DNA from: Oscillospiraceae bacterium
GTDB taxonomy: Bacteria; Bacillota; Clostridia; Christensenellales; Aristaeellaceae
Reading direction: 5' to 3'
NCBI GenBank assembly: GCA_031286995.1
Contig: JAITTS010000015.1
Coordinates: 1 to 38,777, forward strand
DNA: 38,777 bases
Shown here: in pieces, positions 1 to 38,777 of the stretch
How the letters are laid out: every line of letters starts with the position of its first letter
How positions within the stretch are numbered: position 1 is the stretch's first letter
The notes under the pieces: generated by a model
Told to the model about the DNA's origin: nothing
Seen by the model: only the letters and a program-made list of their open reading frames with translations
The model's database searches: none
Program-made: the position numbers and the translations under genes

Positions 1-299
1 CCGGATTCTCTGTCAATCACCGTCAGTTTCTCCGTGCCTCGCACCAGGTAGGTATCGTTCGGGATGGATCGCCATAGCGCGTCCTCCAGCGCCTGCGGCT
101 CTGCGTCGTCTATGCCATAGCGCCACACCCGATCCGTCACCAGGTAGAGCGTATCCCCGGCAAGCGCCATATCTTGCACAAAGGTCTGCGCCCCGCCAGG
201 CCCGGCAAACAAAAGGGTGGGGGTTGACGCCGCACACGCGGCATATGGCTGCGCGCCGATCATTCCGGCTAGCAAGAGCACCCAAAGCATCTTCTTCAT
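1..299 (-). CDS. Secreted protein of unknown function, 3'-truncated by the window edge (MKKMLWVLLLAGMIGAQPYAACAASTPTLLFAGPGGAQTFVQDMALAGDTLYLVTDRVWRYG...)
   Basis: Reading frame from ATG at 299 (RBS AGGAGT just upstream) stays open to the window edge and starts with a signal peptide. Absent from the ORF track because it has no stop inside the window; the 13-285 ORF is in another frame. Confidence 0.7.
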   Translation of the reverse strand, partial: MKKMLWVLLLAGMIGAQPYAACAASTPTLLFAGPGGAQTFVQDMALAGDTLYLVTDRVWRYGIDDAEPQALEDALWRSIPNDTYLVRGTEKLTVIDRES

Positions 300-483
300 C
301 CTGTACTCCTTTATATTCACATCATTTTTTATTTGCAAAAAACATCCGTAGATCCCGATACCGCCCAAAAAACTGCTATGTTTTACTTCCCAGATAATTT
401 ATTGTACATTATAAAAATTTCTTTACACTTCATCGCAAGATTTATACAGGCAGCATTTGATATACCTCCATCAGCATAAAACA

Positions 484-524
484 AAAGCTCCCCCCGCGAA
501 ACACCGTTTCGCGGAGGAGCCTTT
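484..524 (-). terminator. Rho-independent terminator of the hydrogenase operon
   Basis: Minus strand AAAGGCTCCTCCGCGAAA-cggtg-TTTCGCGGGGGGAGCTTTTGTTTT: ~18-bp stem with T-rich tail, ~70 nt after the hydA stop. Confidence 0.85.
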
Positions 525-595
525 GGGCAAATCGCTGAAAATAAACTCGTTGACGCAATATTGGGGCAAAACGGATCTTTGGTTCGCCAAGCGCG

Positions 596-2335
596 TCAAT
601 ACTTGGGTTTCGCCTGATAGGTTGTGTGCAGCAGGTGGTGCGCCCTTTCGCCGTTGGGCGCGCCCAGGTAATCCGCATACAACTTTTGGATGGAGGGATT
701 TTCGTGGGATTTGCGGATGGCCTTGCCCGCATCTTCAGCGTACAGCGCCTTGGCGCGTACCTGGCGGGGATCCACATCCATCAGCACATCCGCGCACACG
801 ATGGGTTGGCCGCCGCCGGTGACACAGCCGCCGGGGCAGCCCATCACTTCCACAAAGTGGTACTGCTTTTCGCCCGCGCGGATGCTATCCAGCAGGCGGG
901 CGGCGTTGCCGGTACCGCTGGCCACGGCCACGCGCACATCCGTATCGCCCACGCGGATGGTGGCTTCCTTCACGCCCTCCACGCCGCGCACCTGATGAAA
1001 ATCTACCTTATCCAGGCTTTTGCCGGTCACCTTTTCGTACACCGTGCGCAGGGCGGCCTCCATCACGCCGCCGGTCGCGCCGAATATGACACCCGCGCCG
1101 GTGGATTCGCCCAACATATCGTCAAAATCCTCATCCGGCAGTTCGTTGAAGCGGATGCCCGCCTCCTTGATCATGCGGGCCAGTTCGCGCGTGGTGATGA
1201 CCACATCCACATCCGGCAGGCCGTCCACCACCAGCTCCGGGCGCTTGGATTCGTACTTTTTCGCCGTGCAGGGCATCACCGATACCACGGCGATCTTCTC
1301 CGGGTCTATGTGGTTCTTTTCCGCGTAGTAGCTTTTGAGTATCGCGCCCATCATCTGATGAGGCGACTTACAGCTGGAGAGATTGGGGATGAAATCGGGG
1401 TAGTAGTGCTCGCAGTACTTGATCCAGCCCGGCGAGCAGGATGTGATCATGGGCAGCGGGCCACCCTTCTGCAGGCGGGCGAGAAATTCCGTGCCCTCCT
1501 CCATGATGGTCAGATCCGCGGCAAAATCGGTATCGAACACCTTATCAAAGCCCAGGCGGCGCAGGGCTGCGGCCATTTTGCCGGTGACGCTTGTGCCCAT
1601 GAGCAGGCCGAACTCTTCACCCAGCGCGGCGCGCACGGCGGGTGCGGGCTGCACGATGACCACCTTCTCCGGGTCATCCAGCAGCTTCCACACCTCGTCT
1701 GTCTCACTCTTCTCGCGCAGTGCGCCGACGGGGCAGGCCACGATGCACTGGCCGCAGTTGACGCAGGCCACCTCGCTCAGGCTTTTATCCCACGCGGGGC
1801 CAACCACGGTATCAAAGCCCCGGCCCACGGCGCCGATGACGCCTATCTTCTGCACGTTGGCGCAGGCGGCCACGCACCGGCGGCACAGAATGCACTTGTT
1901 GGGATCGCGCACCACGGATGGGGAGAGCGTATCCTCCGGCAGATCTGTGCGCTTGCCCTCAAAGGCCACCTCATCGGTCACGCCCAGCTCTTGGCAGAGG
2001 CGCTGCAGCTCACAATTTTGGCTGCGCACGCAGGATAGGCACTTTTTTTCGTGGTTGGATAGCAGCAGCTCCAGGTTCAGCTTGCGCGCGGCGCGCACGG
2101 CCTGGGTGTTGGTGCGCACCTTCATGCCCGGCGAGACCGGTAGCACGCAGGCCGCCTGTAGCGCCCTGCCGCCCACATCCACGCAACAGATACGGCAAGC
2201 GCCTATTTCGTTTTTGCCCTTTAGGTAACACAGCGTGGGGATGTGGATGCCCGCCTGGCGCGCGGCCTCCAGCACGGTGGCGCCGGGCTCTACCTGCACA
2301 TCCACGCCGTCAATCGTAAGGGTTATCAGTTCCAT
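596..2335 (-). CDS. hydA: NADH-dependent / electron-bifurcating-type [FeFe]-hydrogenase catalytic subunit (HydA/HndD-like, group A)
   Basis: 579 aa. N-terminal 2Fe-2S domain, ferredoxin-type CxxCxxC clusters, H-cluster motifs TSCSPGW, MPCTAKKYE and EVMGCPGGCVTGGGQP. Confidence 0.95.
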   Translation of the reverse strand: MELITLTIDGVDVQVEPGATVLEAARQAGIHIPTLCYLKGKNEIGACRICCVDVGGRALQAACVLPVSPGMKVRTNTQAVRAARKLNLELLLSNHEKKCLSCVRSQNCELQRLCQELGVTDEVAFEGKRTDLPEDTLSPSVVRDPNKCILCRRCVAACANVQKIGVIGAVGRGFDTVVGPAWDKSLSEVACVNCGQCIVACPVGALREKSETDEVWKLLDDPEKVVIVQPAPAVRAALGEEFGLLMGTSVTGKMAAALRRLGFDKVFDTDFAADLTIMEEGTEFLARLQKGGPLPMITSCSPGWIKYCEHYYPDFIPNLSSCKSPHQMMGAILKSYYAEKNHIDPEKIAVVSVMPCTAKKYESKRPELVVDGLPDVDVVITTRELARMIKEAGIRFNELPDEDFDDMLGESTGAGVIFGATGGVMEAALRTVYEKVTGKSLDKVDFHQVRGVEGVKEATIRVGDTDVRVAVASGTGNAARLLDSIRAGEKQYHFVEVMGCPGGCVTGGGQPIVCADVLMDVDPRQVRAKALYAEDAGKAIRKSHENPSIQKLYADYLGAPNGERAHHLLHTTYQAKPKY

Positions 2336-2359
2336 GGCGTATCCTCCTTACCACGCGGG

Positions 2360-4156
2360 TTATTTTTTGATGATGGCGTTGAAGCGGCACTTCTCCATAC
2401 AGGCGCCGCACTTGATGCACTTATCCTGGTCGATGGCATGCAGCTCTTTGACCACGCCGCTGATGGCCCCCACCGGGCAGGATTTGGCGCACATGGTGCA
2501 GCCCCGGCACTTGTCGGTGATGGTATAGTTGAGCAGCGCCTGGCAGTGCCCGGCCGGGCAGCGCCGTTCATAAATATGGGCCTCGTACTCATGGCGGAAG
2601 TATTTGAGCGTGGAGAGCACCGGATTGGGCGCGGTCTGCCCCAGACCGCACAGCGCCGTGGCCTTGATATTTTGCGCCAGACGCTCCAGCTTTTCAATGT
2701 CGCCATCCTGCCCCTTGCCCTCGGTGATGCGCTGCAAAATCTCCAGCATGCGGCGGGTGCCGATGCGGCAGGGGGTACATTTGCCGCAGGATTCATCCAC
2801 CGTAAAGTCGAGGAAGAAGCGGGCGATATCCACCATGCAGTTATCTTCATCCATCACGATCATGCCGCCGGAGCCCATCATGGAGCCGATGGCGATCAGC
2901 GAGTCGTACTCAATGGGGATATCCAGGTACTTCATGGGGATGCAGCCGCCGGAGGGCCCGCCCGTCTGCACGGCCTTGAACTGCTTGCCGCCAGGTATGC
3001 CCCCGCCGATGTCGTAGATGACCTGGCGCAGGGGCGTGCCCATCGGTATCTCCACAAGGCCTGTGTTGGTGATCTTGCCGCCCAGGGCGAACACCTTGGT
3101 GCCCTTGGATTTTTCTGTGCCCATGGCCGCGTACCAATCCGCGCCGTTGAGAATGATCTGGCACACGTTGGCGTAGGTCTCCACGTTGTTGAGCAGCGTG
3201 GGTTTCTCAAACAACCCCTTGATGGCCGGGAAGGGCGGCCTGGGCCGCGGTTCGCCCCGGCGGCCTTCGATGGATGCCATCAGCGCGGTCTCCTCGCCGC
3301 AGACAAAGGCACCCGCGCCCAGGCGCACCGCCAAGCGGAAGCCGAAGGGCGTGCCCAGGATGTTGTCGCCCAGCAGGCCGTACGCCTCCGCCTGCGCGAT
3401 GGCGATCTGCAGGCGCTTGACGGCGATGGGGTATTCCGCCCGCACGTAGACGTAGCCCTGGCTCGCGCCCACCGCATAGCCGGCGATGGCCATAGCCTCT
3501 ACCACCGCGTGGGGGTCGCCCTCCAAGATGGAACGATCCATAAACGCGCCGGGGTCGCCCTCGTCTGCGTTGCAGCAGACGTACTTTTCGTCACCCGGGG
3601 CCTTGGCCGTAAACTCCCACTTCGTGCCGGTGGGGAAGCCGCCGCCGCCCCTGCCCCGCAGGCCCGAGCGCTTGATGGTATCAATCACCGCCTCGCGTGA
3701 CATTTCGGTGAGCACCTTGGCCAGCGCCTTGTAGCCATCAAAGGCGATGTACTCGTCGATATTCTCGGGGTCTATCACGCCGCAGTTGCGCAGGGCAATG
3801 CGCTTTTGCTGTTGGTAGAAGCCTATCTCATCCAAGGACATGCTCTGCCCCTGGGCGGTCTTATCCGTGTACACCAGGCGCTGTACCTGGCGGCCCTTGA
3901 CAAGGTGCTCCTGCACGATCTCGTCCACATCCTCGGGCTTTACGCGGCTGTAAAAGGTGCCCTCGGGGTAGACGATCACCACGGGCCCGGCCTCGCACAG
4001 GCCGAAGCAGCCCGTGCGCACCACCTTTACTTCCTTCTCCAAGCGGTTCTCCGCAATTTTGCTCTCAAAACGCGCTATCAATTCGCCGGAACCGGACGAC
4101 GAACAGCCCGTACCCCCGCAGACCAGCACATGGGCGCGAAACAAATCCATAGCCAT
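2360..4156 (-). CDS. hydB: NuoF-like NADH-binding subunit of [FeFe]-hydrogenase (HydB/HndC)
   Basis: 598 aa. N-terminal thioredoxin-like 2Fe-2S domain, RGRGGGGFPTGTKWEF FMN/NAD motif, ESCGKCTPCRIGTRR, C-terminal 2x[4Fe-4S]. Confidence 0.95.
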   Translation of the reverse strand: MAMDLFRAHVLVCGGTGCSSSGSGELIARFESKIAENRLEKEVKVVRTGCFGLCEAGPVVIVYPEGTFYSRVKPEDVDEIVQEHLVKGRQVQRLVYTDKTAQGQSMSLDEIGFYQQQKRIALRNCGVIDPENIDEYIAFDGYKALAKVLTEMSREAVIDTIKRSGLRGRGGGGFPTGTKWEFTAKAPGDEKYVCCNADEGDPGAFMDRSILEGDPHAVVEAMAIAGYAVGASQGYVYVRAEYPIAVKRLQIAIAQAEAYGLLGDNILGTPFGFRLAVRLGAGAFVCGEETALMASIEGRRGEPRPRPPFPAIKGLFEKPTLLNNVETYANVCQIILNGADWYAAMGTEKSKGTKVFALGGKITNTGLVEIPMGTPLRQVIYDIGGGIPGGKQFKAVQTGGPSGGCIPMKYLDIPIEYDSLIAIGSMMGSGGMIVMDEDNCMVDIARFFLDFTVDESCGKCTPCRIGTRRMLEILQRITEGKGQDGDIEKLERLAQNIKATALCGLGQTAPNPVLSTLKYFRHEYEAHIYERRCPAGHCQALLNYTITDKCRGCTMCAKSCPVGAISGVVKELHAIDQDKCIKCGACMEKCRFNAIIKK

Positions 4157-4192
4157 GCTTCCTCCTCTGTCGCTTTGCCCTCTGCGGGCCGC

Positions 4193-4573
4193 TTATTGGC
4201 CCTGCTTCTCCGCGAAGGTGACGGTGTATTCCTCCACCGGGCGGCCGTTGACGATGTGCTCGGCCACCACGCGGCTCACCTTTTCCGGGGACATGCGCAC
4301 GTAGGTCACTTTATCCTTGCCGGGCAGCATCACATCCACCATGGGCTCCAGACGGCACATGCCGATGCAGCCGGTCTGCGATACCTGCACGTGGCTGATG
4401 CCGCGCTTCTGCAGCTCCTCCAAAAAAGCAAGCATCACGGGGCGCGCGCCCGCGGCGATGCCGCAGGTGGCCATGCCCACCACAACGCGCACCACGTCAT
4501 CCTTCTCCTTGCGCATGCCCACCTGCTCCAGCGTCCGCTGGCGTATGGCTTCCAGTTCCGCAATGGTCTTCAT
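4193..4573 (-). CDS. (2Fe-2S) ferredoxin domain protein, HndB-like
   Basis: MKTIAELEAIRQRTLEQV... with C-x11-C...QTGCIGMCRLEP thioredoxin-fold ferredoxin pattern. ATG at 4573 with upstream GGAGGGACAT. Confidence 0.88.
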   Translation of the reverse strand: MKTIAELEAIRQRTLEQVGMRKEKDDVVRVVVGMATCGIAAGARPVMLAFLEELQKRGISHVQVSQTGCIGMCRLEPMVDVMLPGKDKVTYVRMSPEKVSRVVAEHIVNGRPVEEYTVTFAEKQGQ

Positions 4574-4620
4574 GATGTCCCTCCGTCTATGTAGATTGTC
4601 GCGATCGGGCATCGCGCCCG

Positions 4621-5199
4621 CTACAGGCGGGTCACGTCAACCTCTGCCGCCAGGCCGGGCAGGGCTTCGGCGATGCCCTCGCGCAAGCTCTCCCGCATCC
4701 AGGCCACCACCTCGGGCGCATCCAGCCCCACCGTGACCAGGGCCGCGCGCATCTCACGCGTATCAAAGGTATAACGCCTCTCCCCCGTGGCCAGGCACAG
4801 CACGTAATCCGGCGTGAGCGGGGTTGTAACCACCAGGGTGATCACCGTGCCCGCGATATCCCCCAGCGGCGGCCTGTCCACATGGCGCAGGCCAAAATCG
4901 CCCGTGACCGTGGTACCCCGCCCCACCTCGGATACGATGCGCACCCCGCCGCCGGCAAGCTCCGCATTCTCTTGAAAGAGCGGAATGCCCAGGCCGATGC
5001 CCCGGGTGGTGCGGGTGGTGGTGAAGGGGCTGGTGACCCGCGCCAACAGATCCGGCGGCATGCCGCATCCGTCGTCTCGCAGGGTGACGGTCAGCCTATC
5101 CGCATCCGGATCGGCCAGCAGCGAAATCTCTACCAGCGACGCCCCGGCGCGCACGCTGTTCTGTGCCAGATCCAGTATGTGCAGCGACAAGTCGCGCAT
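4621..5199 (-). CDS. Stand-alone HATPase_c domain protein (histidine-kinase-like ATPase without DHp domain)
   Basis: N box LDLAQNSVRAGA, G1 DDGCGMP, F/G2 TTRTTRGIGLGIPLFQENAELAGGGVRIVSEVGRGT; starts directly with MRDLSLHILDLAQNSV, so no phosphoacceptor His region. Confidence 0.88.
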   Translation of the reverse strand: MRDLSLHILDLAQNSVRAGASLVEISLLADPDADRLTVTLRDDGCGMPPDLLARVTSPFTTTRTTRGIGLGIPLFQENAELAGGGVRIVSEVGRGTTVTGDFGLRHVDRPPLGDIAGTVITLVVTTPLTPDYVLCLATGERRYTFDTREMRAALVTVGLDAPEVVAWMRESLREGIAEALPGLAAEVDVTRL

Positions 5200-5202
5200 G
5201 GC

Positions 5203-5682
5203 CTATTGCCCCAGGTACTTGGCCAGTATGCCGGGTACATCCTCGGGTACCAAGCGGCCATACACCTCATCATCCACCATCAGCACAGGCGCCAGGCCGC
5301 AAGCGCCCAGGCAGCGGGTGGCCTTTAGGGTAAACTTGGCATCCGCAGTGGTCTTGCCCGGCGCCACGGCCAGCAACTCGCTCAACTTATCCAGCAATTT
5401 CTGCGAGCCTTTTACATAACAGGCCGTGCCCAGACACACGCCGATTTCGTGCTCGCCGCCCGGCTCCAGCGAAAACTGGGCGTAGAATGTTGCCACGCCG
5501 TACACCTCGCTGAGCGACGCGCCCGTCGCGTCGGCGATCATCTGCTGCACATCCTGCGGCACGTGCCCAAAGATACTCTGCGCCGCCTGCAGCAGCACCA
5601 TGACAGCACCCTTTTCGTGCGCGTGCTCTGCAATTGCTTGCTGCAATCGCAGCATCTGTTCCGCCCTGTTCTCTTCGGCCAT
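5203..5682 (-). CDS. hydC: NuoE-like 24-kDa 2Fe-2S subunit of [FeFe]-hydrogenase (HydC/HndA)
   Basis: MAEENRAEQMLRLQQAIAEHAHEKGAVMVLLQAAQSIFGHVP...CLGTACYVKGS...ATRCLGACGLAPVL. ORF extends upstream to 5745; start at 5682 preferred. Confidence 0.92.
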   Translation of the reverse strand: MAEENRAEQMLRLQQAIAEHAHEKGAVMVLLQAAQSIFGHVPQDVQQMIADATGASLSEVYGVATFYAQFSLEPGGEHEIGVCLGTACYVKGSQKLLDKLSELLAVAPGKTTADAKFTLKATRCLGACGLAPVLMVDDEVYGRLVPEDVPGILAKYLGQ

Positions 5683-5803
5683 ATCCCTGCCTCCTTCTAT
5701 GCGATCGGCCTGCGCCGACAACATTGATAATTTCATCACAAGCACTGGCTTCCGTCACATTCTACCATAAATCGGGCCGGATTGCACCCATAAAAATGTG
5801 GGA

Positions 5804-5836
5804 TTTTGCGCGCTATCTGTCAAAAATAGCGCAAAA
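5804..5836. promoter_or_regulatory. Interrupted inverted repeat upstream of hydC, possible operator
   Basis: TTTTGCGCGCTAT-ctgtcaaaa-ATAGCGCAAAA between the PHP gene and hydC. Confidence 0.4.
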
Positions 5837-5914
5837 AAATGCCCAACCATCGCTATCCAATTTGTACAAAACAAGTAAACCTAGACTAATAACGAAAAGA
5901 AAATACGCCCGCGC

Positions 5915-6616
5915 CTACCCACCCGCACGCAGGTACGCCAATATGCCCGCTGGCGTTCTTTCCGCCGCGGGCAGGGGCATACCTCCTTCGGCAATATCCT
6001 CTAAACGATGCGCGTCGGACGAACGCAGCACCGAGTACTTCGACAGATCCACAGCCGGGGGCGGCGCGTGGGGCGAAACCTCTACCGCCGGCAAGCGCAG
6101 CCCCGACGGAAACATGCCCAGGGCGGAGAGCAGGCTGTTGGCCCCCCGGTTGATGTGCGCCGGCACCGCCACGCCGCCCATGGCCCACACGCGGGCCGCC
6201 ACCTCGGCCAGGGTGGCCTGCACAGCCTGTATCAGCAGTTTGGGCACGGTATCCACGCAGGCATCCTGGGCATCGCACACGCACTGTTCCCCAAAGATGC
6301 CCGGTTTGTTGAGCACGGGCGGTATGCGCTCATAAAGCCAATCCCCCAGCATCAGCGCGTCGGCCACGGTGGGCAGGTAGCACAGCAGGTGCACATCCTC
6401 CTGCGTGTTGGCCTCTATGGCGGGCAAGAACACCAACCCCCGCGCATCCGCCACGGCCTGGCAGGCGGGCAAGTTGCGGGCGCTGTTGTGATCGGCCACG
6501 GCAATGGCATCCAGCCCCTTCAGCCAGGCCATGTTCACCAGGTTGTTGGGGGTCATATCCGCATCCGCGCACGGGGAAAGGCAGGAGTGTATGTGCAAAT
6601 CCGCGCGCAGGATCAT
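5915..6616 (-). CDS. PHP-domain metal-dependent phosphoesterase
   Basis: MILRADLHIHSCLSPCADADMTPNNLVNMAWLKGLDAIAVADHNSARN: PHP HxH...DHN signature. 4-nt ATGA overlap with upstream gene. Confidence 0.92.
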   Translation of the reverse strand: MILRADLHIHSCLSPCADADMTPNNLVNMAWLKGLDAIAVADHNSARNLPACQAVADARGLVFLPAIEANTQEDVHLLCYLPTVADALMLGDWLYERIPPVLNKPGIFGEQCVCDAQDACVDTVPKLLIQAVQATLAEVAARVWAMGGVAVPAHINRGANSLLSALGMFPSGLRLPAVEVSPHAPPPAVDLSKYSVLRSSDAHRLEDIAEGGMPLPAAERTPAGILAYLRAGG

Positions 6617-6969
6617 GGGCGCTCGGTGGTGCGCAAGCCCGCCGCGTATAGCATGCCGCCCAGCGTGAACGCGTCGTGCTTGGATGCGAACAACGCAAAG
6701 CCGTCATCCCTGGCGCGCTGCAGCATAGCGGAATCCACCTGGCTGCAATCGGCCAGGATCACGCAGGCTGCCTCTATCAACTCCGCCACGGCGATGACGT
6801 TCAGGTGGGTCTGCACGGTGATCCACGCCATGCCAGGCTGCTCGCGCCCCATCACCCAACTGAGCAGGTCGCAGCTGTATCCCGCGCTGATCTCCTTATC
6901 CAGCGGCACACCGGGCACCAGCAGTTCCGCACCGGTGATCTCCATCATTTGCGCCAGTGTCATGGGCAT
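6613..6969 (-). CDS. DRTGG-domain protein (second of two paralogues)
   Basis: 118 aa. EITGAELLVPG...AGYSCDLLSWVMG...AWITVQTHLNVIAVAEL resembles DRTGG-domain proteins of hydrogenase loci; paralogous to 8792-9148. Confidence 0.75.
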   Translation of the reverse strand: MPMTLAQMMEITGAELLVPGVPLDKEISAGYSCDLLSWVMGREQPGMAWITVQTHLNVIAVAELIEAACVILADCSQVDSAMLQRARDDGFALFASKHDAFTLGGMLYAAGLRTTERP

Positions 6970-6996
6970 TCCTCCAAAGCTATGATGATTGACTGA

Positions 6997-8307
6997 TCAC
7001 TTCGCACGGGGTGTCCTGGGGGTGTGCGAAATCTCCAGCATCTGCTGGGCCATATCCTGCAAGCGGCCCTTGAGCTTGTGGATGCAATCCATCTCCCCGG
7101 CGAAGCCCAGGGCCATATCCTCGGCCAAAGCATGGCAGGTGGGCGACCCGCACGCGCCGCAGTCGTAGCCTGGCAGGGTCTTGGTTATGGTCTCTATCTG
7201 CTCCAGCTTGCGCATGGCTTCCCCTATGTCCTCATCCAAGCGCATGATGCTGCTGGGTAGTATGGGCAGGGTGTTGTACAGGGGATAATTGCGCAGGTAC
7301 TTGGTATCCACCGCCACATCCGGGGATAGATCGGGCATGGGGGCCATCAGCTTGCGGATGGCGTTCTTGGCGATGTAGCTGTTTTCAAAGGTGAGCGCGC
7401 CGCCCACGCAGCCGCCGATGCAGGCCTGGCCCTCAAAGTATTCCAGATCGCTCAGCTTGTTGTTCTCCATCTCCTCCAGCACGCGGATGACGTGCTCAAT
7501 ACCGCCCACGGCCAGGCTATTTTCGGCATGCAGGGCGGCGCACTCCCCCCCGCCCTTGGCCCAGCCCACGCCAAAGAGTGTGGATGTGGCCAGCTTTTCG
7601 GTGGGCATGGGCTTGCGTATTTTGGCGGAGAGCATACCGTAAATCTCCAGGATGGAGATAGCCCCATCCAGCGCGGAGAGCTCGTGGCCGATGGGGTTGC
7701 GTATGGCGGTCACCTTGGCTGGGCATGGGGTGATAAAGAAGCAGCCCACCTGATCCTCCGGCACGTCATTGGCTTGGCAAAACTCGCGCTTGGCCACCAG
7801 GGCCGCTACCTCCATGGGCTGACGGATATCCACGATGTGGTCTATCAGATCGGGGAAGCGCACCTGGATGAGCCGCACGATGGCCGGGCAGGCGGCGGAT
7901 ATCAGGGGTTTGGGCAGCGTCTTATGCCGCAGCGCATCCATGATGGCCTTGCTGACGATATCTGCGCCCCGGGCGACCTCGAACACCGCATCAAAGCCCA
8001 GGTGCAACAGGCCCGTCAAAATATCGTCGATGCAGGCCACGCCCCGAAATTGACCGTAGAGCGTAGGCGCGGGCAGGGCGATGCGGTAAGGGAAGCGGCT
8101 GATGCTGCTGAGCGCATCCGTGGTGGCCACCTTGGCGTGATAAGGGCACACATTGATGCACTCGCCGCAGTCGATGCATCGCTCGTCAAGGATGTGCGCG
8201 CGGCCATCCCACACGCGGATGGCCTCGGTGGGGCAGCGTTTGAGGCAGGTGGTACAACCCCGGCAGCGCTCCTTTTCCAGCCGCACGGAATGGTAGGTCT
8301 TTGGCAT
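6997..8307 (-). CDS. Sensory-type [FeFe]-hydrogenase homologue (HydS-like; probably group D) with N-terminal 2x[4Fe-4S] and C-terminal Fe-S domain
   Basis: CRGCTTCLKRCP / CIDCGECINVCP; H-cluster P1 ISAACPAIV, P2 ITPCPAK, P3 GQACIGGCVGG; C-terminal LPGYDCGACGSPTCHALAEDM (PF04060-type pattern). Confidence 0.9.
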   Translation of the reverse strand: MPKTYHSVRLEKERCRGCTTCLKRCPTEAIRVWDGRAHILDERCIDCGECINVCPYHAKVATTDALSSISRFPYRIALPAPTLYGQFRGVACIDDILTGLLHLGFDAVFEVARGADIVSKAIMDALRHKTLPKPLISAACPAIVRLIQVRFPDLIDHIVDIRQPMEVAALVAKREFCQANDVPEDQVGCFFITPCPAKVTAIRNPIGHELSALDGAISILEIYGMLSAKIRKPMPTEKLATSTLFGVGWAKGGGECAALHAENSLAVGGIEHVIRVLEEMENNKLSDLEYFEGQACIGGCVGGALTFENSYIAKNAIRKLMAPMPDLSPDVAVDTKYLRNYPLYNTLPILPSSIMRLDEDIGEAMRKLEQIETITKTLPGYDCGACGSPTCHALAEDMALGFAGEMDCIHKLKGRLQDMAQQMLEISHTPRTPRAK

Positions 8308-8355
8308 GGATAATTCTCTCCTCAGCGCGGGACGCGCCATGTGATGCGGGCAAAA

Positions 8356-8775
8356 TTAGATGTTAAAATCCATCTGAATGCAGGTGCCTACGCCGGGGTC
8401 GGATGTGATGGCGAACTGATCCGCATTGCGCTTCATGTTCGGCAGGCCCATGCCCGCGCCAAAGCCCAGGCTACGGGCATCCTCACTGGCGGTGGAGTAC
8501 CCCTCGCGCATGGCCAGGTCAATATCCGGTATGCCGGGGCCGCGATCCTGCGATGTGATGCGCACCCGGTGGTCGTCTACATGCAGCAGCAACTCGCCCC
8601 CCAGGCTGTGGATGATAAGATTCAGCTCTACCTCGTAGCTGGCCACGGCCACCCGCCGCACCACCCCCGCATCCACCCCCAATTTCTTGAGAATCTGCTT
8701 GATGGTGGCGGATGCCTCGCCTGCGGTGGTAAAGCCGCCCGCTTCCACGGGAAATACCTCGCGTATGCCGCTCAT
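8356..8775 (-). CDS. Stand-alone ATP-binding protein, anti-sigma-factor (RsbW/SpoIIAB)-like HATPase
   Basis: MSGIREVFPVEAGGFTTAGEASATIKQILKKLGV...YEVELNLIIHS...SQDRGPGIPDIDLAMREGYST...LGFGAGMGLPNMKRNAD. Start at 8775 rather than ORF start 8949. Confidence 0.87.
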   Translation of the reverse strand: MSGIREVFPVEAGGFTTAGEASATIKQILKKLGVDAGVVRRVAVASYEVELNLIIHSLGGELLLHVDDHRVRITSQDRGPGIPDIDLAMREGYSTASEDARSLGFGAGMGLPNMKRNADQFAITSDPGVGTCIQMDFNI

Positions 8776-8791
8776 CTGTGTTCCCCTCCGC

Positions 8792-9148
8792 CTAGGCTTC
8801 CTGGCGTCTTTCACAGCCGGCCAGGCCATGCTGATAGAGAATGCCGCAGGCCAAGTAGAGCGTGTGCCGCGTGGTGAGGATGGCGATGCCGCGCGCCTTG
8901 GCCATATCCGCCAAATCCTCGGCGGGCACCTTGCCTCTGGTGAACACAATGCAGGTAATATCCAGCATCTCTGCCGTGCGGATGACGTGGGGATTAATCA
9001 GCCCTGTCAGCAACACGGTGCGATCCTTCACAAAGGCCAGCACGTCGCTCATCAAATCCGAGCCACAGGCAGAGTGTATTTCCGTACCCAAATCATCCGC
9101 CACAACCACCCGGGCATCCAGCAGTGTCGCGATTTTCTGAACGGTCAT
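8792..9148 (-). CDS. DRTGG-domain protein (first of two paralogues)
   Basis: MTVQKIATLLDARVVVADDLGTEIHSACGSDLMSDVLAFVKDRTVLLTGLINPHVIRTAEML; overlaps stop of upstream SPOR gene by 4 nt. Confidence 0.8.
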   Translation of the reverse strand: MTVQKIATLLDARVVVADDLGTEIHSACGSDLMSDVLAFVKDRTVLLTGLINPHVIRTAEMLDITCIVFTRGKVPAEDLADMAKARGIAILTTRHTLYLACGILYQHGLAGCERRQEA

Positions 9149-10107
9149 CCCCATGCCCCCATCCCTTGTATTGGCACGCCGCGCCTTGCCTGCTGCGCGG
9201 TCAATTGCCGCATGTAGCGCAACAGCGAGCACAGCAAATCTATCTGTTGATATTTGATATTCGACGTTAGGGTCACGGTTTCCTGTGTGTTTTGCGCACA
9301 AATCGTTTCCAGGCCCTTTCGGGCCGTTTCGAGCAATACGCCCAGGCCCGTCACCACCTGGCTGGTGCTGCTGCCCAAGGCTTCGGAAAGGGCGCGCTGC
9401 CTATCCTCCACCTCCAGGCGCATAGCCTGGGCTGCCAGCACCACCGTGGCGCCATCCATGCGCTGGGCATCCAGGTCTGTGGAAAGGCGGTGCATCTGCC
9501 GCAGGGTCTGGGTCAGCACATCAAAGCCGCCGCGCAACGCCTGCACCTGTCCCTGGGCCGCGGTGACGCTCAGCTCCACCGTGTCGGCAGAAAGGTGATA
9601 CACGTAAGTATCCATGCCCTGGGCATCGTGCAGGCGGCCACGGATGGTCTCTGCATCCTCCGGGGTGGCGTAGGCAGCGGCCAGCACGCGGTACGCGCCA
9701 TCCTGCAGCACGTAACCCGCCGCGCCGCGGCCTGTGTAGCGCCGCGCCTGCTCGCGCGCGGCCTGCTCCTCGCCGTACGCGCCCAGCTGTATGGCGTACC
9801 AATCCAGGCCGGGGATGGTTACCAGGCCCTCCCCCTGCTCGCCCCAATCCGGCGTGGCAAAACCCGGCGCGGGGATATCAGTCTGCGCGGCAGGGGTCTG
9901 TACCGCCACCCTATCCGGCGGGACAGGGGTGGCCGTAACCAGCGGCAAGGGCGTGGCCCTGGGCGCGGCCTGCCAAGGGCCAGGCAAACCGCGCGCCAGC
10001 AGCAACGCCAGCAGCGCAAAGACCACCGCGCCCAAGGCCCGCCGTGTACCCCTGCCCACCGGATAGCGCCTGGCGCGCAACCCGCCATACCTTGCTCGTT
10101 TGGCCAT
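9145..10107 (-). CDS. Membrane-anchored SPOR-domain protein with C-terminal helical region
   Basis: Single N-terminal TM (ALGAVVFALLALLLARGL), Pro/Thr linker, SPOR-like WYAIQLGAYGEEQAAREQARRYTGRGAAGYVLQDGAYRVLAAAYATPEDAE. ATG at 10107 with GGGAGG RBS. Confidence 0.8.
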   Translation of the reverse strand: MAKRARYGGLRARRYPVGRGTRRALGAVVFALLALLLARGLPGPWQAAPRATPLPLVTATPVPPDRVAVQTPAAQTDIPAPGFATPDWGEQGEGLVTIPGLDWYAIQLGAYGEEQAAREQARRYTGRGAAGYVLQDGAYRVLAAAYATPEDAETIRGRLHDAQGMDTYVYHLSADTVELSVTAAQGQVQALRGGFDVLTQTLRQMHRLSTDLDAQRMDGATVVLAAQAMRLEVEDRQRALSEALGSSTSQVVTGLGVLLETARKGLETICAQNTQETVTLTSNIKYQQIDLLCSLLRYMRQLTAQQARRGVPIQGMGAWG

Positions 10108-10169
10108 GTAACTTCCTCCCGGCATGTGCTGGTCAAGCCTATGCCCGGGTCGGGTGGAATATGTGGGCC

Positions 10170-10198
10170 TTGCGGCCCCGGGCGCGGCGTGATACCAT
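10170..10198 (+). promoter_or_regulatory. Putative sigma-A promoter for the DUF6062-like gene
   Basis: TTGCGG - 17 nt - TACCAT, ~25 nt before the RBS/ATG. Confidence 0.45.
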
Positions 10199-10222
10199 GT
10201 ATAAAACGCCCGGAGGTGACAC

Positions 10223-10945
10223 ATGCGCTATCAGCTCGATACCATCCCTTTATGGGATGCCTACAAGCAGGGGGGAGAATGCCCGCTGTGCGCCCTGCAG
10301 GAGCGCGCGGAACAGGGGTACGCGCAGAGCTTTCTGGGTGAATCCGTTATGGAGCCCGCCGCGCGCGCGGCGGTGAATGAAAAAGGGTTTTGCGGGCCGC
10401 ACTTTGCCCTGATGTTTCGACAAAAAAACCGGCTGGGGCTGGCGTTGATGGCCCACACCCATCTGCTAGATGTGATGGAGGACTTATCGCGCGCACCGAC
10501 CGCTCCGCGCCGGGTCTTCGGCCATCCCCCGGTTTCGGAAGCGGGCAAGACCGCCGGGCGGCGCGCCGCCGCCTGTGCCCTGTGTGATCGGCTGGCGGAG
10601 ACCATGCGCCGCTACGCGTACACGCTGGCCCATCTGTGGGCGCACGACGCGGCATTCTGTGAAGCCTTCGCCCAATCCAAGGGCCTGTGCCTGCCCCACA
10701 TGGCCCTGGCCGCGGATATGGCCGCCCACGCGCTGCACGGCAAGCAGTTGCCAGCCTTTTTGGATGCACTGGATACAGTACAGCGGGAAAACCTGGCCCG
10801 CCTAGCCGAAGAGGTGGCCTGGTTTACCCAAAAGTTTGATTACCGCAACAGCGAAAAGCCCTGGGGTGACAGCCGCGACGCGCTAGAACGGGCCATCTAT
10901 CGCTTGCGGGGCTTTCAGCGCGACATGAGCGCGCCGCAAGGCTGA
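10223..10945 (+). CDS. DUF6062-like protein
   Basis: MRYQLDTIPLWDAYKQGGECPLCALQERAEQGYAQSFLGESVMEPAAR...KGFCGPHF with repeated CPLC / CALCDR / LCLPH motifs; GGAGGTGAC RBS. Confidence 0.8.
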   Translation: MRYQLDTIPLWDAYKQGGECPLCALQERAEQGYAQSFLGESVMEPAARAAVNEKGFCGPHFALMFRQKNRLGLALMAHTHLLDVMEDLSRAPTAPRRVFGHPPVSEAGKTAGRRAAACALCDRLAETMRRYAYTLAHLWAHDAAFCEAFAQSKGLCLPHMALAADMAAHALHGKQLPAFLDALDTVQRENLARLAEEVAWFTQKFDYRNSEKPWGDSRDALERAIYRLRGFQRDMSAPQG

Positions 10946-10949
10946 CGCG

Positions 10950-11450
10950 TTGGCAATATTGCCGCTTGGGAGAAGTATTTTGGCTTATATAGAATGGTTA
11001 AAACAAGATACGGCAAAATTAAAAATCATGATATTCACAGAGGGGACGATATTGAAACCAAGGTCGTTGTTTTTAACATACAACCATAAATCATATATCC
11101 CGATAGGAACTTGCGTTAAAATGATAGACGCCTGGCATGACCAAGGGGCAGAAATCGTTTACTGTACTTCGAGAAGGGGTAAACACGCAATCAGCATTGC
11201 TGCAATATTAACGCTTTATGGTTTTAGCGGAACGCGATTATATTACCGCGCAAAGGGTCAGAAATATAAAGACATTGTTGAACAAGCCCAGCCTGATGTT
11301 TTGATTGAAGATGATTGCAAGAGCATCGGTGGTAGGTGGCAAATGTGCATCACTTACGTGAACCCCGAAAGCAGGATGAAAATTAAGTCCATCGTTGTAA
11401 ATGAATTTAAGGGTATAGACCATTTGCCCCAAGCCTTATCTGATTTATGA
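10950..11450 (+). CDS. HAD-like family protein in an AT-rich insert; exact start uncertain (TTG 10950, TTG 10980 or ATG 11028)
   Basis: MIFTEGTILKP...GAEIVYCTSRRGKHAISIAAILTLYGFSGTRLYYRAKGQKYKDIVEQAQPDVLIEDDCKSIGG: HAD-like motif layout; AT-rich relative to flanks. Confidence 0.65.
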   Translation: MAILPLGRSILAYIEWLKQDTAKLKIMIFTEGTILKPRSLFLTYNHKSYIPIGTCVKMIDAWHDQGAEIVYCTSRRGKHAISIAAILTLYGFSGTRLYYRAKGQKYKDIVEQAQPDVLIEDDCKSIGGRWQMCITYVNPESRMKIKSIVVNEFKGIDHLPQALSDL

Positions 11451-11536
11451 CACACGGCACAAGCGTTTTTACCCCGAACTGCTTCGCTGTGTACACCCCG
11501 CGATGTGTGCGCTTATAGGTCTTGCGTCCCCTCCCG

Positions 11537-11986
11537 CTACGGCACGCGCTCCACTAAGACGTCCGCCTCCTGCAAAAGCTCCATGGAAAACGCATCCGGG
11601 TACCCTTGGCTGTAGACCACACGCCGGATGCCCGCGTTGATGATGATCTTGCTGCACAGCGCGCAGGGCTGGTGCGTGCAGTAGAGCGTGGCGCCCTGTA
11701 TGGAGACCCCCAGCTTGGCGGCCTGCACGATGGCATTCTGCTCCGCGTGCACGGCGTAACAGATCTCGTGGCGGGTGCCGGATGGTATGCCCAGCTTATC
11801 CCGCAGGCACTCCCCGCGCTCCACACAGGTGCGGATGCCCGCGGGCGCGCCGTTGTAGCCCGTGGTCATGATGCGCTTATCCTTGACGATCACGGCGCCT
11901 ATCTTGCGGTTCGCCCGGTAGCAACTGGCCCAGGTAGCGATGACCTCTGCCAGGCCCATAAAGCGATAATCCCACTTATCCAGCAC
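11537..11986 (-). CDS. dCMP deaminase (ComEB-like cytidine/deoxycytidylate deaminase)
   Basis: KWDYRFMGLAEVIATWASCYRANRKIGAVIVKDKRIMTTGYNG...HAEQNAIVQAAKLGVSIQGATLYCTHQPCALCSKIIINAGI. GTG start at 11986 with GGAGG RBS. Confidence 0.93.
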   Translation of the reverse strand: MLDKWDYRFMGLAEVIATWASCYRANRKIGAVIVKDKRIMTTGYNGAPAGIRTCVERGECLRDKLGIPSGTRHEICYAVHAEQNAIVQAAKLGVSIQGATLYCTHQPCALCSKIIINAGIRRVVYSQGYPDAFSMELLQEADVLVERVP

Positions 11987-12080
11987 GTCTTTCCCTCCTC
12001 TCGTGGGCAGTATACCCCCGATTGCCGCCGTCGTCAATCGCAGGCGCATTATTTACCCTTGCCCGGCATAGCGTGGACGG

Positions 12081-13385
12081 GTGATGGGCTTGGGGCGCAA
12101 AAAGTCGCTGTTGGAACAAGCCGCGGTGCTCACCGCCGCCAACCTTGCGGTGCGCGCCTTGGGCTTTGCGTTACGCATCTGGTACGCCCGCGCCATGGGC
12201 GCGGAGGCTATGGGCGTGCTGGAACTGGCCACATCCGCACACATGCTGTGGATCGCCCCGGTTACATCCGGCCTGCCCATGGCCGTATCGCGCCTGGTGG
12301 CACAGCGGCGGGATGCGGGGGACGCACGCGGCAGCCTGCGGGTACTGGCATCCGCTAGACGCCTGGCACTGCGCGCCTGTGCCTGGCTCTTTCCCCCGCT
12401 GTTGCTGGCATCCCCTTGGATAGCACAACTGCTGGGGGATGCGCGCACGCTGCCCGCCCTGTGGGCTTACCTGCCCTGCCTGCCCATACTGGGCCTTTCG
12501 GCGGTGTATAACGGCTACTGTTACGGCATGGGCAACACCCTGCCCCCCGCCCTATCGGAGCTGGCGGAGCAGGCGCTGCGCTTCGCGTTTTCCGCCGCGC
12601 TGCTCTACGGGCTGCACAATGTGACCACCGCCTGGCGGGCTGCCTTTCCCGCCCTGGCCACATTGGCCGGCGAGGGCCTGGGCCTGTTACTGGTGCTGTG
12701 GATGCTGCGCGTGCCCGGCGACGCGCCGGATGCCCATATAAGCCGTACCCTGTTTCGGCTGGCCTTGCCCATGACGCTGATGCGCCTTTGCAACACCGCT
12801 ATGCGCACGCTCAGCGCCATCCTCATCCCGCTACGGCTACAGACCAGCGGCTTGACGGCGGCGGAGGCCACGGCACGGTTGGGCATGTTTCACGGCATGG
12901 CCATGCCGCTGATGATGATGCCATCTATCTGCACCGGGGCGCTGGCCATGGTCGCCGCCCCGGCCATCGCCGCAAATCAGCGCAAACCCGCAGCCTTGCG
13001 CCGGCTGTTCGCGCGAATGTTCGGCGCCGCCTTGGCCCTATCCCTTGCTTCCACAGCCGCCATCTGTCTCGCCGCCGCCCCGGCGGCGCGCTACCTGTAC
13101 CGGCAGCCGGATCTGTTGCCCCTGCTGCGGGGGCTCTCGCCCATGGCGGCAATTTTCGGTATGCAACAGGTGGCCGGGGCCATGCTGGCGGGCTTGGGTC
13201 TGCAGCGCAAGGGTCTGACGGCTTCGCTGGCGGGCGCGGCGGTGACACTCGCGCTGACCTGGGTGCTGACCGCCATGCCCGGGCTGCGGCTGATGGGCAG
13301 CGGATGGGCTATGATTGCCGGCCAGGGCTGTACGCTGCTGTTGACGTTGCTGGCGCTTGCGCCCGCGGTATCCGGCCACAGATAA
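12081..13385 (+). CDS. Polysaccharide flippase / SpoVB-like MATE-superfamily protein
   Basis: 434 aa, many TMs; EQAAVLTAANLAVRALGFALRIWYARAMGAEAMGVLELATSAHMLWIAPVTSGLPMAVSRLVAQ. Confidence 0.85.
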   Translation: MMGLGRKKSLLEQAAVLTAANLAVRALGFALRIWYARAMGAEAMGVLELATSAHMLWIAPVTSGLPMAVSRLVAQRRDAGDARGSLRVLASARRLALRACAWLFPPLLLASPWIAQLLGDARTLPALWAYLPCLPILGLSAVYNGYCYGMGNTLPPALSELAEQALRFAFSAALLYGLHNVTTAWRAAFPALATLAGEGLGLLLVLWMLRVPGDAPDAHISRTLFRLALPMTLMRLCNTAMRTLSAILIPLRLQTSGLTAAEATARLGMFHGMAMPLMMMPSICTGALAMVAAPAIAANQRKPAALRRLFARMFGAALALSLASTAAICLAAAPAARYLYRQPDLLPLLRGLSPMAAIFGMQQVAGAMLAGLGLQRKGLTASLAGAAVTLALTWVLTAMPGLRLMGSGWAMIAGQGCTLLLTLLALAPAVSGHR

Positions 13386-13409
13386 GCGCGCGATTGCGGT
13401 CTGACCCGT

Positions 13410-14321
13410 CTAGTTCTCTATGACGGCCCCCACCACTTCCTCCAGCTTGCGCACGTGCTGTTCGGCCAGTAGGGTATCCAGCTCTTGTAAAATGCGGGGG
13501 CAGGCGAAGGGATCGGCAAAGTTGGCGGTGCCCACCATGACGGCGCTGGCCCCGCAGAGCAGAAAGGCCAGGGCATCTTCCCCCGTCATGATGCCCCCCA
13601 TGCCCACCACCGGGATGGAGACGGCCCGGCTGGCCTGCCACACCATGCGCAGGGCCAGGGGCCGTATGGCCGGGCCGGAGAGCCCGCCCACGTTGTTGCC
13701 CAGCGCCATGCGCCGCCTGCGCACATCCACCGCCACGCCCGTGAGCGTGTTGATGAGCGAGATGCAATCCGCACCCCCAGCCTGGGCCGCTCTGGCGTTC
13801 TCCGCGATATCCGCCACATTGGGCGACAGCTTGACCATCAGCGGTTGCGCCGCGCGGGCCTTGACCGCCCGCGTCACCTGGTAGATGCTATCCGGCTGGG
13901 TGCCAAAGGCCACGCCCCCCTGTTTGACATTGGGGCAGGATATGTTCATCTCCAGCATGTGCGCGCCGGTGGGGGCCAGTTTCTCGGCCATGCGGCAGTA
14001 ATCCTCCACCGAATTGCCCGCGATGTTGACGATGACGGCCAGGCCCCTTTCCAGCAGCCAAGGCAAATCCCGGGCGATAAAGGCATCCACACCGGGGTTT
14101 TGCAGGCCCACCGCATTGAGCATACCCGATGGGGTTTCGGCCATGCGGTGTGGCGCATTGCCACCGCGCGGCTCCAGCGTCAACCCTTTGACGCTGATGC
14201 CGCCCAGGCGGCCTATGTCGTAAAGCTGATGAAACTCGCGCCCAAAACCAAAGGTGCCGGATGCGGCGATAACGGGGTTTTTCAGGCGCACCCCGCAGAG
14301 CCGCACAGCCAGATCAGCCAT
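13410..14321 (-). CDS. pyrD: Dihydroorotate dehydrogenase, class 1B catalytic subunit
   Basis: MADLAVRLCGVRLKNPVIAASGTFGFGREF...NISCPNVKQGG...MVKLSPN...GLSGPAIRPLALRMV...GMGGIMTGEDALAFLLCGASAVMVGTA. Confidence 0.96.
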   Translation of the reverse strand: MADLAVRLCGVRLKNPVIAASGTFGFGREFHQLYDIGRLGGISVKGLTLEPRGGNAPHRMAETPSGMLNAVGLQNPGVDAFIARDLPWLLERGLAVIVNIAGNSVEDYCRMAEKLAPTGAHMLEMNISCPNVKQGGVAFGTQPDSIYQVTRAVKARAAQPLMVKLSPNVADIAENARAAQAGGADCISLINTLTGVAVDVRRRRMALGNNVGGLSGPAIRPLALRMVWQASRAVSIPVVGMGGIMTGEDALAFLLCGASAVMVGTANFADPFACPRILQELDTLLAEQHVRKLEEVVGAVIEN

Positions 14322-15096
14322 CGAAGCACACCTCCTCGGCCGGAAACACCGGGCCATCCACGCACACCCGGCGATACGCGCCCTGCCCATCCATCGCCCG
14401 TGTCTTGCAGGCGCACACCAAGCAGGCGCCCAGGCCGCAGGCCATATATTCCTCCAACGAAAGCTGGCAGGGTATCTTCTCGGGCACCGCCAGGCGCTGT
14501 ACGGTGCGCAGCATGGGCGTGGGGCCGCAGGCGAGGATCAAATCCGGCGGCTCTTCCTCAATGGCCGCGCGCAGCAGATCGGATACCTGGCCGCGCGCGC
14601 CCAGGCCGCCGTCATCCGTGGTCACTTGCACGGGGCAGGGCGCTTGCTGTATGCCGTAAGCAAAAGCCGCCCCGCGAAAGCCAAAGAAAGCCGCGCACCG
14701 CCTGCCGGGGGCAAAGGCATCCATGGCGAAGCGGATGGGCGCCACGCCCACGCCCCCACCTACGAAGAAGATACGTTGCGCCTGCCCCGCGTCAAAGCCC
14801 CGGCCCAGCGGCCCCAGCACCGCCAGCGTATCCCCGGGCCGCGCGCCGCACAGCGCCAGCGTGCCCGGGCCCACGGTCTGTATGGCCAAATCCAGCACCC
14901 CTTCCTGGGGGCGCGCCGCCATCACGCTGATGGGCCGCCGTAACAGGCGCTGCTGACCGGCGCCCGGCAGGCGTATATGCACAAACTGTCCCGGTGAGAT
15001 ACCTTGGGCCAGCAGATCCGGTGCGTGCAGGCGCAAAAGATAAATGCCGCGGGCGATCGCATCCACCCCCGCGACCCGTGCCATGGTGTGCTGCAT
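14314..15096 (-). CDS. pyrK: Dihydroorotate dehydrogenase electron-transfer subunit
   Basis: RRPISVMAARP, GPLGRGFD, FVGGGVGVAPI, EEYMACGLGACLVCACK 2Fe-2S motif. Confidence 0.96.
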   Translation of the reverse strand: MQHTMARVAGVDAIARGIYLLRLHAPDLLAQGISPGQFVHIRLPGAGQQRLLRRPISVMAARPQEGVLDLAIQTVGPGTLALCGARPGDTLAVLGPLGRGFDAGQAQRIFFVGGGVGVAPIRFAMDAFAPGRRCAAFFGFRGAAFAYGIQQAPCPVQVTTDDGGLGARGQVSDLLRAAIEEEPPDLILACGPTPMLRTVQRLAVPEKIPCQLSLEEYMACGLGACLVCACKTRAMDGQGAYRRVCVDGPVFPAEEVCFDG

Positions 15097-15113
15097 ATGT
15101 ACCTCCTATAGCG

Positions 15114-16037
15114 CTAGCGCAGCGCCTTGCCCGCGGATGCCAAAGCGGACGCGATCTCATCCCGCATGCGCAGGGCTTCTTGCCGGGCCGCTTGCGCAAA
15201 GGGCACACCGGGCCGCTTTTGCCAGGCGCACAGCACGCTGCGCGAGGCGTTGATCACCGCGCCGCCGCCCCGTCCGTCAAAGCATACCGCCAGATCCGCG
15301 CCTGTGGCCCCCTGCGCCCCGTAGCCCGGCACCAGAAAGAAGGTATGGGGCATGCGCGCCCGCAAGGCCGCCGCCTGGGCCGGATAAGTGGCGCCCACCA
15401 CCGCGCCCACGGCGCTGTAGCCCTCTTGCCCGATGCACTGCGCCCCCCAGCGGGCCACCAGGTCGCCCACGCGCTCGTACAGGGGCCGGCCTTCCACCAG
15501 CAAATCCTGCAATTGACCGGATGAGGGGTTACTGGTCTTCACCAGCACAAACGCGCCGCGCCCGTGCGCCGCACAGGCAGCCACAAAGGGCGCCACGCTG
15601 TCCTCCCCCAAGTAGGGGGTGACGGTGGCAAAATCCGCCGCGAAGGCGCGATACACCCGCCCGTCCAGCGCCGCACAGCCCAGATAAGCATCCGCGTAGG
15701 CTTCGGCGGTGGAACCGATGTCGTTGCGCTTCACATCCGCAATCACCGAAAGCCCGCGCTTGCGCGCATAGGCCAGGGTTTTGGCAAAAGCGCGCATGCC
15801 CGGCGGGCCGTACAGCTCGTAACAAGCCGCCTGTACCTTAACCCCCGGCACGATATCCGCCAGGGCGTCGATGAGAGCGCGATTGAAGGCGAAGAGCGCC
15901 CGGCTGACAGACGCCGGGGTGCGCGCGCCGGGGATCTGATCCCGCAAAAAATCCTGCGGCAGGTGCTCCAGTCTCGTATCCAGCCCGATGACCGACGGGT
16001 TGCGCATGCCCCGGATGCGCCGGATCAACTCATCCAT
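15114..16037 (-). CDS. pyrF: Orotidine 5'-phosphate decarboxylase (long, type-2 form)
   Basis: MDELIRRIRGMRNPSVIGLDTRLEHLPQ...VIADVKRNDIGSTAEAYADA...VLVKTSNPSSGQLQDL. Alternative GTG start at 16046. Confidence 0.95.
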   Translation of the reverse strand: MDELIRRIRGMRNPSVIGLDTRLEHLPQDFLRDQIPGARTPASVSRALFAFNRALIDALADIVPGVKVQAACYELYGPPGMRAFAKTLAYARKRGLSVIADVKRNDIGSTAEAYADAYLGCAALDGRVYRAFAADFATVTPYLGEDSVAPFVAACAAHGRGAFVLVKTSNPSSGQLQDLLVEGRPLYERVGDLVARWGAQCIGQEGYSAVGAVVGATYPAQAAALRARMPHTFFLVPGYGAQGATGADLAVCFDGRGGGAVINASRSVLCAWQKRPGVPFAQAARQEALRMRDEIASALASAGKALR

Positions 16038-16048
16038 CGCTTGCACAA

Positions 16049-17329
16049 TCAATCCCCCCACACCGGGCGCCCGGCCACATAGGTGCGGCGCACGCAGCCC
16101 GTGTATGTGTTGCCCACGAAAGGTGTATTTTTGCCTTTGGATTGAAACCGCGCGGGATCCACCACCCAGCGCTTGGCCGGGTCTATCAGCACCACATCCC
16201 CCGGCGCGCCCACCGAGAGCGTGCCGCCCGGCAGGCCCAGAATGGCCGCCGGCGCGCACGTCATGCGCCGCACCAGCTCGCCCGGGGTCAAGTAGCTCGC
16301 CTCCACCAGGTGCGTCCAGCACAAGGCAAAGGCGGTCTCAAACCCGCTGATGCCCGATGCGGCCAGGAGGTATTCCACTTTCTTTTCATCCGCGTGGTGG
16401 GGAGCGTGATCCGTAGCGATGCAATCCAGCGCGCCATCCGCCAGTCCCGCGATGCAGGCCAGCCGATCCTGCTCGGTGCGCAGGGGCGGGTTGACGCGGG
16501 TGTTGGGGTCATACTGCGCCACCCACGCATCTGTGGCCGCCAAGTAGTGGGGCGCGGTCTCCGCCGTCACCCGCGCGCCGCGCGCCTTGGCATCCCGTAT
16601 CAACTGCACGCTGCCCTGGGTGGAGACGTGACAGATGTGCACGCGCTTGCCCAGGGCCTCGGCTATCAAGATATCGCGGGCCACCGCGGCCTCTTCCGCC
16701 GCGCGGGTGGCGCCACGCAGGCCAAGGCGGGTGGACATCTCGCCCTCGTTCATCACGCCGCCATCCACCAGATCCATATCCTCGCTGTGGCAGAGCACGG
16801 GCAGGTCGAAGTAATCCGCGTACTGCAGGGCCAGGCGCAGCATGCGCCCGCTGCGCACCGGCCTGCCGTCGTCGGATACGGCCACGGCGCCCGCGGCCTT
16901 CATCTCACCTATCTCGGCCAATTCCGCGCCATCCAGGCCCTTTGTGACCGCCCCAATGGGGTACACCCGCACGCCGCTGCCCACGCGCCCGGCCTGCTGC
17001 CGGATGAAGGCGGTGACCGCCGCGCAATCGTTGACCGGATGGGTGTTGGCCATGCAGCACACGCTGGTAAACCCACCGGCAGCCGCGGCGCGTGTACCGC
17101 TGGCGATATCCTCCTTGTACTCGTAGCCCGGCTCCCGCAAGTGGCAGTGTATATCCACCAGACCGGGCAGCACCAGCAACCCCGCAGCATCCACCGCCTG
17201 GGCATCCGGCGCGTCTATGCGCTCGGCCACGGCCGCCACCAGGCCATCCTCTATCAACAGATCACAGGCCCCATCCAGATTGTTCGCCGGGTCTATCACC
17301 CGGCCCCCGCGCACCAAGAGCTTGCTCAC
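16049..17329 (-). CDS. pyrC: Dihydroorotase
   Basis: LLVLPGLVDIHCHLREPGYEYKEDIASGTRAAAAGGFTSVCCMANTHPVND...CIATDHAPHHADEK. Confidence 0.96.
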   Translation of the reverse strand: MSKLLVRGGRVIDPANNLDGACDLLIEDGLVAAVAERIDAPDAQAVDAAGLLVLPGLVDIHCHLREPGYEYKEDIASGTRAAAAGGFTSVCCMANTHPVNDCAAVTAFIRQQAGRVGSGVRVYPIGAVTKGLDGAELAEIGEMKAAGAVAVSDDGRPVRSGRMLRLALQYADYFDLPVLCHSEDMDLVDGGVMNEGEMSTRLGLRGATRAAEEAAVARDILIAEALGKRVHICHVSTQGSVQLIRDAKARGARVTAETAPHYLAATDAWVAQYDPNTRVNPPLRTEQDRLACIAGLADGALDCIATDHAPHHADEKKVEYLLAASGISGFETAFALCWTHLVEASYLTPGELVRRMTCAPAAILGLPGGTLSVGAPGDVVLIDPAKRWVVDPARFQSKGKNTPFVGNTYTGCVRRTYVAGRPVWGD

Positions 17330-18255
17330 GCGCCTGCCCCCTTTCTGGTCAGCAGGTACAGCAGCGCCATGCGCACCGCTACGCCCCCCTGCACCTGTTC
17401 CGTAATCACAGACTGCACGCCATCCGCCACATCGCTGGCAATCTCTACCCCTCGGTTCATAGGCCCCGGATGCATCACCAGGGCGCCCGGTTTGGCCAGG
17501 GCGAGCCGCTTCTTATCAATGCCCCAGTGGGCGCAATACTCCCGTACGGATGGGAAGAGCCCCCTTTGCTGCCGCTCCAGCTGAATGCGCAGGGCCATCA
17601 CCACATCCGCGCCCGCCAGCGCGTCCTCTACCGTGGGGGCAACCACGGCCCCGGTTCGCGCTATCTCGGGGGGCAACAGCGTGGGTGGCGCGCACAGCAC
17701 CACCTGCGCGCCCATGGCTGTGAGCCCCAGCACATTGGATCTGGCCACACGGCTGTGCGCCACGTCGCCCACAATGGCCACGCGCAGGCCCGCCAGGCCG
17801 CCCAGGTGCGCGCGCATGGTCAGCATATCCAGCAAGGCCTGGGTTGGGTGCTCGTGCATGCCATCCCCTGCGTTGATGACTGCGGCCTTGACGTGGGCGG
17901 CCAGCAGGTGCGGCGCGCCTGCCATGGGATGGCGAATGATAATGACATCCGTGCCCATCTGATCCAGCGTGACGCCGGTATCAATGAGGGTTTCTCCCTT
18001 GGACACGCTGGATGCGGACGCGGAGATGTTGGCCGACGCGGCGGACATGTACTTGCTGGCCAGCTCAAAGGACATGCGGGTACGGGTGCTGTTTTCGTAA
18101 AACAGCGTGACGATAGATTTGCCCTGCAGGTGCGGTGTCTTTTTCGTGTTTGCGTACAGAATGCTGCGCATCATGTCAGCGGTGTTCAGTATCTCCTCAA
18201 TCTCGTGGGCGGGCACATCTTGCAGGCCCAGCAGATCCTTGCGCGTAAGCGGCAC
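17326..18255 (-). CDS. pyrB: Aspartate carbamoyltransferase catalytic subunit
   Basis: SIVTLFYENSTRTRMSFELASKYMSA...GDGMHEHPTQALLDMLT...HPGPMNRGVEI. Confidence 0.97.
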   Translation of the reverse strand: MPLTRKDLLGLQDVPAHEIEEILNTADMMRSILYANTKKTPHLQGKSIVTLFYENSTRTRMSFELASKYMSAASANISASASSVSKGETLIDTGVTLDQMGTDVIIIRHPMAGAPHLLAAHVKAAVINAGDGMHEHPTQALLDMLTMRAHLGGLAGLRVAIVGDVAHSRVARSNVLGLTAMGAQVVLCAPPTLLPPEIARTGAVVAPTVEDALAGADVVMALRIQLERQQRGLFPSVREYCAHWGIDKKRLALAKPGALVMHPGPMNRGVEIASDVADGVQSVITEQVQGGVAVRMALLYLLTRKGAGA

Positions 18256-18292
18256 GTGGCACCTTCCTTTCGGCTGCGGGCCTCGGCCCTGT

Positions 18293-18328
18293 GAAAAAAG
18301 GCGACAAGCCGCGAGACTTGCCGCCTTT
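18293..18328 (-). terminator. Rho-independent terminator between uraA and pyrB (possible internal attenuator)
   Basis: Minus strand AAAGGCGGCAAG-tctcgcgg-CTTGTCGCCTTTTTTC: G-C rich stem followed by T6. Confidence 0.8.
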
Positions 18329-18366
18329 CTACAACAAATATTGTGGTCGCCCGGTAAGACCAGGCT

Positions 18367-19653
18367 TCAGGCATCTTTTTCGATGTGCGCGGGCAGCGCC
18401 TTGTTGAGCACAATGCCCAAGATGGCCGCCAGGGCCGTGCCGCTGAAGGCGATATCCCCAAAGTTTTCGGTATGGAAGGAGATGCTGGCCCCGCCCAGGC
18501 CGAACACCAGCATGACGGCCACAATCAGCAGGTTGCGGGTGGCCTTAAAATCCACCCCGTTTCCCACCAGGGTGCGCAGGCCGACCGCCGCGATCATACC
18601 AAAGAGCACCACGGATACGCCGCCCATCACCGGGCCTGGCAGGGTTTGCAGCAGCGCGCCCAGCTTGCCGAACAGGGAGAGCAGAATGGCGATGCAGGCC
18701 GCGATGCGCAGGGTGACCGGATTATAGTTGCCCGTGGCGGCCAGCACGCCGGTGTTCTCGCTGTAAGTGGTGTTGGCCGGGCCGCCCAGCAGGCCCGCCA
18801 GCATGGTGGCCCCGCCGTCGCCGATCAGCGTGCGGTGCAGGCCGGGATCCTTCACAAAATCCTTGCCCACCACCGCGCCGTTGGCCGTGATGTCGCCAAT
18901 GTGCTCCACGAAAGTGACGATGGCGATGGGCGCTATCATGCAGATGGCCTTGATGCCAAAGCGGGGCAAGAACACGGCGGGCAGGCTGATCCAGGCCGCA
19001 TCACGCACGGGCTGCATGTTGACCAGCGGCACGCCGAGCCAGGTGAGCACAGCGGATGCCAGGTAGCCAAAGACGATGCCAAAGAGCACCGGCACCAGCT
19101 TAAAGAGGCCCTTGGCCCACAGGGAGATGCCCATGATGCTGGCGATGGTGACCAGCGCCACCAGCCAGTTCCAACCCACGGAGACCGTGCCCATTGGGGA
19201 AACGATGCTGCTGATAGCCGTTGGGGCCAGCATCATGCCGATAATGATGATCATGGGGCCGGTGACCACGGGGGGGAAAAAGCTCTTGATCCGGTTCGCA
19301 CCCAGCCACAGCACCAGCGCGGCCAGCACCAGATAGAGCGCGCCAGCCACGACGATGGCCCCCGTGGCGTAAGACAGGCCGTAATTGGGATCGCCATCCT
19401 TGGCGTACATACCCGCCACGGTGACGATGCCCGCGATGAACGCGAAGCTGGAGCCAAGGTACGTAGGCACCTTGCCCTTGGTGCACAGGTGAAAAAACAG
19501 CGTGCCCAGGCCGGCGCAGAGCAGGGCCACGGAGGGATTCAGCCCGGTGAGGGCGGGCACGAGCACCGTGGCGCCAAACATGGCGAACACGTGCTGAATG
19601 CCCAAAATGATCAGTTTGCCGGTGCTGTCCTTTTGCGGGGCGTTTTGTGACAT
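18367..19653 (-). CDS. uraA: Uracil permease (UraA/PyrP, NCS2 family)
   Basis: LGIQHVFAMFGATVLVPALTGLNPSVALLCAGLGTLFFHLCTKGKVPTYLGSSFAFI...GGPANTTYSENTGVLAATGNYNP. Confidence 0.96.
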   Translation of the reverse strand: MSQNAPQKDSTGKLIILGIQHVFAMFGATVLVPALTGLNPSVALLCAGLGTLFFHLCTKGKVPTYLGSSFAFIAGIVTVAGMYAKDGDPNYGLSYATGAIVVAGALYLVLAALVLWLGANRIKSFFPPVVTGPMIIIIGMMLAPTAISSIVSPMGTVSVGWNWLVALVTIASIMGISLWAKGLFKLVPVLFGIVFGYLASAVLTWLGVPLVNMQPVRDAAWISLPAVFLPRFGIKAICMIAPIAIVTFVEHIGDITANGAVVGKDFVKDPGLHRTLIGDGGATMLAGLLGGPANTTYSENTGVLAATGNYNPVTLRIAACIAILLSLFGKLGALLQTLPGPVMGGVSVVLFGMIAAVGLRTLVGNGVDFKATRNLLIVAVMLVFGLGGASISFHTENFGDIAFSGTALAAILGIVLNKALPAHIEKDA

Positions 19654-19716
19654 GGGGGTTTCCTCCTTAACGTATGGTGTCATGCGTTCGTATTGATCAG
19701 CCGCCCGGGGGGCGGG

Positions 19717-20271
19717 TCAATCCTTGTCGTAGAGCAACACATCCATGCGGCCATCAAACCGCGGCACGTGCACGCCCACCACCTCGCTCTGGGCCGTGGG
19801 CACGTTTTTGCCAATGTAGTCGGCGCGGATTGGCAGCTCGCGGTGCCCTCTGTCGATGAGCACAGCCAACTGAATGCGCCTGGGCCTGCCCATCTCAATG
19901 AGGGCATCCATGGCGGATCGGGCGGTGCGGCCCGTATAGAGCACATCATCCACCATCACCAGGGCTTTGCCGTTGATATCAAAGGGAATATCCGTGCCGT
20001 TGACCACCGGATGCTCGGAGAGCAGGGACAGGTCATCCCGGTACAGGGTGATATCCAGCACGCCCACGGGCACATCCGCACCCTCCACATCCCGTATCAC
20101 GCGGGCCAGTTCCTTGGCCAGGGGCACGCCTCTGCGCTGTATACCCACCAGCAGCAGCCCTTGCGTGCCGCCGTTCTTTTCGATGATTTCGTGGGCTATG
20201 CGCACCAGGGCGCGCTGCATGGCGGCCCCATCCATGATGGTCGCCTTTTCCCGCAGGTTATGCGCGGCCAT
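19717..20271 (-). CDS. pyrR: Bifunctional pyr operon regulator / uracil phosphoribosyltransferase
   Basis: [27 protein letters not shown]...[14 protein letters not shown]...[24 protein letters not shown]...[20 protein letters not shown]. Confidence 0.96.
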
Positions 20272-20322
20272 GCGGAACGCCACCTCCCTTTCCTTATGCG
20301 GCAGACGCCCGCACACGGGCAC

Positions 20323-20356
20323 AAAAAAGCCGCTCTGCCAGGTATGGCAAAGCGAC
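20323..20356 (-). terminator. pyr operon leader attenuator terminator
   Basis: Minus strand GTCGCTTTGCCA-tacc-TGGCAGAGCGGC-TTTTTT: 12-bp stem with two G-U pairs, then T6, ahead of the pyrR start. Confidence 0.9.
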
Positions 20357-20380
20357 GCTACGTCTGTGCGCGAAGCCTTA

Positions 20381-20403
20381 CCAGCCTCTCTGGACCGATT
20401 TAA
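20381..20403 (-). promoter_or_regulatory. PyrR RNA-binding loop in the pyr leader
   Basis: Minus strand AAATCGGTCCAGAGAGGCTGG matches the known PyrR recognition element (UCCAGAGAGGCU). Confidence 0.9.
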
Positions 20404-20428
20404 AGGCGCATGTATCTATCCGATTCGC

Positions 20429-20457
20429 AGTATACCACGGGTGGCAGCATTTGTCTA
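20429..20457 (-). promoter_or_regulatory. Sigma-A promoter of the pyr operon
   Basis: Minus strand TAGACA - 17 nt - TATACT, upstream of the PyrR loop. Confidence 0.85.
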
Positions 20458-20520
20458 CACGCGGACAAAAAGTTCTATTTTTCGCAATGTTTCGCAATCA
20501 AATTTTTAAAATTGAGCGGT

Positions 20521-20922
20521 TTAAAGCTCCAAGTATTGGCACAGGGTATCGTACAGCTTATCCCCTACGCCCTGCACCTGCTTTAACTGCGCCAGCACCG
20601 CAAACCCGCCCAGCTCGGCCCTGTAGGCCACGATGCGCCCGGCCAGCGCCTCGCCCACGCCGGGGATGGCTGTCAGCATCCAAGCGGCGGCCTCATTCAC
20701 CTTCAGCTTGGCGCGCGCCGCGCCGGGCATGGGGGTGGCTGTATCCGGCGCGCTGGTGGGCAGCAGCAGCGTCACCTGCGGGGTGGGCGCAGGCAGCGGC
20801 TTGGCCGCGGCAATCACCCCCGCTGGTGTGCCTCGCGCCAGACCGTAAACCAGCAGCGCCGCGTACAGCCCGGCCAGCAGCGCGAAAGCCACCTTTTTGA
20901 CGGGATTCGTCTCTTTAAACAA
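20521..20922 (-). CDS. comEA: ComEA-like helix-hairpin-helix DNA-binding protein (TTG start)
   Basis: N-terminal TM; C-terminal KLKVNEAAAWMLTAIPGVGEALAGRIVAYRAELGGFAVLAQLKQVQGVGDKLYDTL (tandem HhH). Confidence 0.85.
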   Translation of the reverse strand: MFKETNPVKKVAFALLAGLYAALLVYGLARGTPAGVIAAAKPLPAPTPQVTLLLPTSAPDTATPMPGAARAKLKVNEAAAWMLTAIPGVGEALAGRIVAYRAELGGFAVLAQLKQVQGVGDKLYDTLCQYLEL

Positions 20923-21049
20923 CGCGCGCTCCCCTCCTCAGCCGCAAAGCCTTTCGCTCTGCGGGCAGAGCAAACCAAGAAAGCCGCGACCGGCAACCGT
21001 CCTGATGGATGATGCTATTATGCCATCATGCCCCGCAAAAGGCAACCGC

Positions 21050-22060
21050 TTATTTGCCGTCGTAGAGATGGCAGACCACATGGTGCCCCGGCGTCACCTC
21101 GCGCTGCTGCGGCTCCTCGGCCTCGCAGACAGCCATACAGTGCCTGCACCGGGTGTGAAATTTGCAGCCCTTCGGCGGGTTGGCCGGGGATGGAATGCTG
21201 CCCTGCAGGATGATGCGCTGCATCTTCGCGCCGGGATCCGGCACAGGGATGGCGCTGAAGAGCGCCTGGGTGTAGGGGTGCAGGGGCTCACGAAAGATAT
21301 CGCCCTTGCCGCCAAACTCCACCAGATTGCCCAGGTACATGACCCCGACGGTATCCGAGATGTGCTCTACCACCGACAGGTCGTGCGAGATGAACAGGTA
21401 GGTAAGGCCGAACTGCCGCTGCAAATCCTTCAGCAGGTTGATGATCTGGGCCTGTATGCTCACATCCAGTGCGGATACCGGCTCGTCGCACACCACAAAC
21501 TGCGGGTTAAGCGCCAGGGCCCGGGCGATGCAGATGCGTTGGCGCTGACCACCGGAAAACTCGTGCGGGTAGCGGTTTTTGTGGTAGGGCTGCAGGCCGC
21601 AGGCCTGCATGATGCGGTCGATGTAAGCATTAAAATCCTTGGGGGATACCAGGGCATGCTCGCGCACCGCCTCGCCGATGATCTCGCCTACCGGCAGGCG
21701 CGGGCTGAGGGATGAATACGGATCCTGAAAGATGATCTGCATCTTGGGGCGCATGGCGCGCAGGCTCGCCTTCCCCAGGCTGTAAATCTCGGTGCCGTCA
21801 AAGCGCACCTCTCCGGCGGTTTTTTCCGTCAGGCGCAGAATCGTGCGGCCCACGGTGGTCTTGCCGCAGCCAGATTCCCCCACCAGGCCCATGGTCGCGC
21901 CCCTGCGGATGTCAAAACTGACGCCATCCACCGCCCGCACGTGCCCGCGCACCCGTTGGCCCAGGCCGGTCTTGATGGGGAAATACTTGCGCAGGCCGCG
22001 CACTTGCAGCAGATTATCGGCCCCCTGGGTTTGCGCCGCCGCACCGCTCAGTTCAGCCAT
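21050..22060 (-). CDS. oppF: Oligopeptide ABC transporter ATP-binding protein
   Basis: Walker [16 protein letters not shown], signature LSGGQ-like [19 protein letters not shown], Walker [14 protein letters not shown]-terminal Cys-rich [15 protein letters not shown]. Confidence 0.95.
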
Positions 22061-23255
22061 GCGCCTCGCCCCCCTTCGCCTGCGCCGCTTCCGCGCAGCG
22101 GTGGCAGCTGACCGCGTGGGTCGCGCTGAGAGAGAACGCGGGCGGGTATGCCCCCGCGCACGCGGCTACGCACTGTTCACACCGGTCGCGAAAGTAGCAA
22201 TGATCCGGCATGTGCACAGGGTTGGGCACCTGGCCGGGGATGGAGTAGAGCCTATCCACCGGCTTGTTGACCACAGGCTTGCTGTGCAACAGGCCGATCG
22301 TGTAAGGGTGGCTGGGGTTGTGAAACACCTCTTTGGCCGTGCCCTTCTCCACCACGCGGCCAGAGTACATCACCACCACGTAATCCGCCATTTCGGCGAT
22401 CACGCCCAGATCATGGGTGATGAGCATGATGGAGGAATTGATTTGCGTCTTCAGTTCCCGCAGCAGATCCAATATCTGGGCTTGAATGGTCACATCCAAG
22501 GCGGTGGTCGGCTCATCGGCGATGATCAGCTTGGGGTTGCAGGCCAGCGCCATGGCGATCATAACCCGCTGGCGCATGCCGCCGGATAGCTCGTGGGGGT
22601 ACATCATGTACACGCCCTTGCTGCCCGCAATGCCCACGGTATCCAGCATCTCAATGGTGCGCCGCTTCACCTGCTCTTTGTGCCAGGCCGGGTTGTGCAG
22701 GGCGATCACCTCATCCACCTGCATGCCCACGCGCAGCACGGGGTTCAGGCTGGTCATGGGCTCTTGAAAGATCATGGAGATCCTGTTGCCGCGGATGCGC
22801 TGCATGGCCCAGGTGGGCGTCTTGGCGATGTCGTACACGCCATCCCCGCTATCAAAGCGGATGGCGCCGGCCACCACCTGCCCCTGGGGCCGCTGCACCA
22901 GTTGCATCAGCGACAGGCTGGTGACGGATTTGCCGCAGCCGGATTCCCCCACCACGCCCACCGTCTTGCCCTTGGGCACATCAAAGGTGACGCCATCCAC
23001 CGCCTTGACCGTGCCGATATCCGTAAAAAAGTAGGTGTGCAGATCGTCAAACTCCACCACGTTGTTCTCATCCCGCATACGGGTCATGTACTCTGCCGGA
23101 TCCACATTTTTACGGTTACGCCGGGCCTCAATGTCGCGGATGACGCGGTGGTTCTCGCGGGTAATGCGGCGCGATTCCCGTGCGGAAATGTAGTTTTGCC
23201 GCTTATCCGACCCCTGGCGGTCATCCGTAGAGGCCGGTTCTGCCTTGGCGCGCAT
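22053..23255 (-). CDS. oppD: Oligopeptide ABC transporter ATP-binding protein
   Basis: [62 protein letters not shown]-terminal [14 protein letters not shown]; extended N-terminus. Confidence 0.95.
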
Positions 23256-23267
23256 GTCGTTCCCTCC

Positions 23268-25025
23268 TTACCGCTTCATCTTGGGGTCAAAGGCATCCCG
23301 CAGGCCGTCGCCGATAAAGTTAAAGCCCAGCACTGTCAGCAAGATCAGCATGCCCGCCGGAATCCACACAAACAGGTAGTTGGTCATGACATAGATGTTG
23401 GATACCGCGTTGATGATAGAGCCCCAGGATGCCATGGGGAACTTGACCCCCAGGCCCAGGAAGCTGAGCACCGCCTCTATCAAAATGACCGAGCCCAGGG
23501 ACATGGTGGCGATGACGATGAGCTGCGGAATGACGTTGGGCACCAGGTGGCGAAAGATGCGGCGCTTGACCGAGAGACCGGTGGCTTCCGTGGCGGTCAT
23601 AAACTCCTGCTCCCGCAGGGAGAGGATCTGCCCGCGCACCATCCGGGCGATGGCGGGCCAGCCCAGCACACCCATGGCGATCATCAGCAGGTAGATGCGC
23701 ACGATGGGCACCACCTTTTCCGCATCCATGATCGCGCCCATGATAATATAGATGGGGTATTGCGGAATGCAATTGAACACATCCACCACGCGCATGACCA
23801 GGTTATCCACCCACTTGCCGAAGTATCCGGCAACGCCGCCTAGCACCACGCCGAAGAGGGTCTCGATAATCACCACCACAAAGCCGATCATCAGGCTGAC
23901 ACGGCCCCCGTACATCAGGCGCACCAGCATATCCATGCCGTTGCCATCCGTGCCCAGCGGATGCGCCCAGGATGGGGACTCGTATGTGCTGACCAGGTAG
24001 GTCATCTCTTCCCTGCGGATGGTGTACTGTTTATCCTTGCGTTCCACCACGTACTCGCGGTCTTTGCCGTCGTCCTCACCGGGCATGACGAAGGCCGTCA
24101 GATTTTCGGCCACCGCGTTCTGCGCCGCCACGCGGAAGGCGGGGCTGAACGCCGCGCCCGGTATCGCCGCTTTGAGCACAAAATGCGAAGCCACCCCCAG
24201 CAAGGCCCCGTCCTCATCCGGTTGCCCGGCGTAAAAGCGCACCACGTCGCCATCCCGCCGGGCCGTGTAGCGCTGCCCTGCGGCCTCAAAGGGTGCAGGG
24301 TCTTGCCCCGCCGCCTGGGCGGCACGCTGCGCGGCCAGGCGAAAAGCAAACGAATCGGCGTTGCCGCCTTCCATCTCAAAGACCAGCTTCGATGCCAGCG
24401 CCACATCCGCTACCGCGGAGACCACGGCCTCTACCTTGGATGCGCGCACCGTGTACGCCATGCCCGCCAGCGTAAAGCTTTGTGCCCCAGAGGCTATGGT
24501 CTCATCAAAGGCCGCCTGAAAGCCCTCTGGCAAGGTGATGCCCGGCGCGGCCTTCAGATCGAACCGGTTGCGGATGCCCCGGCCGCTGGCCACGGTTTGC
24601 AGGCCCGTGATGCGGTAAAAATCCTCCCCCTCACGCACCAGGCCAAAGTTTGCGCCTGCGCTTTCAAAGGCCGTTTCGCCGCCGCTGATCGCCAAAATCA
24701 TCTTGGCGCGGGCGGCGTTGTCAAACTGCTGCCCAGGCGCCGGGGTGTAACGGTATTCCTCGTTAATGGTCACCGCCGCATAGTCGCTCAATTGGGGGTA
24801 GTAGGCCCGGAACACCTGGCTTTCGGAATAGGGGCTGAACCATCCGCCCGGGAAGGCGAACAGAAACATCAGCAGGATGATAATGGAACCGGCGATGGCC
24901 AGCTTGTTGCGCATAAAGCGCTTAAAGACCAGCATGCCGGGGGAAAGCACTTTGACCCGCCGCGCATCGTCCAGTGCGATGGGCGTTGCATCTGGCGCCT
25001 GGCTGTACGTCTTCTTCTCATCCAT
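23268..25025 (-). CDS. oppC: Oligopeptide ABC transporter permease (OppC) with ~265-aa extracytoplasmic insertion
   Basis: N-terminal TM, then large loop, then canonical HPLGTDGNGMDMLVRLMYGGRVSL...EAVLSFLGLGV...FNFIGDGLRDAFDPKMKR. Confidence 0.92.
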   Translation of the reverse strand: MDEKKTYSQAPDATPIALDDARRVKVLSPGMLVFKRFMRNKLAIAGSIIILLMFLFAFPGGWFSPYSESQVFRAYYPQLSDYAAVTINEEYRYTPAPGQQFDNAARAKMILAISGGETAFESAGANFGLVREGEDFYRITGLQTVASGRGIRNRFDLKAAPGITLPEGFQAAFDETIASGAQSFTLAGMAYTVRASKVEAVVSAVADVALASKLVFEMEGGNADSFAFRLAAQRAAQAAGQDPAPFEAAGQRYTARRDGDVVRFYAGQPDEDGALLGVASHFVLKAAIPGAAFSPAFRVAAQNAVAENLTAFVMPGEDDGKDREYVVERKDKQYTIRREEMTYLVSTYESPSWAHPLGTDGNGMDMLVRLMYGGRVSLMIGFVVVIIETLFGVVLGGVAGYFGKWVDNLVMRVVDVFNCIPQYPIYIIMGAIMDAEKVVPIVRIYLLMIAMGVLGWPAIARMVRGQILSLREQEFMTATEATGLSVKRRIFRHLVPNVIPQLIVIATMSLGSVILIEAVLSFLGLGVKFPMASWGSIINAVSNIYVMTNYLFVWIPAGMLILLTVLGFNFIGDGLRDAFDPKMKR

Positions 25026-25038
25026 TCGCCCATCCCCC

Positions 25039-26037
25039 CTAACTGATGCGGACACGGGGATCCACGACAGCGTACAGGATGTCGGCGATCAGCGTGCCCA
25101 GCAGCGTCAAAACCGCGATAAAGAGCATGTAGAACATGGTGAAGGGAATATCCCCGCCCACCATCGCCTGATACGAGGTATACCCGATACCCGGTATCTG
25201 GAAAAGCGTTTCCGTGATCAGCGCGCCGCCGAAAAGGCTTGGCAACGTACCGCCCAGCAGCGTGACGATGGGGATGAGCGTGTTGCGGAAGGCGTGCTTG
25301 TTGATGACCGTCCGCTCAGGCAGGCCCTTGGCCCGCGCGGTGCGGATAAAATCGGCGTTCAGCACCTCCAGCATGTTGGTGCGGGTGTAGCGCATCAGGT
25401 CGCCCACGCTGATGATGGTCAGGGTGATTACGGGCATGATGTAGTGCTTCACCACATCCCAAAACTGCCCGGATGGCGAGAGCATTTGATACATGCGGCC
25501 CACCTTGCCGTACAGATCCAGCCACCCCAGATTGACGGAGAACACCAGCTTGAGTATGGTGGCAAAGAAGAAGGTGGGCAGTGAGATGCCGATCAGCGCG
25601 AAGACCGTAACGGCGTAATCCGTCTTGCTGTACTGTTTTTTTGCTGAGAGAACGCCCAAGGGGATGGCGATGATCACCCGCAGGTACAGCGAGATGGCGG
25701 CCAGCCAGAACGAATCCCAAATCACCTCGCGAAACTTCGTCATCACAGGCACGTTAAAGTGCCATGAGTCGCCGAACTCGCCCCGGAAAGCGTTGCCCAG
25801 CCAGCTGAAAAAGCCGGTAAAGATATCGGTATCCATCTTATAAATCGCGTTAAGCTGCGCCAGCCACTCGGTGTAGGTTTTGCCGCCGGGCAGGCTGGAT
25901 TTTTGCCTCGCCATATTTTCCACAAAGGATGTGGGGATACACCGCATGATGCCGTAGATGATCAGCGCCACAAAGAACAGAATCATCGCGCTGAGCAGCA
26001 CCCGCTTGAGGATGTACTTCCACACAGCACACACCAC
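25039..26037 (-). CDS. oppB: Oligopeptide ABC transporter permease (OppB)
   Basis: YILKRVLLSAMILFFVALIIYGIMRCIP...RYTRTNMLEVLNADFIRTARAKGLPERTVINKHAFRNTLIPIVT. Start may be GTG at 26025. Confidence 0.94.
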   Translation of the reverse strand: MVCAVWKYILKRVLLSAMILFFVALIIYGIMRCIPTSFVENMARQKSSLPGGKTYTEWLAQLNAIYKMDTDIFTGFFSWLGNAFRGEFGDSWHFNVPVMTKFREVIWDSFWLAAISLYLRVIIAIPLGVLSAKKQYSKTDYAVTVFALIGISLPTFFFATILKLVFSVNLGWLDLYGKVGRMYQMLSPSGQFWDVVKHYIMPVITLTIISVGDLMRYTRTNMLEVLNADFIRTARAKGLPERTVINKHAFRNTLIPIVTLLGGTLPSLFGGALITETLFQIPGIGYTSYQAMVGGDIPFTMFYMLFIAVLTLLGTLIADILYAVVDPRVRIS

Positions 26038-26063
26038 CTATTCGCCGCCACACAACGGAACAA

Positions 26064-26099
26064 GGCATGGATGCGCGGATTGCGCCGCGCACCCATGCC
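26064..26099. repeat. Stable intercistronic hairpin between oppA and oppB
   Basis: GGCATGGaTGCGCGG-attgcg-CCGCGCAcCCATGCC; 14-15-bp stem with one mismatch, no T tract. Confidence 0.8.
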
Positions 26100-26117
26100 G
26101 TCTGCCGCCGGGGCGAT

Positions 26118-28571
26118 TTACTTCATTTCCAGCTGTTCAATCTCTTTGTACCACTTGTAAAAGGTGGTGATATCCTGGGTGAGGGTATCCAGGTTGATGC
26201 GCCCGCTGCTGAAGATAATGCAGTTTTGGCGCTGATAGACGGGTATCTCCACCGCCCAGTCGATAATCTTATCCAGCGCGGACTTATAGACCGCCTTGCG
26301 GTAGGCCGGATCATCGCTGACGCGGGCGTCCACGATCAGCTGATCCAGATCGGCATCATCAATGTGATAGTGGTTGCTGTCGCTGCCGCCCCTGCCCACA
26401 ATGCCTGAGGAGTGGTAGGTCTGGTACATATCCGGATCAGGGGTGGCTTGCCAGGCGGCGCACCACAGCTCCTGCGTGCCGGCATCCAGCCTATCCCACA
26501 GCACGTTGCTGTCGCTGGGGTCGTTGATGATGAGGGTGATGCCGATGGTGGCCAGCACATTCTTGGCCTCGGTCAGCACGCCGAAGGAGGGGTGGTCGCC
26601 CGCGCCCCCGCCGGGGATGATGACCTCGTACTCCAGCTTGGCGCCATCCGGCGCGGCGGTAAACTTGCCGCTGGCCTCATCCAATGTGTACCCTGCGGCT
26701 TTAAAGTATTCCACAGCGGCGGCCAGGGCGGCGGCGGCCTTGGCGGGTTCATCCATCTCGGCGGTGTAAACCGGGCTGCCATCCAGCTTGGTGGAGAAGG
26801 CCGTCTTGTAATCCGGGTCGGTCTTCTGCGGGGCGGCCCAGGATGTGTTGGAGATGGGGTAGTTGATGATGGAAGCGGCCTCGCCGTAATAGCTGTTGAT
26901 AGCTACCTCGCGCTGCGCGGTGAGGATGATGGCCAGGCCGGTGCGCAGGTACTTGGATTCTTTGGAGGCCGAATCGCTGCCCACGCGCACGGTGTCGGCA
27001 TTGAGGCCAATGTAGCCGTAGCCCAGGTTATCCACCAGGCTGGTCTGGATGGCATCGCCAGTGATCTGGCCGTTGGCGTTGTAGGCCTTGATGGATTCCG
27101 CAGTCGTCTTGTTAAAGGCGGGGTTGGCAACATCCGCAGCGCCGGAAGCGAGGCCGGGTACCATGTCGGCGATCAGCGTTTCCTTGTACTGAACGTACTT
27201 GATCTTGGGCGCGCCAAGGTAGTACTGCTCGTTGGCCTCCAGGTAGGCCACCTTGTTTTCGTACTTGACGAACTTGTAGGGGCCCGCACCCATGGGCGCG
27301 GAGGTCTTGGCCTGCACAACGCTCAGGTCGCCAAAGGGGTGGCCAAAGTTGTTGGCGTCGTAATCGTAGGCGCCGTCGCCATAGTAGTCCTTGGGCGCGA
27401 TTTGTACGCCGAAGACGCTGTACACCGCGGGCGCGGAGAAACCGTTCATCGTGATCTCCACGGTGCGGTCATCCAGTTTCTTGATGCCGGCGATATTCTT
27501 GATGCCCCCGGCCAGCTCGGGTTCATCGGCGGCCTGGGCGCGGATAAATTCATCCCTGGCCACGCCGTTTACAAAGCCGGCATCCTGATCCGGATGCTCG
27601 GTGGCGGCGAACGCTTCCCCGTCACCCCCGTAGGCGGCGAAGGTGGCGTCGTAGTAATCCTGAATGGTGGGGTACTCACCCTTGGCAAAATCAAAGGTCT
27701 TGCCGTCTTTGGCGGTAAAGACCGTGGCGCCCTCGCCCACTTCGCCAAAGCCCCACATGGCCATGCCGTAGGCGATCTGCAAGCCCTCGCTGGCCGATAT
27801 CTCGGCGGCGGTGACGCCGATGGTGGCGGCGTACTCATCGTTCAGGTAATTGGCCAGCACGTAATCCACAATGGCCCGGCAGGCGGCTGCCCAGCGCGTA
27901 TCCGCCAGCGCCCAGAAGGCATCCTGCTGCGCCTGCGTCCACGTGTCGCCCTCGGCCCACGCGTGGTCGCGCCCGGCGGAGAGGATGGCCCCCGCAATGG
28001 CCTCATATTTGGCATAAATATCACCCGTGGTCTGGGTGCGGTAGTCCTTCAGGCCCACGATGTCGTAGCTGGAAGTCGTGGTAGAGCCCACATAGGCGGG
28101 ATCAAGCAACACGTAGTAGGTAAAGACCACGTCGTCCGCCGTCATGGGCGTGCCGTCACTAAACTTGATATCGTCCCGCAGTTTGACGGTATAGGTGGTG
28201 ATGTTGGCCGTTTTGTCAAAGTTGATCGCCAGATCGGACTGGCCGTAGTAGGTGTAATCCTTGCCGTTATAGGGGCGAACCTCGCCCCCGGTACCGTTGA
28301 GAATGGGGTTGCCCTGGCGGTCTACATCCACAAACGCGCCAAACACCAGATCCATGATCTCCATATCATAGGCGGTGTCCGCAAAGAAGGGATTGAATTT
28401 TTGGCTCAGGGCTTCGGTACCTACCACCAGCGGCTTGGAACCATCTGCCGTGGTGCGGTCAGCGGCCTCGGGGGGGGGGGCGGTGTCGCTGGCTGCGGCC
28501 AGGCCCACCAGGCCGACCGAGAGGCACAGCGTCAGCAGAAGGGCTACCGATTTCTTCATAATGTTCTCCAT
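26118..28571 (-). CDS. oppA: Oligopeptide ABC transporter substrate-binding protein, enlarged
   Basis: Signal peptide MENIMKKSVALLLTLCLSVGLVGLAAAS; SBP_bac_5 motifs TYTVKLRDDIKFSDGTPMTADDVVFTYY; RBS AAAGGAGG. 817 aa. Confidence 0.93.
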   Translation of the reverse strand: MENIMKKSVALLLTLCLSVGLVGLAAASDTAPPPEAADRTTADGSKPLVVGTEALSQKFNPFFADTAYDMEIMDLVFGAFVDVDRQGNPILNGTGGEVRPYNGKDYTYYGQSDLAINFDKTANITTYTVKLRDDIKFSDGTPMTADDVVFTYYVLLDPAYVGSTTTSSYDIVGLKDYRTQTTGDIYAKYEAIAGAILSAGRDHAWAEGDTWTQAQQDAFWALADTRWAAACRAIVDYVLANYLNDEYAATIGVTAAEISASEGLQIAYGMAMWGFGEVGEGATVFTAKDGKTFDFAKGEYPTIQDYYDATFAAYGGDGEAFAATEHPDQDAGFVNGVARDEFIRAQAADEPELAGGIKNIAGIKKLDDRTVEITMNGFSAPAVYSVFGVQIAPKDYYGDGAYDYDANNFGHPFGDLSVVQAKTSAPMGAGPYKFVKYENKVAYLEANEQYYLGAPKIKYVQYKETLIADMVPGLASGAADVANPAFNKTTAESIKAYNANGQITGDAIQTSLVDNLGYGYIGLNADTVRVGSDSASKESKYLRTGLAIILTAQREVAINSYYGEAASIINYPISNTSWAAPQKTDPDYKTAFSTKLDGSPVYTAEMDEPAKAAAALAAAVEYFKAAGYTLDEASGKFTAAPDGAKLEYEVIIPGGGAGDHPSFGVLTEAKNVLATIGITLIINDPSDSNVLWDRLDAGTQELWCAAWQATPDPDMYQTYHSSGIVGRGGSDSNHYHIDDADLDQLIVDARVSDDPAYRKAVYKSALDKIIDWAVEIPVYQRQNCIIFSSGRINLDTLTQDITTFYKWYKEIEQLEMK
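28470..28480. repeat. 11-bp G/C homopolymer inside the oppA coding sequence
   Basis: Plus strand G11 (C11 in the coding strand, GCC CCC CCC CCC GAG = A-P-P-P-E) immediately after the signal peptide. Confidence 0.95.
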
Positions 28572-28643
28572 TCTCAAAATCCTCCTTTTTTTTGTTCTGG
28601 ATAAACCACCGGGTGGATACCGCGCCCTGTTTGTATTTTGTTT

Positions 28644-28672
28644 ATTATAACAACATGCCTGAAAAAACGCAA
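28644..28672 (-). promoter_or_regulatory. Sigma-A promoter of the opp operon
   Basis: Minus strand TTGCGT - 17 nt - TATAAT; leader then leads to AAAGGAGG and ATG 28571. Confidence 0.8.
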
Positions 28673-28813
28673 TACATATTGATGGCGGGGAGTGAGCGGA
28701 GGTGGCCAAACACGCGCCTACAAGAAATCAAGGATGGCGAAAGGCACTCCGCGCGCCCTCTGGGATTGCCTGAACCTGTGCTTTGTGTACCCCAAAGCGA
28801 TTGTGGGCTTCAA
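28654..28813. repeat. Non-coding dispersed repeat, copy A
   Basis: Collinear blocks shared with 38626-38777: TGAAAAAAnGCAA, CGGGGAGTGnGC, CAAAC, AAGAAATCAAG, CGAAnGG, CCCTCT, GGGA, CCAAA, TTGTnnGCTTCAA. Confidence 0.7.
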
Positions 28814-29198
28814 CGAAGGCGTTCCTTTCATTAAAAGAACAACGCGCTGTACACGCCACGCGAAATACTATGCACAACACAAAATCTCCCGGCAAGCGGC
28901 CAGGAGAGATCGTGCATACCCTGTTTGTTATATAGTCTGCGGATTTTTGGGAGACGCAACGTGCTCTGCCGCTTTGCGGCGAACAGGCGTTGACTGACTG
29001 TTTAAGATGAAGCCAAGCCTGGCGGCGCGCTTTTCTTTCAGCGTATCGCCAGGCTTGACCGCATCCGCGGGGAGAGCGTGTGATCGCCGTAAGCAACGGC
29101 GCCGCAAACCTACGCTGCAGAGCGAACGGCGCGGCAGCGCGGCAAAAGATTCGCTAACCGTGCCTGCAATCCATCTGCGCTGCCGCAATCACCCCTGT

Positions 29199-30599
29199 TC
29201 ACTGTTTATCCGCAAACAGCGCATCCTGTTCCCGGCGCAATTCCCACAGGGCAGAGTCCTTCGGCGCTTCGACCATGCCGAGCGTGATGACCGCCCCTTC
29301 GGGTACGTCACAGGCCAAACGGTTGCCTTCCAGCATAAAGAAGGGAATCGGGGCATCCTGCGCCAGCCGCGCGCCGCGCGCCAGCGAGCAGCAGAAGTCG
29401 CGGTTCCATCCACTGTCCCCCTGCGGGCCGATGGTTTCACCGGCGCGCATGGCCCGGCGCACGGAACAGATGATATCAACGTGCTGCTGAAGTTCCGAGC
29501 CGCCGGTTGGCACCCCCAGCAGCCCCGCGCAGAGGATGGACATCGCGCTCTCCGCGCCGCACAGGTGATAAGGCCGATAGAGTACGCCGGCCGAAACATC
29601 AAAGTTTGTGATCAATCCCTTGCGCCGCATCTTCTCCATGGCGTGCGTGTTGGGGCAGCGCACCACCATGTAAACGCTGCCGCCGCAGATCGGTTCCCCT
29701 TTTTTGCGGATGATCGTGGGGATATCCACGGCACACCGCACCGCATCGTGGATGCCGCCCATATCGCGCGGCACGAGCACGCTGGGCAGTTCATCCCAAT
29801 ATACGAGCGGATGCAGCGGGTGCGCCCGATCCGGCAGCAGGCCTGTGCCATTGGCAGCGACGGCCATGTGGCAGTACGGGTCTGCGCATTCCTCATCCAC
29901 GCGAAAAGCATCTGTGAGCGCCCGGCGGGCCGCAATGACCTCGCGCAGGTTTTCCGGCCTCACGCGCTCCATAAGCCGCAGCTGTTCCCCGGTCAGTTGT
30001 ACAACCTTTCCCCTGCTGGCAATCGTGCGGGTATCCGGATCAAACAGCGCCTCATGGGCGTTGCCGCCGGCCAGCACTTCCATGCCCATGCTGCGCGCCC
30101 AGCCCACCATGCCCATCAGCAAGCCCGGTTCATCGCCGTCATCGGTCGTATAGACCACCTTGTGCGCATCCGCCAAACGCTTGAGCACCGGCCCCACGAC
30201 GCTATCCGCCTCTTTATCTACCATTACCACGTGCTTTCGCGCGCGAATCGCCATGCGCGCGTACCGTGCGCCCCATTCCGGGGAACGCGTACAGCAAACG
30301 ATCACCTCCAACGGCATCTCCATCAACATCGCCGCGTCGCGCACGATGATGTGGCGGCCTCCGGCATACGCTTCGTGGGCCTGCCCGGGCGTATCGCACA
30401 GCGCGATGCGTTCCGCCGGCACGCCGGCATCCAAGTACGCCCGCATTGCCCGGTCGGTATCTCGCTCCGCGACCGCGCGCAGTTGCAGGCGGGGTACGGT
30501 GTGTCCCTGTGTGACGATGGTGGCGCCAAAGTCACCGCAGCCGATCAGGCCGGCCCGCACCATGCCATCGGTTTTTCGAAACAATTGCTCGTAAATCAT
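29199..30599 (-). CDS. NAD(P)-dependent oxidoreductase (homoserine-dehydrogenase-like Rossmann domain, possible C-terminal SAF-like region)
   Basis: VRAGLIGCGDFGATIVTQ...; KHVVMVDKEADSVVGPVLKRLADAHKVVYTTDDGDEPGLLMGMVGWARSMGMEVLAGGN; C-terminal GNRLACDVPEGAVITLGMVE. Confidence 0.82.
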   Translation of the reverse strand: MIYEQLFRKTDGMVRAGLIGCGDFGATIVTQGHTVPRLQLRAVAERDTDRAMRAYLDAGVPAERIALCDTPGQAHEAYAGGRHIIVRDAAMLMEMPLEVIVCCTRSPEWGARYARMAIRARKHVVMVDKEADSVVGPVLKRLADAHKVVYTTDDGDEPGLLMGMVGWARSMGMEVLAGGNAHEALFDPDTRTIASRGKVVQLTGEQLRLMERVRPENLREVIAARRALTDAFRVDEECADPYCHMAVAANGTGLLPDRAHPLHPLVYWDELPSVLVPRDMGGIHDAVRCAVDIPTIIRKKGEPICGGSVYMVVRCPNTHAMEKMRRKGLITNFDVSAGVLYRPYHLCGAESAMSILCAGLLGVPTGGSELQQHVDIICSVRRAMRAGETIGPQGDSGWNRDFCCSLARGARLAQDAPIPFFMLEGNRLACDVPEGAVITLGMVEAPKDSALWELRREQDALFADKQ

Positions 30600-30644
30600 G
30601 CAGAATCTCCCTTATGCGTGGTTTCCGTCGATTTTGCGCGCCGG

Positions 30645-31544
30645 TTATGGAATTTCGTATCCCTTGCTGGCCGTCCATAACCGAAACCATTGGTCGCGCG
30701 TCAGCGCAATGCGCGCGCCCGCGGCCGCGCGGCGCATCCATTCCGCCCGTCCGCCACCCAGAATCGCAGCGCCCCGTGCAGGATGCCGCAGTACCCAGGC
30801 AATGGCGATCTGTTCCACCGGCGCATCTCCGTGCTGCCGCGCCACCTCGCGCAGCGTTTCCAGCAAGTGCCGGTCGCGCGCATTTGCAGGGGCAAACAAC
30901 CGTCCGCCGCCCAAGGGCGAATAAAACAGCGGCGCAATCCGCAGGCGCTGGCACAAATCCAGCGTACCGTTTTCTTGCATATCCATATCGAACAAATTGT
31001 AAGGCACCTCGTTCACCGCCAGTGGAAACGGCAGACGCGAGGCCAGCAGCTCAACCTGGTGCGGCAAAAAATTTGAGACGCCAAAGCACAGCGCTTTGCC
31101 CGCTTTGCGCAGTGATAGCAGCGCCTCGGCCACCTCATCGGCATCCATCAGCATATCCGGCCTGTGCATGAGCAGCACGTCGATGTGATCGGTGCCCATG
31201 CGCCGCAACGAGCGCTCGGCGGAGCGCACAATGGCTTCGCGCGAGGTATCATAGCAGTGATAGCCCGCGCCTTCCCCCTCAATGCCGTACTTGGTGATAA
31301 CGGTGAGCCGCTCGCGCAAGCCGGGGCGCAACGTTAAAGCCCCGCCAAAGACGCTCTCCGCCGCACCGCCCGAGTAGACCGCGGCCAAGTCGCAGGTATT
31401 GATCCCTTCATCCACACAGGCATCCAAGTAGGCCGCAAGCTCTCGCTCGCTCATCCGCTCCTCATGGATTATGCTGCCGAATCCCTGCACGATGCGGGAT
31501 ATCTCGCGCGCGGCCTCATGCAGCCTGATGGTTGGCAGGGGCAT
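30645..31544 (-). CDS. Aldo/keto reductase
   Basis: GINTCDLAAVYSGGAAESVFGGAL; RMGTDHIDVLLMHRPDML; GKALCFGVSNFLPHQVELL; YSPLGGGRLF. Confidence 0.92.
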   Translation of the reverse strand: MPLPTIRLHEAAREISRIVQGFGSIIHEERMSERELAAYLDACVDEGINTCDLAAVYSGGAAESVFGGALTLRPGLRERLTVITKYGIEGEGAGYHCYDTSREAIVRSAERSLRRMGTDHIDVLLMHRPDMLMDADEVAEALLSLRKAGKALCFGVSNFLPHQVELLASRLPFPLAVNEVPYNLFDMDMQENGTLDLCQRLRIAPLFYSPLGGGRLFAPANARDRHLLETLREVARQHGDAPVEQIAIAWVLRHPARGAAILGGGRAEWMRRAAAGARIALTRDQWFRLWTASKGYEIP

Positions 31545-31566
31545 ATTTTTCCCTCCTTCACGGTCA

Positions 31567-32451
31567 TTACTGTTTAACACTCCCTACGACAATGCCGGTG
31601 ACAAAGTAGCGCTGCAGAAAAGGATAGACCATGGCCACAGGCAGCATGGCGATGATGATTTGAGCGGAGCGGATTGAGCGTTCGTTCAGCTGGGAGAAGA
31701 GCGCGTACCGCTCGACGCTCATTTCATTGTTCATCATCTGAAGGCCCACGATGATGGTCTGCAAGTAGCTCTGCAGCGGATAGCTTTCCAGCTTGTTGCT
31801 GTAGATGATGCCATCAAACCACGCGTTCCAATGGCCTACCACGCTGAGCAGCAACACGGTGGCGATAGCCGGCAGGGCGCAGGGAATATAGATTTGCCAA
31901 AGAATCCGAAAGTGACCCGCACCGTCGATGGTCGCGGCTTCCTCCAGCTCGGCCGGAATGCCGCGAAAAAAATTGAGCATCAGCACCATGTTGAATACGT
32001 TGACCGCGCCCGGCAAAACCAGCGACCAGATGGTATCCAGCAAACCCAGGCCCGAAACCAGCATGAAAGTGGGGATGAGGCCGCCGTTCAACAACATGGT
32101 GACCACAAACAGCCACGAATACAGAGAACGGAACTGAAACTTGCCGGGTTCTTTGGATAGCGGGTACGCGCAGAGCACGATTAAAACCATGTTGATCAGG
32201 GAACCCAGCAAAACCCGATAGATGCTGACCAGCGCGGCGCGCCAGAAACGGTCGTTGTTCAGAAGAAACGAGTAGGCCTTCAGATTAATTTCCACCGGCC
32301 ACAGTGTCACTTGATTTCGGTTGACCGGCAGCGTATCGCTGAGTGAAATGGCCAGCGTGTTGAGCAAGGGGACGAGGCAAATGAAGGCCGTCAGGCCAAG
32401 AAAGGAGATGTTAAAGACGTTGAAAAGCTTTTCTGCGCGCGTTCGCCGCAT
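31567..32451 (-). CDS. Carbohydrate ABC transporter permease (LplC/YtcP-like)
   Basis: NTLAISLSDTLPVNRNQVTLWPVEINLKAYSFLL...IPAELEEAATIDGAGHFRILWQIYIPCALPAIATVLLLSVVGHWNAWFDGI; ends YFVTGIVVGSVKQ. Confidence 0.94.
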   Translation of the reverse strand: MRRTRAEKLFNVFNISFLGLTAFICLVPLLNTLAISLSDTLPVNRNQVTLWPVEINLKAYSFLLNNDRFWRAALVSIYRVLLGSLINMVLIVLCAYPLSKEPGKFQFRSLYSWLFVVTMLLNGGLIPTFMLVSGLGLLDTIWSLVLPGAVNVFNMVLMLNFFRGIPAELEEAATIDGAGHFRILWQIYIPCALPAIATVLLLSVVGHWNAWFDGIIYSNKLESYPLQSYLQTIIVGLQMMNNEMSVERYALFSQLNERSIRSAQIIIAMLPVAMVYPFLQRYFVTGIVVGSVKQ

Positions 32452-32467
32452 GCGCCCCTTCCCCCTC

Positions 32468-33382
32468 TCAAAATATCCGATAGGCGAACCATTTGTTCGC
32501 CACAAAGTACGAAGACGCGATCAGCACAAAAGAAACCAAAGATTTAAACAGGCCCACCGCCGTGGCAGGGCCAAACTGGGCGTCGATCAAGCCCATGCGG
32601 TACACCAGCGTGTCGATGATATCGCCCGTATCATACACGCGGGGGTTGATGAGATTGAACACCTGGTCGAAGCCGGCGTTGAGCACATCCCCAAGGCTGA
32701 GCACCGTCATGAGGATGACGATCATGCGGATGCCGGGCAGCGTCACATGCCAGGTTTGGCGCAGCTTGCCGGCGCCGTCAATGGCCGCGGCCTCATACAG
32801 CCCGGGATCAATGGATGTCATGGCCGCGATGTAAATCACCGACTTGAAGCCGAAATTCTTCCACACATCCGTGATGACCATGGTGGAAGGGAACCACCGC
32901 GGATCCCCTAAAAAGAAAATCGGCTTGCCACCGCAGGCCTTGATCACCTCATTCACCAGCCCGTATTGCGGCGAGAGCATATCCATCAGGATGCCGGCCA
33001 TAATGACCCATGAGAGAAAGTTTGGAAAATAAACGATGGTTTGCAGCGCGCGCCTGTAGCGCAGGGAACGCAGCTCGTTGAGCAGCAGCGCGAAGAGGAT
33101 GGGGACGGCTAAGCCCAATATTATTTTGCTTGCCGCAATGAGCACCGTATTGCGCAGCACAATGCGCGTGGTGGGCAGCGACAGTACAAACCGAAAATTA
33201 TCCAGGCCGATAAAGCGCTGAGCTCCCCAGAATCCCTTGGCCGGGATAAACTTTTCAAATGCGATCTTGACGCCCGCCATCGGAATGTAGTTGAAAATTA
33301 TGATCATCAGCAGCGCCGGCAGCACCATCAGATGCAGCGGATATTCTCGCTTCAAGCGCCGCAGGGTGGTCTTTTTTTTCAT
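32468..33382 (-). CDS. Carbohydrate ABC transporter permease (LplB-like)
   Basis: MKKKTTLRRLKREYPLHLMVLPALLMIIIFNYIPMAGVKIAFEKFIPAKGFWG...IDPGLYEAAAIDGAGKLRQTWHVTLPGI. Confidence 0.94.
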   Translation of the reverse strand: MKKKTTLRRLKREYPLHLMVLPALLMIIIFNYIPMAGVKIAFEKFIPAKGFWGAQRFIGLDNFRFVLSLPTTRIVLRNTVLIAASKIILGLAVPILFALLLNELRSLRYRRALQTIVYFPNFLSWVIMAGILMDMLSPQYGLVNEVIKACGGKPIFFLGDPRWFPSTMVITDVWKNFGFKSVIYIAAMTSIDPGLYEAAAIDGAGKLRQTWHVTLPGIRMIVILMTVLSLGDVLNAGFDQVFNLINPRVYDTGDIIDTLVYRMGLIDAQFGPATAVGLFKSLVSFVLIASSYFVANKWFAYRIF

Positions 33383-33496
33383 ACATACCCCCTCTTTCAT
33401 ACGCGAAACCGACCTCTCGGATAGCGGAGCGCCCGGTTGGCACCGCAGGGCGGGCATGTGGCCCGCCCTGCGGCATACGGCTTGCCTCGCTTGCGG

Positions 33497-35134
33497 TTAT
33501 TGCACGGTCTTAAACCACTCGTTAACTTCCCGGGTGATTTGATCGCCACCCAGCGCCTTCCAATCCGCCACGAATTTGTCGAAAGTCTCATCCACATCGG
33601 CGTTGTCGGTGATGATCTTGATGAAGGCCGTCGTGGTCAGTTCTTCCAGCGTGCCTTCCCGCTCCACCATCGTGGGGGTGGGCGCGCCGAAGAACTGGTT
33701 GCCGAACACCCAGCCGTTTTGTATGGCTTGAATCATCAGGTTCACAGACGCATTGTCTTTGGCGCCGAACATGGACATGTACTTGTCGCTGGCGCCAAGC
33801 TCATCGTAAATGACGCGGATGCTGGGCTTGAGATCCTCCGCCTTGGTCTTGCCATCCTGCACGCTGCGAATCGCCTCGTAGGTGCGGAAGTCGTTCTCAG
33901 GATCCGGCGCGTACACCGGCGCAAGCGGCCAGACCGTCGGCACTTCGGCATCCACATAGATTTCCGGGGCATCGTTGCAGACCCGGATCGCCAGGTTCAT
34001 CATCTTGATAATGGCCTCGGGATGCTCAAAGTTTTTGTTGACCACATATCCGTTGGTCACGCCCGCCCCAATGGCCCCGACGGTGGGCTTGCCGGGTTCC
34101 AGCGAAGGCAGCGGATAAGCGTTCCACTTACAACCCGGCACGCTTGAGATGACCGGGCCCAGGTTTTCAATCTCCCAGAATCCCGCGAAATCAATGCCGA
34201 CGCGGTTGGCGTTGATGGTGGACTTGGCCTGAAATTCGCTCTTGAGCGGAAACTCGGGATCGAAAAACCCTTGATTATACATCTGTTGCAGCTTGCGCAG
34301 CGCGTCCTTCATCGCCGGCTGGATGCGCCCGTAGACCAACGAGCCGTCTTCGGCCTTGAGCCAGGTCTTATCCGGATACGCGCCATAGGCCCAAAAAATC
34401 GGCGCAAAGTGGTAAAACAGAGAATTCTCGGCCGCCATGCCAAACGTATCGTTCTGGCCGTTGCCGTCCGGATCCTGGGTCACGAAGGCTTCCAGAACGT
34501 CTTCCAGTTCCGCGATGGTGGTGGGGGCCTTTTTGCCCACCTTCTCCAACCAATCCTCACGAATGAACATGTACTTATTGTCGTGGATGTTGGGCCGCGC
34601 GTAGGGATACGCCTTCATTTTTCCGTTTTCAGAAACCGACTCCAGCGCGCCGTAGCCCAGCGCGTCAATGGATGCTTTGAACTGATCCGATGCGTATTGA
34701 TCGTAATAGGGCCGCAAATCCTCACAGATTGCTCCCGCTTCGCTCATGGTCTGTATGTCGGCGAGCTTTACGTTCACCACATCCGGCAACTCGCCCGAGG
34801 CCTCCGCCAGCTTAAACTTTTGCTGATACTGGCTCTCATCCACAACCCACATGTACTCAATCTTGATGTTGAGCTCTCGCTCAAACAGGTCTGTCCACCG
34901 GTTTTTGTACAGCGTCTCACCAGTAATTTTTTCTAGCTCACTGAAGCGGTCGGCCTCCGTGGAGTGGATGCCTTTGACAACACGAACGGTGACGGGCTCG
35001 GCGTAGCGGCCGAACGGGCCGTCTTCGTCGGTGCCATACTTCCGTTCCGCTTCCGCGGCGAACGCCGTGCCACACACGCCGAACAGGGCTGACAGGATAC
35101 ACAGGCAGAGCAGCCATGCGAGCAAACGCTTCAT
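33497..35134 (-). CDS. Extracellular solute-binding protein (LplA-like)
   Basis: Signal peptide MKRLLAWLLCLCILSALFGVCGTAFAAEA; SBP features NIKIEYMWVVDESQYQQKFKLAEASGELPDVVNVKLADIQTMSEAGAICEDLRPY. Confidence 0.93.
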   Translation of the reverse strand: MKRLLAWLLCLCILSALFGVCGTAFAAEAERKYGTDEDGPFGRYAEPVTVRVVKGIHSTEADRFSELEKITGETLYKNRWTDLFERELNIKIEYMWVVDESQYQQKFKLAEASGELPDVVNVKLADIQTMSEAGAICEDLRPYYDQYASDQFKASIDALGYGALESVSENGKMKAYPYARPNIHDNKYMFIREDWLEKVGKKAPTTIAELEDVLEAFVTQDPDGNGQNDTFGMAAENSLFYHFAPIFWAYGAYPDKTWLKAEDGSLVYGRIQPAMKDALRKLQQMYNQGFFDPEFPLKSEFQAKSTINANRVGIDFAGFWEIENLGPVISSVPGCKWNAYPLPSLEPGKPTVGAIGAGVTNGYVVNKNFEHPEAIIKMMNLAIRVCNDAPEIYVDAEVPTVWPLAPVYAPDPENDFRTYEAIRSVQDGKTKAEDLKPSIRVIYDELGASDKYMSMFGAKDNASVNLMIQAIQNGWVFGNQFFGAPTPTMVEREGTLEELTTTAFIKIITDNADVDETFDKFVADWKALGGDQITREVNEWFKTVQ

Positions 35135-35190
35135 AAAAATTGTCCCCCTTTTGTTTTGCGGTCGTTTGATGTGCCGGATACAGGCTTTGC

Positions 35191-35206
35191 AGAAAAGGCC
35201 TTTTCT
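35191..35206. repeat. Perfect 16-bp palindrome upstream of the lplA-like gene, candidate operator
   Basis: AGAAAAGGCCTTTTCT equals its own reverse complement. Confidence 0.8.
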
Positions 35207-35309
35207 TCTGTGAAATCATTCTATCAACCCTCTACCCGAAAAAATAGTCTAAATAATTGTCATTCGGCCTCTTTTTTTTACTAGTTTGAACAACCGGCCG
35301 AAAAACCCC

Positions 35310-35339
35310 TTGCGCAAGCGCGCAGGGGGTGGCTATACT
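35310..35339 (+). promoter_or_regulatory. Putative sigma-A promoter for the YesM-like kinase
   Basis: TTGCGC - 18 nt - TATACT, ~85 nt before the ATG at 35424. Confidence 0.55.
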
Positions 35340-35423
35340 CACATTGTCCGACCGCTCCCTTGGCCCACGCCATGCGCGCGAGCGATTCACATCCGTTCAA
35401 CAGCCAGAAGGAGGCCGGCCCGC

Positions 35424-37160
35424 ATGCCCGGTAAAAGAAAGCTCAGCTACGCACAATCCATCATGCTGCTCGCCTTGCTTAGCGTCATCCCGCTCTACCT
35501 GTTTTTCATCATGGTATATCAAGATGCATATCAAACCATTCTGGCGGATCGGCTCACCTCCATCTCGCTGGAGGGCGACAAAATCATGTCCGACATTGAC
35601 GCCGAGCTCTCCAACCTTTTGATGCGGCAAAAAGAGTACTTGGCCTTGCAGTGCGTCCGGCGTGTCACGCTGGAAGACTCACGAATTTATACCAATTACG
35701 AAATCATTTCTGCCAAGCAAGAGGTTGCGGAAATGTCCACGGTGGTGTTGCTCAACAGCAGGATATTGGATGCCTTCGACATTTACTTTCCGCGCACCGG
35801 CTCTATGTACACCTCGGGAGGCGGCTGGCGCACCTTTGGCGCGCCGGATCGAGCGTATGTCCGCGCGCTTGTGCGCGCGCGCGAAGGCTGCCTGATCCGG
35901 TATCAAGACGAATATTTGCTTTACCACACCAACCGGCGCGCTTTCGCGCCCGCAGGCTCGGACGCCGATGTGGTGATGGTGATGCGGGTATCAAAGCCAA
36001 AGCTCGTCGCGATGTTTGCCGCGCGTTTGCCCAATGCGCTGTGCAACCTTTTCTTGCTGCAAAAGGATCACGGCGAGGTCATCGCCTCTACGCACCCGGA
36101 TATGGCAACTGAAGTGGCGGCGCTGCACGGTGAACCGGGGGCTTTGGAAGCCGCCCGGGCCGTCGCGCTGGGCGGCGCCCCACACTATGTGACCATCACC
36201 GATTCACAAATGGATGATTTAGCGCTGTACTATATTGTGGCGCAGGGGGCAGTCACATCGTCCCTTCAGCGCTTTGTCGCCTACTTTATCGCTTCCTTGG
36301 CGCTGCTGGCGGCAGTGCTGCTGATACTTTTCCTGCAATCCTACTTCTTTCTGTATCGGCCGGTCTATAAACTGCTGCACGGTTTTGGCCGCGTTCAGCA
36401 GGGGGATCTAACGGCGCGGCTTGGCCGCGCGCGCACGAAGGAGTTTGACACGTTAAATCAAGGCTTCAACACAATGGCGGATAGCCTGCGCCAGCTCATC
36501 GACCAGCGCTATACGCTGCGCCTGCTGGCGCGCGAAGCAGAGTTGAAGCAGCTGTACGCGCAGATCAATCCGCATTTTTTATACAATTGTTTTTTCACCA
36601 TCCAAACCATGCTGGAGGAAGAGAACTACGACTGCTGCAACGATCTTGCGCACCTGCTCGGCGTTTATTTGCAATACCTGACGGCCAGCCCGCAGGGAAC
36701 CGCCAAACTTTCAGAAGAGGTGCGGCATGCTGAGGCATATGCCCGCATTCAAAGCATGCGCTTCGGCACACGGGCAGTGTTTCGGATGGATGCGCTGCCC
36801 GAAGGCTGGACAGACGCGCGGACGCCGCGCCTGGTACTGCAACCGCTGCTAGAAAACGCTTTTGAACATGGCATCAAGCCGCGGAAGGAAGGCGGCGTCA
36901 TCCTGCTGCGCTTCCGGCAGATCGCCGCAGATACGAAGCGCCTGCTGATCTCCGTGGAAAACAGCGGAAACGGCATTGCCCCGGAGGCGTTGGATCGCAT
37001 CCGCCGCCACGCGGTCTCCGAGCCGATGGATACGCAGGGGGTCGCACTGTACAACATCAGCAAGCGCCTGCTTCTGACAGATCCGGAAAGCTGCCTGTGC
37101 TTCGCGCAATCCGACTTGGGCGGCCTTTGTGTGTCGCTGACCTTGCGCTGGATGCTTTAG
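35424..37160 (+). CDS. YesM-like sensor histidine kinase (two TMs, extracytoplasmic sensor, HAMP, His_kinase, HATPase)
   Basis: MPGKRKLSYAQSIMLLALLSVIPLYLFFIM...; REAELKQLYAQINPHFLYNCFFTIQTMLEEE; LVLQPLLENAFEHGIKPR. AGAAGGAGG RBS; upstream ORF extension is spurious. Confidence 0.93.
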   Translation: MPGKRKLSYAQSIMLLALLSVIPLYLFFIMVYQDAYQTILADRLTSISLEGDKIMSDIDAELSNLLMRQKEYLALQCVRRVTLEDSRIYTNYEIISAKQEVAEMSTVVLLNSRILDAFDIYFPRTGSMYTSGGGWRTFGAPDRAYVRALVRAREGCLIRYQDEYLLYHTNRRAFAPAGSDADVVMVMRVSKPKLVAMFAARLPNALCNLFLLQKDHGEVIASTHPDMATEVAALHGEPGALEAARAVALGGAPHYVTITDSQMDDLALYYIVAQGAVTSSLQRFVAYFIASLALLAAVLLILFLQSYFFLYRPVYKLLHGFGRVQQGDLTARLGRARTKEFDTLNQGFNTMADSLRQLIDQRYTLRLLAREAELKQLYAQINPHFLYNCFFTIQTMLEEENYDCCNDLAHLLGVYLQYLTASPQGTAKLSEEVRHAEAYARIQSMRFGTRAVFRMDALPEGWTDARTPRLVLQPLLENAFEHGIKPRKEGGVILLRFRQIAADTKRLLISVENSGNGIAPEALDRIRRHAVSEPMDTQGVALYNISKRLLLTDPESCLCFAQSDLGGLCVSLTLRWML

Positions 37161-37330
37161 CGCTGCTGGGTAAAACGCGCCCGCGGATCAGCGAATCTTT
37201 TTCCGCATCGCCGCCGCTTTTGCCCGGCACAGACCAGCCTCCCCTGTTTACTGCCTACATACGCCCGTCAGCAAAGGCCATGGAAGGAGCAAATCCATGA
37301 AAATTCAAGATTATATAGGGAGGTGAAGGC

Positions 37331-38611
37331 ATGTATCGCATCCTGGTAGTCGATGATGAACGAACGATCGCCGATTCCATCTATTACCTGCTTTTGCGCC
37401 AAACGCAGTGGGAGACCGAAGTGCTTCGCACCTATGACGGCGAATCGGCGTGGGAGCTGCTCACACACTGCAAGGCAGATCTGATCATATCGGATATTTG
37501 CATGCCGGGTCTTGATGGCCTGGCGCTGGCCCGCAACGTGCGCAAAGCGTGGCCCCAATGTCAGATCATCTTTTTGACAGGTTATCGCAACTTTGAGCAT
37601 GCGTATGAAGCGCTGCAGCTCGGCAACGTCCGTTATCTTTTAAAGACCAGCGATTACGATCAACTGCTGGCATTGATGACGGAATCCCTGGCCGCCGTGG
37701 ATGAACTGCGCGCCCGCTTTACGCAGCAGACGCTGCTTCAGGCGCAGATCAACATGGCGTTTTCTTTGCTGCGCAACGATCTGTGCGAGCATCTGCTACA
37801 GGGAAAGATGCCCGGTGTGGCGGTAATGGACGAATTAGCCTTCGATATAGACCTAGGCCGTAGCGTGTTGATGATGCTTTACCGGATGCCTCCCTTGCCG
37901 AAGGAACAGGACGCAGCCTGGAAAACGGATCACGCCCAAAAACTTTTTCTCCACTTTCTGTATCGCCTGCTCTTGGATCACGATATCCAATGGTTCTACG
38001 GTGAGCGAGACGGCGCGCTAATCTGCCTGCTTCAACCCCGCACGCTGACCGGCACGGCGATGAAAGAACTGCAGGGCTTGGTGTGGGAGAGTTTGAGTGA
38101 TATGCAGGCCCTCATTGAGCAGCAGACCGGGCAGATACCGACAATGCTCTTCTCGCGCGAACCTGTTTCGGTTGCCGATGTGCCGGAACTGTATCAGGAT
38201 ATGATGCACGCAGCCGCGCAATACGCCGCACAGGGCGCCATTTTGAAAATCGCCATGCAAGAACCCGCCGTGAACATTCAGCGTGCGGTGCGGCACGCCA
38301 TACGGTATATTTACCGCCATTATACGGAAGATGTCAGTCTGCTCTCTTTGGCGGATGCCGTGCACATGAATACCGCCTATTTCTCGCGTTTATTCAAAAA
38401 AGAGACGGGGAAAAGCTTTGTGGATTTTTTGAACAATGTGCGTATGGAAGCAGCCTGCCGCCTGCTTCGGGATACATACATGAAGGTTTCGGAGATTGCG
38501 GAGGCCACGGGCTTTGGCACGCCAAAATACTTTCACGTGGTATTCAAACGATATTTGCACACCACACCCGCACAGTGGCGGGATCAGTTGGGAAAGGCCA
38601 AGGTTCCGTAA
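37331..38611 (+). CDS. YesN-like response regulator with C-terminal AraC-type HTH
   Basis: YRILVVDDERTIADSIYYLLL...LIISDICMPGLDGLALARNV...; C-terminal NTAYFSRLFKKETGKSFVDFLNNVRMEAACRLLRDTYMKVSEIAEATGFGTPKYFHVVFKRY. GGGAGGTG RBS. Confidence 0.95.
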   Translation: MYRILVVDDERTIADSIYYLLLRQTQWETEVLRTYDGESAWELLTHCKADLIISDICMPGLDGLALARNVRKAWPQCQIIFLTGYRNFEHAYEALQLGNVRYLLKTSDYDQLLALMTESLAAVDELRARFTQQTLLQAQINMAFSLLRNDLCEHLLQGKMPGVAVMDELAFDIDLGRSVLMMLYRMPPLPKEQDAAWKTDHAQKLFLHFLYRLLLDHDIQWFYGERDGALICLLQPRTLTGTAMKELQGLVWESLSDMQALIEQQTGQIPTMLFSREPVSVADVPELYQDMMHAAAQYAAQGAILKIAMQEPAVNIQRAVRHAIRYIYRHYTEDVSLLSLADAVHMNTAYFSRLFKKETGKSFVDFLNNVRMEAACRLLRDTYMKVSEIAEATGFGTPKYFHVVFKRYLHTTPAQWRDQLGKAKVP

Positions 38612-38625
38612 GGCTTGCAATGCAT

Positions 38626-38777
38626 CGCGCATGAAAAAAGGCAAGTCTCGTTTTTTTCGGGGAGTGGGCAAACCACATTGAATCAAAAGAAATCAAGCAA
38701 GCCGAAGGGAAGTTCGCCCCTCTCGTGGGAAGCACGCCAACGCGATTTTGCCGCGCCAAACTTGTTGTATGCTTCAA
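38626..38777. repeat. Non-coding dispersed repeat, copy B (continues past the window edge)
   Basis: Collinear with 28654-28813, same orientation; no database match tested. Confidence 0.7.

Follow-up and report, generated by a model that had tools for sequence, protein, structure and literature searches.

A conserved clostridial gene module linking a putative sensory [FeFe]-hydrogenase to a SpoIIAB-like ATPase, and its possible role in redox signalling

Introduction

Group D [FeFe]-hydrogenases (HydS) are biochemically characterised putative H2 sensors, and the HydS of Thermoanaerobacter mathranii (TamHydS) was noted already in 2020 to have a HATPase gene as a neighbour (PMC8163306 and PMC13104023). 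According to the 2026 study (PMC13104023), H2 does not reduce the C-terminal cluster of HydS, and the interaction partner of the protein must still be identified. A locus in an Oscillospiraceae bacterium of the family Aristaeellaceae raises the question of which neighbouring proteins HydS works with and what they might control. The window is the 38,777-nucleotide stretch of contig JAITTS010000015.1 that was analysed as a whole. A first-pass annotation proposed that six genes of the window, located directly upstream of a hydrogenase operon, form an H2- or redox-signalling module that controls hydrogenase output, in which the sensory hydrogenase would gate one or more ATPases and the DRTGG and PHP proteins might make, bind or hydrolyse a nucleotide-type signal.

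Organization of the locus

The six open reading frames are present as annotated: co-directional, tightly packed on the minus strand between 10107 and 5915, and with Pfam matches. In the direction of transcription the order is SPOR, DRTGG-1 (DR1), ATP1, HydS, DRTGG-2 (DR2) and PHP, followed on the same strand by hydC-ATP2-Fd-hydB-hydA. The start of DRTGG-1 overlaps the stop of the SPOR gene, and PHP overlaps the stop of DRTGG-2. A promoter and terminator scan of the module returned signals no commoner than in shuffled sequences. The bifurcating hydrogenase operon begins with hydC (NuoE-like; 5203-5685) and includes genes for a thioredoxin-like [2Fe-2S] ferredoxin (4193-4612), the NADH/flavin subunit HydB (2360-4156) and HydA (596-2335), whose closest solved relative is HydA1 of the A. 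woodii HydABC complex (802 bits to 7q4v).

The annotation placed more than one ATPase among the six genes, which holds for ATP1 but not for the second GHKL ATPase, ATP2 (5199-4621), which lies outside the interval between hydC and the ferredoxin gene. ATP2 is nevertheless part of the regulatory module, since it keeps company with the DRTGG and PHP genes where hydABC is missing and is fused to PHP in one locus (L196). The SPOR-domain protein (320 aa, 9145-10107; Pfam SPOR 3e-8), in contrast, had been counted as a member and is better regarded as a positional neighbour. It is found upstream in just 32 of 145 HydS loci, and in many loci it is flanked by folC and the module, and maf-radC-mreB lie beyond. 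It therefore appears to reside at the folC-maf site of the chromosome and is probably no part of the module.

A tentative Rex-operator-like palindrome (TTGATAATTTCATCACAA, 5724-5741, 3 mismatches) precedes hydC in the window. Rex-like sites with 0-2 mismatches occur in the PHP-hydC gap of 15/70 loci, and no enrichment was seen upstream of DR1 (4/131 with at most 2 mismatches). From these motifs hydC seems to be under its own Rex-type control, in which case the module might influence transcription only indirectly or not at all.

Linkage of the module genes

A neighbourhood survey bore out the proposal that the linkage is conserved. Among the 134 HydS loci having enough flanking sequence, ATP1 is present in 133, DRTGG-1 upstream in 121, DRTGG-2 in 117 and PHP in 107, and all four occur together in 103. 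This linkage is far beyond chance. An ATP1 orthologue is carried by 156 of 158 HydS-positive genomes versus 12 of 241 HydS-negative genomes, as raw counts uncorrected for kinship. The underlying E-values are sharply bimodal, and the near-perfect co-occurrence of ATP1 with HydS spans about 95 genera. The hydrogenase operon is a less constant companion, as hydC is absent downstream in 43 of the 117 loci with enough flank.

Gene fusions and relocations follow the same lines. Every adjacent pair in the order DR1-ATP1-HydS-DR2 is fused somewhere in nature (DRTGG-1/ATP1, ATP1/HydS and, in one lineage, HydS/DRTGG-2). In four loci (L157, L169, L176 and L215) the ATP1-HydS pair has been relocated beside CheY/CheW-type genes, and in three of these genomes that were checked (L241-L243) DR1-DR2-PHP-ATP2 was left behind at folC...maf.

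HydS and its pairing with ATP1

HydS (436 aa, 6997-8307; Fe_hyd_lg_C 3e-27) has the H-domain motifs ISAACP (L1), ITPCPAK (L2) and QACIGGC (L3). The position of C299 is replaced, and all four H-cluster cysteine positions are retained, C141, C196, C297 and C301 being invariant columns. Two N-terminal [4Fe-4S] motifs (CRGCTTCLKRCP and CIDCGECINVCP) are joined by a C-terminal Cx2Cx4Cx16C motif (CGACGSPTC...DC). Pfam detected no PAS domain in HydS, and unlike group C proteins it ends past the C-terminal cluster region. In a quick tree, which carries a long-branch warning, HydS groups with Thermoanaerobacter HydS apart from the PAS-containing type, and group D forms one clade (SH-aLRT 96). The annotated sensory-type H-cluster protein is thus a group D (M2e) HydS, putatively sensory and lacking PAS.

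ATP1 (139 aa, 8356-8775; Pfam HATPase_c 3e-9) is a GHKL ATPase whose best characterised relatives are SpoIIAB (profile E 9e-12) and RsbW. Across 151 homologues its boxes (the E and N of the N-box, DxGPG and GFGAGMG) are invariant or nearly so, E49 and N53 of the N-box being present in 100% of the sequences. The protein scores 47.6 bits against the curated spIIAB family, far under the cut-off of 135. The usual partners of SpoIIAB are a STAS protein and a sigma factor. In the loci surveyed, where the Pfam scan covered part of the neighbours, a gene for neither was seen among those recognised; kinase action by ATP1 is therefore a guess.

That HydS and an ATPase form a functional pair, as first suggested, is supported by their co-occurrence, fusion and joint relocation and also by structure prediction. 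Pairs were modelled with AF2 as chains joined artificially by in-frame read-through, with pTM as the readout. The ATP1-HydS model reached a pTM of 0.88 with disorder confined to the linker, and ATP1 is predicted to be placed on HydS; the 50 Foldseek matches listed for this model were hydrogenases only. A HydS-DR2 control built likewise gave a pTM of 0.78, close to the ~0.75 that a second domain left unplaced would be expected to give, so that a confident binary complex is unsupported despite the one lineage in which the two are fused.

The DRTGG and PHP proteins

DRTGG-1 (120 aa, 8792-9154; Pfam DRTGG 1e-4) and DRTGG-2 (118 aa, 6613-6969; 0.011) score 22.4 and 16.0 bits, respectively, under the curated Pfam cut-off of 25.2. 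The label is valid for the family, however, because fused homologues score 33.7 and 30.1 bits. DR1 has invariant D33 and S36 (DLMSDVL) and T50, and DR2 has invariant D34, S37, W49, T51 and N57 in a 27-row alignment. Were ATP1 to act on the DRTGG proteins, the module-specific invariant serine within DLxSxV would be a candidate for accepting the phosphate. A reading of the DRTGG proteins as serine kinases of the HPr kinase type was rejected, as these short proteins have no P-loop kinase domain; Hpr_kinase_N, an N-terminal domain, was matched by DR1 only and below cut-off. A limited literature search found no published link between DRTGG and [FeFe]-hydrogenase.

PHP (5915-6616; Pfam PHP 9e-6) is a predicted PHP-family metal-dependent phosphoesterase. 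Its metal ligands H6, H8, D40, H41, E66, H152, D199 and H201 are invariant in 124 sequences, and its nearest profile matches are the nucleotide phosphatases/exonucleases 7ug9, 2yb1 and 3e0f.

Exchangeable sensors and outputs

HydS is not part of the module core: it is dispensable and can be swapped with CBS domains, since several loci lacking HydS have CBS-CBS-ATP1 in its place (L217, L219, L222, L223, L227 and L228). Two others (L237 and L238) have a bare DR1-ATP1-DR2-ATP2. Control of hydrogenase output, as originally proposed, fits the window, where HydABC adjoins the module, but is too narrow elsewhere, as Rnf or Nfn operons occupy the equivalent place in L212, L214, L216, L218 and L220-L222. 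With input and output both replaceable in this way, the gene set has the appearance of a redox-control module whose sensor can be exchanged, HydS being one version.

Proposed mechanism and alternatives

Composition, gene order, co-occurrence, fusions, the swapping of sensors and outputs, and conservation of catalytic residues are all observed. From them we judge it fairly probable that DR1-ATP1-[sensor]-DR2-PHP-ATP2 is a conserved clostridial redox-signalling module in which HydS docks on and gates ATP1, with the DRTGG proteins as effectors. Group D HydS would be the sensor here, docking directly on ATP1 as in the predicted complex, and the state of its H-cluster or FeS clusters would gate ATP hydrolysis or kinase activity by ATP1, in a direction we can only infer. 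ATP1 would act on the paired DRTGG proteins as likely effectors, while PHP, with its intact metal site, and ATP2 might reset or relay the signal. The targets would be NADH/ferredoxin enzymes, HydABC in the window and Rnf or Nfn elsewhere, and hydrogenase output would be altered in some presumed manner.

What HydS senses in the window is complicated by its maturases. In the window genome HydG was not found and HydF was not found above cut-off, which makes an H-cluster in its HydS doubtful. Both were unrecognised in 51 of 68 HydS-positive genomes of the Aristaeellaceae, a set of 51 that includes 20 genomes at least 94% complete and one in 3 contigs (G025). HydS in such lineages may be without an H-cluster. 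If it has [4Fe-4S] clusters only, HydS would report ferredoxin or redox state to ATP1 instead of sensing H2, a reading we consider rather unlikely for the window lineage, as the H-cluster cysteine positions persist in HydS and the H-cluster motifs in HydA, and an unknown maturation route is possible. This alternative is compatible with the signalling module and alters its input only. A broader statement, that an undescribed family (DRTGG-GHKL ATPase-DRTGG-PHP-GHKL ATPase, with an H-cluster protein or CBS pair as sensor) controls NADH/ferredoxin enzymes across Clostridia, and that HydS of the HydF/HydG-less lineages uses an altered cluster or unknown maturation route, is plausible but falls somewhat short of even chances. 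The undetected maturases pose a question of their own, open to checking, and limit the H2-sensor reading in the window.

Other explanations differ in what the module does. In classical partner switching, ATP1 would be an anti-sigma or anti-anti-sigma kinase that frees a hydrogenase sigma factor when HydS sees H2. The kinship of ATP1 with SpoIIAB and RsbW fits, as do a phosphatase-like gene seen by eye right after group C HydS in the window's family (L232, L233 and L235) and a putative Ser/Thr phosphatase that accompanies the group C sensor (PMC6776011). The low spIIAB score, the absence of sigma and STAS genes among recognised neighbours, and the Rex-like sites found upstream of hydC instead make partner switching improbable. 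Alternatively, a GHKL ATPase chaperone with scaffolds could assemble or maintain FeS/flavin NADH-ferredoxin enzymes, HydS being structural or redox-checking. The recurrent neighbours (HydABC, Rnf and Nfn) are indeed large enzymes of this type and ATP2 lies within the hydrogenase operon, but signalling is indicated by the substitution of CBS domains for HydS and by the CheY/CheW-type genes that adjoin ATP1-HydS in some loci, and many loci have no hydC downstream; we hold such an assembly role to be quite unlikely. Plain hitch-hiking of unrelated genes in an operon does occur at this site, as SPOR shows, yet for the module it deserves almost no credence in view of the fusions, the joint relocation and the ATP1/HydS co-occurrence.

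Comparison with known systems

The group C (M2f) proteins TmHydS and R. albus HydS are likewise low-activity putative H2 sensors beside another hydrogenase, but have PAS and form a separate clade; five group C loci examined in the window's family contained no DRTGG or ATP1 matches. ATP1 shares the GHKL fold, the N-box E-x3-N and the ATP-binding G boxes with the anti-sigma serine kinases SpoIIAB and RsbW, and differs in its ATP lid (GYSTA...GFGAGMGL), its sub-threshold spIIAB score and the lack of a recognised STAS or sigma gene at the locus. DR1 and DR2 belong by profile match to the DRTGG family of AF_1212 (2ioj) and the regulatory region of CBS-DRTGG pyrophosphatase (3l2b/3l31). CBS and DRTGG also co-occur in HydS-less modules, whereas the module DRTGG proteins are free-standing, have module-specific invariant D and S residues, and read 'TGLxN' where AF_1212 has 'TGGDRSD'. 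PHP has the metal-ligand motifs of 7ug9, 2yb1 and 3e0f but is shorter and forms a distinct subfamily tied to the module.

The closest known counterpart is TamHydS (group D, M2e; PMC8163306, PMC13104023), which resembles the window protein in its clade (Thermoanaerobacter HydS L135), lack of PAS, changed C299 position, C-terminal Cx2Cx4Cx16C and location upstream of a trimeric hydrogenase. The text available of these papers names a flanking HATPase and an AraC regulator, and not the DRTGG pair, PHP, ATP2, the fusions or the HydS-less versions. The present survey names a partner set for group D HydS in which ATP1 ranks first. With sensors that can be swapped and outputs that extend past hydrogenase, the module may generally regulate NADH/ferredoxin balance in anaerobes.

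Organization and conserved residues of the module

The six genes of the first-pass annotation are present on the minus strand between 5915 and 10107, in the order SPOR, DR1 (DRTGG), ATP1 (a SpoIIAB-like ATPase), HydS (a putative sensory [FeFe]-hydrogenase), DR2 (DRTGG) and PHP. DR1 runs over the SPOR stop codon and DR2 and PHP share 4 bases, the remaining gaps are 16-48 nt, and ~230 nt separate PHP from hydC, the first gene of the HydABC operon. Pfam and NCBIfam confirm the SPOR, SpoIIAB-like HATPase and PHP assignments and identify in HydS an Fe-hydrogenase H-domain, a pair of N-terminal [4Fe-4S] motifs and, at the C terminus, a further FeS motif. Both DRTGG calls in the window fall under the curated cut-off; fused homologues exceed it.

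ATP1 retains the N-box E and N, DxGPG and GFGAGMG across 151 sequences, and PHP retains every metal ligand across 124. DR1 and DR2 have in common a DLxSxV motif with (almost) invariant D and S, which look module-specific since AF_1212 carries M and Q there in the profile alignment. These residues are candidate phosphate acceptors or contacts.

Linkage of HydS and ATP1

The survey covered 155 related loci, 80 of them in named genome records and 75 in other genomes, and each neighbourhood was read individually with profiles built from the window genes. Among the 134 HydS loci with enough flank, window included, domain-level counts place ATP1 in 133, DR1 in 121, DR2 in 117, PHP in 107 and all four together in 103. 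Where the flank was long enough to look for hydC, 74 of 117 loci have it downstream. The spread phylum sample by itself gives 55/56 for ATP1 and 39/56 for all four genes. At the genome scale, 156 of 158 HydS-positive genomes contain an ATP1 orthologue (E < 1e-25), against 12 of 241 HydS-negative ones. These are raw counts that ignore kinship, and since the HydS search assessed no more than four candidates in each genome, some HydS-negative genomes may be misses. Two of the loci in these 12 genomes (L225, L226) are cut off at contig ends. SPOR, found in 32/145 HydS loci, has folC on one side and the module on the other, with maf-radC-mreB past the module. It stays there where HydS has left too, and the most fitting view is that it belongs to this site rather than to the module.

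Single-ORF fusions join DR1-ATP1 (L165, L166, L195 and L211, the DR1 part of the last being detected by the module profile and not by Pfam), ATP1-HydS (L206, L213), HydS-DR2 (L161, L177), PHP-ATP2 (L196; ATP2 is the second ATPase) and ATP2-Fd (L167). The DR1-ATP1 fusions occupy two separate clades of a 102-row HydS tree, a quick tree with a long-branch warning. ATP1 and HydS lie away from the other module genes in one group (L157, L169, L176 and L215), adjoining response-regulator and CheW-like genes identified by eye, and in three of these genomes DR1-DR2-PHP-ATP2 are still together at the folC-SPOR...maf-radC-mreB site (L241-L243). Response-regulator-like and/or CheW-like genes, again by eye, are immediately upstream of DR1/ATP1-HydS in L157, L160, L169, L175, L176 and L215, and a link of the module to chemotaxis-type signalling is possible.

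The window ATP1, HydS and DR2 share one reading frame, and in-frame read-through pairs could therefore be modelled with AlphaFold2, using partly paired alignments. Because ATP1-HydS gave a pTM of 0.88, with pLDDT below 50 in the linker only, and HydS-DR2 of the same construction gave 0.78, against the ~0.72-0.75 that our own arithmetic expects for an unplaced second domain, ATP1 seems to be placed on HydS and DR2 not, a prediction that we take as supportive only. Gating of the ATPase by HydS, the central proposal of the first-pass annotation, is its best-supported part; the mechanism past the predicted HydS-ATP1 contact is one that we infer.

A probably exchangeable sensor

Six loci (L217, L219, L222, L223, L227, L228) have the HydS-less order DR1-ATP1-DR2-PHP-ATP2, and their ATP1 bears an N-terminal CBS pair (CBS E-values between 1.5e-28 and 6e-32 for the five scanned; L228 assigned by sequence likeness). 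With this CBS-CBS-ATPase the sensor is exchanged while the gene position stays as it was, and HydS looks like one plug-in sensor within a wider redox module. The genomes of L227 and L228 hold separate HydS loci too (L160, L175), a CBS-type ATP1 accompanies HydS in L212 and L239 by sequence likeness, and L237 and L238 have DR1-ATP1-DR2-ATP2 only. CBS-DRTGG pairing is known, from excerpts of the literature, in adenine-nucleotide-regulated pyrophosphatases, which by analogy hints that nucleotides may play a part in the module.

Outputs and Rex-like sites

In place of hydrogenase genes, the module can be followed by Rnf genes (L212, L214, L218, L220, L222) or Nfn plus Rnf (L216, L221), and Rex is often near such loci; all three were assigned by reading their sequences, and similarity then served to trace them. 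The PHP-hydC gap contains Rex-operator-like palindromes with 0-2 mismatches in 15/70 loci (mean best site 3.9 mismatches versus 5.1 in mononucleotide shuffles), and the region upstream of DR1 in just 4/131. The window has one with 3 mismatches upstream of hydC, at 5724-5741. The sites in this gap make it likely that an NADH-responsive promoter of its own drives the hydrogenase operon, and the module's action need not be transcriptional. Loci L135, L140, L143 and L118, from Thermoanaerobacter and Acetivibrio, have strong palindromes.

Maturases and the H2-sensor reading

The window genome has no HydG match and no HydF match above cut-off, which is a problem for reading HydS as an H2 sensor in this lineage. 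The search itself works, since relatives within the family give full-length matches. HydF is above cut-off in 20/100 family genomes and HydG in 12/100. Neither is found in 51 of the 68 with group D HydS; 20 of the 51 genomes are at least 94% complete, and G025, in three contigs, lacks both genes and has the module with HydABC. A maturation route so far unrecognised would account for this, as would HydS/HydABC proteins that function without the [2Fe] part. Systematic loss of the genes from assemblies seems least likely. Complete HydABC and HydS loci despite undetectable HydF/HydG are seen in the window genome and in family genomes such as those of L256-L259 and L262.

Comparison with known sensory hydrogenases

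Motifs ISAACP, ITPCPAK and QACIGGC indicate that the window HydS retains the H-cluster cysteine positions and has Ala at the C299 position. Its C-terminal motif is exactly Cx2Cx4Cx16C, and it has no PAS domain. Group C PAS-HydS loci L232, L233 and L235 have a phosphatase-like gene, recognised by eye, directly after HydS and no DRTGG/ATP1 matches; L232 and L235 have an additional Fe-hydrogenase-like gene. In the same quick tree, the window HydS shares one clade (SH-aLRT 96) with that of L135, from Thermoanaerobacter, the genus of TamHydS, and PAS-type group C proteins from the window's family fall outside it. Land et al. 2020 (PMC8163306) and Carere et al. 2012 (PMC3561251) had already located M2e (group D) hydrogenases upstream of trimeric hydrogenases and near a histidine/serine kinase-like gene. 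The published 'serine kinase' wording may go back to the DRTGG proteins, although those of the module lack a kinase domain.
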